Origin: Helicobacter cetorum
Lineage (GTDB): Bacteria > Campylobacterota > Campylobacteria > Campylobacterales > UBA6016
Assembly (NCBI GenBank): GCA_022729705.1
Contig: DZAX01000008.1
Location: 1 to 64,000, forward strand
Direction of reading: 5' to 3'
DNA: 64,000 nucleotides
In this document: positions 1-64,000 of the stretch, in pieces
How positions within the stretch are numbered: position 1 is the stretch's first letter
Layout of the letters: each line of letters begins with the position of its first letter
Position numbers and translations under genes: made by a program
The notes under the pieces: generated by a model
What the model was told of the DNA's origin: nothing
The model's database searches: none
The model's input: the letters and a program-made list of their open reading frames with translations, nothing else

Positions 1-302
1 TCATTGTTTTGCTCTTATTTGGTTTTTTGTTTTTAGTTATGCAAAGATGGTTCCATTTGTGTTATAATCAACTCCAGCTACAAAAAAGGCGAGCTTTGAG
101 ACTCTTGCGGCGATTTTTGCAACTATATGTTTTGCCGAGCCAGAGGCGCCAAAAGAGATTACACTACAGCTAAAATGAAACCATCAGTTTTAGTTTGCCG
201 GATACTACATAAAAAAAATATCCTTAGAACACGGCTACGCCGAACTCGAAGCATACCTAAGCAGGAAGGGTATAAAGCTAAAACCGCAAAATATGATGGT
301 GG

Positions 303-2771
303 ATGGGGCTAATCTCTGGTACTGCCGCGTATTTGCAAGCTGACGGAACGGGAAAGAGTACCGAAGAGAAAAGGCAAGCGTTTATTGATTCGTATATCAC
401 AGGCGCTTTTATGGGCGCTGGCGGCGGCGCTGTTGGTGCGGCTGTCGGGCATTTTGTCGAGGGCGAAAAGCCAAAGAGCGACGAGCCAACTCCCCTCCCC
501 ACTCCTGCCGCTCCAAAAATAGAACCTGAAAAAATGATATACGATATGCAAGGGCTTCGTGGCGGCTCTATTGACCATGTTCAGATTTCCAAAGAACAGC
601 TTGACGCTTTGCCGTGGCTGGGATATTCACAAGAAGCTTTCCACGCCCTGCCATTTAAACAAAAAATGGATATGCTGAATCGTATATCTCAAAAATTAAT
701 TAAAGAAAGGTTCAAAGATGCAGAACGATACGGATTTGATAAACAATCAGGCTCCTTTACGGTCGATGGAACCCCACTTAGCTACAAAGAGTTCCTTTCT
801 CATTTCGCCGAATCAGCCGCCGCTGACATCCGAAGAGATTTTGTCGATAACGAATCTACATATGAACGTGGTGTTGGAAGCGCTACGATTACGCGGTATG
901 CACTTTCAGGCGCCACAGAGGGCGGGCTACACACTGCAAAACTGGGTAAACATGGCGAGGATGGACTAAACGTCCCTCGCGATGTAGATCCTTTTCTCTA
1001 CCAAAAAGACGCCCCCGAAATCACCGCTTCCGTCAAAGGTATGTTTGAAGCCAAAGGCGAGGGTGGGGTAATCACTCTGATGAAATCCTCCGATATTACT
1101 ACTATCTATCACGAGACCGCACACTATTTTGAACGTACTTTTGTGCCTGAGGAAAAGGCGCATTTTGACGCTATTTATGGAGAGTATGCTGAGGGTAGGG
1201 CTAGGAGCGAGGCTTTTGCAGAGGGGTTTGTAAGATGGGTTGCCGATGGGTGGTATGGCACAAAAGAGCAACACGGGCTATTTGCCAAATTCGCTAGATT
1301 TATCAGGGAGACCTTTAGACAGATACCGGATTCTAATGAGGCAAATTTTAAGCTTACGCCGCAAATGCAGCTCTTTTATCGTGCTATGCTGGGAGACGCT
1401 AAGGCTAAGGCGGCTTTGCATGAGGCTATTAAGAGGCGTGATGATGGTGGGGTGGAGAGTAAAATAAAACCCGCTAATGAGAGTAATCCGAATATACTCT
1501 ATCAAAAAGACGCTATTTCTAGCTTCAAAGAAGCCGTCCTTAATGATGAAAAGCCTACTCCTCTAGAGCTTGGCAGAGTGACCAAAGAGCAAGCCGCAAG
1601 ACTCAAAGAGCTTACCGGATTAGATTTTAGCGGATATAAGAGAGTATTGACTTTTGAATTTATCAGGCATATTAAAAATAGGCATCCTGAGGACTTGGGG
1701 CTTATCGATGATATACCGCAGATAATAAATGATTTTGATTTTGCTGAGAAGTCTATCACCCGCAATGAGCAGACCGGAAAGACTGAAGTTAGTCTTGTTT
1801 TGTATAAAAAAGATGATGATAAGATTGTTAAGTCTGTGGAGCTTAGAGATTTTGGGGACAAGAGTCTTTCTTTTAAAACTCTGTTTACGATGGAGTCGAC
1901 AGACCAAAAACTGCCGACCGCTCTACGGTTGTCGCCTAGTGCCCAAGATAACTCGTCCTTTAGCTCACGTCCTTACCCGCACTCCGATGGTTTGGGTGAT
2001 ATTTTATACCAATCCGGGCAAGAAGTCAAGCCCGAAGATGTCCTCTTTATCCGCCCAACTGAAGATATGAAGGGCTTTTGGCAAAAGTGGGTTGATAATG
2101 TATACAGAGGCGCAACTGCCATTGTGGATAGTAAGAAGTTTGATAATGTGAGGTGGGTTCGCCGGGTTCGTGAAAATCTGCTACTGCACGCCAACAGGGG
2201 TGAGCTGTATCTTGATCATCTTACGGAATTTCGTATGAGACTCTCTAGCGGATATGACATGGCTGTTGACCTTGGGAAGGCTCTTGCAAAAGAGTTGACG
2301 CCTGTTGAGCGGGAGGTATTGACTCGTAAGCTGGAGGGCGAAACAGCAGAAGCGGATAGGCTACGCTCTGAAAATCCTGATATTGATTTGACAAAGATAG
2401 ATGACCACTACGCAAAAATCAGGGCTCAAATCGACACAAACGCCGCAAAACTCAAAGAACTTGGCGCACTAAGAGACGAAGACAATATAAAAGACTATAT
2501 AAAGCGGGTATACCAAAAGCAGATAGACGAGGCAAATTCTGCTGGTTCTGCTGTTTTTGGTGGAGATACTTCTCACTCTCGAGGTGTTGAGAAGACCATA
2601 ACTGTTAAGGACGCTTTTGCGGATGATTTTAGTGTTGGTGAGACGCTTAAGATAGGTGGGTTTGAGTATAAAGTTTTAGAGTCCAACCAAAAACTAGAGG
2701 GTTTACCTAGTGATTACTTTTTTATAAAACCCATATATCGCCTCTGCGTCTTTGGCTCCAACCGCATTTGA
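303..2771 (+). pseudogene. Truncated phage/ICE-type large polyvalent protein: Gly-rich N-terminal remnant, zincin-like metallopeptidase domain, RelE/EndoU-like (PBECR-type) nuclease-like domain
   Basis: 822 aa ORF; HExxH motif in 'TTIYHETAHYFERTF' followed by 'SEAFAEGFVRW'; 'LTFEFIRHIKNRHPEDLG...IINDFDFAEKSITRNEQTGKTEVSLVLYKK' resembles nuclease-like domains of polyvalent proteins. The last ~20 codons run antisense into uvrC, so the C-terminus is not native. Confidence 0.6.
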
Positions 2772-4526
2772 AAGCTCCTCTACACTGGCCGCCCTGATAG
2801 TCTCAAAGTTTCCAAAGTAATCTAAGAGCCGCTTGATTTTTCCCTCTTTGATTCCTTTGAGCTTCATTAGCTCTATCTCTTTATCTTTTTTGCCTTTTTG
2901 CTTTCTGTGAAACGTCACGGCAAATCTATGCGCTTCGTCTCGTAGATTTTGCAAAAACTGTAGCCTCTTGTCGGAGGGCGGGAGTTTTAGGATTTTTGAC
3001 TCTATGTATAGCATATCGTTTGCGCTGTTTTTGGCTCTATGCGCTTTGCCGTCTATCTTCTCTTTGGCTATCGCCGCCACGTCGATATTTACGCCTACGC
3101 TCTCCAAAATATTCAGAGCCAGCGTCAAGTTTGCTTTGCCGCCGTCAAGCAGCCAAAGGTCTGGCGGAGGGTTTTTGTCAAAGCTCTCGGCTCGTCTTGT
3201 GAGAGCCTCTCTCATCTGTTCATATTCGCTTGTCGCTTCTAGGTTGTAGTGTCTGTACTCATCTTTTTTGAAGCGCTCATCCCATACGACCATTGAAGCC
3301 ACAGGCGAGGAGCCAAATAGATGTGAGTTGTCAAACGTCTCAATACGAGTCGGTGTACTTTTGAGTTCCAAAAGCTCTTTTAGCTCAATAGACATCGCCG
3401 CAAACGCACTCTCGCCCCTCTGCCTTAAAAGCTCAAAGCCGTTTTTGAGGGCTATAGCGGCTATGTTTTGATGCTCTTTTTTCTTTGGCGTGGAGATTTT
3501 GATTTTTTTGCCTATTTTTTCGCTTGCAAGCTCTTCTATAGCCGCTTTGTCGCCCTCGTCTATCTCGTGCAAGGTATAGATATTTTGCGACACAAACGGG
3601 TGTTCTTTGGTGTAAAACTCCAGCAACGCTTGGCTATACAGCTCGTCTATCGCCTCTTCATCGGACGCCTCAGAGAGGGAGGCAAAGCTATGAGAAGAGG
3701 ATACAAGCTTGCCGTCTCGGATAAAAAACCTCACCACGCACGCCGCATTTGAGCCTTTGGCGACCGCAAAAATATCAAAATTATCGTTTTTGGCGAGGTC
3801 TACTTCGCTTGTTACGGTGATTTTTTTGATGGCGACTATCTTGTCTCGCAGCGCCGCCGCCTCTTCGTAGCGAAACTCCTCCGCAAGAGCCGACATCTTG
3901 GCTTCTAGTTTTTTTAAGAGTCCCTTTGTGTCGTTGATAGCCCCCATCGCCTCGTCAACCATTTTTTTGTAAGCCGCTTCGTCCACGTCAAATTCACACG
4001 GCGCTAAGCATTTGTCTATCTGATAAAAAAGACACGCTTTTTTGCCCTTAAGACAAGACACTTTTTGCACCAAACGATAGTTTTCGTATAGCGCATCCAA
4101 AAGCTCTCTGGAGCCAGAGACGAAAGGACCAAAGTATTTGACGTTTTTGCCTTTTATGACTCTTCTGGTTATCTCAAAACGCGGGTACTTCTCTGCCAAA
4201 TCCACAAAAATATACGGGTATGTCTTGTCGTCCCTCAAAAGAATATTGTATTTTGGTTTTAGCTGCTTTATGAGAGAGTTTTCTAGCACAAGCGCATCGC
4301 TTTCGGCGTTTAAAACGATATATTCTATATTTTGCGCCTCGCTTATCATCTTGTGTATTCTCTGCCCGAGGGTGGGGGAGGGCAAAAACTCTGGCGAAAA
4401 ACGAAAGTAGCTCTTTACTCTGTTTTTGAGACTTTTGGCTTTACCTACATACAGTAGCCGCCCTTTTTCGTCAAAAAATTGGTATACGCCAGGGGTGTCG
4501 GGGAGGTTTTTAAGTTTTTGAAGCAT
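2703..4526 (-). CDS. uvrC: Excinuclease ABC subunit C
   Basis: 607 aa; GIY-YIG N-terminus 'LPDTPGVYQFFDEKGRLLYVGKAKSLKNRVKSYF', UvrB-binding region, RNase H-like C-terminal half. Confidence 0.96.
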   Translation of the reverse strand: MLQKLKNLPDTPGVYQFFDEKGRLLYVGKAKSLKNRVKSYFRFSPEFLPSPTLGQRIHKMISEAQNIEYIVLNAESDALVLENSLIKQLKPKYNILLRDDKTYPYIFVDLAEKYPRFEITRRVIKGKNVKYFGPFVSGSRELLDALYENYRLVQKVSCLKGKKACLFYQIDKCLAPCEFDVDEAAYKKMVDEAMGAINDTKGLLKKLEAKMSALAEEFRYEEAAALRDKIVAIKKITVTSEVDLAKNDNFDIFAVAKGSNAACVVRFFIRDGKLVSSSHSFASLSEASDEEAIDELYSQALLEFYTKEHPFVSQNIYTLHEIDEGDKAAIEELASEKIGKKIKISTPKKKEHQNIAAIALKNGFELLRQRGESAFAAMSIELKELLELKSTPTRIETFDNSHLFGSSPVASMVVWDERFKKDEYRHYNLEATSEYEQMREALTRRAESFDKNPPPDLWLLDGGKANLTLALNILESVGVNIDVAAIAKEKIDGKAHRAKNSANDMLYIESKILKLPPSDKRLQFLQNLRDEAHRFAVTFHRKQKGKKDKEIELMKLKGIKEGKIKRLLDYFGNFETIRAASVEELSNAVGAKDAEAIYGFYKKVITR

Positions 4527-4950
4527 TTTTTATTATCAGCTCTCTTATCTGTTCTAGCTTTTCTCGCAACTCTTTATTGACAAACTTATTCTCAAACGCA
4601 CCATAACTTCTCTCTTTCTCCAAAAAAGTAGTTTCTAACGGCGGTTTTGGCGCTTCAGCCTTAGAGTACGCTTTTATCTTTGAAAACACAACCTCTTTGC
4701 ACTCAGGCGTAAAAGCGCAAAACTCTTTTAGTATGGACGCAAGGGCGTTTAGCTTGTAGTTTGCCTCAAACTCTAAAGATTTATTTTCTAGTAGAAAAAA
4801 TAGCGTGTCGTTTTTGATATAAGCGCTTTTTACGCCAGCCGCCAGATATGGCGGAAGTAGTTTTTTTATTTTTCCGATACAGGAAAAAAACTCTATTTTT
4901 TTATTTGATGTGACAGGTATATGTCTAAAAAGTTCGGCTCCGTATTTCAT
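4510..4950 (-). CDS. Hypothetical protein, possibly DUF721/DciA-like
   Basis: 146 aa ORF overlapping the uvrC start by 17 bp; weak pattern-level resemblance only. Confidence 0.5.
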   Translation of the reverse strand: MKYGAELFRHIPVTSNKKIEFFSCIGKIKKLLPPYLAAGVKSAYIKNDTLFFLLENKSLEFEANYKLNALASILKEFCAFTPECKEVVFSKIKAYSKAEAPKPPLETTFLEKERSYGAFENKFVNKELREKLEQIRELIIKNASKT

Positions 4951-5016
4951 GGCGCAATTATAGCTGTAATATTTTGAGAGGCGTTAAGGGTTGGCGGTTA
5001 TATCGCTGTCAACAAA

Positions 5017-5427
5017 TCAAATCTTAGAATCTACTTTATCCATCTCCTCGCTCTCGCACCCGCCCTCAAACCACTCAAAAAGCTTTTGCTTAGCTTTTGC
5101 CTTTGTCTCTTCGCCTATAAACATAGCCACAGCTCCAAGCGCTAGCATCAAAGCCGTATAGTCGTCCACAAAACCGCCCACAGGAATAGCGTCGGGGATA
5201 AAATCAAACGGTAAGATGAAGTATCCAAGCGCACCGTAGATGATAGCTTTTGACTTTGCGGGGACATTTTCATCGGATAGAGCGTAATAGAGTAGCAATG
5301 CGGCGTACACAGCTCCACAACCCGCTTTTTTTGCGTATCCTCTGAGCTTCTCCCAAAAAGAGTCATCCGAATACTCTTTTTTTGATTTTTCAACGTCCTC
5401 TAGTGTGATTAGCTCTTTTATGTCAAT
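5017..5427 (-). CDS. YkvA/DUF1232 family membrane protein; N-terminus longer than the ORF-track call
   Basis: 'GALGYFILPFDFIPDAIPVGGFVDDYTALMLALGAVAMFI' is the DUF1232 core. Reading in frame upstream of 5310 gives 'DIKELITLEDVEKSKKEYSDDSFWEKLRGYAKKAGCGAVYAALLLYYAL' back to ~5427, with AGAGGAG just upstream and only non-ATG starts (ATT/ATA). Confidence 0.7.
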   Translation of the reverse strand: MDIKELITLEDVEKSKKEYSDDSFWEKLRGYAKKAGCGAVYAALLLYYALSDENVPAKSKAIIYGALGYFILPFDFIPDAIPVGGFVDDYTALMLALGAVAMFIGEETKAKAKQKLFEWFEGGCESEEMDKVDSKI

Positions 5428-5472
5428 GCTCCTCTATTACCGTCTCTATCGTAAGGTCGTTTATAAAGTGAA

Positions 5473-5918
5473 TGTCAAGTTTCACCACATTACGCCATCC
5501 CATTTAAAAGAGTAGCATAAAACGTATCAGGTGAAATCTTAAAATTTTGCGGCTCTATTTCAAACCAACTTTTAACTCTTTTGTTTGTGTTGTAGTATAT
5601 CAAGAACCGGTTTAGGTCTGATTTTAACTTCTTGGCTTTTTCTTTTTGTTCTTTAGGCACTCGGCTAACGTCAAAGGCTTTTAAAGTGCGATAGACATTG
5701 CTTCTATTTGCTTTGAGTAGACACTTAGATAAATCTCTACCAACTCATGTGAGAGTTTTTACAGCTCTAATAAGTTCTTTGTCTAAAATCAGATAAAGCA
5801 TAGTTTATCTTGAGACTCTCTACTTTTCCATTTTGAGCTTGTGACATTTTAAATTCTTTGTTTTGTCTATCGCTTGCTTTTAGAGTGGTTGGCGATCATA
5901 ATGTGGTGAAACTGGACA
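5473..5918 (-). mobile_element. Internally deleted IS481-like element (family ISa, copy A) with intact terminal inverted repeats
   Basis: Ends TGTCAAGTTTCACCACATTA and (revcomp of right end) TGTCCAGTTTCACCACATTA, 19/20 identical; interior encodes out-of-frame N- and C-terminal pieces of an integrase-type transposase (e.g. 'RVKSWFEIEPQNFKISPD'). Confidence 0.75.
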
Positions 5919-5986
5919 TTTTGCTTTTTTATCTCATTTTGGTTACCCTTGCCAAAAAATGAAACAGAAACGAAAGAATTTAAAAT

Positions 5987-6955
5987 ATGTTAATAGACGG
6001 CTTTGGACGAAAAATAGATTATCTTAGGCTATCCGTCACCGAAAGGTGCAATTTTCGATGTAGCTACTGTATGCCCGACAAGCCTTTTAGCTGGACTCCA
6101 AAAGAGAATCTCTTGAGTTTTGAAGAGATGTTTAGTTTTGTTAAGGCGGCGATTGACGAGGGGATTACGAAGATTCGTATAACCGGCGGAGAGCCTACGC
6201 TTCGAGAAGACCTTGATAAGTTTCTTGCGATGATATACAACTACAAGCCCGATCTAGACATAGCGATGACCACAAATGGGTTTTTGCTTTCCTCTTGCGC
6301 CGACAAGCTCACAAAAGCGGGGCTAAAACGTATAAACATATCGCTTGACTCGTTAAAACCGGAAGTCGCCAAGCAGATAGCAGGCGGCAAAGACGTGTTG
6401 GAGCAGGTGTTAAAGGGTATCGATGCGGCTCTTTTTGCCGGCCTACGGGTAAAGCTAAACAGCGTGCCGATAAAAGGCGTAAACGAAGCGGAGATAATAG
6501 ACTTGCTCGAATACGCCAAATCAAAAGGTATAATGCTTAGATTTATCGAATTTATGGAAAACAGCCACGCAAAAGACGGCGTAAAAGGGCTTAACTCTGA
6601 AGAGATACTAGAAATCATAAAACAAAAATACGAAATAACCGAAATACAAAAAGAGTTTAGCTCGCCTGCAAAGCTCTATCTTACAAATGACGGCTATGCG
6701 TTTGGCGTAATAGAGCCCCACAAAGAGGATTTTTGCGACTCATGCAATCGTTTACGGCTTACGGCGGAGGGGTATTTGATACCATGTCTATACTTTGACG
6801 AAGCTCTTAGCATCAAGGGTGCGCTCAAAGCGGGCGATATAGAAGCGGCTATAGAGGTTTTTAAAAAAGTTATAAAAAACAAACCTCAAAAAAATCGCTG
6901 GAGCGGAGACGACGCTGAGAGTAGCGGACGCGCTTTTTACATGACCGGCGGATGA
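5987..6955 (+). CDS. moaA: GTP 3',8-cyclase
   Basis: 322 aa; radical SAM motif '[11 protein letters not shown]', C-terminal '[21 protein letters not shown]', terminal GG. Confidence 0.96.
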
Positions 6956-6970
6956 TAAAAGGATAAAGAT

Positions 6971-7354
6971 ATGTCTACTTGCAAGAAAAAGACTACGCTT
7001 TACGAACACAATTTGAGGGTAGCGTTGCGAAAACTGCTTTCCATCGATGCTTTGTCGGCAAAAACACTAGGATTTTGCTTTGATAGCAGACTAAAATCAA
7101 AGATAAAGTTACTTTTAAAAGAGAGTTCAGGTTTGCGAGATATTGAGGAATTGCTCTTCTTTGCGCCGGATATGATAGGGACTCTCGCCATAACGAAGGA
7201 GATATATCAAAAAGAGCTTATCTCAAAATTAAGTGCAACGCATAATTTGACTCAAAAGAGTATTGCGACTCTCTTGGTTGCGAGCTTCGCCACAGAATGG
7301 CAATATGTTGTTAGCCAATATTATACGCATAAAGAGCCAAGCATAATGCTCTAA
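6971..7354 (+). CDS. Hypothetical protein
   Basis: 127 aa ORF, co-directional with moaA; no family recognised. Confidence 0.45.
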   Translation: MSTCKKKTTLYEHNLRVALRKLLSIDALSAKTLGFCFDSRLKSKIKLLLKESSGLRDIEELLFFAPDMIGTLAITKEIYQKELISKLSATHNLTQKSIATLLVASFATEWQYVVSQYYTHKEPSIML

Positions 7355-7378
7355 AAATGCAAAGACCCACTATATTCT

Positions 7379-7454
7379 CCGGCAAAGCCGGTAGCTTCAG
7401 AGGGATGCAAGGGGCGATTAGCCCCTGCCGTAAATACGGGCTTTGCCCGTATTT
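7379..7454 (+). repeat. Three-hairpin repeat, copy 1
   Basis: CCGGC-AAA-GCCGG (7379-7391), AGGGGC-GATTA-GCCCCT (7410-7426), AAATACGGGC-TTT-GCCCGTATTT (7432-7454); linker GTAGCTTCAGAGGGATGCA shared with the copy at 9767-9848. Confidence 0.75.
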
Positions 7455-7484
7455 GCGTATAATATCAGCCAAAAAAGGGCAAGC

Positions 7485-8057
7485 ATGATCATAAGAAAAC
7501 TTTTTAAATTTGAAAGCGCCCATATTGTAAGAGGCTGTTCTACGGAGCGGTGTAAATACTCTATTCATGGGCATAGCTACAAGGCTGAGATACTTATAAG
7601 CTCTGATACGCTTGATAACGGGCAGATGGTAATGGATTTTGGGCTTCTTAAAGGCGCCGTCAAGGGCGCTATAGATTCGTTTGACCACGCTATCGCTATA
7701 TGGGACAAGGATGAGCAGGGATATATAGAGTTTGCAAAAAAATATAGCCGCAGGTGGGTGAGTTTGCCCGTCAGTCCTTCGGCGGAGCAATTTAGCAGGG
7801 TTATTTTTGTCGCCATAGACGCAATTTTGAAAGAGTTTGCTTATCAAAACGGGGAGTTAAACGTAGAGCTTCACAGCGTTATTATTCACGAGACAGACAC
7901 CGGATACGCTCAATGCTTCAAAGAGGATGCTTACAGTGTCAAAATGGGGATTATTGAACTGGCAAATATTATATTTAGCGATGAGATCAAAAAAGAGCGC
8001 TCGTCGCTAGATTTTTTGGATAAAATATTTACACACAAATTAAAGATGGAGAAGTAA
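7485..8057 (+). CDS. queD: 6-carboxytetrahydropterin synthase / PTPS family (QueD-like)
   Basis: 'FESAHIVRGCSTERCKYSIHGHSYKAEILI' and downstream 'VIIHETDTGYAQC'; start at 7485 ATG preferred because the ORF-track start at 7443 falls in the hairpin repeat. Confidence 0.85.
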   Translation: MIIRKLFKFESAHIVRGCSTERCKYSIHGHSYKAEILISSDTLDNGQMVMDFGLLKGAVKGAIDSFDHAIAIWDKDEQGYIEFAKKYSRRWVSLPVSPSAEQFSRVIFVAIDAILKEFAYQNGELNVELHSVIIHETDTGYAQCFKEDAYSVKMGIIELANIIFSDEIKKERSSLDFLDKIFTHKLKMEK

Positions 8058-8058
8058 A

Positions 8059-8481
8059 ATGAGAGGAAGTTATCTTTTTGTCTATCTAGCGGCGGTTTCA
8101 CTGGCGCTCACAGGATGCGGAGGCGACAAGAAAGTCGAGGAGAGAGTGGCGCAAATACAAACAAATGCACCAATCGAACAAAACGTAAGCTCCACCCCAG
8201 AGGCTCCAAAAACGACCGACGTCAAAACGTCTCAGTCGTCTTTAGAGGGCAAACAACTGTATGACGCAAAATGCGCCGCATGTCACGGTGAAAAAGGAGA
8301 AGGAAAAGCTTCATATCCAAAACTTGCGGGAAATAACAAAGAAGAGACGCTAAAAAAACTAAAAGGATATATTGACGGCAGCTACGGCAAAGCTCAAAAA
8401 ATGCTAATGACTGGACAGGCAAAAAACTTGAGCGACTCCCAACAAGAGACGGTTGGCGAATATATAGGCTCTCTTAAATAA
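8059..8481 (+). CDS. Class I c-type cytochrome lipoprotein
   Basis: Lipobox-like 'LALTGCGG', single heme motif 'CAACH', distal Met region. Confidence 0.88.
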   Translation: MRGSYLFVYLAAVSLALTGCGGDKKVEERVAQIQTNAPIEQNVSSTPEAPKTTDVKTSQSSLEGKQLYDAKCAACHGEKGEGKASYPKLAGNNKEETLKKLKGYIDGSYGKAQKMLMTGQAKNLSDSQQETVGEYIGSLK

Positions 8482-8535
8482 GTGATTGAGATTATAGGAT
8501 TTACGGCGGCATTTTTGACAACCGCCGCTTGTGCG
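8482..8535 (+). pseudogene. SemiSWEET-like transporter N-terminal remnant
   Basis: In-frame GTG directly after the cytochrome stop: 'VIEIIGFTAAFLTTAAC', characteristic SemiSWEET helix 1, then unrelated repeat sequence. Confidence 0.45.
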
Positions 8536-8633
8536 AGCTCTCGCGTTGAAGACCTCATTTTGGGCTTTGCTCAAAATGTGAGAATTAATCAGAGGGCTCA
8601 ATACGTTGGAAAAGAGAAAAGAAAGTGAATTTT

Positions 8634-8706
8634 TTGATTGAAAAGTTTAACTCAAGCCCTGAACTTTTTAAAGATAACCCTTGCCATAAGTTGAAGGGAC
8701 TAAACA
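8634..8706 (+). mobile_element. IS remnant (family ISb), C-terminal transposase scrap plus end
   Basis: 'LIEKFNSSPELFKDNPCHKLKGLN' and terminal ...GGGACTAAACA, matching the copy at 51200-51743. Confidence 0.65.
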
Positions 8707-8752
8707 CTTCTAAAAAAAGAGCTCATTGTACGCCCCCTTAAAAAAACTGTTT

Positions 8753-9628
8753 TTAAGCCTTTGCAAAATGTATAACGGTTAAGTCGTCATCTAGCGTAAT
8801 CGTAAGCGCTCTTGCTCCTATTTCGTCGATAAAAGATTTATCAAATAACTTCATAACTTCGCCGTCAACTTGCGGGAGAACGCTACCCTCAACAAGTCCG
8901 TCGCTATATAAAATAAGTTTTTTAAACTCGTCAAGTTTTACGGTTTGCGGCACCCAATTTGGAATAAAGCTCATCGCCGGAGCGTTGTTTGAGCGAAGCT
9001 CAACTATGTTTTCGCCGTCTTTTATATACGCCGGATACATGCCTGCCATCGCATAACTAACCTCTGTAAAATCAGGGTTAAACCAAAAAAACGAGCCGCT
9101 TAGTTGCTCGCCGTCTGAAAGCATCGTCTCAAACAGATAGGAGAGTCTTGAAAACATCTGCTCCAAATCATCAACTTGAAGTATCGCTTGTTTGACAAAG
9201 GAGGCGAGAGCAAAAGAGGTAAGAGATGGTAACAGTCCGTGTCCCATTGCGTCTATAAGATACAAAAAAGCTCCGCCGGTTCTTGTCTTATGCAAAGAGT
9301 AGGCGTCGCCGCTTAAAATGTCGGCGGCGAGATAGACTATTTTGATGTCAAAACCGTTGTCTTCTTCAAAGTCGTTTGCAATCATAGCTTTTTGTTTTCT
9401 ATGAGCCATCTCTTGCTCGTTTCTTGCTTGTTCGTTTAGTTTTTGCAATATATCTTGCTGCCTGTCGCTTAAACGTATGATTTTATCAAGGCGTTTTACA
9501 TTTTTGGCTAGTGCTGCGGCAACCCTAAAAAGAGAGACCTTGACTTTTTCAATGTCGTTTTCCTGCGCTATTACAGTCTCAGCCTCACTAATAAGTCCCT
9601 TTTCCATTTCAGCAATCTCCCGCAACAT
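8753..9628 (-). CDS. SpoIIE/PP2C-type serine phosphatase
   Basis: 'AADILSGDAYSLH...LIDAMGHGLLPSLTSFALASF...LILYSDGLVEG' PP2C/SpoIIE motifs. Confidence 0.85.
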   Translation of the reverse strand: MLREIAEMEKGLISEAETVIAQENDIEKVKVSLFRVAAALAKNVKRLDKIIRLSDRQQDILQKLNEQARNEQEMAHRKQKAMIANDFEEDNGFDIKIVYLAADILSGDAYSLHKTRTGGAFLYLIDAMGHGLLPSLTSFALASFVKQAILQVDDLEQMFSRLSYLFETMLSDGEQLSGSFFWFNPDFTEVSYAMAGMYPAYIKDGENIVELRSNNAPAMSFIPNWVPQTVKLDEFKKLILYSDGLVEGSVLPQVDGEVMKLFDKSFIDEIGARALTITLDDDLTVIHFAKA

Positions 9629-9766
9629 AAAATTTTATAATCTGTATTATACCTTGATTATATTTCAAAGCTATTTTTTAATTACATTAAGTCAAGCTTA
9701 ATATGCTAGAATACTGGCAATAAGTATGCAACTTTATGCGTATAAAACGCATAAAATCATTACTCT

Positions 9767-9848
9767 CCCGCATTTATGCGGGTAGCTTCAGGGGGCGCAG
9801 GGACGTTTATGTCCTTGCCGCTAATACAGGCTTTGCTCGTATTAGCGG
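9767..9848 (+). repeat. Three-hairpin repeat, copy 2
   Basis: CCCGCAT-TT-ATGCGGG (9767-9782), AGGGAC-GTTTAT-GTCCTT (9799-9816), CCGCTAATACAGGC-TTT-GCTCGTATTAGCGG (9818-9848); linker GTAGCTTCAGGGGGCGCA as in copy 1; an extra hairpin TTTATGCGT-ATAAA-ACGCATAAA lies just upstream. Confidence 0.75.
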
Positions 9849-9872
9849 GTAAGATTATAAAAAAGGCGCAGT

Positions 9873-11528
9873 ATGACTGCTTTACGTCACAGCATACGAT
9901 TACAAATTTTAGTTTTTTCAGCTCTTGCAAATTTATTGTTAATATTTTGTTTTACAGTGTATCTACATCATGTAGAAAAAATAGCGTTGGATGATAAGCT
10001 AAAGGTACAGTTATATACGGCGGCAAAAATGCTACAACCAAGCATGGATGAATACCACTCGAAAATAGAAAATAATCTATCGGTATCTAGCGAAGAGTAC
10101 AATCAAACACTAAAAAAACTGACAAAACTTGCAAACTCCATCGGAGTTGAGTATATCTACACGCTAGTTTTGCAAAATGGTCAAACTTTCTATACGGCGG
10201 ACTCCTATACCGAGGAGGATTTGAAAAAAGGAAAGATAACACGTTTTTATATGCCGTATCCCGATGCGCCAAAAGGCGTAATGGAGGCCATAAACAACTC
10301 CAAACCGACTTTTGAAGAGTATGCCGATAGCTACGGCGAACATAGGTCTATTTTTTTTCCGTCAAGTGCGGTGGATAATAGTTCAAAGCGGTATGTAATT
10401 GGAGTTGATATATCCATAAAACATATAGATGAGGAGCTAAATTCGATTGTATTAGGTTCGGCGTGGTATACGATTGTGGCGATGCTTGTCGCTATGCTAA
10501 TATCGTTTATCGTATACAATCCAATGTTAAACTCAATCGTTGAGCTGTCAAATTTGGCCAAAGAGGTGGCAAAAGGCAATCTATCGGCTAGAAGCAAAAT
10601 ATCCAGAAAAGACGAGATAGGTGACTTGGCGAACTCTATCAATCAAATGATTGGGTCGCTTGGAGAGTTTATTGAAAACATTGAAAAGAAGGTAGGCGAT
10701 AGGACTGAAAACCTGAGCGCGGCAATGAACGAAATAGTAGATTTGCACAAAAGTGTAAGAGACTCTATCAGCTACGCCTCTATGATACAATCGGCTCTTA
10801 TACCTACATTCGATGTGTTAAAGCCGTATTTTTCAGACTGTTTTTCGATTTGGCAACCCAAAGATACGGTTGGCGGCGACATCTATATGTTTGAGAGCTT
10901 TGCCGATAGAGACGCATGTCTTATTTTTGTTATAGACTGCACAGGTCACGGGGTTCCCGGTGCTTTTGTGACGATGCTCGTAAAAGCGATAGAGAGAAGT
11001 GTGGTGGCGCACATTACAAATCATCCAAATCAAGAGGTCAGTCCGGGATATATATTGTCAATTTTTAATAAAAGCATTAAAACAATGCTAAGGCAAGATG
11101 AAAAAAACTCTTTTTCAAACGTCGGATTTGACGGAACTATATTTTATTATAATAAAAAAGAAAAACAGATAAAATTCGCCTCTGCACAAAACCATGTCAT
11201 GTTTATGCAAGACGGTAAAGTAAAATGGTTTAAGGGCGATAGACAAAGCGTGGGATACAAGACAAGCAACCCTGATTTTGTATTTACAGAGCATACTTTA
11301 GAGGCTAAAGAGGGAGATTTATATTTTCTATCTACGGATGGATTATATGATCAAAACGGCGGAGAAAAAGATATTCCTTTTGGACGTAAGAGAGTTGAAA
11401 CAATATTTACAGAAAATGCCGACGAGCCTTTGAATGAAGTCAAAGAGCTTCTTTTGTATGAACTTGGCGCATATCAAGGGCGGAATGAGAGAAATGACGA
11501 TATGGCTTTTATCGGTTTTAAAATATAA
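9873..11528 (+). CDS. SiaA-like membrane PP2C phosphatase (periplasmic sensor, HAMP, SpoIIE)
   Basis: 551 aa; two TM segments, HAMP, then 'PKDTVGGDIYMF...VIDCTGHGVPGAFVTMLVKAIE...LYFLSTDGLYDQNGG'. Confidence 0.88.
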   Translation: MTALRHSIRLQILVFSALANLLLIFCFTVYLHHVEKIALDDKLKVQLYTAAKMLQPSMDEYHSKIENNLSVSSEEYNQTLKKLTKLANSIGVEYIYTLVLQNGQTFYTADSYTEEDLKKGKITRFYMPYPDAPKGVMEAINNSKPTFEEYADSYGEHRSIFFPSSAVDNSSKRYVIGVDISIKHIDEELNSIVLGSAWYTIVAMLVAMLISFIVYNPMLNSIVELSNLAKEVAKGNLSARSKISRKDEIGDLANSINQMIGSLGEFIENIEKKVGDRTENLSAAMNEIVDLHKSVRDSISYASMIQSALIPTFDVLKPYFSDCFSIWQPKDTVGGDIYMFESFADRDACLIFVIDCTGHGVPGAFVTMLVKAIERSVVAHITNHPNQEVSPGYILSIFNKSIKTMLRQDEKNSFSNVGFDGTIFYYNKKEKQIKFASAQNHVMFMQDGKVKWFKGDRQSVGYKTSNPDFVFTEHTLEAKEGDLYFLSTDGLYDQNGGEKDIPFGRKRVETIFTENADEPLNEVKELLLYELGAYQGRNERNDDMAFIGFKI

Positions 11529-11555
11529 AATTTAATAAAATTTAAGGTGTAATGT

Positions 11556-11915
11556 ATGGCGAGAATTATGCTTGTTGACGACTCTAGGGTATCTAGAAGA
11601 GTTATCGGGGATGTATTAATAGGTCTTGGACACAAATTAGCCATAGAGGCTACAAGCGGAGAAGAGGCTTTAGAAAAATATGATAGAGATAAAGTAGACT
11701 GTGTACTGATGGACGTTGAGATGGGCGGCATATCCGGTATAGAGGCGACAAAACTACTAACAGAACAAGACCCGAGCGCAAAGATAATCATAGTGAGTTC
11801 CGTTTCCGAAACAAATAGAATCAAAGAAGCGCTTGCAAGCGGCGCAAAAGGTAATGTGCAAAAACCAGTAAATAGGGAGGCTCTCGGTAAAATGATTGAC
11901 TCTATGTTGACGTAA
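11556..11915 (+). CDS. CheY-like single-domain response regulator
   Basis: 'ARIMLVDDSRVSRRVIGDVL...DCVLMDVEMGGISGIEAT...IIVSSVSETNRIKEALASGAKGNVQKPVN'. Confidence 0.93.
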   Translation: MARIMLVDDSRVSRRVIGDVLIGLGHKLAIEATSGEEALEKYDRDKVDCVLMDVEMGGISGIEATKLLTEQDPSAKIIIVSSVSETNRIKEALASGAKGNVQKPVNREALGKMIDSMLT

Positions 11916-12135
11916 GTGTCAAAGCCGTTGTCAAATTAGCTAGTTATATCGTATAATTACGCAAGAACATACATCGCTCAACTGGAATGGGAGTTGCGTA
12001 TTATAAAAAACAATTACTGAGAAGTACCGTTGAGACAATGAGCATAAGTGGCGGCACCGAATTTTTTTTATTTAGCGATTATGTGCTAATCTTAAATATA
12101 TCGGCTCCGCATTTATAAAATTTAAAGGGCAGTAT

Positions 12136-12687
12136 ATGGTCGAAAATCTATATAAATTCAAAAATGACCTTGACGATCACGGAGTAATACTGTGTTTTAG
12201 CGGCGTAGTATCGCAAGAGATTCTTTCAACATTTGCCGAGATGATAGAGTTAAAGTTTGAGAGCGAAGGTTTTGCTGATATGACTGTAGCTAGCAATATA
12301 TTTGCAATTTTTGTGGAACTAACGCATAATATAATCAGCTACTCAAGCAATGCGACAATTGTCGGCGATAATAAAAAACAGAGTCCAGGCTTGATAATTA
12401 TAGGACACGATGCGACTCTTGCAAAATTCTATATCAAAAGCGGCAATACCGTAGAGGCGTCATCAAGAGATAGGATTGCCAAGAGAATCGACTCAGTCAA
12501 AAATTTAAATAAAGAGGAGCTAAAAATACTCTACAAAGAGCATCGAAAAAGCGGTAAAAACACTCATGGAAGAGGCGGTGGACTAGGTTTTTTAGAAGTA
12601 CAAAGAAAAGCTAGTGAGCCACTAGAGTACACTTTTAATAAAATTGACGATAACAATTTATTTTTTTGCGTTCAAGCAATAGTTTAG
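12136..12687 (+). CDS. SiaB-family protein kinase
   Basis: 183 aa; 'GVILCFSGVVSQEIL...NIFAIFVELTHNIISYS...HGRGGGLGFLEVQRKAS' typical of SiaB. Confidence 0.8.
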   Translation: MVENLYKFKNDLDDHGVILCFSGVVSQEILSTFAEMIELKFESEGFADMTVASNIFAIFVELTHNIISYSSNATIVGDNKKQSPGLIIIGHDATLAKFYIKSGNTVEASSRDRIAKRIDSVKNLNKEELKILYKEHRKSGKNTHGRGGGLGFLEVQRKASEPLEYTFNKIDDNNLFFCVQAIV

Positions 12688-12699
12688 GAGACTTAGATT

Positions 12700-13077
12700 A
12701 TGGAAAATATGTTTTTTGAAGCTACCAAGTATACGCCGGAGATTACTCTCGACGCCGATGGAAAGCTCATAAGCCTCAAAGGAAAATCATACCCTGAAAA
12801 TACGTTTGACTTTTATGAGCCGATTGTGGCGTGGCTGAAAAACTATTTTGCAGAGCCAAAAGAGGGAGTTAGCATAGTTTTTGATATATCCTATTTTAAC
12901 TCAAGCTCCTCAAAACTTTTTTTTGATATTTTTGACATCTTTGAAGAGGCCGCGCAAAGAGGGAATACTCTTGGTATAAAATGGGTATATGATGCGGATA
13001 ATGAAAGTGCGCAGGAGGCCGGAGAAGATTTTAAAGATGATTTTGAAGGTTTAGATTTTGAGCTGGTGGAAAAATAA
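12700..13077 (+). CDS. SiaC-family regulatory phosphoprotein (DUF1987)
   Basis: 125 aa; 'ATKYTPEITLDADGKLISLKGKSYPENTFDFYEPIVAWLKNYF...FDISYFNSSSSKLFFDIFDIFE'. Confidence 0.85.
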   Translation: MENMFFEATKYTPEITLDADGKLISLKGKSYPENTFDFYEPIVAWLKNYFAEPKEGVSIVFDISYFNSSSSKLFFDIFDIFEEAAQRGNTLGIKWVYDADNESAQEAGEDFKDDFEGLDFELVEK

Positions 13078-13136
13078 AAAGTGAGAACTTAGCGACGGAG
13101 ACACAAATACCCCCCCGAGGAGTTTCCCGAAGCCCA

Positions 13137-13150
13137 CCCGCTTATGCGGG
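13137..13150 (+). repeat. Short hairpin CCCGCTTATGCGGG resembling hairpin 1 of the three-hairpin repeat
   Basis: Perfect CCCGC/GCGGG stem with TTAT loop, near-identical to CCCGCATTTATGCGGG at 9767. Confidence 0.5.
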
Positions 13151-13294
13151 AGAGCGAAAGTTTTTTAAGTGCATAACTGTTGTGCTATCTTGCAAAACCA
13201 AAATAGCACACAACCCTACTCTATAGCTTTAAAGCTATTTTTTGCAATTTTATTATACACGGCTACATGAAACCCACAACAAACGGATTACACC

Positions 13295-14506
13295 CTATAC
13301 AAGCACCGAAAACTTAAACTTCCCAACCCTTAAAGCTTCTTTGATAATCTCTTGATGCTCTTTGCCTTTTGATTCAAGCGTAATAGTGATATTTGCATCG
13401 CCATACGCTAGGTCGGAGGCTGTGCGGTCGTAGTCTATTGACACTATATTTGCCGCCGTGTCTTTAAATATCTGCGTTAGCTCCATGAGGCTTCCCGGTT
13501 TGTCTATTAGTGTGATTACCAGTTTTAGCTTGCGGTTGGATTTTGCTAAGCCTTTTTCTATGATAAGAGATAGAGTGTTTACGTCGATATTTCCGCCGCT
13601 TAGCACGAGAGCTATTTTTTCGTTTTTTTTCGTTTTGATTTTGTCGTGCATCAAAGCCGCCACTCCTACGGCTCCAGCACCCTCTACGACTATCTTGTGC
13701 CTCTCCATCAAAAATAGTATCGCACTTGCGCACTCCTCGTCATCCACCTGTATCATCTCATCCACGTATTGAAGCGCCAAAGAGAGCATTTTTGGCGAAG
13801 TGTCGCGCACCGCTATGCCGTCTGCGATTGTACGCACAGACGGTGAGTCTATTGTGGTTCTCGCCGCAAAAGAGTCAAACATCGCTGGAGCGCCTTTGGC
13901 CGTTACGCCGATTATTCTGATATTTGGCTTTAGTGCTTTGGCGGCTATCGCTATACCGCCGATAAGTCCGCCGCCGCCTACGGGAACCACGATAGCGTCT
14001 ATGTGCGGCTCTTTTGCTAGTATCTCGAGTGCTATGGTGCCCTGCCCCGCTATCACCGCATCGTCTTCAAAAGGGTGGACAAACGTCATCTTGTTTGCTG
14101 AGGCTATCTCTCTTGCTCGTGAGTAAGCTTCATCGTAGTTGTTGCCAAAGAGTACAACTTCAGCCCCGTGGCTCTTGACTCCGTTTACTTTCAAAAGCGG
14201 GGTGGATTCGGGCATTACGATAACAGCCCTAATCCCAAAACGCTTGGCGCTAAATGCGACGCCCTGAGCGTGATTTCCGGCACTTGCGGCTATTACTCCC
14301 GCCTCTTTTTCTTCGTGTGTCAAAGAGCTGATTTTGTTGTAAGCTCCTCTTATCTTAAAAGCTCCGGTGTTTTGCAGATTACACTTTTTGAGCCACACTT
14401 CACAGTCGCCCGCTTCTGAGAGATACTCAGAGCGAACAAACGGCACTTTGGCGACTACTGTTTTTATATTTTCCGCCGCTTTTTTTACGTCTTCTATTGT
14501 TATCAT
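13295..14506 (-). CDS. ilvA: Threonine ammonia-lyase (biosynthetic, ACT domain)
   Basis: 403 aa; 'KKCNLQNTGAFKIRGAYNKI' PLP lysine motif, 'VPVGGGGLIGGIA', C-terminal ACT domain. Confidence 0.93.
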   Translation of the reverse strand: MITIEDVKKAAENIKTVVAKVPFVRSEYLSEAGDCEVWLKKCNLQNTGAFKIRGAYNKISSLTHEEKEAGVIAASAGNHAQGVAFSAKRFGIRAVIVMPESTPLLKVNGVKSHGAEVVLFGNNYDEAYSRAREIASANKMTFVHPFEDDAVIAGQGTIALEILAKEPHIDAIVVPVGGGGLIGGIAIAAKALKPNIRIIGVTAKGAPAMFDSFAARTTIDSPSVRTIADGIAVRDTSPKMLSLALQYVDEMIQVDDEECASAILFLMERHKIVVEGAGAVGVAALMHDKIKTKKNEKIALVLSGGNIDVNTLSLIIEKGLAKSNRKLKLVITLIDKPGSLMELTQIFKDTAANIVSIDYDRTASDLAYGDANITITLESKGKEHQEIIKEALRVGKFKFSVLV

Positions 14507-14901
14507 TTGAACCTTCTAACTTATATACCTATCCAGTTTCACCACATTATAATTACCTAGCTTCCTAAGTACAAGCGATAGACAAACAACAATCAAGTAA
14601 AATCTTTAAACCAAAAAAAGATTTAAAAGATGTGTCAAGTCTATCTCTCTAATGCTAATACAAACCAACATGTAAGAGATATTGTACAAAAATCTGATTT
14701 GCCAAGTGTTGAATTAACCAAATAAATATAACATAAATATTCAAACTGTCGCCAAGTGGAGAAGTAGAGATTTTATACTTTTGGAATCAGTCAAGCACCC
14801 AAAGAGCAAAAAGAAAAAGCCAAGAAATTTAAAGAGTATAAACCTAGATTTTTATATATTGATGTAACCTATTTATCAAAACTAGATAATCAAAAGTATT
14901 G

Positions 14902-14986
14902 AACCCCCTGATTAATTCTCACATTTTGAGCAGACAGCTCTCGCGACTAGTCGCTCTTGCAAATTCATGTTTAACCAGAGGGTTCT
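14902..14986. repeat. ~85-bp short inverted-repeat element inside copy B
   Basis: TIRs GAACCCCCTGATTAA / TTAACCAGAGGGTTC (13/15) and internal perfect palindrome GCGACTAGTCGC; interrupts transposase 'NQKY' / 'FVAID'. Confidence 0.55.
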
Positions 14987-15081
14987 ATTTGTTGCCATAG
15001 ATAAGGGCTACGAAGAGCTAAATCAGTTTTTGATATACTACAACACAAACAGAAAACACGATGGACTGAAAAAAGAGCTTA

Positions 15082-15239
15082 TACCATCCCCCACAAACCT
15101 AGCACCCTATCTCTTGATGCAAATGCTTTGTAGCGTCGTTGATATTTCTTGATGTGCAATTAGCACACCTATAAAATATCGCCTAGCTACAAAACATTTT
15201 CATCTTCGATATAGTGTACTAGGTTTATGAGGGATGGTA
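15082..15239. mobile_element. 158-bp foldback MITE
   Basis: TACCATCCCCCACAAACCTAGCACCCTAT ... ATAGTGTACTAGGTTTATGAGGGATGGTA; most of the element folds on itself; flanked by TTA/TTA and its removal restores the transposase sequence gagcTTAgagttagaacgcc. Confidence 0.75.
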
Positions 15240-15417
15240 TTAGAGTTAGAACGCCATGTGAAGCGGTTAAAAGTTGGTTTGAAATAGAGCCGCAAAATTT
15301 TAAGATTTCACCTGATGCGTTTTATGCTACTCTTTTAAATGGGATGGTACGACGTGGTGAAACTTGACATACTCCGGTATCTCCATGCTATATCGAGTCT
15401 AAAACAGGAAATAGAGA

Positions 15418-15921
15418 GTGAAAAAGCTAACTGCATTGCTATTGTTTTTTGCTACATTTTTACACTCGTACGACTCCGACGACGCTTTAAAGGTCTCTAT
15501 ACTAGAAAAAGCTATTCAATTTATGACCTTTAAAGACAAAAACGAAGCGATAATCGCCGTATATAACAACTCTTACGGCGACGCTTTTGAAAAAACGTTT
15601 GCCGGAAAGCAAATAAACAACAAAAACATCAAAATAAAATATATCGACAATATGGACAAACTTGAGGGCGCGACGGCTCTTTATATCTCAAACGTCGCTA
15701 GCGACACCTTGGGTTTAGTTTTAAAAAAAGCGAGCAATAAAGGTATTTTAACCGTAAGCGACGCTAGGGGCTTTACGGAAAAGGGGGGCGTAATGCAGAT
15801 TTTTATCGCCTCTCAAAAACCAAAATTAAAAATAAATTTAGATGCGGCACAAAAAGAAGATATAAAAATAAAAGCTACGTTGCTTAGAATAGCGGAAATC
15901 TCAAAGGGAGACAACAAATGA
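15418..15921 (+). CDS. YfiR-like (DUF4154) periplasmic protein
   Basis: 167 aa with signal peptide; 'KVSILEKAIQFMTFKDKN...IKIKYIDNMDKLEGATALYISNVASDTLGLVLKKASNKGILTVSDARGFTEKGGVMQIFI'. Confidence 0.75.
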   Translation: MKKLTALLLFFATFLHSYDSDDALKVSILEKAIQFMTFKDKNEAIIAVYNNSYGDAFEKTFAGKQINNKNIKIKYIDNMDKLEGATALYISNVASDTLGLVLKKASNKGILTVSDARGFTEKGGVMQIFIASQKPKLKINLDAAQKEDIKIKATLLRIAEISKGDNK

Positions 15922-18227
15922 GATACTCTAAAAGTTTATTTATTTTTTTATTTGTATCTAGCGCGCTTTTTTCCGCAGATGATATTGCAGAACTTGAAAA
16001 ACTTTTATTGCAAGATACGGAGCTAAAAGCGGATGTAGGCTCAAGATGCGGACTCAAAAACGCTATGCAATCAAATACACCTATAGACGTAATAACAAGC
16101 GAACAGATAGAAAAAACGGGGCTTACCTCTTTAGTGGATGTCATGAGGTATTTTGTAGCCGGGTTCAACGCACCCGAACCCGCCATAACAGACGGAAGCG
16201 ATCACGTCAGGGCGTATACGCTAAGAGGGATGAGCCCCGATCAGATACTGACGCTTATAAACGGCAAGAGACTACACGCCTCCTCTCTTTTGCATATCAA
16301 CGGAACCATAGGGAGAGGGAGCGCTCACGCCGATCTTGATACGTTGCCCGTTAATATGATAGAAAGAATAGAGATACTAAGAGACGGGGCGGCGGCGCAA
16401 TACGGCTCAGATGCGATTGCCGGAGTCGTAAATATCGTACTAAAAGGGATGGGCGGCGGCTCTTCCGTCGCTTTGCAAAACGCCCTTAGATCAGGCGGCG
16501 ATGGGGCTAGTTTATATGCGAGTATGTTTTATTCAAAGGCTATGCGATACGACGGATTTATCAATATTGCAGCCGCGATAAAAAAACAAGAGAGTACCGA
16601 CAACGCCGGACTAGACGCAAGAGCGGGGGTCGCGCCCGTAAGGCATACGACAAAAATGGGCTTGCCAAAGAGCGACAATCTCCAGATGAGCGCAAATATC
16701 GAACTTCCAAACGAAAACGACTCCATAATCTACGCTAACGCAAATATAAATTTTAGAGATAGCGAGGCTAACGCTATATATAGGGCACCAAGCGCTTATT
16801 CGACCAACGGGTTTTTGCCGACGATAAATCCGCAAATTTACGACTATAGGCTAGGGGTCGGGGTAAAAAAAGAGGGCGGAATAATCGATTGGGATATTAG
16901 CTCCGTATACGGGCTAAACGAAATTAGATTTTACGTCAAAGACTCAATGAACTACTCGCTAGCGCCAAACTCTCAAAGCGAGTTTTATAACGGCTCTTTA
17001 AAACTTACCCAAAATACGACAAATTTTGATTTCAAAAAAAAGATTCAAAACTTTGCGCTTGCGGGTGGAGCCGAGTATAGATACGAGGGGTATAAAATAA
17101 AAAATGGCGAGGAGAGCTCATACTATACCAAAATGGGAGTAACGGGCGGAGCGCAAGGACTTAGCGGGTATAAAGTGGAAAGCGCCGTCGATACCTCCAG
17201 AAATAGTTACGCCCTTTATTTTGACGCAAAGTATTTCATAAACCCGAGTAGCTCGCTCGATAGCGCCGTTAGATATGAGAGATATAGCGATTTTGGAGCC
17301 ACGACAAACTATAAACTCGCTTACGGATACGCCATAAACGACGCTTTGACGTTTAGAACCTCCGCAAGCACCGGCTTTAGGGCGCCGTCTTTGGCTCAAT
17401 GGAACTACTCTTACGTCTCCTCTTATGCGTCGTCAACATCTCTCGTATTAGGCGGTATTTTTAGACCCTCCGAGCCTATTGCACAGATATATGGGGCAAA
17501 GAAGCTAAAGGCCGAAAAATCCAAACATTTGGCTTTTGGCGGCGTGTATAGACCCTCCCAAAACGGCTCTTTTACCGTCGATTTTTTTTATAACGAGGTT
17601 GACGACAAAATAGCGTTGTCGAGAAATTATACGACGACAAGCGCCGAACGAGCCGCCTACGGCGTTAGCTTTGTGTCGTTTTTTACAAATGTGTTCTCCA
17701 CAAGGACTAAAGGGGTGGATATAAAATACGAACAGCTATTCGACTTCCCCTCGTTAAAAATAAAATCGTCGATTTGGTACAACTATAACGACAATGAAGT
17801 AACCGACATAAAAGACGCAAAAATCACTAGAAGCAACTCTTTTAGAGAGATAGACAAGCTAGAAAACGGACAACCAAAACATAGCGCAAAGTGGCTAAAC
17901 GCATTTGATTTTGGCAAATTTTCCGCTGCCGTCAATATAAATTATTTTGGCTCTTTCAAGGACGTTCCACCCTCCGGCGAAGCCTCTTATAATTTTGACC
18001 CTATCGTAACGACCGACTGCGACGTATCCTATAAATACAATAAAAATATATCGTTTACCGTTGGCGGACTAAATATCTTTAACGCAATGCATAGTAAGTG
18101 GGATAGAACAATCTCTTCGGGAGGCAGTTATTTTTACGCCAAGGACGGGCTATTGCCCTACTCTCAATACTCTCCGATGGGTTTTAGCGGCGGGTATTAC
18201 TACATAAAAGCAAACATAAAGTTCTAA
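15918..18227 (+). CDS. TonB-dependent outer-membrane receptor
   Basis: 769 aa; plug 'TPIDVITSEQIEKTGLTSLVDVMRYFV...LRGMSPDQILTLINGKRLH...IERIEILRDGAAAQYGSDAIAGVVNIVLK', beta-barrel with terminal aromatic F. Confidence 0.93.
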   Translation: MRYSKSLFIFLFVSSALFSADDIAELEKLLLQDTELKADVGSRCGLKNAMQSNTPIDVITSEQIEKTGLTSLVDVMRYFVAGFNAPEPAITDGSDHVRAYTLRGMSPDQILTLINGKRLHASSLLHINGTIGRGSAHADLDTLPVNMIERIEILRDGAAAQYGSDAIAGVVNIVLKGMGGGSSVALQNALRSGGDGASLYASMFYSKAMRYDGFINIAAAIKKQESTDNAGLDARAGVAPVRHTTKMGLPKSDNLQMSANIELPNENDSIIYANANINFRDSEANAIYRAPSAYSTNGFLPTINPQIYDYRLGVGVKKEGGIIDWDISSVYGLNEIRFYVKDSMNYSLAPNSQSEFYNGSLKLTQNTTNFDFKKKIQNFALAGGAEYRYEGYKIKNGEESSYYTKMGVTGGAQGLSGYKVESAVDTSRNSYALYFDAKYFINPSSSLDSAVRYERYSDFGATTNYKLAYGYAINDALTFRTSASTGFRAPSLAQWNYSYVSSYASSTSLVLGGIFRPSEPIAQIYGAKKLKAEKSKHLAFGGVYRPSQNGSFTVDFFYNEVDDKIALSRNYTTTSAERAAYGVSFVSFFTNVFSTRTKGVDIKYEQLFDFPSLKIKSSIWYNYNDNEVTDIKDAKITRSNSFREIDKLENGQPKHSAKWLNAFDFGKFSAAVNINYFGSFKDVPPSGEASYNFDPIVTTDCDVSYKYNKNISFTVGGLNIFNAMHSKWDRTISSGGSYFYAKDGLLPYSQYSPMGFSGGYYYIKANIKF

Positions 18228-20521
18228 TGAGATCGATTAGGTCAAAACTCATTTTCATGCTAAGCCTTTCGGCTTTGCTCTCTATCGCCCTCACCTCTAC
18301 AGCCCTTTTTATCTACAAGTACAACCAAAGCAGGTCTCAAGCCATAAGCATACTATCAGATATGGCGGCTGTAATGAGCGAAAATCTTACCGCCTCTTTG
18401 GAGTTTGACGACGAGGCAAGCGCCAAATCTATACTTAACGCTTTTAAAAATTCCGGCAGAATAGACGGCGCCTATCTACTAAAAAAAGACGGCTCGATGC
18501 TGGCAAAATACGAAAAAGATGGGTTAAATAAAGAGTTAATATTAAAAAAAGCCAAACCATTTTTTGAAAATATACTCATAAAGCCCGAGTCAAGCTCTTT
18601 TGATTTTAACTCTATATTTTTGGCTAAACAGATAATTTTAAACGACAAACATATAGGATCCGTCGTTATCGCCTCTAATACAAAGGAGATGCAAGAGACG
18701 CTTTACACTCAGCTTTTTATGCAAACAACAACGTCGTTAATAGCGCTAATTTTGATGATTTTGCTTGCGTTTAGACTCCAAAAAGCGTTTACCGACCCAA
18801 TTTACACTTTAAAAAATGCGTTTGACGCCGTTAGGCTAAAAAACGATTACTCCGCCAAGATAGACCTAAAAACAAACGACGAGTTTCAATCTTTGTTTGA
18901 CGGTTTTGGAAAAATGCTGGAAACTATAAAAAATCAAAAAGCGGAGCTTGAAGTATATACCGATAGCCTAAACGAGACTATAGCGCTTAAAACGGCGGAC
19001 ATTCAAAACCAAAAGGCAAGGCTGGAGAGGCTGCTTGTGACTCTCGATAAAAACGTAATATTTTCAAGAACCGATTTAGAGGGCGTCATCACTCAAGCCT
19101 CGGAGGCTTTTTGCAAAATTAGCGGCTACTCAAAAGAGGAGCTCATAGGCAAACCTCACAATATAGTAAGGCATCCCGATATGCCAACAAGCGTGTACGC
19201 AGAGCTTTGGAATACGCTCAAAGACGGCAAAATATGGCATGGCGAGGTTAAAAATCAGAAAAAAGACGGCGGATACTACTGGGCGGAGAGCGTTATATCT
19301 CCAGAATACGATAATTTTGGCTCACAGGTAGGTTTTAGCGCTATACAACAAGATATAACGGCAAAAAAACGCGAAGAGGTAGAGAGAATACTTGAAAATA
19401 TATTGTTGCCAATACTAATAACATCAAGAGCCGAGCGAAAAATACTCTACGCCAATAAATACGCAGAAGACCAATACGATAGACCGCTTTGCGAGCTAAT
19501 AGGCGCCGACATCGACAACGTATATACCGCAAAGGGGCAACAAGAACAGATACTTGAACTTTTGTCAAAAAACGGTAGAGTTCTAAATCTTGAAGAGAAT
19601 TTCAAAACCGCCGGAGGCAAAGAGTTTACGGCGCTCTTATCTGTTATCCCTATCGTATATTCTGGAATTGATTGCTATATCGGCATGGTGACGGATATAA
19701 CAGAGCAAAAAAGAATAGAAAACGAATTTAGAATACTCCATCAGCATACAAAAGAGTCTATAGAGTACGCTTCGTTGCTTCAACATTCGCTTATCCCATC
19801 AAGCGACCTTTTCAAAAAGTATTTTTCGGATCACTTTGTTATTTGGCATCCAAAAGATATAGTGGGAGGCGATATATATCTGTTTGACGAACTTGAAAAG
19901 CGCAACGAATGCTTGCTATTTGTGATAGACTGCACAGGACACGGCGTTCCCGGCGCTTTTGTTACGATGCTCGTAAAGGCAATTGAGCGCGAAATTGTCT
20001 CGCAAATCAATAACGACGATATGACCGACGTGAGCCCCGCTTGGATACTCTCATATTTTAACAAAACGATGAAGTATCTATTAAGACAAGACAGTGATAA
20101 AGCTATAAGCAACGCCGGTTTTGACGGCGCTATCATTCACTATAATAAACAAAATAGAGTTTTAAAATTTGCGGGGGCTCAAACTAACTTGTTTTATGTT
20201 CAAGACGACAAGTTAAATATCATAAAAGGAGATAGACACTCTATCGGATATAAAAAATCTAACGCCGATTTTCAATTTACGGAACATACGATACAAGCCG
20301 CAAACGAGATGCGCATATATTTGACGACGGACGGCTATATAGATCAAAACGGCGGAGACAAAGGTTTTCCATTTGGCAAAACGAGATTTGGCGATATGAT
20401 AGAGACAAGTTATACCGAAAGTTTTGCGGATCAAAAAGAGCTGTTTTTGTATGGATTACAAAAATATCAAAAAGACGAAATTCGCAATGACGATATAACG
20501 TTGATAGGGTTTAAAATATGA
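18227..20521 (+). CDS. CHASE8-like sensor, HAMP, PAS, PAS, SpoIIE/PP2C phosphatase
   Basis: 764 aa; N-terminus 'LFIYKYNQSRSQAISILSDMAAVMSENLTASLEFDDEASAKSILNAFKNSGRIDGAYLLKKDGSMLAKYEKD' (CHASE8-like), PAS 'SGYSKEELIGKPHNIVRHPDMPTSVYAELWNTLKDGKIWHGEV', PP2C closely similar to 9873-11528. Confidence 0.88.
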   Translation: MRSIRSKLIFMLSLSALLSIALTSTALFIYKYNQSRSQAISILSDMAAVMSENLTASLEFDDEASAKSILNAFKNSGRIDGAYLLKKDGSMLAKYEKDGLNKELILKKAKPFFENILIKPESSSFDFNSIFLAKQIILNDKHIGSVVIASNTKEMQETLYTQLFMQTTTSLIALILMILLAFRLQKAFTDPIYTLKNAFDAVRLKNDYSAKIDLKTNDEFQSLFDGFGKMLETIKNQKAELEVYTDSLNETIALKTADIQNQKARLERLLVTLDKNVIFSRTDLEGVITQASEAFCKISGYSKEELIGKPHNIVRHPDMPTSVYAELWNTLKDGKIWHGEVKNQKKDGGYYWAESVISPEYDNFGSQVGFSAIQQDITAKKREEVERILENILLPILITSRAERKILYANKYAEDQYDRPLCELIGADIDNVYTAKGQQEQILELLSKNGRVLNLEENFKTAGGKEFTALLSVIPIVYSGIDCYIGMVTDITEQKRIENEFRILHQHTKESIEYASLLQHSLIPSSDLFKKYFSDHFVIWHPKDIVGGDIYLFDELEKRNECLLFVIDCTGHGVPGAFVTMLVKAIEREIVSQINNDDMTDVSPAWILSYFNKTMKYLLRQDSDKAISNAGFDGAIIHYNKQNRVLKFAGAQTNLFYVQDDKLNIIKGDRHSIGYKKSNADFQFTEHTIQAANEMRIYLTTDGYIDQNGGDKGFPFGKTRFGDMIETSYTESFADQKELFLYGLQKYQKDEIRNDDITLIGFKI

Positions 20522-20589
20522 ATTTATATAACTCTTTGTCTGCGGCGGCACCCCTAACTACCGTTTAACATTTTTGGCGTTATAACCAC

Positions 20590-20671
20590 ATACTATATTG
20601 CTAGAAAAGTTTGACTCCAGCCCTGAACTTTTTAAAGATAATCCGTACCTGAAGTTGGGGGGGACTAAACA
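20590..20671 (+). mobile_element. IS remnant (family ISb)
   Basis: tactatattgctagaaaagtttgactccagccctgaactttttaaagataatc...gggggggactaaaca, same end as the element at 51200-51743. Confidence 0.65.
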
Positions 20672-20728
20672 TAACTATAATATCACAATAATAAGAATAT
20701 TTTACTTTTTATCTTATGCAAAATAAAA

Positions 20729-21391
20729 TCATGTATAACAAATCCCTATTTTACCAAGGTGTTCACTACGACTGGCCTCTGAAGATATAGTCTCCCACGC
20801 CTCTTTCATGCCCTCAGACCATGATATATCGTCAAATGCCATTATGGAACCTTTCGCCATATATGGAAGTATTTGCTTATAGTATTTAATAGTGGCGTCT
20901 TTATCGTGATGTCCGTCTATAAAGGCAAAATCTATCGGTGATATGTGCTTCAGTGTCTCCTCTAATACATCCGAGAAACGACCGATCACTTGAGTGATAT
21001 TAGAGCAACCCGCTTTTTTGATATTTTCAGACGCAACGGCGGCTATCTCCCTAGCACCCTCTATCGTATAAATGGTCGTATTTGCATTTGCAAGAGCCAT
21101 CGTAATAGCCGAAAAACCGCAACAAGTGCCAAGCTCCAAAACAACTTTTGGCTCTCTTTTTTGGATAAGCGTATAAATCCACTCCGACCACTCGTTTTTA
21201 AGTCCAATAGAGGAGAGTTTGGCGATAGTTGTCTGGGCTTCTTTACCTTTCAACATCTCCTCTTCGCTTCTTTTGTCTTCAGGGCTTCCGGCTCCAAAGT
21301 CCAAAAACTTTATTACGCTCTCGTCTTGCATACCCTTGCTTCTAAGCTCCGCTACCGTTTGTAGGTTTTTTTTGTCTGTTTCGTTTAGCAT
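20729..21391 (-). CDS. O-methyltransferase (class I SAM)
   Basis: 220 aa; 'VVLELGTCCGFSAITMALAN...IDFAFIDGHHDKDATIKYYKQILPYMAKGSIMAFDDI'. Confidence 0.85.
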   Translation of the reverse strand: MLNETDKKNLQTVAELRSKGMQDESVIKFLDFGAGSPEDKRSEEEMLKGKEAQTTIAKLSSIGLKNEWSEWIYTLIQKREPKVVLELGTCCGFSAITMALANANTTIYTIEGAREIAAVASENIKKAGCSNITQVIGRFSDVLEETLKHISPIDFAFIDGHHDKDATIKYYKQILPYMAKGSIMAFDDISWSEGMKEAWETISSEASRSEHLGKIGICYT

Positions 21392-21396
21392 ACCTT

Positions 21397-22455
21397 TTAG
21401 TGCCCCAATCTACATTTTTTTGGTTTAAAGCGCAAAAATACTTCTTCTCCAGTCTCTATTGACTCGTATATCGCCATAATAAGCTCCAAGCTTCGTCTAC
21501 CCTCTAATCCGTCAACCAAAGCTTTACCGCCGTTCTCTATACAATCAACCACATGTTCGTAATATGCTTTATGCCCAAAACCATATACATCCGGCGGATT
21601 CGTGGAAAAGTCTCTTTTAACTATCTCATCTTCTTCGATACCGTCCTTAAAACTCCAATGTCTTATCTCGTTTACAGCAAATCCACCTATCTCCACGCTA
21701 CCTTTTTCGCCAAGAATAGATATAGAACCTTCTAGGTCGTTTGGTCTAGTGGCGGTTGTAGCTTCTACAACCCCTAGCGCACCACTTTTAAATTTTAGCA
21801 GGGCTACGCCGGTATCTTCAACTTCTATATCGACAAGCTGTGTCGCACTTTTCGCAAACACGCTTTCCACATCACCCATTAGCCACTCCAGCAAATCCAC
21901 ATGATGACTAGCTTGATTTGTAAAAACACCCCCATCCATAGCCCAAGTACCTCTCCACTCATCTTGATCATAGTATCGCTGATCTCTACACCACCTAATG
22001 CGTACCGTCCCCATAACAAGCTTACCAAATCTACCGGTAATTAAAGCCTCCCTTAGCTTTACAACTGGCAAGTTGTACCTATTTTGCTTAATGACAAACA
22101 GCCTTATACCGTTTTCATCGCACACTCTAATCATTTTATCAGCATCTTCAAGCGTTAAAGCCATAGGCTTTTCAACTATGATATGCTTTTTGTAGGTCGC
22201 CAAAGCTATTGTGTGCTCGGCGTGCATCCCGCTTGGTGTTAATATGCTTACCGCATCAATATTTTGCTCTATTTTCATCATTTCTTGAAAACTATCGTAG
22301 TAATTAACTCCATATTTTGAGCCAAACTTCTCTGCTTTATTTTTATCTATATCGCAAACAGCTACAAGTTTAGCGCCGTTTATTAGCCCTGCCCCTAAAA
22401 GCTCCGCATGTCTGACGGCGATTCTGCCACACCCTATTAGCACTATATTTAACAT
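21397..22455 (-). CDS. Gfo/Idh/MocA family oxidoreductase
   Basis: 352 aa; 'IGCGRIAVRHAELL...EKPMALTLEDADKMI...DGGVFTNQASHHVDLLEWLMG'. Confidence 0.93.
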   Translation of the reverse strand: MLNIVLIGCGRIAVRHAELLGAGLINGAKLVAVCDIDKNKAEKFGSKYGVNYYDSFQEMMKIEQNIDAVSILTPSGMHAEHTIALATYKKHIIVEKPMALTLEDADKMIRVCDENGIRLFVIKQNRYNLPVVKLREALITGRFGKLVMGTVRIRWCRDQRYYDQDEWRGTWAMDGGVFTNQASHHVDLLEWLMGDVESVFAKSATQLVDIEVEDTGVALLKFKSGALGVVEATTATRPNDLEGSISILGEKGSVEIGGFAVNEIRHWSFKDGIEEDEIVKRDFSTNPPDVYGFGHKAYYEHVVDCIENGGKALVDGLEGRRSLELIMAIYESIETGEEVFLRFKPKKCRLGH

Positions 22456-23528
22456 TATAATATCTCTTCTATCTTGTCTAAAATATTTTTAAAATCGCAA
22501 TTTCCTCTACAAAAAAAACGTTTATTATCCAGTTTTTTACCTATTAAATCTTTTGCGAGTTCAACGGCTTCTTTTTCGCTATTTGTCCAGTGCATTATAC
22601 CATTTTGAATAAGATATTGATCATGATAAAGCCATATAGACCTCGTGGAGATGGTAGGTATTCCGTAATAAACAGACTCCAAATTCATCGTTCCACCGCC
22701 GCCTATAAAAAGATCTATAAAAGGATAAAACTCTTCAGGGCGAAGCTTTTCTTTTAAAACAACAGCTATATCGCCGAAATCTCTTTCAAGATACTCGCTC
22801 TCGTATCTAGGCATTATTACTATATTCGCGTTTATTTCCTCTTTTAAAGCGGGGATTACTGAGTATAAAAGCGGAAGTTTCTCGGACACATAGTGTGCCT
22901 TATACTCCTCTTCCCTTATCATGATGGTCATTTTGCCATTATCGATACCATATCTTTTTCTAAAATCGTTTTTATCTTCAACTTTTATGTCTTTCATCCA
23001 GAGGCACACATCTACAAAATCGTATGGGATAATTTGCTCATCAGATAAAGCAAGATTTGAAAACATAGAACGCGGCATAATGTATGGATAGAAAAATAGT
23101 TTTGAGTAGGGCAGAGTAAGGCGCGTAACTGCTGTAATATTTTTTGGGCTTTCTAGGTTGCCTGGATTTGTAACAGCTGGAGTATCGTAAATGTTGACTA
23201 TAGGGATACCAAGACCAAATGCAACATGCACACTATCGACGACTGCACCGCAAATAAGCACTTTTGGTACGCCTATCTGCCTAAAAATATCCAAAAACTC
23301 TTTTTGACGGAAAATCCTAGCCTGAAACTTGTCAAGAAGTGTACTACCGCCATATTCACCTAATACTGTATGTTCGATGCCGTTAAGCTCTAGTATCTCT
23401 TTTGCCTCGGTGTAATGCGGAGCATATCTCGTACTTACGAATATCTTTTGACCTCTAGCTTTTAACTCGGGAATCATTTTACTAAAAAACATAGCATATT
23501 TAGGGGTGCCGACATCAATCCAAATCAT
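22455..23528 (-). CDS. DUF354 family (UDP-GlcNAc 2-epimerase/GT-B-like) protein
   Basis: 357 aa; 'IWIDVGTPKYAMFFSKMIPELKARGQKIFVSTR...GGGGTMNLESVYYGIPTIS'. Confidence 0.8.
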   Translation of the reverse strand: MIWIDVGTPKYAMFFSKMIPELKARGQKIFVSTRYAPHYTEAKEILELNGIEHTVLGEYGGSTLLDKFQARIFRQKEFLDIFRQIGVPKVLICGAVVDSVHVAFGLGIPIVNIYDTPAVTNPGNLESPKNITAVTRLTLPYSKLFFYPYIMPRSMFSNLALSDEQIIPYDFVDVCLWMKDIKVEDKNDFRKRYGIDNGKMTIMIREEEYKAHYVSEKLPLLYSVIPALKEEINANIVIMPRYESEYLERDFGDIAVVLKEKLRPEEFYPFIDLFIGGGGTMNLESVYYGIPTISTRSIWLYHDQYLIQNGIMHWTNSEKEAVELAKDLIGKKLDNKRFFCRGNCDFKNILDKIEEIL

Positions 23529-25225
23529 ATTAGTTCTTTCAACCTTTCATAAAAAAATAGCCTCACGTCAACCGTATCCTTGGCGTTAAATCCAAGTTCT
23601 CGCATCCATGCTATATCGGGAGCTTCAAAACCTTTTTTATCTTTTCTGTAGACTATGTCTGCGTCCAAATATCCGGAAAGTATTTTACGCAATAAAAACT
23701 TGCTATACCCATTATGAAATTTATAAGAGTTTGGCGCAGAGTGGGCAAACTGCACAATGCGATAGTCGGTAAAAGGCGTTCTATTCTCCACCCCAAACTT
23801 CATAGCGTTTCTATCCTCAAAGCGTAGAAGCATCGGCAAATTAAACTTTAAAGTGTCAAGCCGCAACGCTTTTGACGGGCTTGGCGTAAACTTTTCTAAC
23901 AGTAAATCATAGTTTGGCTTGTAGTCTTGGAAAATAGCGTTTATTTTCTCCAAAGACCCGATATTGTCATCTATAATCAGCTCTTTTTTTACATGCAAAG
24001 GAAGAGAGAATTTAACGCCCAGCATATATTCATTAAGAGCCTCTTTGCCATACACATCAAGCCTATCAAGCAGATTTTGCCTATTTTGCGTCAAAAATCT
24101 AGCCACATGGTGATAATAACCGCCAAAAAGCTCGTCGGCGCCCTGCCCCGTCACGGCTACTTTTGAGTATTTTGATAGCTCTTTAAAAACCGCATACTGC
24201 ACAAAAGTAGAAAAACTTCTTGTCATATCCGACTGCGTCGCCAAAAAATCATCTATAAGCTCTTTTAAATCATCTACTTTTGGCGATAGCTTAATAAGAT
24301 TTAGATTCAGTTTTTTTGCAACTATATCCATATATGGACTCTCGTCAGAAGAGGGATAAGAGGGGAATACAGCTCCAAAATATCGCATATCTACGCCATT
24401 TTTTGCAAGAAGAGCGGCGATAAGAGAGCTATCTATACCGCCCGATAACAAAACCCCAACTTCCACATCAGAGCGAAGCCTAAGAAGTAGCGCATCTTCA
24501 AAAAGTTCCTCAAACTCGTCGCACGTTTTTTTAAACTCTTTTTTATCAAACTTTTTAGCCGTTTCAGAGCTGTGCGGTAAGCTCCAATATCTCCTGATAG
24601 AGAGTTTAGCTTTTTTTGCGTCAAATACGCCGTAATGCGCCGGCGGTAGATGTTTTATCTCTTTATAAATTGTCTTTTCAGAATAGTCGTTTATATTAAA
24701 TAGAATCGAGTCACAAAGCGTCTGTTTGTCGTACTCCAAAGAGCAAACAGACTTAAACGCTTCTATCTCTGAGGCAAAAAACAGTTTGCCGCCTTTTAAC
24801 GTATAGTAAAAAGGCTTATTTCCAAGCCTATCTCTCGCCAAAAATAGCTTTTTGCTTTTTTTATCATATACGCAAAAAGCAAAGTCTCCGTTAAATCTTT
24901 CAAGGCACCCCACCCCCCAATATCTGTACGCTTTTAGCAACACCTCGCTATCGCTGTGAGAGTGAAACGTCACTCCTTTTTTTTCTAGCTCCTCTTTTAG
25001 CTCTATATAGTTGTATATCTCGCCGTTGTATACGAGTACAAAATCTTCATCATACATAGGCTGAGCCGCTTCGTCGCTTAGGTCTATAATACTTAGACGG
25101 TTGTGGGCGAGGGCGATATGTTCGTCTTCAAAAAAGCCGTTTGCATCGGGTCCCCTATGCCTCATCGAGCCTGAGGCTTTTTTTATAATTTCGCTAAAGA
25201 TATTACCACCGCAAATTGAACACAC
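23525..25225 (-). CDS. Asparagine synthase (glutamine-hydrolysing) family
   Basis: 566 aa; N-terminal 'MCSICGG' Ntn amidotransferase domain, 'GVLLSGGIDSSLIAALLA', 'TGQGADELFGGY'. Confidence 0.92.
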   Translation of the reverse strand: MCSICGGNIFSEIIKKASGSMRHRGPDANGFFEDEHIALAHNRLSIIDLSDEAAQPMYDEDFVLVYNGEIYNYIELKEELEKKGVTFHSHSDSEVLLKAYRYWGVGCLERFNGDFAFCVYDKKSKKLFLARDRLGNKPFYYTLKGGKLFFASEIEAFKSVCSLEYDKQTLCDSILFNINDYSEKTIYKEIKHLPPAHYGVFDAKKAKLSIRRYWSLPHSSETAKKFDKKEFKKTCDEFEELFEDALLLRLRSDVEVGVLLSGGIDSSLIAALLAKNGVDMRYFGAVFPSYPSSDESPYMDIVAKKLNLNLIKLSPKVDDLKELIDDFLATQSDMTRSFSTFVQYAVFKELSKYSKVAVTGQGADELFGGYYHHVARFLTQNRQNLLDRLDVYGKEALNEYMLGVKFSLPLHVKKELIIDDNIGSLEKINAIFQDYKPNYDLLLEKFTPSPSKALRLDTLKFNLPMLLRFEDRNAMKFGVENRTPFTDYRIVQFAHSAPNSYKFHNGYSKFLLRKILSGYLDADIVYRKDKKGFEAPDIAWMRELGFNAKDTVDVRLFFYERLKELI

Positions 25226-25590
25226 TAAGCCGCACCGCCGTTAGAGCTTATAATCTCTTTGCAAATGGAGAGATATTTCTTTGTTAAAATATTTTTGTCT
25301 ATAAGCGAGAGAGCTTCTTTGCTTGGCGTATAGTCTAGCGATTCACTCTTTTCGACATACAAAAATGCGTCTACGAGTGCTTGCTCGTTATCCACCAAAA
25401 ACGCACTTTTTTGATGCTCCAAAAACCCCTCATACTGAGGTAGATTTCTAAAAATCATAAACTTTCTAGCCGCTAAACACTCAAGCATTGTGTGCGGCAA
25501 CAACTGTTTTTCTACACCAGCTAGGCTTCTGAGTAATACTTTATGTCTAGATCTCATCTGAGCTATTGTTTGCCTCCCACTAATAACCAT
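25225..25590 (-). pseudogene. Glycosyltransferase C-terminal remnant fused to an IS3-like orfA start
   Basis: 121 aa with GT C-terminal character ('LLPHTMLECLAARKFMIFRNLPQYEGF...'); upstream reads 'MSKKKKIFSADFKSKVILWLLVGGK', an IS3-type OrfA N-terminus. Confidence 0.6.
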
Positions 25591-25675
25591 AAGATGACTT
25601 TACTTTTAAAGTCCGCACTGAATATTTTTTTCTTTTTACTCATGATATTTTTCCATAAACGCTGTTTTCAGCTTA
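25591..25675 (-). mobile_element. IS3-family orfA N-terminal remnant
   Basis: Translation 'MSKKKKIFSADFKSKVILWLLVGGK' then frameshifted '..TIAQ'. Confidence 0.6.
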
Positions 25676-25687
25676 GCCCTCGTGAAG

Positions 25688-26836
25688 TTAATTATTTAGA
25701 CCGTTGTCTTTTTTGCGGATTATGCCGGACTGCAAGCAATAGCTGGCAAGAAAACTCTCACATATCTCAAGATACTCGTAAGTCTGCAGATCAATATCCA
25801 AAACTACCGCAGCATCAAGACTTTTACCAGGTTTTGGGCGTTTTGAATCAACCTCTAAAAAAGCCTTTGACAGCGAATACTCGTCATCGCATAAAATAGA
25901 GTTATCCGGATGCAAAAGCTCGTCATAGTGTTCTATATTGGAGGCGATAACAAATACGCCGACCGCCAAAGCCTCCATAAAACTCTGCGGCAACCCGTCG
26001 CTTGGAGCGAATGAAATAACCGCGTCACAACTTGCAAACGCCATCGGCATACGCTCGTGCGGTACAATAAAAAACAAAATATCGTCCGCAAATTCGCTTT
26101 GTTTTGCAATCTCCCGCAACGAATCAAGGTAAGCTTTATCCGGTCTTAAGGTTGAAATCGCAAGCTTAGCGCTTGACCTGCCCTCTCGTTTAAAGTGCAA
26201 AAATGCGTTTAATACCTCTTCTTTTCTATAAAACGGTTGCATAGCCCTAACACAAAAAAATAGAGTGGCGCCGCCGCTCCAGGCTTGCAGCTCATCATCT
26301 GGTTGCGGGGTTGTAAAACACTCGCTTACACCCCAGCTTATCATATGAATACGGTTTTCTTTTATACCTTTTACATTATCCATCAACATCTGCTTCATAC
26401 ATAAAGACTTTACCGTAACCGCTGCGGCGTTTTTCAGTAATATCGAAGCCCAAAAAGCTTTCTGCCCCTTAAAATCTTGCGCTTTATCTATGTCACCGCC
26501 CATGCAACTTACAAGCAAGCGCTCTCTAAACGGCAAAAAAGCCAACGTCTGCCAAAGTCTACTGCCCCAATGAATAATAATCAGTTTTGGTCGATAGCCC
26601 AAAATAAGCCAAAACGTCAAAATAGTGCTCGCAATATATCGAAGCGTTCTGTTTTTGCAGCACAAAGGTCTAATAATCTTAAAACCGACATCCACATCCA
26701 CCTCATCGCAATCCGCATTTGCGACGACCACAACATCCTCGCCAAGTCTTTTAAGTATCGCTATTCGTGCTCTTAAAAGCGAACTATTGACGTTTGCAAA
26801 AACTAAAATCACTTTTTTTTGCCTCTTCCTTCCCAA
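25688..26836 (-). CDS. Glycosyltransferase (GT-B/GT4-like)
   Basis: 382 aa; 'FFIVPHERMPMAFASCDAVISFAPSDGLPQSFMEALAVGVFVIAS'. Confidence 0.83.
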   Translation of the reverse strand: MGRKRQKKVILVFANVNSSLLRARIAILKRLGEDVVVVANADCDEVDVDVGFKIIRPLCCKNRTLRYIASTILTFWLILGYRPKLIIIHWGSRLWQTLAFLPFRERLLVSCMGGDIDKAQDFKGQKAFWASILLKNAAAVTVKSLCMKQMLMDNVKGIKENRIHMISWGVSECFTTPQPDDELQAWSGGATLFFCVRAMQPFYRKEEVLNAFLHFKREGRSSAKLAISTLRPDKAYLDSLREIAKQSEFADDILFFIVPHERMPMAFASCDAVISFAPSDGLPQSFMEALAVGVFVIASNIEHYDELLHPDNSILCDDEYSLSKAFLEVDSKRPKPGKSLDAAVVLDIDLQTYEYLEICESFLASYCLQSGIIRKKDNGLNN

Positions 26837-27802
26837 CCGTTATATCCAAGATGGGCATCAACATCCTTAAGACCTGCTTCTTCAAGCCATCTTCTAAATG
26901 TCTTTAGTCTTACGGGGTGGTCATGCGCGGGGGAGAGCATATCAAAAAAATCTAGATAAGCCCACTCTTTTAGCTGCTTTTCATCAAGCCCCAGTGATGT
27001 ATAGTCAGGGATCAAAAGTCGCCAATTAATTTTATTAGCTCGCTTCGGCGAAAAAAGGTACCGATTGAGCTTGAATATGGGCCACATAAAGTCTATATAG
27101 TGCTTGCCAAAATTGTATAAAAATCTATGTGGTAACCTCTTTGTTATGGGACGTACCCAGTATTTCGTGTTAAATGGCGTATTTTTATTAAACGGATAAT
27201 GGTCGCACACTATTTCACCGTCTTTTTTTAATTTTTGCACCAAGACATCAATAGCTTTTTTGGCATTTGGAGTATGCTGCAACACACCAAAACAAAATAG
27301 TTTATCGGCAATATTATCAGGAAAAGGCATCTCATATATATTTGCTTGCACGAGTAATAAATTTTGATTTTCGCCATTACTTTCATAGTTTGCTTCTACC
27401 GCATTGGAATAATCAAAAGACAAAACCATTGCTCCCGTCTCGAGTGCATGCTTTGTAAATCTGCCTGAACCAGAACCAGCTTCAATAATTAATTGTCCGC
27501 CTAGGTGGTTTTCGCCCCCCCCATCTTGTCTCTTTAGCGAATCGCTCCTCGCTGACCTTAACTCCACTAGCATGGTCGTACTGTGTTTTTTTGTGAGCCA
27601 ACCACTCGAAGCCAAAGCTATTTGCATAATTATCAGCATCTACAAAACGCGGAATTGAGTTTGTAATCGAATAACTTGCTCCGCACTTTAAGCATAGCAG
27701 TGTACCTTCTTTCGTGCATATATCATCTCCGTCTATCACTTCTAATCTAAAATCTGAACAACATTTAGAACAAGCTAAATATTTTAAATGAATATTAAGC
27801 AT
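26809..27802 (-). pseudogene. Class I SAM methyltransferase with N-terminal zinc-ribbon (Trm112-like), split by a frameshift at poly-G(8); candidate phase-variable gene
   Basis: N-part 27482..27802 'YLACSKCCSDFRLEVIDGDD...EERFAKETRWGG|RKPPRRTINY*'; C-part continues in another frame '|ENHLGGQLIIEAGSGSGRFTKHAL'; G8 tract at 27515-27522. Confidence 0.8.
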
Positions 27803-29555
27803 ATAATATATATCCTTTTCTTTCTAATCCTAAAAGCCATTTGTTAAGTGTGATAAAACAAAACCCGACACTGCCTAGACGCATATCGTCATCCAGCGCC
27901 TGCATAAAACCATGCACGCTCTTTTTGTCTACAATTCCAATACGCCAAAGAGCAGAGTCATGCGCCAACGCATCATCCAAAAGCCTACGCCAAGAGTTTT
28001 TTATCCAATAATCTATCGGGGGGTTAAACCCGTGTTTTGGTCTATCGAAAATTTCTTGGGGCAAGTCGCCCTTAAACGCTAATTTCAAAATAGGCTTTGT
28101 CTCCTCGAACGGTAAAAGCTCATTATATGATATTTTATCCGCGAAATCAAGCAAGGCGGGCGAAACAAACGCCGCCCTACCCTCAACGCTATACGCCATA
28201 CTCATGCGGTCAAGCTTTGTCATCATCTCGTTTTTTAGATAAAATTCCAAATCGTGCTTTAAAAACTCTTTTGGCGAAGAGTTAAGCGGCTCTTTTATAA
28301 GCAGTCTTGTCGATGGCTCTATATCGTCAAAAAAAATTTTAGCCAAAAACAACTGTTTTTGCGACTCCGTTGCGTAGTAGTGCCAACCTTTTGGCCTATC
28401 TTCGCTAAAAACTGTAGCGTCGCTACGGCGCACTTTGATATGCCAACTATATCCGCCAAAAACCTCATCGGCTCCATCGCCCGATAACAACACTTTAATC
28501 CCTTGCGCCGCAGCTTCTTTGGCTACAGCCAAAATACCAAGCCCCGATACAACCGCAAAAGGCTGATCTGAGAATTCAACAAAATCATCTAAAAGAGCCT
28601 CAAACTCCCTAGCCCCAATCATTATGGCTGTATGTTTTGTACCGAGCGACTTGCTAACGCGAGTAGCGTATTTGGTCTCGTCCGCATAGCCAGTGTACGA
28701 GTCGTAATCATCGGTAAATCCAACAGAAAAAGTTGGAAAATTTTTATGAATTTTGGAGGCCACGGAGCACACAATAGAACTATCGACCCCCCCAGACAAA
28801 AAAGCCCCTATCGGCACGTCTGAGAGTAGTCTATTCTCTATACTCTTAACTACCGCGTCTCTTGCAAACGTAGACAGATTTGAGCGGTCTATAGCTTTAT
28901 CAAACCTGTTTTCAAACTCTTTTATATTCAGACTCCCCGAAACGTCTACGCTCATCAAACGCCCAGGCATAAGAGTGTTCACACCCTCAATTACGCTATC
29001 TGGCTGAGGTATCCATAAAAAAGAAAAAAAATCCCAAATAGCTTGTCTACTTAGCTTTGGTAAGACAAGCTTTGACGCTAGTAGTGCCGATACGCTTGAG
29101 GCAAACACTACGCCGTCATCAGTTTTTGCGTAAAACAGCGGTTTCTCTCCAGCCCTATCTCTTGCAAGCAACATTTTTTGACGCCGCACGTCCCATATCG
29201 CAAAAGCAAACATACCGTCTAATTCTATGGCGCACTCGTCGCCAAGCTTTTCATATAGCCTAAGCAAAGCCTCCGTATCGCTCGATGTTCGCATTGGCAA
29301 ACCATGTGTTTTGACAAGCTCTTTATAGTTATAGATTTCGCCGTTTAATACAATAGCTATTAGACCGTCGTCTGACAAAAAAGGCTGATTCGCCTCCGGC
29401 AGAGGATCTATGACGGCGAGTCTTGTGTGGGCAAGCAAGGCGACGCCAAAATCTGAAACACCATTTCCATCCGGACCTCGACGGAACATAGAATCCAAAA
29501 CATCTTGTGTATTTGAACGATTAAAGGAGCCGACTACGCCGAATATTCCGCACAT
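27795..29555 (-). CDS. Asparagine synthase (glutamine-hydrolysing) family
   Basis: 586 aa; 'MCGIFGVVGSFNRSNTQDVLDSMFRRGPDGNG', 'GAFLSGGVDSSIVCSVA', 'SGDGADEVFGGYSW'. Confidence 0.94.
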   Translation of the reverse strand: MCGIFGVVGSFNRSNTQDVLDSMFRRGPDGNGVSDFGVALLAHTRLAVIDPLPEANQPFLSDDGLIAIVLNGEIYNYKELVKTHGLPMRTSSDTEALLRLYEKLGDECAIELDGMFAFAIWDVRRQKMLLARDRAGEKPLFYAKTDDGVVFASSVSALLASKLVLPKLSRQAIWDFFSFLWIPQPDSVIEGVNTLMPGRLMSVDVSGSLNIKEFENRFDKAIDRSNLSTFARDAVVKSIENRLLSDVPIGAFLSGGVDSSIVCSVASKIHKNFPTFSVGFTDDYDSYTGYADETKYATRVSKSLGTKHTAIMIGAREFEALLDDFVEFSDQPFAVVSGLGILAVAKEAAAQGIKVLLSGDGADEVFGGYSWHIKVRRSDATVFSEDRPKGWHYYATESQKQLFLAKIFFDDIEPSTRLLIKEPLNSSPKEFLKHDLEFYLKNEMMTKLDRMSMAYSVEGRAAFVSPALLDFADKISYNELLPFEETKPILKLAFKGDLPQEIFDRPKHGFNPPIDYWIKNSWRRLLDDALAHDSALWRIGIVDKKSVHGFMQALDDDMRLGSVGFCFITLNKWLLGLERKGYILYA

Positions 29556-29938
29556 TTAAGAGTCGCTCAAAAACTTATTAATATAAAAAGCTATCTCTTC
29601 TATATCTATAAAATCCATGCAGCACCTCTCTTTGACGCATTGTGGCTGATAACAAGAAATATATTCATATTGAATTTTGGTTTTAACGCCACGCTTTGGT
29701 TATAAAAATATATCTCCCGCTCATCTGTTGCCCCGAAAAGACCAATAGCTTTTTTACCAAGAGCAAACGCTAGATGAAGCCCTAATGAGTCGTTGCTTAC
29801 TATAGCTCTAATGTTTTTTGCTTTTTCAAATTTAACCACTCCATCAAAAACCTTTTCGACAGATACTAAGACCATATCTTCGCTAGTTTGCCACAAAACT
29901 CTCGATGGATTCCTTCTTTTTCCTGCAGTATATACCAC
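29556..29938 (-). pseudogene. GT9 (heptosyltransferase-like) C-terminal remnant with frameshift
   Basis: 'AIVSNDSLGLHLAFALGKKAIGLFGATDEREIYFY'; the expected C-terminus 'CYQPQCVKERCCMDFIDIEEIAFYINKFLSDS*' is in another frame; N-terminal domain absent. Confidence 0.7.
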
Positions 29939-29942
29939 TTTT

Positions 29943-30875
29943 CTAGCCTATATCAAAATATTTTTTGTATATCGGCATCGCAATAAAAACGGGAAGCAGC
30001 GACACGATATATCTGAGACGGTGCTTCCCGCCTGCGCTCCTAGCCTGCCTCAGATACACCCTAGCCGCACCGATATCGCCGATGGATAGCAGATAGTTCG
30101 CCTCCATGATTGCGCCCCACCTATAAGCGGCGGTAAACTCTTTTTGATACTCTTGACGCAACGATGGATAAAGCTTTTCCAATTTCTCAAGCGAACACAA
30201 AAGCTCCTTTGCATGTCTATCTTTTGTCTGTTCGCTAAGAGAGCCGTCTGTAAGCCTGTATTTTGCGATACGCTCTTTGATGGAGCAAACCTCGTATTTA
30301 GCCGCTACTCTCATAAACAAATCATAATCTGGCGAGAAACGAAGCGTCGTGTCAAAAATTAGCAAGGAATTTTCAGACAAAACGGCTGAGCGAATCATGG
30401 CGGTAAGCATCCCAATATCATACCATTTGAGTAACTCTGGAAATATGTAGCCGTTAGTGTGCTTTGTGTTGTAGTTTGTTATTTGCGTACCATCTTCTGC
30501 AATTTTCTCAAAATCACCGTAACAAAGCATAAACTGTTTGTTTGTCTCCATCATCTTCAGCTGTTTTTCAAGTTTTTGCGGTATCCATATATCATCAGTG
30601 TCTAAAAAGCCAATATATTCACCGCAACACTCGCTAAGAGCCAAATTCCTAGCCTCGCCAAGAGGAGTATGGGACGGGGCATAAAAATATTTTATTCTCT
30701 TGTCATTATATAATGTAACTATGTTGGCACTCTTATCAGTTGACTGATTATCCCAAAAAATTATTTCCCAATTTTGGTATGTTTGAGTCATAATGCTATC
30801 TATTGCTTCCTTTAGATATTTCTCACCATTATAACAATTCATTACCACTGATACCAGCGGTTGATTACTTTCCAT
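29943..30875 (-). CDS. Glycosyltransferase family 2
   Basis: 310 aa; 'PLVSVVMNCYNGEKYLKEAIDSIMTQTYQNWEIIFWDNQSTDKSANI...YIGFLDTDDIWIPQKLEKQ'. Confidence 0.94.
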   Translation of the reverse strand: MESNQPLVSVVMNCYNGEKYLKEAIDSIMTQTYQNWEIIFWDNQSTDKSANIVTLYNDKRIKYFYAPSHTPLGEARNLALSECCGEYIGFLDTDDIWIPQKLEKQLKMMETNKQFMLCYGDFEKIAEDGTQITNYNTKHTNGYIFPELLKWYDIGMLTAMIRSAVLSENSLLIFDTTLRFSPDYDLFMRVAAKYEVCSIKERIAKYRLTDGSLSEQTKDRHAKELLCSLEKLEKLYPSLRQEYQKEFTAAYRWGAIMEANYLLSIGDIGAARVYLRQARSAGGKHRLRYIVSLLPVFIAMPIYKKYFDIG

Positions 30876-31977
30876 AAAATTCTCTTATTTTTTTTATAAC
30901 AATACTTTGCTCTTCTACCGTCAAATCAAAATGGCAAGGTAAAGTCAAAATATTTTCATAAATTTGCTCGGTTATTGGTAGTCTGAATTCTGATTTATAT
31001 TTTGTTTGTAGATGATTTGGTTTGTAATGAATGCCGCATTCGATACTGTTTGATATAAGATATTCTCTCATTTCATCTCTTTTTTCGGCTTTTATCACAA
31101 AAATGTGAGGCAACACTTCATCAAAATTAAAATCCAGTACATTTACTTCATCGATATCATCGAAAGCTTCTATGTACTTTTTTGCTATGCTTTGTCTTTT
31201 TTGTTTAAAATCTTCAATTCTATCAAGCTGTGCGATGCCTATAGCTGCCATGATATTACTCAAATGATACCTAAACCCTTGCTCCTTAACATCAAAATCC
31301 CAGCTTCTTTGGCTTGAGTATCTTTTTTCTGTATCTTTTTCTACTCCAAGAAGCCTTCCATCTTGAACTTTTCGAATCAACTCTTTATCGTGCGAAAGTA
31401 TTGCTCCACCTTCGCCTGAAGTGATATTTTTAATTCCATCAAAACTAAAACAGATAATATCTCCTTTTATACCCACCAAACTGCCGTCTCTGCTGCTTCC
31501 AAATGCCTGGGCGGCATCCTCTATAACCCTTAAATTAAACTCTTGCGCTATTTTATAAATTTCATCCATGCCTTTTGAACTGCTTGCATAATGCACAGGC
31601 ATTATCGCTTTTGTATTTTGGGTGATTTTTTTTCTTGCGTCGTCAGCATCCATAAAAAGCGTGTTCGGATATACTTCGCAAGAAATTGGCTTTGCTTTGG
31701 TCGCTGAAATAGCTTGAAAAGATGCCACATAAGTAAGTGATGGCACCAATATTTCATCATTACCTTTAATACCCAATGCGCTCAATGCCAAATGAATAGC
31801 GGAAGTCCCTGTATTTACACAAACTACACTCATTGAAGTTTTTAAATAGTTTTTAATCTTTTCTTCAAAAAGTTTAACTTCTTCACCCATACCAAGATAC
31901 TCTTTATCAAGAACTGATAGTACAGCGTTTTTTTCTGTTTCGCCGATTGAAGACTTGGATAATCTAATTTTCTTCAA
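30865..31977 (-). CDS. DegT/DnrJ/EryC1/StrS family aminotransferase
   Basis: 370 aa; 'VCVNTGTSAIHLALSALGI', 'VIEDAAQAFGSSRDG', 'CFSFDGIKNITSGEGGAI'. Confidence 0.94.
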   Translation of the reverse strand: MKKIRLSKSSIGETEKNAVLSVLDKEYLGMGEEVKLFEEKIKNYLKTSMSVVCVNTGTSAIHLALSALGIKGNDEILVPSLTYVASFQAISATKAKPISCEVYPNTLFMDADDARKKITQNTKAIMPVHYASSSKGMDEIYKIAQEFNLRVIEDAAQAFGSSRDGSLVGIKGDIICFSFDGIKNITSGEGGAILSHDKELIRKVQDGRLLGVEKDTEKRYSSQRSWDFDVKEQGFRYHLSNIMAAIGIAQLDRIEDFKQKRQSIAKKYIEAFDDIDEVNVLDFNFDEVLPHIFVIKAEKRDEMREYLISNSIECGIHYKPNHLQTKYKSEFRLPITEQIYENILTLPCHFDLTVEEQSIVIKKIREFYGK

Positions 31978-32702
31978 GGATTTATTCCCTTAATCCAGTA
32001 TGTTCCGTTTTCAAGCAACCCATCTTCAAATCTTGGAAAATGCGATGCTTTGAACAAATCCCTATAGTCTTTTCTGGTCCTTATATAACCCCAAAATTGT
32101 TGTTTTTTCTTTAGTCCAGCACGATATTTAAACCAGTTTTTGATTATCGATACCCTTTGCTTAAGGGTTGGCAGATACTCATCTTCATACGAAGCGCTAA
32201 TAAGTAAAAATTCTTTTAGGGGATACTTTGCAACCTGATTTAAAAACCCTAGTAGTGTTTTATCGTCCATTGTGTAATCAATAGTATTGCAATAACAAAA
32301 GTCAATAGCACCTAATTTTTCAGAATATGCAATCTCTGGAAAATAGCCAGACAAAAAAGAAATTTTTTCATTTTTGATAAGCCATCTATTGACCGAGGAT
32401 GCCGGCTCAATAGCGTATAATAAACCTTCGTAATGTTTGGCGACGATATTTTCTACATAACCAGTACCGCAACCAATAGAGGCTACTTTTGGATATGACT
32501 GTATTTGTTTGAGCAAAAAATCCGCAATTTCACTTTTTAGCTTTCTCCAATCAGGAGATATTTCGTCATACGAAGCATATTTTTCAAAGAATTTCTCGTA
32601 AAATTTTGAATAAAAGTCATTACCTGCAATTTCTCTATCATCAAGTTTTGCAAAACTCTCAAACTCAATGCCAAACCAATTTGTTTGATAAAATTTTCTC
32701 AT
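31974..32702 (-). CDS. Class I SAM methyltransferase
   Basis: 242 aa; 'KVASIGCGTGYVENIVAKHYEGLLYAIEPA'. Confidence 0.78.
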   Translation of the reverse strand: MRKFYQTNWFGIEFESFAKLDDREIAGNDFYSKFYEKFFEKYASYDEISPDWRKLKSEIADFLLKQIQSYPKVASIGCGTGYVENIVAKHYEGLLYAIEPASSVNRWLIKNEKISFLSGYFPEIAYSEKLGAIDFCYCNTIDYTMDDKTLLGFLNQVAKYPLKEFLLISASYEDEYLPTLKQRVSIIKNWFKYRAGLKKKQQFWGYIRTRKDYRDLFKASHFPRFEDGLLENGTYWIKGINP

Positions 32703-33112
32703 ACATAATCCTTCGTCACAGTTTCTGTCGCATTATGCTCCATACTTGCAAGATTTAGCAACATATTATGCTCACTCAATCCCTCAAAACGCATCCATAT
32801 ACCAGGCGGCACAGTAAGCCTTTTGTATTCTTCGGTTGATATGACAAACTCAGCTCTCATCTCGTTAGTTGGCGATTCCTCTCTGTCGTCAATCAGGCAA
32901 AACTTAATGGCTCCAATCGGAACAACAATATTTAGCGTCATTTTTAGATGCTTTTTCCATCCCTTGATTTCGCCCTTGTTTACAAAAGAGAAATAAGCCT
33001 CACCAAAACCGCCAAAACCAGCATCGCTTTTCTTCATAGCATGCCATACAGCACCCTTTGGTGTGTCTATTTGACGCAAAGGCGTTAAAATCACACCATC
33101 TATTTGCTCCAT
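32699..33112 (-). CDS. dTDP-4-dehydrorhamnose 3,5-epimerase-related cupin
   Basis: 137 aa; 'DTPKGAVWHAMKKSDAGFGGFGEAYFSFVNKGEIKGWKKHLKMTLNIVVPIG'. Confidence 0.82.
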   Translation of the reverse strand: MEQIDGVILTPLRQIDTPKGAVWHAMKKSDAGFGGFGEAYFSFVNKGEIKGWKKHLKMTLNIVVPIGAIKFCLIDDREESPTNEMRAEFVISTEEYKRLTVPPGIWMRFEGLSEHNMLLNLASMEHNATETVTKDYV

Positions 33113-33235
33113 TGTAACCCTTTTTGCAAAGCTAACTCTTCGTAGTCCTCTATCTGCCTTAAAGTCTTGTCGTACATCTTTTTATCCGTCTTGTAAAAAT
33201 CAAAATACCACTCGCTAGTAAACTTAATAGTTAGG
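33100..33235 (-). pseudogene. CDP-glucose 4,6-dehydratase C-terminal remnant
   Basis: In-frame '..KFTSEWYFDFYKTDKKMYDKTLRQIEDYEELALQKGLQWSK*' ends just inside the downstream gene; its upstream side abuts an IS end (TGTCAAGTTCCACAACATTA at 33236). Confidence 0.6.
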
Positions 33236-33490
33236 TGTCAAGTTCCACAACATTATACCATCCCCTTCAAAGCAATAGCATAAAACGCATCAGGTGAAAT
33301 CTTAAATATTTCAGGCTCTACATCAAACCAACTTTGAACCGCTTCACATGGTGTTCTAACTTTAAGTTCTTTTGTTAGCCCACCATGTCTTCTATTTGTG
33401 TTGCAGTGTATCAACAATCTCTTTAACTCATCTTTGAGCTCATCTATATTTTTATATTCTGTCGCTTTAATGGTACTGTTTGAAATGTCA
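33236..33490 (-). mobile_element. IS481-like remnant (family ISa, copy C), C-terminal transposase plus one TIR
   Basis: TGTCAAGTTCCACAACATTA end; translation '...NTNRRHGGLTKELKVRTPCEAVQSWFDVEPEIFKISPDAFYAIALKGM'. Confidence 0.75.
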
Positions 33491-33695
33491 ACCCCTTTCC
33501 CAACAAACGGATTTCATTTAAGCGCATAGCTTAACCTCTGTTTCGTTTTTACTCAAGTTCCCTTTTTCAAAGTATCGCTTTTCATGCTCCGCCGGACTCA
33601 TATTGCCAAGCGCCGAGTGTAGCCTTTGTCTATTATAAAACACCTCTATATATTCAAATATCTGTTTTCTTACCTCCTCAGGTGTTGGCAGGGAT
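33490..33695 (-). mobile_element. IS3-family OrfB C-terminal remnant
   Basis: '[44 protein letters not shown]'. Confidence 0.8.
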
Positions 33696-34233
33696 GGTTT
33701 TGTTAAATATCTCCACTTGTCCATTAGTCCAGGGGTGTTTAAATTTAGTTAATCTATGTTCAATACCATTTGCCGTGCAAATAGCGTCAAATGGATGAAT
33801 CTTGTTTTTAGGTTTTAGATGTTCCGCCAACAATTCATATGTGAATTGAGCCCCATTGTCTGTAAGTATCTATGAAGATTAGACCTTGAGAGAGCTGGAA
33901 TTTTATCTTTTAAGGCGATAAAACAATCATCTAGCGATAGTTTTGTTACTCGTCTAAACTCACAGACAATTTGTTGTTCTGTGTCGCTTAGCGATGATTT
34001 AATCTTTTTAGCACCACTCTTTTTATCTTCTGTGCTTGTATCTCTTTTCCATCTATGAACTGTTTTTGGATTAAGATTATATTTGATTGCTAACTTTGCG
34101 ATACTCTCACAAGAGTCTTGAATTTCTTTTCTGATTCTTGGCGTGGTTTTGGCGTTAGCGTGCAATAAATTTCCCATAAATTAGCCTCCATAAGGTGTTT
34201 GTGTATTATACCTGAAGAATGGGGGGCTAAACA
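33695..34233 (-). mobile_element. IS481-like remnant (family ISb, copy D)
   Basis: N-terminal HTH 'MGNLLHANAKTTPRIRKEIQDSCESIAKLAIKYNLNPKTVHRWKRDTSTEDKKSG...'; end ...CCTGAAGAATGGGGGGCTAAACA, identical to copy E. Confidence 0.78.
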
Positions 34234-34255
34234 CTTAGGTGCGAAAGATGAGAAA

Positions 34256-35509
34256 TTAATTTATAAAATATCTCAAATCGATAGCATTTTTGTTTACAAA
34301 AAGCTCTTTTCTATCTACAAACTCATCCCATGCTACCGTTATTACAATGCAATTGCTACATTGTATAATTCCCTCAAGAGTATATTCATATTTAATTGGA
34401 AATTCATATGAGCTTTTGAAGTTATCAATAGCGATTGGGTCGTATGCTACTATATTCGTATAGCCCAAACTAAGCAGTCCATGAATTATATCCGCCGCTG
34501 GCGAATTTCTAACATCGTCAGAACCCGGCTTAAAAGAAAGCCCGAGAATGGCTATACTTTCATTTACCGCCGAAAGCCTTGCAATTTTATTAATAGAAAA
34601 AATTTTTATTTCATTATTGATATCTAGTGTACTCTTAAGCCCGCTAGCACTGCACCCTATTGATTTGGCAAAATCATACATTGCACTTGTATCTTTTGGC
34701 AAACAATAACCACCGAAACCGCATCCTGGAAAAACATATTCTGACATTTTTGCAGGCTGCCCAAACCACCTCTTGTCTTCATGGAGTATTTTAAATGTTT
34801 TTGCTATATCGATGTCACCTACTGCATCGGCAATCATTGACATTTCATTAGCATAACTAACTAGTGTTGCCAAAAGAGTATTTGAAAGATATTTTATAAA
34901 TTCAGAGTTTGTCCATGAAACACAGTGTACTCTAACCCCAAACGATGAATAATACGATTCTAATAATTGCCTTGATTCAATGTCTTCAGCACCAATAACA
35001 ACTCTATCGGGATTCAAAAAATCATCCCATGCACACCCTTCTCTCAAAAACTCAGGATTATTGGCTAGTAAAATATTATCGCCGACTACGAAACCATTTT
35101 GTTCTATAAAAGGCTTTAGTACTTTTGCAGTTGTAAGTGGCGGTATTGTTGATTTTATAAGCAACAATTTTTTACCATCGCCCCCAATATGCGAAAGTGT
35201 CTCACCAATTGCACTAATTAGGTAAGATAAATCAGCTTCTCCATTTTTCATAGATGGGGTTCCTACGCAGTATATGACAGTGTCAACCAGCGGTAACGCT
35301 TCTGCTATATCTGAGGCTAAAATAAAGTTAGTATTATTGTGTCTTAGTAGTGCCTCCGTAACGCCTGGTTCATAAAAAGGCACAATATTATTTTTTAGTA
35401 GTTCTATTTTGTTTTGGTCAGTATCGATACCAAACACCTCAAAGCCCTTTTCGCAAAATCCTAACGCAGTAGTAATACCGACAAAGCCCAATCCAACTAC
35501 GGCTATCAC
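34256..35509 (-). CDS. UDP-glucose/GDP-mannose dehydrogenase family
   Basis: 417 aa; 'MIAVVGLGFVGITTALGFCEKGFEVFGIDTD', 'FPGCGFGGYCLPKDTSAM'. Confidence 0.93.
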   Translation of the reverse strand: MIAVVGLGFVGITTALGFCEKGFEVFGIDTDQNKIELLKNNIVPFYEPGVTEALLRHNNTNFILASDIAEALPLVDTVIYCVGTPSMKNGEADLSYLISAIGETLSHIGGDGKKLLLIKSTIPPLTTAKVLKPFIEQNGFVVGDNILLANNPEFLREGCAWDDFLNPDRVVIGAEDIESRQLLESYYSSFGVRVHCVSWTNSEFIKYLSNTLLATLVSYANEMSMIADAVGDIDIAKTFKILHEDKRWFGQPAKMSEYVFPGCGFGGYCLPKDTSAMYDFAKSIGCSASGLKSTLDINNEIKIFSINKIARLSAVNESIAILGLSFKPGSDDVRNSPAADIIHGLLSLGYTNIVAYDPIAIDNFKSSYEFPIKYEYTLEGIIQCSNCIVITVAWDEFVDRKELFVNKNAIDLRYFIN

Positions 35510-36597
35510 GCTTGCCCCTTGCTATACTTAATAAACTCCAAAAATCTTTCAACCCCGACATCAACCGAAATTGTAGGGCTATACCCTAACATCTCTTTAG
35601 CTTTTGCAATATTGGGACATCTTCTTGATGGATTATTTGTTAGATAATCTTTTTCCGTAGATACTTCCATATAGAAATTAATTTTATTTCCAAACACACT
35701 TTCTGCTTTGCAAACAAAAATCTCGGCAAGTTCACTCATTTTTATTTCAGGCGCATCAATACCTATGTTAAAGTATTCGCCTCTGCCATATAATAATGCT
35801 TTTATATATCCGACTATGGCATCGCTAACATAACAAAATGTACGACTTGGTGAGCCATCTGAGTAGATTGTTATATTACGCCCCCCAAAGGATGCCTTAG
35901 CAAAATCAGCGGGAGCCCTTTTGTCATTAATGCTCATACCGGGTCCATAATTATTAAAAGGTCTTACTGTGGATATTGGCATATCAAACTTATTTGCAAA
36001 TAAATAGCAAATTGTCTCACCAATTCGTTTTGCCTCATCATAGCAGGCCCTTGGACCGATACAAGATACATTGCCAAAATAACTTTCGCTAGTCGGAATA
36101 TTAGCACTATCAGGATCGCCATAAATTTCACTGCTTGAAAAAAACAAAAAGCCGCTTATATTTTTATTTACATAGAAATCCAAAAGCCTTCGCAAACCAA
36201 AAACATTTGCATCAAGTGTTTCAATTGGGTATTGCCTATAAAAAACAGGTGATGCAATAGAAGCCAAATGAATCACGTAGTCAATTTTGTCACTGCCGCC
36301 AATATTTGCCACATCATCACAAATAACATCAAAATCATAAACCTCAAGCAGTCCATGATGGGCACAGGTCAAATTGTCTATCCACTGCGGTCTTCTAAGC
36401 ATAAAATTATCCAAACCTATAATTTTATTTACGCCCAGCTCTTTTGCCATTAAGACAAAAAAATGCATAAACATATAACCCAAAAAACCAGCACACCCAG
36501 TAATAAGTATATTCTTATCCTTAAATCTTTCTCTTTCTTTGCTGCTTAAACACTCGTATATGTAACTAATATCCTCGAGTAAAATTTTATTTTTCAT
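35506..36597 (-). CDS. NAD-dependent epimerase/dehydratase
   Basis: 363 aa; 'NILITGCAGFLGYMF', 'STVRPFNNYGPGM', 'SDGSPSRTFCYVSDAIVGY'. Confidence 0.92.
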   Translation of the reverse strand: MKNKILLEDISYIYECLSSKERERFKDKNILITGCAGFLGYMFMHFFVLMAKELGVNKIIGLDNFMLRRPQWIDNLTCAHHGLLEVYDFDVICDDVANIGGSDKIDYVIHLASIASPVFYRQYPIETLDANVFGLRRLLDFYVNKNISGFLFFSSSEIYGDPDSANIPTSESYFGNVSCIGPRACYDEAKRIGETICYLFANKFDMPISTVRPFNNYGPGMSINDKRAPADFAKASFGGRNITIYSDGSPSRTFCYVSDAIVGYIKALLYGRGEYFNIGIDAPEIKMSELAEIFVCKAESVFGNKINFYMEVSTEKDYLTNNPSRRCPNIAKAKEMLGYSPTISVDVGVERFLEFIKYSKGQA

Positions 36598-36641
36598 AGT
36601 TCCAGCCTTCCATTTTTATATTAAACACACCTCACACATAT

Positions 36642-37403
36642 CTACCACACCTTCCACTTTGGACTATCCGCCCAGCACTCTTCAAGATACTGCTTGTCCC
36701 TTACGGTATCCATACACTGCCAAAAGCCCTCATGCTTATAAGCCATGAGTTCACCATCCAAGGCAAGCCTCTCAAGCGGCTCCTTTTCAAATATTGTAGC
36801 ATCGCAGTCTATGTAGTCAAACACCTGTGGTTCACATACAAAAAAACCGCCATTTATCCACCCCTCGCCGCCTTGCGGCTTTTCGCTAAAACAAGACACC
36901 CTATCGCCGTCAAATTCGAGTCCGCCAAATCTTGGCGTAGGATGTACCGCCGTTACGGTGGAGAGTTTACCGTGGCTTTTGTGAAATGCTATAAGTTTTG
37001 ATATATCTGTGTCTATTACGCCATCCCCGTATGTCAGACAAAATGTAGAGTCCAGATACTCCGCCACCCTTTTGATTCTGCCTCCTGTCATAGAAGCATC
37101 TCCTGTGTTTACAAGCGTAATACGCCAAGACTCAGAGCGTCTTTTGTGAATCTCCATAGAGTTTGTGGACATATCTATTGTGACATCACTCTGGTGCAGA
37201 AAGTAGTTTGCAAAATACTCTTTTATCATGTAGCCTTTGTAGCCAAGACATATCACAAAGTCATTAATACCGTAGTGCGAATATATCTTCATAATATGCC
37301 ACAGTATCGGCTTACCACCTATCTCCACCATTGGTTTTGGTTTTAGCGTCGTCTCCTCAGATAATCTAGTGCCAAGTCCTCCAGCAAGTATTACGGCTTT
37401 CAA
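36642..37403 (-). CDS. rfbF: Glucose-1-phosphate cytidylyltransferase
   Basis: 253 aa; 'MKAVILAGGLGTRLSEETTLKPKPMVEIGGKPILWHIMKIYSHYGINDFVICLGYKGYMIKEYF'. Confidence 0.95.
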   Translation of the reverse strand: MKAVILAGGLGTRLSEETTLKPKPMVEIGGKPILWHIMKIYSHYGINDFVICLGYKGYMIKEYFANYFLHQSDVTIDMSTNSMEIHKRRSESWRITLVNTGDASMTGGRIKRVAEYLDSTFCLTYGDGVIDTDISKLIAFHKSHGKLSTVTAVHPTPRFGGLEFDGDRVSCFSEKPQGGEGWINGGFFVCEPQVFDYIDCDATIFEKEPLERLALDGELMAYKHEGFWQCMDTVRDKQYLEECWADSPKWKVW

Positions 37404-37412
37404 GTAACTCCT

Positions 37413-38942
37413 TTACAACTCAAATGCTTTTTTTATGTTCTCTTCTGTCGGTTCACAAAAAAATAGCACCTTATGCTTATTGCCAATTTTTTTTAGTATA
37501 CCGCAATCATTGAAAGTACTTATTGTTTCAATTGTATTCAAAAGCTCTTCTTTCGAGTCAATTGCATACCACAGCACACCGTCTCCTAGCTCAGTCAATG
37601 GATTATATTCAAAAGCATCTTTGCTTTTAACGACGACAATCGGCAAACCAATCGAGGCTAATTCTAACATTGCGCCCGTTGCCGATGCCACAACAAGTTT
37701 TGCCTCCTTGGCTAAATCGTAAATATCAACCGAACTTATCATATAGCTTGTTTTTAAGAGGTCTTTTAGCAAATTTATATCGGTTGCTGGATGAGCTTTT
37801 AAAATAATCTTCTCTTTACTATCCAAATGACTTATCATCTCTAGCACGTTTCTGGCATCTTCCAAGAAATAAGAGAGCAAAACTAAGATGGAGCCTTCAT
37901 TGGCAACAGATCTTTGAATATTGCACTCAAAAAGCTTCTTGTATCGAAGGGACGGTCCTACTTCAAATTTGACAATGCTACTTTCTGGCAAATAATATTC
38001 TCCGTTTACCAGCACTTTATCCGGAACAGTTTTAAAACTTATCTCATTTTCATCTACAAGAACACTCATATAAATGCAAGAAAACAGAAATAGCTGTGCA
38101 CCTATTATGTAAGTGTCTGCATCGCTATCCCTCATACCTCTGTATAAATTTTTGTCTATCGTCTGGTTTTCATACCAACTAATTAGCTTAATTCTTGTTT
38201 TTTTGAATCTAGCAAAGCGTTTGCCTTGCAAATACCTAGAATATCTATGAAAAGTTACAGCACCAAGACCGTCTAGCATTGCAAAATGGAGCAATCTATC
38301 GTTGTATTGCCTACTATCTAGCGAAGAGGTAAAGTTAATAACTTTAAACGGATATCTGATAATAAAACATAGAATGCGAACAAAATCTAGCATGGATAAA
38401 AGATCATACTCACAGACAACCGGATACTCTTTTTTTCTCAAAATTGAAAATACTTCCCTCATTTTTGCTGGAGAAAAAAGCCCATAAAAAACAGGGATGT
38501 AGACATACTCTTTATCAAGCCTTTGAAAAGTGTCATCTAGTCCAAAATAACTGTCTGAAAAACCATCTTGTCGTTCCAATACTTTGTCAATAATAAAAAA
38601 AGTATCTACAATAATAATCTCTTCTCCGGTCGCCTTAAAATCAAACTTTTTGGCATAGCGTAGATAAATAAAAAAATTGACAATATAGTAGTAAAAACCT
38701 TTGAAGCTTTTTTTGTAATAAGTAAGCAGTTTTTTTAGTATAAACCAAAAATCAACATTTGACGGTGTTGAATTTTCCAACTTTTGCCTTATAAAAACAC
38801 TTGAAAATGGGTTTTTTGAAAGCGTCTCATTTGAGAGCATATCTATATCTTTGTATGCTTCTTTCGCTTTTAAGGATAAATAATCAAAAATTTCTTGATA
38901 TTTTGGCTCAAGCGAATAATTAATCAATGGTAAACTCCGCAA
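37413..38942 (-). CDS. Putative GT-B-type surface-glycan transferase
   Basis: 509 aa; C-terminal 'EKIILKAHPATDINLLKDLL...KLVVASATGAMLELASIGLPIVVV'. Confidence 0.6.
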   Translation of the reverse strand: MRSLPLINYSLEPKYQEIFDYLSLKAKEAYKDIDMLSNETLSKNPFSSVFIRQKLENSTPSNVDFWFILKKLLTYYKKSFKGFYYYIVNFFIYLRYAKKFDFKATGEEIIIVDTFFIIDKVLERQDGFSDSYFGLDDTFQRLDKEYVYIPVFYGLFSPAKMREVFSILRKKEYPVVCEYDLLSMLDFVRILCFIIRYPFKVINFTSSLDSRQYNDRLLHFAMLDGLGAVTFHRYSRYLQGKRFARFKKTRIKLISWYENQTIDKNLYRGMRDSDADTYIIGAQLFLFSCIYMSVLVDENEISFKTVPDKVLVNGEYYLPESSIVKFEVGPSLRYKKLFECNIQRSVANEGSILVLLSYFLEDARNVLEMISHLDSKEKIILKAHPATDINLLKDLLKTSYMISSVDIYDLAKEAKLVVASATGAMLELASIGLPIVVVKSKDAFEYNPLTELGDGVLWYAIDSKEELLNTIETISTFNDCGILKKIGNKHKVLFFCEPTEENIKKAFEL

Positions 38943-39555
38943 ACGACTCTATATATCCGCTTCCAATTCCTTTTAAGGCGGAATTGTTGAAACCGTAAAA
39001 AGATACTCTATTTTGAACGGCGGCGTCATAGTCGTTAATACTATCGCCAACCATTATGGCTGCCTTGTGTGAAGTATCGCTCTCTTCTAGTATTTTACGT
39101 AAAAGCGTACTTTTTGGGGTAGGAGAACCGTAAATGCCATCAAAAAACAGCCCTATTTGATAAGTTTCACACAAATATCTAAGCTCCTTCTGATCCGCAC
39201 CAGATGCAATAAATAGCTTTTGTTTGCCAAACCTAGACTCTATGAAGTTGAAAGTTTCTTTAATTATGTATTTTGGCTTGATTAGTTCTTTTGTCACAAT
39301 ATCAGAAAATTTATCAGCATACTCCAATATTTTTTTATCAGAAATAGCCTTCCGTAAAATATCTTCAAAAAAATATCTTATTTTGACATATCTCGAGATA
39401 CCACCATTTTGCATATGAAATTCCAAAAGTTTGTCAACGGCGGCAGAGTCAAACCCTTTAAAAATTTTAGAAAAAGCGTGTGCTTTTATTGGCATTGAAT
39501 CAAGTATTACTCCGTCAAAATCAAATATAATCGTCTTAATCAACAAATTCTCCAA
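38920..39555 (-). CDS. HAD-family phosphatase
   Basis: 211 aa; 'IIFDFDGVILDSMPIKAHAF', 'LFIASGADQKEL', 'IMVGDSINDYDAA'. Confidence 0.92.
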   Translation of the reverse strand: MENLLIKTIIFDFDGVILDSMPIKAHAFSKIFKGFDSAAVDKLLEFHMQNGGISRYVKIRYFFEDILRKAISDKKILEYADKFSDIVTKELIKPKYIIKETFNFIESRFGKQKLFIASGADQKELRYLCETYQIGLFFDGIYGSPTPKSTLLRKILEESDTSHKAAIMVGDSINDYDAAVQNRVSFYGFNNSALKGIGSGYIESFAEFTID

Positions 39556-40192
39556 TAACTACACATGGTGCACCATCAAAACCGCCAATCCTAAGCGGAG
39601 AGACAAAGATACTTTTTAATTCATTAGCTCCAATTTCTCTTAAATCCATATCCTCCAAAAGCAGTATCGGACTATCTGGGTTTAAAAATGCCTTGTGAGC
39701 CGCCCTGCCAAGCTCTCTATCTAAAAAGCTAGATACAGAAATAGTATCAAAACCAAAAACTCTTATTTTTGGATACTTCTCTCTCAAAAAAATAGCGATT
39801 TCTGGCGCAAATCCATATCCCGATAAAGCGTAACCATCTTCTCCTCTAGTCTTGCAGCCTCCAGTTTTTACAAGCAATATATCATAATCATCGTCTCGTA
39901 TGCCATCGAGAGATAAAATTAATTCATCTTGTATTATTTTACTTTTTGGCTTTATCTCAACGACAAGCGGCTTTGCGAAAATAAAAAAATCAGCACTATA
40001 GTCACATATTGAGGCCGCACCTTCAAAAAAATGGTTTGGAAAATCAATATGGGTTCCCATATGAGCTGACATCGTTACTTTATTTTGCGATATTTCAAGA
40101 CTATCTTTATTTCCATATGTAGGCGTAGACGTATTTAGTGCGTAAGATAAAAAAATATACTTATTCTTCAAATTCAAATCCACTCTCTTCAT
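39536..40192 (-). CDS. Cyclase-family (kynurenine-formamidase-like) protein
   Basis: 218 aa; 'MSAHMGTHIDFPNHF', 'DILLVKTGG', 'VFGFDTISVSSF'. Confidence 0.85.
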   Translation of the reverse strand: MKRVDLNLKNKYIFLSYALNTSTPTYGNKDSLEISQNKVTMSAHMGTHIDFPNHFFEGAASICDYSADFFIFAKPLVVEIKPKSKIIQDELILSLDGIRDDDYDILLVKTGGCKTRGEDGYALSGYGFAPEIAIFLREKYPKIRVFGFDTISVSSFLDRELGRAAHKAFLNPDSPILLLEDMDLREIGANELKSIFVSPLRIGGFDGAPCVVIGEFVD

Positions 40193-41048
40193 AAATATGC
40201 TTTATGCAACGTATAAGCCCTTGCCCAAAGTCTACATATGGATTTGCCACCAGTTTTTTTGCACTTAATGGGTGAAAGGAATATGGTGTTACCTTGTAAT
40301 GCCCATCATAATCCGCATCTTTTGTCTCTAGTCGTATATGACCGCCAAAAATCTCACCTATCATACCAAATAAATCTTTTCTCTTAATGCTCTCAGTACC
40401 TGTCAGTATAATATGTTGATTTGCATACTCATTAGCCAAAATATCTACGGAAAGCTTGGCAGCATCGGATACATGGATATACTCTCTTATTTCTTCACCG
40501 CTTCCAACCATTGTAATTTTTTTTGTAGCCACAGCTTCTTTTAAAACACTCAATATATAATTTGAGCTATCCGCCCTTTCTCCATAAAGAGAACCGTATC
40601 TTATTACGGTAAATGGCAGACCATACTTCCTGCCATATTCTTCAGTTAATTTTTCGCTAGCGTGCTTGCTAATCCCATAAAACGAGCCTTTATTGCTTAC
40701 GGCATAGGCGCTGCTGGCATAAATAAATCTTTTAATTTTATTATTTTTAGAGGCTTCTAATATATTGAGATTGCCCACCACATTAAGCTCCACAGTTTTA
40801 AAAGGATCGTTCATTGCTATCGCAATATTGGCAAGTCCGGCAAAATTATAGACACAATCAGCACCTTTTAAAAGCTCATTCACGCCGTCTCTATCCAAAA
40901 TATCACAGTTCACAAACTCTTGCTCTTTGAGCAAATACTTTGATTTTGCTATATCCGCCACTACTACGCCATATCCGCGTACCGTAAGCTCATCCGCAAC
41001 ATAACTACCCAAAAATCCGCTTCCGCCAAAAACTATCGCTTTCTTCAT
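40161..41048 (-). CDS. NAD-dependent epimerase/dehydratase
   Basis: 295 aa; 'AIVFGGSGFLGSYVADEL', 'YGISKHASEKLTEEY'. Confidence 0.93.
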   Translation of the reverse strand: MKKAIVFGGSGFLGSYVADELTVRGYGVVVADIAKSKYLLKEQEFVNCDILDRDGVNELLKGADCVYNFAGLANIAIAMNDPFKTVELNVVGNLNILEASKNNKIKRFIYASSAYAVSNKGSFYGISKHASEKLTEEYGRKYGLPFTVIRYGSLYGERADSSNYILSVLKEAVATKKITMVGSGEEIREYIHVSDAAKLSVDILANEYANQHIILTGTESIKRKDLFGMIGEIFGGHIRLETKDADYDGHYKVTPYSFHPLSAKKLVANPYVDFGQGLIRCIKHIYEESGFEFEE

Positions 41049-41065
41049 ATTTTTAAAATCTCTAT

Positions 41066-41396
41066 TTATAATTTAGTGTGTGGTTTTAGTTTTTCAAAAT
41101 CAGCGTCAAATGTAACTAATTTAATTGATAGTTGCATCTATAAGAATATTTGTATCAAAAAAGATGGTTATCATTTATCTCATTGCAAAGCTTGCCAACA
41201 TCTACGCTCGTATCAACCGTCAAAAGTTTAGCTTCTTGAAAATTTTTTGATAATTTATGATCAGAAGTAACTTTCTTAGTATCGTAAATATTTTCATCAA
41301 CTAAAATTATCACTTTCATTTGTTAACAAGCTTTTCATAATCTTCTGCCTCTATAAATTTATCTTTAACATATATTTCAAATTCTATCACATACAT
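41066..41396 (-). pseudogene. Decayed VapBC-like toxin-antitoxin locus (PIN-domain toxin with internal deletion)
   Basis: Tiny ORFs on minus strand: 41316-41396 'MYVIEFEIYVKDKFIEAEDYEKLVNK', 41155-41319 'MKVIILVDENIYDTKKVTSDHKLSKNFQEAKLLTVDTSVDVGKLCNEINDNHLF' (ATGA overlap), 41121-41174 'MITIFFDTNILIDATIN' (PIN N-terminus), then 'LVTFDADFEKLKPHTKL*' (PIN C-terminus). Confidence 0.6.
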
Positions 41397-41399
41397 TTC

Positions 41400-42320
41400 T
41401 CACACTTTAAAAAACTCTCTTAAATGCCAAATTGCACTTCTCCCCATCGCAAGCACAGCCTCGTTTGCATTGCCGCCGATATGGGGGGTGCATATAAGAT
41501 TTGGTAAAGTGAGAAGCTCCATATCACCTGGCGGCTCTTCAAGATATGCATCAATCGCCGCTCCAGCTATATCGCCATTTTTTAAAGCCTCTTTTAGTGC
41601 AACCTCATCGACTATACCGCCTCTTGCTGTATTTATTACAAAAGCACTATTTTTTATTTTTTTTAATGTACTTACATCAATTAGATTTCTTGTCTCGTCT
41701 GTCAAAGGAGTGTGGATAGTAATAAAATCTGCTTTTTCAAATATTTCATCTTTAATAGCAGCTTTTGCTCCAAAAAAAGCAATTTCAGCTCTTTTATCTG
41801 CTATATCGTTTATCAATAGTTCGCATCCAAAAGGAGCCAGCAGTCTTGCGACCTCTTGACCTATAAAACCAAAACCTATAATTCCTACAGTTTTACCGCT
41901 CAACTGAAAACCGCCACTTTTATTCCATACGCCACCCTGGAGCTGATTTGCCGTAATATATAAATTTCTACACAGCATCAACATAAAACCAAGCACCATT
42001 TCTGCTACGCTTAGTTTATTAACACCACCGCTCCAACCAATCGCTATGCCTCTTTTTTGGCAAGCTTCAATATCTATATTATCAAGCCCTACACCATATT
42101 TTGCAATTATTTTTAGATTTTGGCAAGCGCTAAGCACATCATCATCTATTGTCTCTAAGCCAACTATTGCGGCATCGGCATTTTGCAAGTATTTTATTAA
42201 TTCTTCTTTATTAAATCTCATACCACTAATATTTAATGTGGTATTTGGAAATGTAAATAAAATTTGAGACGATAGCGTACTATTTTTAGAAAAAGAAGGT
42301 GATATTACGACTATTTTCAT
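41400..42320 (-). CDS. D-isomer-specific 2-hydroxyacid dehydrogenase
   Basis: 306 aa; 'GKTVGIIGFGFIGQEVARLL', 'FVINTARGGIVDEVAL', 'CTPHIGGNANEA'. Confidence 0.93.
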   Translation of the reverse strand: MKIVVISPSFSKNSTLSSQILFTFPNTTLNISGMRFNKEELIKYLQNADAAIVGLETIDDDVLSACQNLKIIAKYGVGLDNIDIEACQKRGIAIGWSGGVNKLSVAEMVLGFMLMLCRNLYITANQLQGGVWNKSGGFQLSGKTVGIIGFGFIGQEVARLLAPFGCELLINDIADKRAEIAFFGAKAAIKDEIFEKADFITIHTPLTDETRNLIDVSTLKKIKNSAFVINTARGGIVDEVALKEALKNGDIAGAAIDAYLEEPPGDMELLTLPNLICTPHIGGNANEAVLAMGRSAIWHLREFFKV

Positions 42321-42417
42321 TTAACTTTGGCAACTTAAATTACTCAATTTTTCAATGACTACTATTTTAATCACAAGTTCTTTTTTCATAATATATCTCT
42401 GTTTCTCCATAATTTAA

Positions 42418-43239
42418 TTACTTTTCAAAAATAAAATTATAAATACTCTTGTACGCACCATCTTCAATCATCTGCGAATGTGCTTTTGTAAATTTAGAAA
42501 ATCCACATTTTTGCAACATATTAATAACCTTATTAAGATATTCTACCTCGTTTTCATCGAGTTCAACAAGAATACTTTTTACTCCTTTATCTGCAAATGT
42601 TTTTAGTCCGCCTTTTATTATCAAATTCTCTATGCCATCTACATCTATTTTGATATAATTTGGTATTTCAAAACCATGTCTTAAGATAAGTTCATCAATA
42701 CTAAAAGAGAGTATTCCTTGTTTGAAAATAACTGCAGATGTCACACCGCCACACTTTATCTCGTCCAACTTTTCGTTTATATTAGAAAAGGTTGACACAG
42801 CTCCGCCAGCAGAGGTCATTGTCATATTTAGTATACCAAATTCACTCTTGTCTGAAATAGCAATAGGATAACATAAGACACTGTTTTGCATATCGTTTAT
42901 TTCAATATTTTTTGTAAGCATAAAAAAGTTATACCCAGATGGTTCAAACGAAAACACCTTAAGACCTTTTTTTGCAGCATATATAGAATAAAGTCCCATA
43001 TTTGCCCCTATATCCCAAAAGATATCTCCGCTTTGCATTCCGTCAATCCATTCAATTGTTTCTGGCTCTTTTGTAAGCAGAGTATCAGCCCTCCAGCAAG
43101 GTATGCCTCCGTAACAAAAATATTTAACTTCACCATACTTTGTGCTACAAACAAAAATTGGAGTATTCTCCTCTGCATCACGAGCTAGTCTATACCACTC
43201 TCTGATTTGCGTTCTGTCTACTGTTTCTTCATTCTTCAT
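42418..43239 (-). CDS. FkbM family methyltransferase
   Basis: 273 aa; 'GDIFWDIGANMGLYSIYAAKKGLKVFSFEPSGYNFFMLTKNIEIN...YIKIDVDGIENLIIKGG'. Confidence 0.92.
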   Translation of the reverse strand: MKNEETVDRTQIREWYRLARDAEENTPIFVCSTKYGEVKYFCYGGIPCWRADTLLTKEPETIEWIDGMQSGDIFWDIGANMGLYSIYAAKKGLKVFSFEPSGYNFFMLTKNIEINDMQNSVLCYPIAISDKSEFGILNMTMTSAGGAVSTFSNINEKLDEIKCGGVTSAVIFKQGILSFSIDELILRHGFEIPNYIKIDVDGIENLIIKGGLKTFADKGVKSILVELDENEVEYLNKVINMLQKCGFSKFTKAHSQMIEDGAYKSIYNFIFEK

Positions 43240-43285
43240 TTTATCCTAGAGCCACTTGCATATTTAAGAATTTTTCAGCATCCCG

Positions 43286-44869
43286 CTAGCTAAACTCGAT
43301 CTTTTCAATGTCGTCTTCTTTTTCATAATCTCCATAACCCATATACCTTTCAAGGCACTCGTCTTTAAGATGTCTAAAAATCTTGTCGCCCTCAGGAGTC
43401 AAGCTTTCAGCTTTTTTTATCTCTGCCCATCTATCCTTTGGCATCTTTACATAAAGCACAAAACAACGCCTTATACCCTCTATCTCTGCTTTTGGAAAGT
43501 ATTGCATATCAAGCATCGTGGCTTCAACAATACAAGTGGCTAGCTTGCCTGTTTCTATTAAGCCAAGAGATTCCGACATCGCCCTTAATGGCGTACCATG
43601 AAACGGAACAAATGTATAAGCATTTACGCCATCAGAGTTAAAATGCCTATTTAGTTCTATAGTATCAAAGGCAAGTTCTCTAGTTTCGGGTGGAAAGCCT
43701 ATTATATTATTTACGCTGATAGGAATTCCAAGCCCCGTTACGATGTTTAGATTTTTTATAATCATTTCGTTGCTTACTTTTCTAGCAAGTACTCTTTGCC
43801 GAAACACCTCATTGCCATGCTCGACTCCAAATGCCACGCGCAAAAGACCAACCTCTTGAAGCATTTTGAATTTCCACTCCGACACTGTTTCAGGTCTAGT
43901 TTGTATCCAAAAAGGGAGTTTAAATTCTGAATACATCTCGCAAAATGCCTCAAACTCACTATCATTCCAAGCCAAAAAAGTATCAGCCCAAAAATATATA
44001 GAGTCCGCCAGATAATTATCTACAACATGCTTTATTTCTTCGCGCACCAAGTATATCGTTTGTTTTCTAAAAAACTTAAAACTTTCATTTTTGTAGTTTT
44101 GCATCTGCGATGGAGAGTTGCAATACCCACAAGTATAAGGACATCCTCGTATGGTTTGAATAGGAATCATTCTTCGCATCATTCCTTGCATTGGTCTATA
44201 AAACCTGCTTTCTTCAAAAAGAGAATAATCAGGAAGTGGATTTTTTGTTATATCTACGGGTGGCGGCAATCCATTGTTTACTATCTTACCGTCTATTTTG
44301 GCATACAAACCTTTTAAATCCAGCAAATCAGAACCGTTTTGCAGTCTTTTTGCAAGCTCTACAAGGGTATCTTCCCCTTCGCCTTTTAATATATAATCTA
44401 TCGTGCCATCGGAATACCCATGTGCCAAATCTGGCGCAAAAGTCGCAAAAACTCCCCCGCAAACTACTGGCGGTTTTTTATTACCAAGTGATTTTAGCAA
44501 GCTTACGCCAACTGGATACATATCTTCAGTAGCCGACATCACAATAAGCTCAGGATTGAATTCTGCGATTATTTTCTCAAAATCACTATAGGCATCAGAG
44601 GCTCGAATTGATTGCTTAAGTATAGAATCGTCGTATTGTCTTGCGTTTAGGTTGTCAGCCTTTTGCTTATCAGAATCAATCTTTGCAAATACTCCTTCGT
44701 ACATTGTAGTATCGAATAAGGCAACAGTATGGCTCTCTTTTTTAAGAATAGCGGTAAACAAACCTATAGCCGGAGGCAGAGTATTCATTCCATATAAATT
44801 TGGATATAAAAACAGTATTTTCATATTTCTATTCACCTCCACCTGCAGGGATAATAGAGCCAGACACAA
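43286..44869 (-). CDS. B12-binding domain radical SAM protein
   Basis: 527 aa; N-terminal B12-binding-like domain, 'GCPYTCGYCNSPSQ' CxxxCxxC motif. A start nearer 44824 ('MKILFLYPNLYGM') is likely. Confidence 0.9.
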   Translation of the reverse strand: MCLALLSLQVEVNRNMKILFLYPNLYGMNTLPPAIGLFTAILKKESHTVALFDTTMYEGVFAKIDSDKQKADNLNARQYDDSILKQSIRASDAYSDFEKIIAEFNPELIVMSATEDMYPVGVSLLKSLGNKKPPVVCGGVFATFAPDLAHGYSDGTIDYILKGEGEDTLVELAKRLQNGSDLLDLKGLYAKIDGKIVNNGLPPPVDITKNPLPDYSLFEESRFYRPMQGMMRRMIPIQTIRGCPYTCGYCNSPSQMQNYKNESFKFFRKQTIYLVREEIKHVVDNYLADSIYFWADTFLAWNDSEFEAFCEMYSEFKLPFWIQTRPETVSEWKFKMLQEVGLLRVAFGVEHGNEVFRQRVLARKVSNEMIIKNLNIVTGLGIPISVNNIIGFPPETRELAFDTIELNRHFNSDGVNAYTFVPFHGTPLRAMSESLGLIETGKLATCIVEATMLDMQYFPKAEIEGIRRCFVLYVKMPKDRWAEIKKAESLTPEGDKIFRHLKDECLERYMGYGDYEKEDDIEKIEFS

Positions 44870-45542
44870 AAGTACAATCCTCTGAGGCTAAAAATAAAAT
44901 TATATTTGCAATCTCTCTCGCTTCAGCCATCCTACCAATAGGAATCATTTCTATGCGCTTGTTCATATCTTTATTTTTATTTTTAGCATGGAAATCGGTA
45001 TTTACTACACCTCCACGAATCGTATTAATAAGAACATTATCTTTTACTGCATACTTTGAAAAAGTGAGTGCTATGCTCTCTAACGCAGCTTTTGAAGCGC
45101 TATACGCTATGGTTTCTATGGAACCGCCATATTTTACAGCACCCACACTGGATAGATTTATAACTCTCCCCCATCTATTTTCCCGCATATTTTCTATCAA
45201 ACCTTTTATCAACAAAAACGGAGCTATACAGTTTACTTTATAGGCAAACTCCATATCTGCAACACTAACATCATGCAAAGAGTCTTGCACAATATAATCT
45301 CCTGCGTTGTTAACTAAAATATCCACATTGGAATACTTTTGGCATTCTGCTATCAATGTATCAATTTCCCATAAATTGCAAAAGTCAGCCTGTATTATTT
45401 TCAAATTTTTATAAGTCAAAGAGCGTAAAGCCTCGCTTGAGCTGTGATAATGGGCAAATACAAAATATCCTTTTTCCAAAAAAAGCTTTGCTGTTGCCAA
45501 CCCTATACCGCTATTTGCCCCCGTAATCAAAACTGTTCTCAA
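44829..45542 (-). CDS. SDR family oxidoreductase
   Basis: 237 aa; 'VLITGANSGIGLATAKLF', 'YSASKAALES'. Confidence 0.93.
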   Translation of the reverse strand: MRTVLITGANSGIGLATAKLFLEKGYFVFAHYHSSSEALRSLTYKNLKIIQADFCNLWEIDTLIAECQKYSNVDILVNNAGDYIVQDSLHDVSVADMEFAYKVNCIAPFLLIKGLIENMRENRWGRVINLSSVGAVKYGGSIETIAYSASKAALESIALTFSKYAVKDNVLINTIRGGVVNTDFHAKNKNKDMNKRIEMIPIGRMAEAREIANIILFLASEDCTFVSGSIIPAGGGE

Positions 45543-45686
45543 TATCTTCGTCCCCCTTTTTGTTGAGTCCTCTAGGTTTTTTATTCATAAGTTTATCAAT
45601 TATAACACAGGTATCATATTGGACGAACACGCTATATGACCCAAAAATTGGGTGGGGTAACGTATGTACAATAAAACATAAGTTGC

Positions 45687-46625
45687 TTATTTGGGACGAG
45701 CTACGCAAATTATTATACTGGCAGATTTTGTATCCTGCATAGCTTGTACAAATTGCTCGCTACATTTTTCAAAAATTGCATTTGCCCTTCTCTCAAAATC
45801 AGAATTACCAAGAAAAAACTGATTTTTTGTTGCTCCTGTAAAGTTCGCTTGTGGACCGCCGATAAAAAACCAATGCAAAAAATTATACAAACCGTATTGA
45901 TGTCTATACATTACTTTTTCAACCTCAAAACCACAAAATTCCAAAAGATTAACAATTCTTTTTTCATCGAAGTAGCTAAAGTGAGCCTTATGCCAAAAAA
46001 ACTTGTCATATCCTGCTCTTGTCTGCTCTGGCAAATACATCTTAAGCGCCTCTTTCATATTTGGCACCTCAATATACAAAAGACCATCGTCCTTCAATAT
46101 TTTTTTAATATTTTTCAGAGCTTCAGCTGGAAACGGCATATGATCAATAGCATTTAGAGAAGTTACTATATCAAAGCGGTTTTCAAATTCTATATTTTCT
46201 ATAAAACCATAATACCCACTAATATTTTTTGTTTTCAAAAATGAAACATATTCGTGACTCAACTCTACGCCGCTTACACTTCGCACGGCATCTCTTACGC
46301 CGCAAAGCAAATTGCCAGCACCACACCCAATATCGAGTAAATCCATATACGGCTGCAAGAGCGGCGATAGGTTTTCGATATCTTTATAAATAGTTTTTTC
46401 TCTTTCTTCAAAAAGATCGGCTACTTTTATGCTTCCCTCTAATATTTTGTTATTTTTTGTATATTCCAACTCATTGTATTCTGCAATTTCTTCTAGTGTC
46501 ATATTGGTTTCTTGGAATATATGCCCGCACGCCCTACACTCATAAACCGCCCCGCCACCGTCTCTGGTAATGTCTGATACTAGTTGATGTTCTGCCGCCT
46601 CATAACATACATTACACTTTTGCAT
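45687..46625 (-). CDS. Class I SAM methyltransferase with N-terminal zinc-binding motif
   Basis: 312 aa; 'CNVCYEAAEHQLVSD..YECRACGHIFQ', 'MDLLDIGCGAGNLLCGV'. Confidence 0.88.
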   Translation of the reverse strand: MQKCNVCYEAAEHQLVSDITRDGGGAVYECRACGHIFQETNMTLEEIAEYNELEYTKNNKILEGSIKVADLFEEREKTIYKDIENLSPLLQPYMDLLDIGCGAGNLLCGVRDAVRSVSGVELSHEYVSFLKTKNISGYYGFIENIEFENRFDIVTSLNAIDHMPFPAEALKNIKKILKDDGLLYIEVPNMKEALKMYLPEQTRAGYDKFFWHKAHFSYFDEKRIVNLLEFCGFEVEKVMYRHQYGLYNFLHWFFIGGPQANFTGATKNQFFLGNSDFERRANAIFEKCSEQFVQAMQDTKSASIIICVARPK

Positions 46626-46706
46626 AATTCAACTCCCCTTCTATACTTTTAAAAAAATCATCTACATAACGCATCTTATACACCATTATTAAATTTTTTT
46701 CATTAA

Positions 46707-47534
46707 TCATTTTACTTTATCCCTTTTATATATCTCAACAAAGTTATCAAAAAGTACATCCACTTCAACACCATCCGGTAGCAACGCCTCATGACTAATT
46801 ATACCACTATACGCTATTTCATCCAAAAAACTTTTAAACTGCTCATGTAATAAGATATTTTTATCAGATACGGGCAACATTTGAGGATCTGACACTTGAA
46901 CATGTGTAAACAATTTTTCGTATTTTTTTGGATCTACAGACATTAACCATCCGCTATCGAAATATGTTTTTGAATCCAACTGAACAAATATGTTTTTAAA
47001 GCCAGAACCATACACTATATCTGCAGCCTCTTGTGTAGAATTTAGATATTCGCACCACTCCTTTGGAAGCGGTTCAACACAAAACTTGATATCTTCAAAA
47101 ATTGGGTCAACTTTTTCAAGAAACGATATAAACATATCATTGCATTCGATTATTGATTTTGTATGCATCAACCTGCATTTTGGCGAGCCAAACGTGATAT
47201 TCCCAATACCAAGCAACTTTGCAATCTCTGAAATTTTTTTGAAATATTCTAGTAGGTTATTTTGTTTTTGCGCCCCATTAAATATTTCCAAATCCGGTCT
47301 ACTAAAAGTCAGCGAGTGCATTGATATAATATTTATACCAAACTCATTTGCCATCTTTTTAAGTGCAATAATATCTGATTTTATGACAATCTCTGGATTT
47401 TCCCAAATAGATGTAACCGAAAGCTCTAGGTTCTTTATGCCTTTGCGGCAAAGAACGCCAAAAAACTCTGGCAGATTTGAGACACCCTTCTTCCAGCCGA
47501 CATTTGAAATAGCGAGTCTATCCATTGTGCCCAT
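46707..47534 (-). CDS. Sugar phosphate isomerase/epimerase (TIM barrel)
   Basis: 275 aa; AP_endonuc_2-like pattern 'IGNITFGSPKC...HVQVSDPQM'. Confidence 0.8.
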   Translation of the reverse strand: MGTMDRLAISNVGWKKGVSNLPEFFGVLCRKGIKNLELSVTSIWENPEIVIKSDIIALKKMANEFGINIISMHSLTFSRPDLEIFNGAQKQNNLLEYFKKISEIAKLLGIGNITFGSPKCRLMHTKSIIECNDMFISFLEKVDPIFEDIKFCVEPLPKEWCEYLNSTQEAADIVYGSGFKNIFVQLDSKTYFDSGWLMSVDPKKYEKLFTHVQVSDPQMLPVSDKNILLHEQFKSFLDEIAYSGIISHEALLPDGVEVDVLFDNFVEIYKRDKVK

Positions 47535-48243
47535 TCTTTATCCACCACTCCACTTGCGGCATTTGCCAAGCATAATCAACATCTAGTCCCGCATCTTGCT
47601 TTAACGGAAAAATATTTTGTCCCATCCATTTTTGAGGTAAAAGACCGCTTTGTAAATTTTCTAAATTTTTACCCCTTACTACGGACACACCCATGTCCGC
47701 GAACCATACATCGCCCTGCGAATCCCTATCGCAATTTAGGCTTTTCGAATCTCCAAAGTACTCAAAATCAACAAATGGATGTAAAAGACCGTCATCGCCG
47801 ACTTTTCTAGCCCTAAGCGGACTCCACATATTGTATCTGGAGACGGTAACAGCAGAATCAATTTTTTGGTCATTTTTCAAAATATCTATACCGTTTGATA
47901 TTGTTTCTGCGGTAATCATCGGGGCATTACACATGAGCAAAACAACAATATCTGGCTTGCCATGAGTAGCGCATATTTGCGTATAGGCATGTATATAAGC
48001 ATCTTCCCCAAGAGCCTTGTCGTCGCATAGCTTCAACGGTCTATCAATAATATCAAACCCAATATTTTTTGCAACCATTTTTATATTTTCATCATCCGTT
48101 GATACAAAATGCTCATCAATTGCACTAACTTTTTTTGCCTCTGACATGGGATATGAGCATAACGGTTTACCTTCTATCATGTACATATTTTTACCGGGAA
48201 ATCCTTTGCTTCCTTTTCTGCCTATTATAATCGAGACTATCAC
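47518..48243 (-). CDS. Acylneuraminate cytidylyltransferase family protein
   Basis: 241 aa; 'IIIGRKGSKGFPGKNMYMIEGKPLCSYPMSEAKKV...EHFVSTDDENI'. Confidence 0.88.
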   Translation of the reverse strand: MIVSIIIGRKGSKGFPGKNMYMIEGKPLCSYPMSEAKKVSAIDEHFVSTDDENIKMVAKNIGFDIIDRPLKLCDDKALGEDAYIHAYTQICATHGKPDIVVLLMCNAPMITAETISNGIDILKNDQKIDSAVTVSRYNMWSPLRARKVGDDGLLHPFVDFEYFGDSKSLNCDRDSQGDVWFADMGVSVVRGKNLENLQSGLLPQKWMGQNIFPLKQDAGLDVDYAWQMPQVEWWIKNGHNG

Positions 48244-49256
48244 CGTTGTGTCCTTAATTTTTCTATCTCACTATCTCTCAAATAGCATCCATTGCAAGAC
48301 GAAATCGTATGAGCATTGCCGATGACATGCGCTTGTCGGTACTTATCAATTAACTTCCATGCATTTTTAACAGTCATTTCCTTAGCATTGCCCAAACTCA
48401 TATGTGCAAAATCGTCATGATTGCAAGGAAGCATAGTTCCATCCCACCAAACAGCCATTCTTTGCCACAACTGAGGGCACGCCCACATTGCAACTTTATC
48501 TTTCTTTTTTTCGGCCATTTCTTTATAGTCAAGATAGGCTACCTCGTCGGCAAAAGACGACCAAAACTTCGTATACTCATCAATTGTATCTTTGAGCTCG
48601 TCAAGCAATACGGTCTGGATTCTAACCTTTGGGTGTTCTACACCAAGCTTTTTTTTGAGAGTCTGCAAATTTTTTATATTATTTAATACCGTATCAAAAT
48701 TTGAGCCAACCCTGTACTTTTCATACACCTCTTTGGTGTACCCCTCGGCGGAGATGGAGATTCTATCAAGCTTCGCTTCTATTAGCCTCATAGCCATATT
48801 TTCATCCAAAAGCAAGGCGTTTGTATTAAAATACACATCCACAAAACCAGCATCTTTGGCGTATTTGACAAATTTGTCTATTTGCTTATGAAGCAGCGGC
48901 TCGCCTCTGATATTAAACTTTACGCCGTAAAGCCCCTCTTTTGCGCCCTCATCGATTATCTTTTTTACTAGTTCTTCGGAGATGAACCCTTTTTTCATAG
49001 AATCTCCAAGGTATGTTGTGGCGCAAAAAGGACACTTAAGATTGCAAGTACTGGTGACTTCTATATCCAAAAAGAGAGGAAAAGGCGCAACATGAAATAT
49101 TTTTGGGTACTCGCTCCATTTTTGCCTATACTCCACAAATTTTTTGTCATCCCTTTCAAATAAGCTCTTTCCGGCAACTGTATGAAAATTTGAGTTTGCC
49201 TGTGCAGACAAGCCTTTCTCTTTTTTCGGTGACTCCAACATTACTATCCTTTGCAT
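48240..49256 (-). CDS. Radical SAM/SPASM protein
   Basis: 338 aa; 'TSTCNLKCPFCATTY', C-terminal Cys cluster 'ISSCNGCYL'. Confidence 0.93.
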   Translation of the reverse strand: MQRIVMLESPKKEKGLSAQANSNFHTVAGKSLFERDDKKFVEYRQKWSEYPKIFHVAPFPLFLDIEVTSTCNLKCPFCATTYLGDSMKKGFISEELVKKIIDEGAKEGLYGVKFNIRGEPLLHKQIDKFVKYAKDAGFVDVYFNTNALLLDENMAMRLIEAKLDRISISAEGYTKEVYEKYRVGSNFDTVLNNIKNLQTLKKKLGVEHPKVRIQTVLLDELKDTIDEYTKFWSSFADEVAYLDYKEMAEKKKDKVAMWACPQLWQRMAVWWDGTMLPCNHDDFAHMSLGNAKEMTVKNAWKLIDKYRQAHVIGNAHTISSCNGCYLRDSEIEKLRTQR

Positions 49257-49327
49257 GGTATAATCGTAGCTTAATAGTTTTTACTAATAATAATATAGAG
49301 TTCAGATGAGTGCAACATTATACTATA

Positions 49328-51085
49328 TTAACGCAACAACACCTTCAGCTCTTCAGCCCAGTCATTCAGCCAACTCTTACTCGTCAAAGCATATTGGTTA
49401 CAAAACTCATTTTTTGCATTTTGAACTTCATCAGATAACCACCATTTATCTATATCGTCATTAATCATATTTAAATGTTTTGCTGCAGACTCTGGAGATG
49501 TATGAAATATTTTTACTTTTTGAAGCAGATCGAAATAATATTTTGCATCATCTCTTAACTCCCATTGGTGCGGATTCCAAAAGATTATAGTAGGAAAATT
49601 GACCGCAAAAGTCTCCAAAAAAGTAGTTGCGTTGTATGTTCCAATCATAATCTTCGCACCTTGAAGCATTTTATACATAGATTCACGGCATTCATCAATT
49701 TGCAAATCACTTCCACACCTATCTGTTAACCTCTGCTTTTGCTTCAAATCATGGTCTTGCGAATATAGTCGAACGACAATTTCAGACATGATATAAGGAT
49801 TCAAATTCTTCAAAAAGAGAACTTGCTCATCAATATATATATTGTAGCCACTGCTTGAATGTGGCTCATTAAGTAAGTGTATCGTATATCTAGGAATGCT
49901 ACATAATACATGCAATATATATCCATCTTTTTTTGGCTTAATATATGTGCGGCTTAGCTTTGGGCTTGCAATCGCCTTTGTTTTTGTATTTTCGTTCCAA
50001 CCCCATGTATAAAAGGTGTCACAACAGCGTAGTTCATGATTTTCGACCATAAGCTTTTTTAACAACCCATAAGCACCGCCATGTTGTACTCCAAGTAGTT
50101 TTGTGTTTTTAGTAATACACTCTGCTGACCAAAATTTAAAACACTCATCAGCATAAATAGCAACGGCAGTTATGATAATTTTTGGCGCTCTGTGCCTGTA
50201 TAGCTCCAGTGATTTCGATTTTATTTCACCGTAACCCTCGATATAATATTTAGGAATGTGTTCCACCAGCATATCTGAAAGTAGTTTCTCAAACGATGAA
50301 TCTCCCAAATCAAAACTTATACTATTTCTCAACCTAGCATCGTACTTAAAATCTATATTTTCCATTTTTTTTGCTCTATCCGTAACAGGCGTCATGCCAA
50401 GCCGCATTAAAAGTTTATCAATATTGTCAACCCCAAAAGAAGAATCAACAAATACAATATCATTATTAACAAATTTGGAAACAATATCGTCAATAAAAAA
50501 TCTAACTTTTCTCTTAAAAGTATATTTGTGTTTTGGCTGCTGTATATGAAGCTCTTTTGTCACCACCATTCGTTCACTTTTGACAGATTGGACAATACCA
50601 GTCTTTTCAATTATTTGGCTAAACAATGCTAGATTGTAATTATCAGTAGTAGCCATTCCCGCAAAATCAAAGTACGCATTAGGAGTTATCTCGCCATTTT
50701 TTAAATCGCAAACAGTTGTATGAAGCCATTTATCATACGCTAACGCAGTCCTTAAGCACTCATATCTATCAAATACAACTCCGACAAACCATTCCAGCCA
50801 AAATCCAAGTAAAATTCTCCAATACCTAGAAGGATAATCAACACGGTGCAACCGATTTAGTTGTTGCATAATTTGTAACAAAGCCTTTTCGCTTAACTGA
50901 TCAATATATTCAAAATCCTCATTAAACTTAGCATCATCATCCCAATGATATGGCACAGTAGTATACTCTTTGTTATTCCAAGCTTGTTGTTTATTATAAA
51001 GCTTGCACCACTCACCCAAAAACAATATCTTACTATTTGAACAATCCCAATATTCGGACTGTGCCGTTAATGCCAAGAACAACAT
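49328..51085 (-). CDS. LIC12162-family putative transferase
   Basis: 585 aa; N-terminal 'LFLALTAQSEYWDCSNSKILFLGEWCKLY' is the hallmark of this family. Confidence 0.82.
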   Translation of the reverse strand: MLFLALTAQSEYWDCSNSKILFLGEWCKLYNKQQAWNNKEYTTVPYHWDDDAKFNEDFEYIDQLSEKALLQIMQQLNRLHRVDYPSRYWRILLGFWLEWFVGVVFDRYECLRTALAYDKWLHTTVCDLKNGEITPNAYFDFAGMATTDNYNLALFSQIIEKTGIVQSVKSERMVVTKELHIQQPKHKYTFKRKVRFFIDDIVSKFVNNDIVFVDSSFGVDNIDKLLMRLGMTPVTDRAKKMENIDFKYDARLRNSISFDLGDSSFEKLLSDMLVEHIPKYYIEGYGEIKSKSLELYRHRAPKIIITAVAIYADECFKFWSAECITKNTKLLGVQHGGAYGLLKKLMVENHELRCCDTFYTWGWNENTKTKAIASPKLSRTYIKPKKDGYILHVLCSIPRYTIHLLNEPHSSSGYNIYIDEQVLFLKNLNPYIMSEIVVRLYSQDHDLKQKQRLTDRCGSDLQIDECRESMYKMLQGAKIMIGTYNATTFLETFAVNFPTIIFWNPHQWELRDDAKYYFDLLQKVKIFHTSPESAAKHLNMINDDIDKWWLSDEVQNAKNEFCNQYALTSKSWLNDWAEELKVLLR

Positions 51086-51199
51086 GACTCCTAATAAACA
51101 TTTTATAACTATTTAATATTGCGAAATATAACTATGTCTGTCTAAACCCTCTAAACTCTACATCTCTATTTTTGTATAAGTTAACTACGTTTTTTTGAA

Positions 51200-51743
51200 T
51201 GTTTAATCCCCTAAACTTCAGGTACAGATTATCTTTAAAAAGTTCAGGGCTGGAGTCAAACTTTTCTAGCAATATAGTATAAGGGGTCTTAAACTTTAAA
51301 GCTTTTAATTTCTTCTGGTGGTTATAATACAGAAGATAACTCATCAGGTGTTGTTTAAGCTCGTCTACCGTCTCGTAATGATATGTTTTTGTCGTAGCGT
51401 TTTTAATAGTCTTGTTAAATATCTCCACTTGTCCATTAGTCCAGGGGTGTTTAAATTTAGGGTCTAAACTCACAGACAATTTGTTGTTCTGTGTCGCTTA
51501 GTGATGATTTAATCTTTTTAGCACCACTCTTTTTATCTTCTGTGCTTGTATCTCTTTTCCATCTATGAACTGTTTTTGGATTAAGATTATATTTGATTGC
51601 TAACTTTGCGATACTCTCACAAGAGTCTTGAATTTCTTTTCTGATTCTTGGCGTGGTTTTGGCGTTAGCGTGCAATCAATTTCCCATAAATTAGCTTCCA
51701 TAGGGTGTTTGTGTATTATACCTGAAGAATGGGGGGCTAAACA
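51200..51743 (-). mobile_element. IS481-like element (family ISb, copy E), both ends, large internal deletion
   Basis: Ends TGTTTAATCCCCTAAACTTCAGGTAC and ...CCTGAAGAATGGGGGGCTAAACA; N-terminal HTH ORF 51457-51675 joined to C-terminal '[48 protein letters not shown]' with the catalytic centre missing. Confidence 0.82.
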
Positions 51744-51828
51744 TTATAAAGCGTCCCAGCAATACATGCAATACCTTGCGGAAACCAATGGATATATGAA
51801 TCATTATCATAAACTATTAATAATATTT

Positions 51829-52775
51829 TCATAAATTTATTATCCCATCCTCTAGTATATTATTTAGCATATCAGGATGCCCCATCAGCACACCAACTTT
51901 TCGATTACTATTTGATGAATACAGCAGAGCATAGCTTCTATCTGTAATCTGATCGCAGTTTTTGCATATCAATTCGCTTGTCATAAAAGAGCCGTCAGAA
52001 TGAACCTTTCTTATTTCTTTAAGTCTTTTAGAATCTAGTACCTCGGCTAATTTTTGAGTAGTCAAATCGCCAATAACCAATTTTCTATCATTATCAAAAC
52101 AGCAAACAGAAACCTCACCGCTTTCATGGACATAAGGCTCGCCAGAAAATGGTCTACCGCATGTTTTGTAACCACCATTGTCTATTCTAGAAAATTCATT
52201 TTCCATGATACCGCTATAGTTGTGCGGCTTCCAAATTTGCAGCTCATCTACTTTTGGCTCCCAATAGGCTTTCCAACTTTCGGCTTCATGTTCATTTTCA
52301 TTTAACATTACAAAATTCATAGCCACATAAAGCCCCCCCCATTAGGTTTTTTATAATCTAAAATATTGTGTAGGTTTTCCCAAACTCTATCAAATTTTAC
52401 AGAGCCTCCGTGTACTTTTTCATAAACTTCTTTACTCATTCCATACATTGAGATTTTTAAAGTATCTATATAGTCTAATAAGTGAATTTTATCTTGTGTA
52501 AGTTGGTTGCATGTTGTACTTGTAAAAATTTTTAGAAATGGAAATGTATCTTTTGCGTATTTTAACTTTTGCTCGACATTCTTATCCATAAAAATATCAC
52601 CATATCCGCTCATTATTAACGAAATTGCACCATTACTCACGGCATCATCAAGTATTTTCTTGAATAAATCAAAATTCATTGACTTGAACTTGAACTGATA
52701 TTCATCTCTTGGGCACATTATGCATTTTGCATCACAAAGCGTTGTTGTTTCGATATTAATCTCTTTTGTATTCAC
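51829..52775 (-). pseudogene. Radical SAM/SPASM protein split by a frameshift at poly-G(8); candidate phase-variable gene
   Basis: N-part 52317..52775 'ETTTLCDAKCIMCPRDEYQF...LDYKKPNGGG|FMWL*'; C-part 51829..52326 '|LYVAMNFVMLNENEHEAESWKAYW...CCFDNDRKLVIGDL...CKNCDQI'; G8 tract at 52333-52340. Confidence 0.85.
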
Positions 52776-52802
52776 TGACTACTCCTGCTAGGCTTATACT
52801 TA

Positions 52803-53630
52803 CTACCAGACACTTCTGCCGCCATCCATATTTAAAACTGCCCCGTTCATATAGCTACTCGCATCACTACATAGGAACAATACAGAAGCCTTATATTCGT
52901 CTATCTTTGCCATTCTTTCCATTGGAATAAGCTTACTTATTTTTTGTACAAACTCGTCAGAATGGTTGTTATATACACCTCCAGGTGCAAAAGCATTACA
53001 TCTGACACCTTTATCTGCCCAGTATGTTGCTAGATATTTTGTCAAGCCGACAAGTCCATGCTTAATCACCGAATATGTCACTGGCTTTACATTTTGCATA
53101 TCGTCCAGTAAGCCGTCTTGCTTATAAAGATTTTGATTCGGCGCCATAACCCCCAAATCAGATGCAATGTTAAGTATTACACCGTAGCCATTTTTTGCCA
53201 TTTCAGTACCGAAAATTTTACTACAAAGCATTGCACCGCTTAATCCTACTGATATTTCAAGATTCCATTGATTCAGATCAAAATTCTCAAGTCTTGTTTT
53301 GTTTGCATTGCTATCTTTTTCAAACTTTGGGTCTATAGCCGCATTATTTATCAGCACATCTGGGTATTTTTTAGAATGCAAAAATATAGCATCCCGAGCT
53401 TTTAAAATCTCTTCTTCCTTTGTAATATCCACCCTTAAAGCCAACATATCTCTATTGTACTTGACTTTTACATCAGCTACAAAGTTATTCATAGCTTCAC
53501 TATTTACATCGAATATTATCACATCTGCTCCAGCCTCTATTAAAGCTTCACAGTGCTTCTTGCCGAGTAGTCCGGCACCACCAGTTACAATGACCAACTT
53601 ATCTTTCATATTAAATCTATCTAAAACCAT
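52803..53630 (-). CDS. SDR family oxidoreductase
   Basis: 275 aa; 'LVIVTGGAGLLGKKHCEAL', 'YSVIKHGLVGLTKYLATYWADKGVRCNAFAPGGVYN'. Confidence 0.92.
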   Translation of the reverse strand: MVLDRFNMKDKLVIVTGGAGLLGKKHCEALIEAGADVIIFDVNSEAMNNFVADVKVKYNRDMLALRVDITKEEEILKARDAIFLHSKKYPDVLINNAAIDPKFEKDSNANKTRLENFDLNQWNLEISVGLSGAMLCSKIFGTEMAKNGYGVILNIASDLGVMAPNQNLYKQDGLLDDMQNVKPVTYSVIKHGLVGLTKYLATYWADKGVRCNAFAPGGVYNNHSDEFVQKISKLIPMERMAKIDEYKASVLFLCSDASSYMNGAVLNMDGGRSVW

Positions 53631-53637
53631 AATCGCC

Positions 53638-54378
53638 TCATATAATCTTTCTCAGCTGTCCACCATCCATAACGATATTGCTACCTGTTATAAAATCACT
53701 TTTTTCTAAAAATATTACGGCTTTTGCAATATCCTCAGGTGTAGCAAATCTATTCAACGGAACATTTGTAGCTATATAATCAATAACTTTTTGCTCATCA
53801 CTTCGCATCTTTTGACTCCATGTACTTCCCTCAAACATAACATTACCTGGAGAAATTGAGTTTACCCTAATGCCAAACTTGGCAACCTCGTTTGCAAGAT
53901 TTTTTGAATATGCCAAAAGAGCAGTTTTGGCACAACTATAGGTAATAGGCGCCCCGAGCGCCTCACATCCAGCTATTGAAGATATAAAAATAATATTGCC
54001 ACTTGAGGCTTTCAAATATTCAATTGATTTAATAGACAAAGATACTGCACTAAAAAAATTCAAGTCAAATACACGCCTATACTCACCCAAAGATACATTA
54101 TGCCCGCAAGCACCACGCCCACTTCCTATATTGCACACTAGCAAATCAACTCTTTTTTCAGCTTCAACTATATATTTTAATGAACCCTCTATAGACTCAT
54201 CTGCCGATAAATCAGCAACAAGAGGTTTGGCATTTGTGCCGAGTTCTTTTGCTGTAGAATAAACCGTAGCCTCATCTCTGCCATTGATATAAACGATATA
54301 GCCATCCGCAACCAACCCCTTGGCAATCCCCTTGCCTATACCTCTGCTTGACCCGCTAACCAATGCTACTTTTTTCAT
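53638..54378 (-). CDS. SDR family oxidoreductase
   Basis: 246 aa; 'ALVSGSSRGIGKGIAKGL', 'YSCAKTALLAYSKNLANEVAKFGIRVNSISPGNV'. Confidence 0.93.
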   Translation of the reverse strand: MKKVALVSGSSRGIGKGIAKGLVADGYIVYINGRDEATVYSTAKELGTNAKPLVADLSADESIEGSLKYIVEAEKRVDLLVCNIGSGRGACGHNVSLGEYRRVFDLNFFSAVSLSIKSIEYLKASSGNIIFISSIAGCEALGAPITYSCAKTALLAYSKNLANEVAKFGIRVNSISPGNVMFEGSTWSQKMRSDEQKVIDYIATNVPLNRFATPEDIAKAVIFLEKSDFITGSNIVMDGGQLRKII

Positions 54379-55202
54379 TTTAGATACTTATCGATATATG
54401 ATTGCAAAAACTCTTTTTGAATTTTGATTCTTTGTAGGTCTTTTATATAGTTATCATCCCTAGAAGCCTGCATGGTTATAACGCCGTTAAAATTAATCCC
54501 TTTGAGTTTTCTAAACAACTTATCAAACTCAGCATTTCCAGTACCGAGCATCACGGAGCCGCCGCCAAGAACTCTGTCTTTGATGTGTAAGTCAGATATA
54601 AAACCTCCGTAGGTATCAAACTCTTCTTCTAGATCGTATCCAATTGCGGCAGAATTACCACTGTCATAATTAACTTTTATATTAGACGATTCAAATCTTT
54701 GCAATAATGATAAAAATGGTTTTGGCGCCAAATCTGTCTCAAAATTTATAAACACTCCCGCATTATGCGCAAGTGGTAGAGCTTTATTTATCGATGAAAC
54801 AAACATATCAAAATCTTCAGAAGTTTTTAACGATGAATGATCCACGCATGGCACCACAATATCGATGACACCAAGCTCTTTTGCATTCTCTATAAGTCTT
54901 ATGAAAACATCTTCACTTTTTGCCTGATGCGTAGAATGGAATGGGGCTTCCATAAAATAGTCAGCACATACGGATTTCACTTCCACGCCGCTCTCTGAAA
55001 TTATTGACTTGATCTGCTCAATGCCAGCAACGCTCATAAGTGGATTTTGCTCATAGTCATTATAGTCTAGTATGAACTCAATCCTGTCAAAACTTAAATC
55101 TCTAGCAATAAAAAACTCCGCCTGCCAATAATTCAAGGGGTGAGACTGGTATCTATTTCTAAAACGAGGTAGCAACCTACCCTGCATGACACCAATTTTC
55201 AA
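54375..55202 (-). CDS. Sugar phosphate isomerase/epimerase (TIM barrel)
   Basis: 275 aa; 'MKIGVMQGRLLPRF...FISDLHIKDRVLGGGSVMLGTGNAEFDKLFRKL'. Confidence 0.88.
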   Translation of the reverse strand: MKIGVMQGRLLPRFRNRYQSHPLNYWQAEFFIARDLSFDRIEFILDYNDYEQNPLMSVAGIEQIKSIISESGVEVKSVCADYFMEAPFHSTHQAKSEDVFIRLIENAKELGVIDIVVPCVDHSSLKTSEDFDMFVSSINKALPLAHNAGVFINFETDLAPKPFLSLLQRFESSNIKVNYDSGNSAAIGYDLEEEFDTYGGFISDLHIKDRVLGGGSVMLGTGNAEFDKLFRKLKGINFNGVITMQASRDDNYIKDLQRIKIQKEFLQSYIDKYLK

Positions 55203-55924
55203 GCTAACCCTCCGTCATTTTTTATACCGACCCCAACAAGCATTAATTCTTTCGACCATCTAAGGAATTTTATTTTGCATCTTATTGGCACAAAAGGTGC
55301 AATGGCTGCACTGAAATAATTAATAAATGGATATTTCCAAACTATAGGCAATTGTCTAAACTTGAAGACACTTATATTGGAAAATGAGTGCATTTTATAT
55401 ATAACATTGAGACTAACTGTCGTAAATGGTGTTTTGTGCGTATGATCGTCAAAATAAATTTTATAATTTGATTCCCAATCAGGCACAAGAGTAATTAACT
55501 TTCCACCTTTTTTAAGCAATCTAAGCGCTTCGGCAAAATATTTATCTGGATTTTCTAGATGTTCCAAAAGTGACTTTGAATAAACTACATCAAAGAAACC
55601 ATCTTTAAAATCAAGCTCCTCCTTTTGGATATCGACTATCTGTACCACAATACTATCATCGAAGTTAGCGGCCTCAGATGAGATATCTACACCATACACA
55701 TCCAATCCTAATTCTTTGAATTCTTGAAGAAATTCACCCCTACCGCAACCAATCTCTAGCAGTCTCATACCTTCTTTTAAATCGAATCTAGAACAAAGAT
55801 GTTCAACAAGTTTTCGAGGATATGATGTATATGGTCTCTCTGCTGTGTTATAGATTGTGGATATATATTTACTCACAGGCACCTCGCTCTTGTAAAATAT
55901 CTCGCAAGGACTCTTTATAAACAT
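55199..55924 (-). CDS. Class I SAM methyltransferase
   Basis: 241 aa; 'GMRLLEIGCGRGEFLQEFKELGLDVYGVDISSEA...VYSKSLLEHLENPDKYF'. Confidence 0.92.
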   Translation of the reverse strand: MFIKSPCEIFYKSEVPVSKYISTIYNTAERPYTSYPRKLVEHLCSRFDLKEGMRLLEIGCGRGEFLQEFKELGLDVYGVDISSEAANFDDSIVVQIVDIQKEELDFKDGFFDVVYSKSLLEHLENPDKYFAEALRLLKKGGKLITLVPDWESNYKIYFDDHTHKTPFTTVSLNVIYKMHSFSNISVFKFRQLPIVWKYPFINYFSAAIAPFVPIRCKIKFLRWSKELMLVGVGIKNDGGLA

Positions 55925-57254
55925 CTATCGCTTCAACCAGCGCTTCTTCTGGAATACAAAGAGGTGGTCCTATCTTAATAGTTCCCGACAATGTTCTAAT
56001 AGAATTTACACCTTTAAGCATTGCTTTATAGATTAGATTATCAACAAGTTCAACATCTAACTCATCTGTTCCATCTTTGACAAAAAATACAGCAGCCACA
56101 AGCCCTTTACAAATGATATTTGAGATAAGCGCTGGATACTCAGCCTGCCAATCAAGCAAAATTTTTTCTAGCAATTCTCCTTTTTTTCTTGATGCCTCTA
56201 TTAATCCTTCGTCAATCAATGCATTAAGCGCAGCTAGAGATGCTGCGCACGCCATAGGATTACCTCCGTGTGTACTATTCATACTGGGGTCGATATCTAA
56301 TATTTCAGCTCTGCCCAAAATCGCAGATAGCGGCAAGGATGACGATATGGCTTTTCCACAACAAACCAAATCAGGCTCAATGGCATAATATTCAAATCCA
56401 AAAAGCTTCCCCGTCCTACCAAAGCCAGACTGCACTTCATCCACTGCTATTAGCACATCATTTTCTTTTGCCCATTTGACCATTTCGTCTATATACTCTT
56501 GCGGATAGAAGATCGCACCCCACCCCTGATAGGTCTCCATCATAATACCGGCAATATTTTTGAGATTCACACCGCTCTTTTCTAGCTCCGCCAAATCCCT
56601 TTTAAAAAGCGCCGATGGATTTAGTCCACACTCTTCAACATACCAAGGAGTTGGAAATGGAAGGTGATAGATATCTTTATCTAGGTTGACTATCCACGAT
56701 TTACCTTTATCTTTACCGCCTATTTGCTGAGAACCCGTTGTTTTACCGTGAAATGAGCCCGCAAAACTAAGTATTCCAATCTTATCTCTGTTTTTTTTAT
56801 ACCCATTTTGCCTCATTGTCTTAAAGGCACATTCAGTAGTCTCAGAACCAGTAGTATAAAGTATGCATTTATTCAAGTGTTTTGGTGAAATTTCTATAAG
56901 TTTTTTGACAAAATCTCTTCTTATCGCCGTCGGATAATAATAGCTATTTAAAAGTGGCTTATTCGTATATTCTCTCACAGCCTCAACTACTTTTGGATGT
57001 GAATGCCCAATATTGGCAACAAAAATTGTAGATGTAAGGTCTATAAATATATTTCCAAAACCGTCAAAAACTCTGTAATCAGTAGCACTATCCCAAAGTA
57101 TGGGGAGTTGGTCATGCATAGATTTAGTCTCATACATCCTTAGGTCTTCAATTATTTTTATCGCCTCTGGATGTGGTAGCGATGTACATATTTTCCTATG
57201 TTTAGTTTCTAATTTTTCCGTCTGCTCTGGTTTTAAGTCGTAATTCGTTTTCAC
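55869..57254 (-). CDS. Class III aminotransferase
   Basis: 461 aa; 'TTGSETTECAFKTMRQ', 'DVLIAVDEVQSGFGRTGKLFGFEYYAIEPDLVCCGKAISSSLPLSAI'. Confidence 0.95.
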   Translation of the reverse strand: MKTNYDLKPEQTEKLETKHRKICTSLPHPEAIKIIEDLRMYETKSMHDQLPILWDSATDYRVFDGFGNIFIDLTSTIFVANIGHSHPKVVEAVREYTNKPLLNSYYYPTAIRRDFVKKLIEISPKHLNKCILYTTGSETTECAFKTMRQNGYKKNRDKIGILSFAGSFHGKTTGSQQIGGKDKGKSWIVNLDKDIYHLPFPTPWYVEECGLNPSALFKRDLAELEKSGVNLKNIAGIMMETYQGWGAIFYPQEYIDEMVKWAKENDVLIAVDEVQSGFGRTGKLFGFEYYAIEPDLVCCGKAISSSLPLSAILGRAEILDIDPSMNSTHGGNPMACAASLAALNALIDEGLIEASRKKGELLEKILLDWQAEYPALISNIICKGLVAAVFFVKDGTDELDVELVDNLIYKAMLKGVNSIRTLSGTIKIGPPLCIPEEALVEAIDVYKESLRDILQERGACE

Positions 57255-58080
57255 TAGTCCCTCCTTGCCAATACTACATACTCATCGCAATTATAGTCAT
57301 ATTCATTAAGTTTAAAATTCTTATACACATCAATATGGGTAAAACCTGCCTGTGTTAGCATGCTGCGAATTTCAACAGGAGAATATGGTTTTAAAATATT
57401 CGTCATTTTGCTATTTCTATTTCTATCATCTCTATGATAAAACATTTTCTCCCAAACTACAAAATTATCATCATCTAAAGAAATACTTTCCAGTATAATT
57501 TCAAAAGGATCTCTACTGTCAAACATTTGCCATGTCCTAAAAAGTCCGTTATTTGCATAAATATTTCTCATTACTGAAAACATACTGTACAACTCCAAAA
57601 TGACACAACCTCCTGGCTTTAGGCTTTCATAGAATGCCTTCAACAACTTCTTGACCCCCCCCGTTTTATTGGATCAAGGAATTGCAAAACAATATCAACG
57701 GCAATACAGCAGTCAAACTCTGCACACCCCAAATCAAATTCAAAAATATTTTTATTTATATTTTGCACATTCTGTAGATCTAGATCTTTTTTCCATTTCT
57801 CCGCAAATTCAAATCTAGTCTCACTAATCTCCAATCCTATCCCATGCTCCAAGGCACCATCTAAAGCTAGCCTATAAAGCAATTTTGAATTTCCGCTACC
57901 CAACTCAAAAACTTTTATTCTATTTTCTTTAAATAATTTTTTAACCAGTCCTGCAAGCTCCTCAGTGCTTGATAATTTTTGAAGCCTGTATTGACTTAGT
58001 TGTTCTAAACTAGAAAAATTTTGCAAAGATTCGACATTGTCATAAGAAGTTAAGTTTAATTTGGCTTTTTTATTCATCAT
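57254..58080 (-). pseudogene. Class I SAM methyltransferase split by a frameshift at poly-G(8); candidate phase-variable gene
   Basis: N-part 57640..58080 'IKVFELGSGNSKLLYRLALDGALEHGIGLEIS...LQFLDPIKRGG|SRSC*'; C-part 57254..57646 '|KKLLKAFYESLKPGGCVILELYSMFSV...'; G8 tract at 57655-57662. Confidence 0.83.
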
Positions 58081-58087
58081 ACTGTCC

Positions 58088-59317
58088 TTATAAAATAAGC
58101 ATTTCTACAATTTCAAGCAGATTACCTTCAATATCCCTGCAATAGCACACTTTTGCAAATCCCTCTGTGGATAGTAATGGCTCAGAGATAAATTCTAGAT
58201 TTTCTTTTTCTCTGTTATAAAATTCATCTATATCGTCAATCTGAAGAGCCATATGCGTATAGCCTAAACTATAAGTGTTTGATTTTACCATTGATTTATT
58301 GCTATCGATAAAATCTAACAACTCTAGCTTAACTTCACCAAGCCTATCGCTTAGCTTCACCATTCTTACTTTTTGATTCTCTACTTCTAGCAGTTTATCC
58401 AAATACCCACTCTCTTCAACCCAGTCCTGGCTAATCTCAAAACCTAATCTAGAGGTATAGAATTCCAGCATTTTATCCATACATAACACCACAATACCGG
58501 TATGTCTAAATTTGGCAACGTGTCTTTTATTGATATTTTGATATTTTTTTTGCAATTGCTCAAAAATACGATATTTTTTGAGTTTTAGCATATTTTCAAT
58601 CAATTCAAAATCCTCAAGCGTATCTATTTCAAGCGCTCTAGTTGTTTCAAATAGCAAAATATTGTCGCCATAAACACTATTTTGCTCCAACACCACACTT
58701 GTGCGTATCACGTCAACATAACCATTTGGTATATATACATCATCAAACGATTGCCTAGGTCTATCAGTGTCTGCAATTGTAAGTTTATCTGTTAATGGTT
58801 CATAAAAACTATTTTTTTGTAAAAACCACTTAAATGGTGTTTCAGATGCCTTGTGCGAAGATCTAAGTGAAGAGGCAGATGGTTTACTTATTAAAAGCTT
58901 AATAGCCTCATCAATAACAAAAGTGTCCCTCAGCGGGGTTGTCGGTCTAAGAATAGCTATAAATCCTGGAACTTGAGATTCGTTTTGAGCAAACCATTCA
59001 ATAGCATGCTTAACATAATCAATATCTCTTGAGTTGTTAGATGCAAACTCTGACGGTCTCAAAAATGGACACTCAGCTCCGAATCGAATCGCATAGTCGG
59101 CAATTTCTAGATTATCTGTTGAAACAACAACTCTACTTGCCACTTTGCTCTCCAGTGCAGCCTCTATTGAATAGGCAATTACCGGAAAGCCGCCCAAAGA
59201 TTTTATATTTTTTTTAGGAATACCCTTACTACCGCCCCTAGCAGGAATAATACATAAGACATTAGAATTATTGTTTTTAGTAGCCATTGAATCAATTTCA
59301 ACTTCGATATCTATCAC
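58088..59317 (-). CDS. Acylneuraminate cytidylyltransferase fused to a VOC (glyoxalase-like) domain
   Basis: 409 aa; 'CIIPARGGSKGIPKKNIKSLGGFPVIAYSIEAAL...LRPTTPLRD' then 'KFRHTGIVVLCMDKMLEFYTSRLGFEISQDWVEESGYLDKLLEVENQKVRMVKL...YCRDIEGNLLEIVEM'. Confidence 0.9.
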   Translation of the reverse strand: MIDIEVEIDSMATKNNNSNVLCIIPARGGSKGIPKKNIKSLGGFPVIAYSIEAALESKVASRVVVSTDNLEIADYAIRFGAECPFLRPSEFASNNSRDIDYVKHAIEWFAQNESQVPGFIAILRPTTPLRDTFVIDEAIKLLISKPSASSLRSSHKASETPFKWFLQKNSFYEPLTDKLTIADTDRPRQSFDDVYIPNGYVDVIRTSVVLEQNSVYGDNILLFETTRALEIDTLEDFELIENMLKLKKYRIFEQLQKKYQNINKRHVAKFRHTGIVVLCMDKMLEFYTSRLGFEISQDWVEESGYLDKLLEVENQKVRMVKLSDRLGEVKLELLDFIDSNKSMVKSNTYSLGYTHMALQIDDIDEFYNREKENLEFISEPLLSTEGFAKVCYCRDIEGNLLEIVEMLIL

Positions 59318-59319
59318 CG

Positions 59320-60171
59320 TTACTTCCTCAAAAGAGCAATCAGTGTATCGGTTGCTCCGATACTCGCCAAAGAAGCTTCATACTCTTTGCACAAAGACGG
59401 GAAATCTAAAAAATTTCCCCACTCTTGATGACCGCCTGGTTTGCCATTGCTAAGCCAATAGAGATGATTCGACAGTGGGTATCTTTGTATATATTTTATA
59501 AATTTAACTGCAACGTCAAGTCCAGCTTTTTTAAAAAGCATACCAAGAGTTTTACTGTTATAAAGAAACAAATGGGGACTCCAATATGTAAAATTTGCGA
59601 AAGGCTTGTTTTTGTATATACTCAGCAATGCATCATTGGAGTTTGGCACTTCTATAATCATCTTGCCGCCTACTTTTAGTTTTGAAAAAAGTTTTTGCAA
59701 AATCATCGCAGGGTCAGGCAAATGTTCGATAACATGAAACGCCGTTACTACATCAAAATAATCATCTTCCAAAATATCTAAATCATTAAATATATCTATA
59801 CTGTTTTCCATATAGTGATTTTTAAGTCTTTTCTCAAGCTCAACCCCACAGGCATAGCTAGCATGTTGTTTTGCCTGCATTAAAAAACCGCCGACACCGC
59901 TACCAAAATCTAAAATCTTTTTATCAGCAATCATCTCTTTTAAAAATTCAAATCTTCTGCTATCATCCACACATGTCTGCTTTAGCCAACTTGCAATATC
60001 TAAATCAGCAGACATCCCAGAATCTTTATAAAAATCATCGCTTATGTGATCTTTTGTGGAAAGATATACCAACCCACAAGATGAGCACTCCAAAATATCT
60101 AAATTTGGATTATCTCTGACATTACCGTCTCTCTTAAAGCTTGAATTTGATCCACACAAATAACAACTCAT
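59320..60171 (-). CDS. Class I SAM methyltransferase with N-terminal zinc-binding motif
   Basis: 283 aa; 'CYLCGSNSSF...LECSSCGLVYL', 'KILDFGSGVGGFLMQA'. Confidence 0.9.
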   Translation of the reverse strand: MSCYLCGSNSSFKRDGNVRDNPNLDILECSSCGLVYLSTKDHISDDFYKDSGMSADLDIASWLKQTCVDDSRRFEFLKEMIADKKILDFGSGVGGFLMQAKQHASYACGVELEKRLKNHYMENSIDIFNDLDILEDDYFDVVTAFHVIEHLPDPAMILQKLFSKLKVGGKMIIEVPNSNDALLSIYKNKPFANFTYWSPHLFLYNSKTLGMLFKKAGLDVAVKFIKYIQRYPLSNHLYWLSNGKPGGHQEWGNFLDFPSLCKEYEASLASIGATDTLIALLRK

Positions 60172-62060
60172 AGTTTACCCTCTAATCTTTCCAAACTTAT
60201 CCAAAATCCCTCACCGTTATTTTTGTGTCCTTGCCACACTTCTGGTATAAATGAATATTCATGTGAATTTTCTCTAATAATTTTACATAGCGTTTGAAAA
60301 TCAACATTCCCCTCGCCTACCTGCAAGCCTTCTCCATCAACTCCCGTTCCATCGGATATGTGATAATGCGCTGTAATTGGCGCTAGTTTTTTCGTATACT
60401 CAGCATGATCCCAGCCGAATTTATTACAAGCCAAATGGGAATGCGATATATCTTGACAAATTCTCATATTAGCTTTTTTACAAAAATCCACTATTTCATC
60501 TGCATCTATAAAAATATTCTGATGTCTTTGTCCGCCAAAAAACCAAGGAAAAGGAGCCATATTTTCAGGCAACAGTTCAATATCTGATAAGTCTAGTTGT
60601 TGTAAAGAGTCAAACAAATTTTTATAATATACACCCCTAGCCGACAGAGGTAATGGCTCATCCTTTGTAAACCCGCCACAATGAACTACTATCTGAGGTT
60701 TAAGAGTTTTTGGAAAATAATCTTTCATCGAAAGAGTTGCATCAATTACTCTCTTTAGATGCTGGATTGACTGCATTCTATATTCATTATTAGGTGTGCA
60801 TAAATCAAGTAAATGATCGTTTTCGAACAACTCCGGCGCATGAACAATATACTCACACTCATATTTTCTAGTCAAAAACTTTCCAAAATCTTCGCCAATA
60901 TCTTTAAAACTCATATGAAATTCAACACCCATTGGCGAAGTGTTTTCTAAAAGTGAATTAATATCATGAAGCCTTACTGGCAACATCCATCTGCTGCAAA
61001 ATTGATAGTTTCTTTTTGACAATGCCAATCCACCAAGATCTGATTTATAAAGGCAATCGCCCTGCTTTATCAATCTCAATGCCCTATAGCCTATAATTTT
61101 ATTCAAATATTGTGGGCTTAAGCCTCTTCCGGGGCTTTTTATTTCAAAATCATCAGCCTTGAATACATCACCTTCAGCGATACTGTTCTTTGCAAAAATA
61201 CTTTTGCCTAGATTTTCCCTATTTATCATCTCGCCTTGACTAACATAGCGGCTATCGCCATTACCCATGCCAAGCTCCACCTCTCTAACCCCATCAACTA
61301 ATCTTCTGAAGTCATCATATTCTAGACTTGCCGTATGATCTGCCCCTTCCATATTTCTATCGAGCGTAAAATGTCTTTCTATGATTTTGGCACCGAGCGC
61401 AACGGAGGCAATCGTAATAGCAATACCTCTTTCATGACCCGAGTAGCCTACTGGCACATTATATTTTGAGAGCTTTTTCATATAACGAAGATTTATATCT
61501 TTAAACGGGGCAGGATATGTTGAGTTGCAGTGCAAAAGGGCAAAATCAGCATTATGTCGAAATAGAAATTCTACAGTTTGATCTATCTCGTCGTCGCTGC
61601 TCATACCTGTCGACAAAATTATAGGTTTTTTCTTTGTGACTAGATATTCCAATAAGTCAAAATTTGTCATATCAGCAGATGCAGTTTTATATGCTGGAAC
61701 TCCTATTTCTTCTAATTTATCCACACTTGTCTTATCCCAGGGAGTGCACATAAAAACAAGCCCTTTGTCTTGCGCATATTTTGCCAAGTTTACATACTGC
61801 TCAAATGTTAATTCAAACTTTCGCAAGAGTCCTATTGTATACTGTGTAGACAAATCGCTACTCGTGATATCCAATGCATCTTTGGAATATAAATCCTCCA
61901 AGTGACGCATCTGAAACTTCACACAGTCTACACCCAATTGAGAGGCTTGCTCAATGAGTTTAATTGCATTTTCAAAAACACCATTGTGATTCATACCTAT
62001 TTCGGCAATAATAAATACTTTATCATGCTCACCGCCTAGAATATGTCCTGCAATCTTCAC
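60168..62060 (-). CDS. NeuB-like N-acetylneuraminate synthase + SAF domain fused to a C-terminal TIM-barrel (xylose-isomerase-like) domain
   Basis: 630 aa; 'FIIAEIGMNHNGVFENAIKLIEQASQLGVDCVKFQ', 'PVGYSGHERGIAI', SAF 'SPGRGLSPQYLNKIIGYRALRLIKQGDCLYKSDL', then ~280 aa 'VEFHMSFKDIGEDF...IVVHCGGF...MRICQDISHSHLACN...HYHISDGTGVDGEGLQVGEGNVDF'. Confidence 0.92.
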   Translation of the reverse strand: MKIAGHILGGEHDKVFIIAEIGMNHNGVFENAIKLIEQASQLGVDCVKFQMRHLEDLYSKDALDITSSDLSTQYTIGLLRKFELTFEQYVNLAKYAQDKGLVFMCTPWDKTSVDKLEEIGVPAYKTASADMTNFDLLEYLVTKKKPIILSTGMSSDDEIDQTVEFLFRHNADFALLHCNSTYPAPFKDINLRYMKKLSKYNVPVGYSGHERGIAITIASVALGAKIIERHFTLDRNMEGADHTASLEYDDFRRLVDGVREVELGMGNGDSRYVSQGEMINRENLGKSIFAKNSIAEGDVFKADDFEIKSPGRGLSPQYLNKIIGYRALRLIKQGDCLYKSDLGGLALSKRNYQFCSRWMLPVRLHDINSLLENTSPMGVEFHMSFKDIGEDFGKFLTRKYECEYIVHAPELFENDHLLDLCTPNNEYRMQSIQHLKRVIDATLSMKDYFPKTLKPQIVVHCGGFTKDEPLPLSARGVYYKNLFDSLQQLDLSDIELLPENMAPFPWFFGGQRHQNIFIDADEIVDFCKKANMRICQDISHSHLACNKFGWDHAEYTKKLAPITAHYHISDGTGVDGEGLQVGEGNVDFQTLCKIIRENSHEYSFIPEVWQGHKNNGEGFWISLERLEGKL

Positions 62061-62070
62061 TGCGCGACCC

Positions 62071-63444
62071 TCATAGTCTTGATATCCATGTTTTTAACCC
62101 TTCATTGTCAAACTGAAAGTTTTGCGTTACAATATTTCTACTTTTAAGAGCCTCGATAAACTCGTATCTTTTTAAAGATGGTACATAAAATAAAAAATAC
62201 CCGCCACCGCCTGCGCCCAATAGTTTCCCGCCAGTAGCTCCACTTGTTACTGCAAAATCATAAAGTTCATCTAGGTATCTATTTGATATTTTTTGCGAAA
62301 ACTGTTTTTTTGTTACCCATGCCTTGTGAAGTAAAATACCAAAATCATCAAGCCTACCTTTTAGAAGCCTTGTTTTCATCTCGTAAGCCAGCTTCTTTGA
62401 GTACTCAGCAAACTCTTTTGTGCCAGAAGTAGACATATTATCTTTTTGCTCACTATGGATTTCCCCAGAATTTCTACCAGCACCCGTAAAACAAAGCACC
62501 AAGCTATCTTCAAGCTCCAGCTTTAACTCATCTGAAATTCTAAGAGGATGCACTATATTGTCTTTTTCATTGAACTCCATAAAATTAAATCCACCGAAAA
62601 CCGTAGCATACTGATCCTGCCACCCGCCAGAAATATCAAGCTCTATTCTCTCAGCATGAAAAGCCAGTTCAGCTATTTCGTATCTCGTATATTTATCTTC
62701 CCTGAAGTTATTAAATGCTCCAATTACAGCCGATAGCATCACAGCAGAACCACCGAGTCCAGAACCAGGAGGCACATCGCTTGACAGATACAAATCAAAT
62801 CCAAACTCAGGCTTTAAAACATTAAGTACTGCTTTTATTAAATCCAATCTACCATCGTACTTCAAATCTATTATATCATTGAACTCTAGTTTTAATGAAA
62901 AATCATTTGAATATATAATAATTTTTGCATCATCCCTCTTTATAAGTGAAGCATATGCGTATTTATTGATAGTGGAATTTAAGACAACACCGTTATTGTT
63001 ATAAAAATAATTAGTTATATCTGTGCCCCCGCCCGCAAAACTGATTCTAACCGGCGACTTTGCTTTTGATATAATTTTGCTTTCACTGTTCCAGTTAAAA
63101 CTATTTTTTGTAACAATTGCCTTGAGTGTTTTATCTTTTCTCAAGATTGGAACTAGTTTTGCTCTCGTGTCCAATAATTTTAGTAAGCCCTCTTTTCCAA
63201 CATCGTTTTCAAACAAAAAAATAAATTCATAATTAGCATATTTAGATACCATATCATGCAGACCTGCGCCAGAAAGCAACGCTCTTCTAATATCTCCGTC
63301 TGTAGCGCAGGAGACTATTTGTGAGTTTTTATTAGATAAAAAAACCAATCCGTTGTGATTTTCATCTATAAGATATAGCGCATCTTTAATTGATGCTTCC
63401 TCATCTAAGCAAAATTTATTTAGAACTAAAATATCTTCTATCAA
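62071..63444 (-). CDS. CBS-domain-fused GHMP kinase (D-glycero-D-manno-heptose 7-phosphate kinase-like)
   Basis: 457 aa; N-terminal CBS-like 'SIKDALYLIDENHNGLVFLSNKNSQIVSCATDGDIRRALLSG', then 'KAKSPVRISFAGGGTDITNYF...DVPPGSGLGGSAVM...GATGGKLLGAGGGGYFLFY'. Confidence 0.9.
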   Translation of the reverse strand: MIEDILVLNKFCLDEEASIKDALYLIDENHNGLVFLSNKNSQIVSCATDGDIRRALLSGAGLHDMVSKYANYEFIFLFENDVGKEGLLKLLDTRAKLVPILRKDKTLKAIVTKNSFNWNSESKIISKAKSPVRISFAGGGTDITNYFYNNNGVVLNSTINKYAYASLIKRDDAKIIIYSNDFSLKLEFNDIIDLKYDGRLDLIKAVLNVLKPEFGFDLYLSSDVPPGSGLGGSAVMLSAVIGAFNNFREDKYTRYEIAELAFHAERIELDISGGWQDQYATVFGGFNFMEFNEKDNIVHPLRISDELKLELEDSLVLCFTGAGRNSGEIHSEQKDNMSTSGTKEFAEYSKKLAYEMKTRLLKGRLDDFGILLHKAWVTKKQFSQKISNRYLDELYDFAVTSGATGGKLLGAGGGGYFLFYVPSLKRYEFIEALKSRNIVTQNFQFDNEGLKTWISRL

Positions 63445-64000
63445 AGTATCTCCAATCCGCCAATTGCTTGTTTGAACCTATAATAATCTTCTGGAACGCC
63501 TATATCTATAAAAAATCCATTATGCTTATAAGCATTAACTTTTAGACCGGCACCTAACTGAGTTTTAATTTCCGTTTCTACGGCAAAAACTTCATCATAT
63601 ATGTTATAAAAAAAATCCAACCCGTTAAATAAGTAGATGCCCGCATTTATCCAAGCATTCCTGCTATTTACTTGCTTTTCAAAAAAATTTATTATTGTCT
63701 CATCGTCTACCTCTAGTGTGCCATATCTATCGCAATCGTTTACAGCAACAGATACAATGCAAACACTAGCCGATGTATTTTTAGTAAATAAGCTTAAATC
63801 TACGTCACAAAATGTATCGCCATTAAAAACTAATATTTTAGAATCTTTTTTTAATCCAATATGCTTTATTGCATACTTAATTGCACCGCCAGTCCCCATT
63901 GGTTGATTCTCTTTAATAATATGTATTTTTTCATCTCCGGCATAATGGCTCTCAATGATATCGGAAAAGTGGTGCGTAAGAAGATAAATATCCTGAATAT
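63441..64000 (-). CDS. Sugar nucleotidyltransferase, partial (start beyond window)
   Basis: Reads upstream of the ORF-track Met as '..DIYLLTHHFSDIIESHYAGDEKIHIIKENQPMGTGGAIKYAI', i.e. open to the window edge; 'ILVFNGDTFCDVDL' motif. Confidence 0.88.
   Translation of the reverse strand, partial: IQDIYLLTHHFSDIIESHYAGDEKIHIIKENQPMGTGGAIKYAIKHIGLKKDSKILVFNGDTFCDVDLSLFTKNTSASVCIVSVAVNDCDRYGTLEVDDETIINFFEKQVNSRNAWINAGIYLFNGLDFFYNIYDEVFAVETEIKTQLGAGLKVNAYKHNGFFIDIGVPEDYYRFKQAIGGLEIL

Follow-up and report, generated by a model that had tools for sequence, protein, structure and literature searches.

A TonB receptor, a YfiR-like protein and a CHASE8-PP2C phosphatase encoded in one Helicobacter cetorum operon: a proposed trans-envelope input to SiaC

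In the YfiBNR system of P. aeruginosa and E. coli, outer-membrane YfiB sequesters YfiR through the surface that is thought to bind YfiN (PMC4655355). In the SiaABCD system of P. aeruginosa, a reported substrate of SiaA is phospho-SiaC (PMC7647112). The SiaD stalk is bound by SiaC, with residues including R74, K77, R80, S82, D83, R84 and Q86, a binding that phosphorylation of SiaC at T68 blocks (PMC8457831). A third relative is the set of TOL_0243, TOL_0244 and a YfiR-associated histidine kinase (NF053591, NF053590, NF053592); as NCBI curates this kinase version, the receptor-YfiR module is already known, and since receptor-YfiR-CHASE8 is a general curated cassette, this subfamily of YfiR proteins normally has a TonB receptor for its partner. 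The FecA/FpvA-type transducers also have a TonB receptor gene within a signalling operon. By what route a TonB receptor lacking a signalling domain could pass information to the cytoplasm is, to our knowledge, an open problem.

The operon described here lies in a 64,000-nucleotide stretch of Helicobacter cetorum DNA (the window, Table 1), and is a real, conserved signalling operon. The YfiR fold and a CHASE8-type membrane partner are common to it and YfiBNR, but it has a TonB receptor instead of the YfiB lipoprotein, a PP2C domain instead of GGDEF, and none of the YfiR cysteines; no OmpA-type lipoprotein of the YfiB kind is present in the operon, the TonB receptor gene being the only one besides yfiR and the phosphatase gene. 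The YfiR-like protein, the TonB receptor and the N-terminal sensor module are shared with the TOL_0243-type set, in the same gene adjacency, but the output there is a histidine kinase and here a SiaA-class PP2C, and none of the three window proteins reaches its curated cut-off (NF053591, 71.7 of 125 bits; NF053590, 42.5 of 645; NF053592, 120.4 of 194). SiaABCD and the window have in common a SiaA-class PP2C, SiaB, SiaC and, in the presumed client, a SiaD-type stalk motif, whereas the window has an extra phosphatase with YfiR/TonB input, a serine at the SiaC phospho-acceptor position, and a presumed client that is a phosphatase (an HD-GYP protein or kinase in relatives) rather than a diguanylate cyclase. 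Compared with FecA/FpvA-type transducers, the receptor is without the N-terminal signalling domain and the operon is without FecR or a sigma factor. No paper on the receptor-YfiR cassette came up when the open literature was searched for TonB together with YfiR, DUF4154 or CHASE8, and its PP2C-output version appears to be undescribed.

Table 1 Operon genes and Sia-related genes in the window, with the evidence for each assignment.
Feature	Position	Strand	Evidence
Soluble SpoIIE phosphatase, proposed SiaC client	8753..9628	-	PF07228 9.3e-16; N-terminal coil motif RLDKIIRLSDRQQ
SiaA-like phosphatase that has a sensor of its own and would feed the same SiaC as a second input	9873..11528	+	PF07228 1.2e-19
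Single-domain response regulator, between SiaA and SiaB	11556..11915	+	PF00072 3.1e-25
SiaB-family kinase, proposed opponent of the phosphatase	12136..12687	+	NF038262 155 bits, cut-off 85
SiaC phosphoprotein, proposed substrate	12700..13077	+	PF09345 1.2e-42; Y65-N67-S68-S69 at phospho-site
YfiR-like periplasmic protein (DUF4154)	15418..15921	+	GTG start; 167 aa; PF13689, NF053591, AF2 fold
TonB-dependent outer-membrane receptor	15918..18227	+	769 aa; PF00593, PF07715
CHASE8-HAMP-PAS-PAS-PP2C (SpoIIE/SiaA-class) transmembrane phosphatase	18227..20521	+	764 aa; Pfam/NCBIfam, motifs, 6k4e fold

The original prediction proposed three coupled open-reading frames in which a YfiN-type input, YfiR plus CHASE8, is joined to a SiaA-type phosphatase, and profile and structure searches bear this out; coordinates, strand and both junctions (ATGA at 15918-15921 between yfiR and the TonB gene, TAATG at 18225-18229 between the TonB gene and the phosphatase gene) are exactly as described. 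The first product matches DUF4154 (PF13689, E=1.4e-25, 90.5 bits against a gathering score of 24.9) and NF053591 (E=6.4e-20), and has a signal-peptide-like N terminus and no cysteines. It scores 27.2 bits against the cut-off of 85 for the YfiR equivalog NF053586, the two Cys pairs being absent. A single-sequence search against solved structures did not recover YfiR, the family profile did (2.6e-11), and the AF2 model built with 40 homologues (pLDDT 91) matches the YfiR crystal structures 4yn9/4zhu (Foldseek E=5e-8 to 4yn9, TM about 0.7-0.8), confirming the YfiR fold. The second product is a TonB-dependent receptor with barrel (4.2e-32) and plug (3.5e-24), nearest among solved structures to the colicin I and ferric enterobactin receptors; Pfam at E<=0.1 returned plug and barrel only, with no N-terminal STN signalling domain.

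The third product carries, as foreseen, a CHASE8 sensor and PAS domains ahead of SpoIIE. Pfam finds CHASE8 (PF17152, 1.1e-13, 51.8 bits against 27), two PAS domains and SpoIIE (1.6e-17), with HAMP weak at just 0.021, and gives no GGDEF match, the SpoIIE domain standing in its stead. NF053592, an NCBIfam model of the N-terminal module that characterises the sensor kinases encoded next to YfiR-like proteins, spans residues 3-235 (7.9e-35), and hydrophobic segments lie near residues 11-29 and 163-181. Both sequence (1.2e-46) and fold (4.6e-19) match the PP2C domain to the solved SiaA-PP2C structure 6k4e, the fold comparison using just the PP2C part of a full-length AF2 model (mean pLDDT 66), because the PAS region was modelled poorly. 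Its catalytic motifs (VGGD, DCTGHG, TDG, DD) are intact; by fold and motifs the domain is SiaA-class, and activity on SiaC is predicted. The whole protein scores 247.9 against 700 for the SiaA equivalog NF038263, the best stretch being the PP2C part. The domain had been taken for a close paralogue of that in the neighbouring SiaA-like phosphatase, whose own match to the SiaA model (8.2e-76) is under the equivalog cut-off. The two do share 53% identity over 275 aa, but nearer PP2C domains, linked to SiaB/SiaC, occur in other genomes (64-66%), and the PP2C tree is weakly resolved and does not separate origin from the SiaA neighbour from origin by exchange.

Among 397 sampled Campylobacteria genomes, 34 have DUF4154; in one family that is rich in it, 81 of 200 genomes do. 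Our survey covered 80 loci annotated with purpose-built profiles, two of which (L079 and L080) were reached through the phosphatase, and 79 YfiR genes. A TonB receptor gene lies within two genes of YfiR in 69 of the 79 (Campylobacterota), against 3 of 512 genes farther away; the receptor is present at the place of YfiB, as had been proposed, but not as a one-off replacement of it. The nearest CHASE8-type output is a histidine kinase for 27 YfiR genes, GGDEF for 22, PP2C for 13, a fusion for 7 and unresolved for 10. The receptor-YfiR-CHASE8 cassette has at least three outputs that can replace one another, PP2C among them. The 13 PP2C triads are spread over 12 genomes (the window species and eleven other sampled Campylobacterota species), in all of which the YfiR-TonB-CHASE8-PP2C order is kept, with most junctions overlapping; among the matches listed in a wider contig scan, PP2C triads were found in Campylobacterota only. 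On a quick receptor tree with some long branches the output labels cluster, but at least 16 changes are needed to account for them (shuffled labels need 35 on average), so that outputs must have been swapped many times. A single well supported group of 26 takes in every one of the 13 PP2C-triad receptors, together with the receptors of some kinase and GGDEF triads. In three related genomes (G177, G196 and G335; loci L059, L060 and L061) the order is YfiR, TonB, CHASE8-kinase-REC-REC and REC-PP2C, this PP2C also being SiaA-class.

As our best explanation, which we hold to be fairly probable, the operon would be a trans-envelope switch. The outer-membrane receptor would change state on ligand binding or import, and the small periplasmic YfiR-like protein would relay that state, by a presumed contact, to the CHASE8 domain of the inner-membrane protein. 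Receptor occupancy would alter the YfiR-CHASE8 contact and so set the activity of the cytoplasmic PP2C, with the two PAS domains tuning it further. The PP2C would dephosphorylate SiaC against the kinase SiaB, and dephosphorylated SiaC would be free to bind the coiled-coil stalk of a client, the soluble phosphatase here and an HD-GYP protein or histidine kinase in relatives. The parts, the operon structure, the intact catalytic motifs and the conserved linkage are read from the DNA; we infer the receptor-YfiR contact, the sign of the effect, the substrate and the client. That the receptor has no signalling domain counts against its proposed step to YfiR.

Support for YfiR as the relay comes from seven loci where YfiR and the output enzyme form one chain, with YfiR at the N terminus: the enzyme is GGDEF in L062-L065, PP2C in L066, a kinase in L091 and a kinase-REC in L092, and a TonB gene adjoins the PP2C fusion and most of the others. 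Their linkers, from YfiR to a strong transmembrane segment, are 151-179 residues long, poor in Pro and Gly, with a helical periodicity above that of most shuffles; as a single helix each would measure 23-27 nm, roughly as much as the periplasm is wide. These fusions bear directly on a scheme in which, as YfiB does in YfiBNR, an occupied receptor draws YfiR off CHASE8 and releases the output. Where YfiR is a covalent part of the enzyme it is not removed, which speaks against simple sequestration as the mechanism in general; a tethered YfiR could still reach the outer membrane along the helical linker, and we regard the scheme as possible, if unlikely. The PP2C fusion is a single YfiR-coil-TM-PP2C chain (L066:9124-11034, minus strand) with the TonB receptor gene on one side and the SiaC gene on the other.

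Somewhat more doubtful is that YfiR acts as a ligand carrier, binding a small molecule imported through TonB and docking on CHASE8 in its loaded form, as binding proteins do on LuxQ-type sensors. Our YfiR model does also match the substrate-binding proteins 6k1x, 3lkv and 3lft (E about 1e-5 to 1e-6) and a TonB importer is a natural supplier of ligand, but P. aeruginosa YfiR works by protein-protein contact (PMC4655355).

Turning to the output of the proposed switch, the target of the PP2C is very probably SiaC, judging from gene content and linkage. Of 14 PP2C-type YfiR genes, that of the window among them, 7 have SiaB/SiaC no more than six genes away, and of the 65 other YfiR genes none has (Fisher 1.2e-6). 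SiaC is encoded in 11 of the 12 genomes with a PP2C triad, SiaB being present in all 11, and in 12 of the 50 other DUF4154 genomes (2.5e-5); the surveyed genomes are related and a phylogenetic pair test, of low power, gave only 4 independent pairs, therefore these Fisher values overstate independence. Several of these loci are single co-directional runs, as in L051 (YfiR, TonB, CHASE8-PP2C, HD-GYP, SiaB, SiaC); L120 reads YfiR, TonB, CHASE8-PP2C, SiaB, SiaC and L066 reads TonB, YfiR-PP2C, SiaC, and the contig scan recovered YfiR, TonB, CHASE8-PP2C, SiaB in Candidatus Thiovulum. SiaC residue 68 is serine in the window and in nearly all SiaC proteins of the surveyed loci. In the twelfth genome (G417, 99% complete) neither SiaB nor SiaC was found, and its phosphatase has VSPH for VGGD, NCSMSA for DCTGHG, KD for DD and a deletion at the TDG segment. 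This amounts to a natural experiment, the substrate system and the predicted catalysis having gone together. This pseudo-phosphatase, a CHASE8-PP2C protein, lies at L114:10400-11866 (plus strand). Taken as a whole, the comparative evidence that the cassette is wired to a SiaB/SiaC partner switch is good.

STAS anti-anti-sigma factors are common targets of SpoIIE/RsbU phosphatases, and the PP2C might instead act on a substrate of this kind, for example one controlling the receptor's own expression. Half of the PP2C-type genes (7 of 14, the inactive one counted) have no SiaB/SiaC nearby, which counts against wiring to SiaC, but the domain is SiaA-class, SiaB and SiaC accompany it in 11 of 12 genomes, and the phosphatase of the exception is dead; we consider another substrate improbable. 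That three ordinary genes without shared function adjoin by chance is scarcely credible, being contradicted by a survey in which their order is conserved, the genes overlap and fusions occur.

In the window itself the distance from SiaC to the phosphatase gene downstream of it is 5.2 kb, which weighs against the link to SiaC, and ilvA and the debris of a transposon separate SiaC from yfiR. A fragment upstream of yfiR (15000-15152, plus strand) resembles the 3' end of a transposase of the integrase type (YYNTNRKHDGL), which suggests a past insertion between the Sia genes and the yfiR operon. Further SiaC matches occur in the same genome (G000:C48:11468-11830 and a second, partial one at G000:C52:4513-4695) with related PP2C genes nearby, and cross-talk with these copies is possible.

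The predicted client of SiaC in the window is, on present sequence comparisons, probably the stalk-bearing phosphatase. Between residues 37 and 70 it matches the SiaD model (E=3.5e-4), and it is the only protein of its genome to match across the full stalk; the stalk profile against solved SiaD was not significant (E=0.52). A search motif, [RK]xx[KR]xxxx[SG]D[RKQ]xQ, was written with the SiaD site and several stalks of the surveyed loci in view and refined on part of the counted data. Leaving aside Sia and PP2C genes, 22 of the 223 that lie no more than four genes from SiaC contain it, against 4 of 1586 others, the matches in these counts always being HD-GYP or kinase proteins. The stalk-bearing phosphatase of the window contains it too, as RLDKIIRLSDRQQ. 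A relative of this phosphatase (42% identical) is encoded in another genome (G210, which also has a YfiR-PP2C fusion), on a contig (C129) where SiaC was not found.

In a wider reading, which we put forward only tentatively, the TonB receptor-YfiR pair would be a general outer-membrane input plugged onto at least three output chemistries, with the PP2C form feeding SiaC. SiaC would then be a hub in Campylobacterota whose client may be any protein with a SiaD-type stalk, be it an HD-GYP protein, a histidine kinase or a phosphatase, and YfiR would touch the receptor directly, in the fusions by way of a periplasm-long helix. A YfiR relay whose outputs are interchangeable would give receptors without a signalling domain a way to signal that can be tested, most directly in the covalent YfiR-enzyme fusions. 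Through the trans-envelope switch proposed here, sensing at the outer membrane would be coupled to a Ser/Thr partner switch, and control by SiaC may extend beyond diguanylate cyclases, to clients that may be predictable from a short motif.
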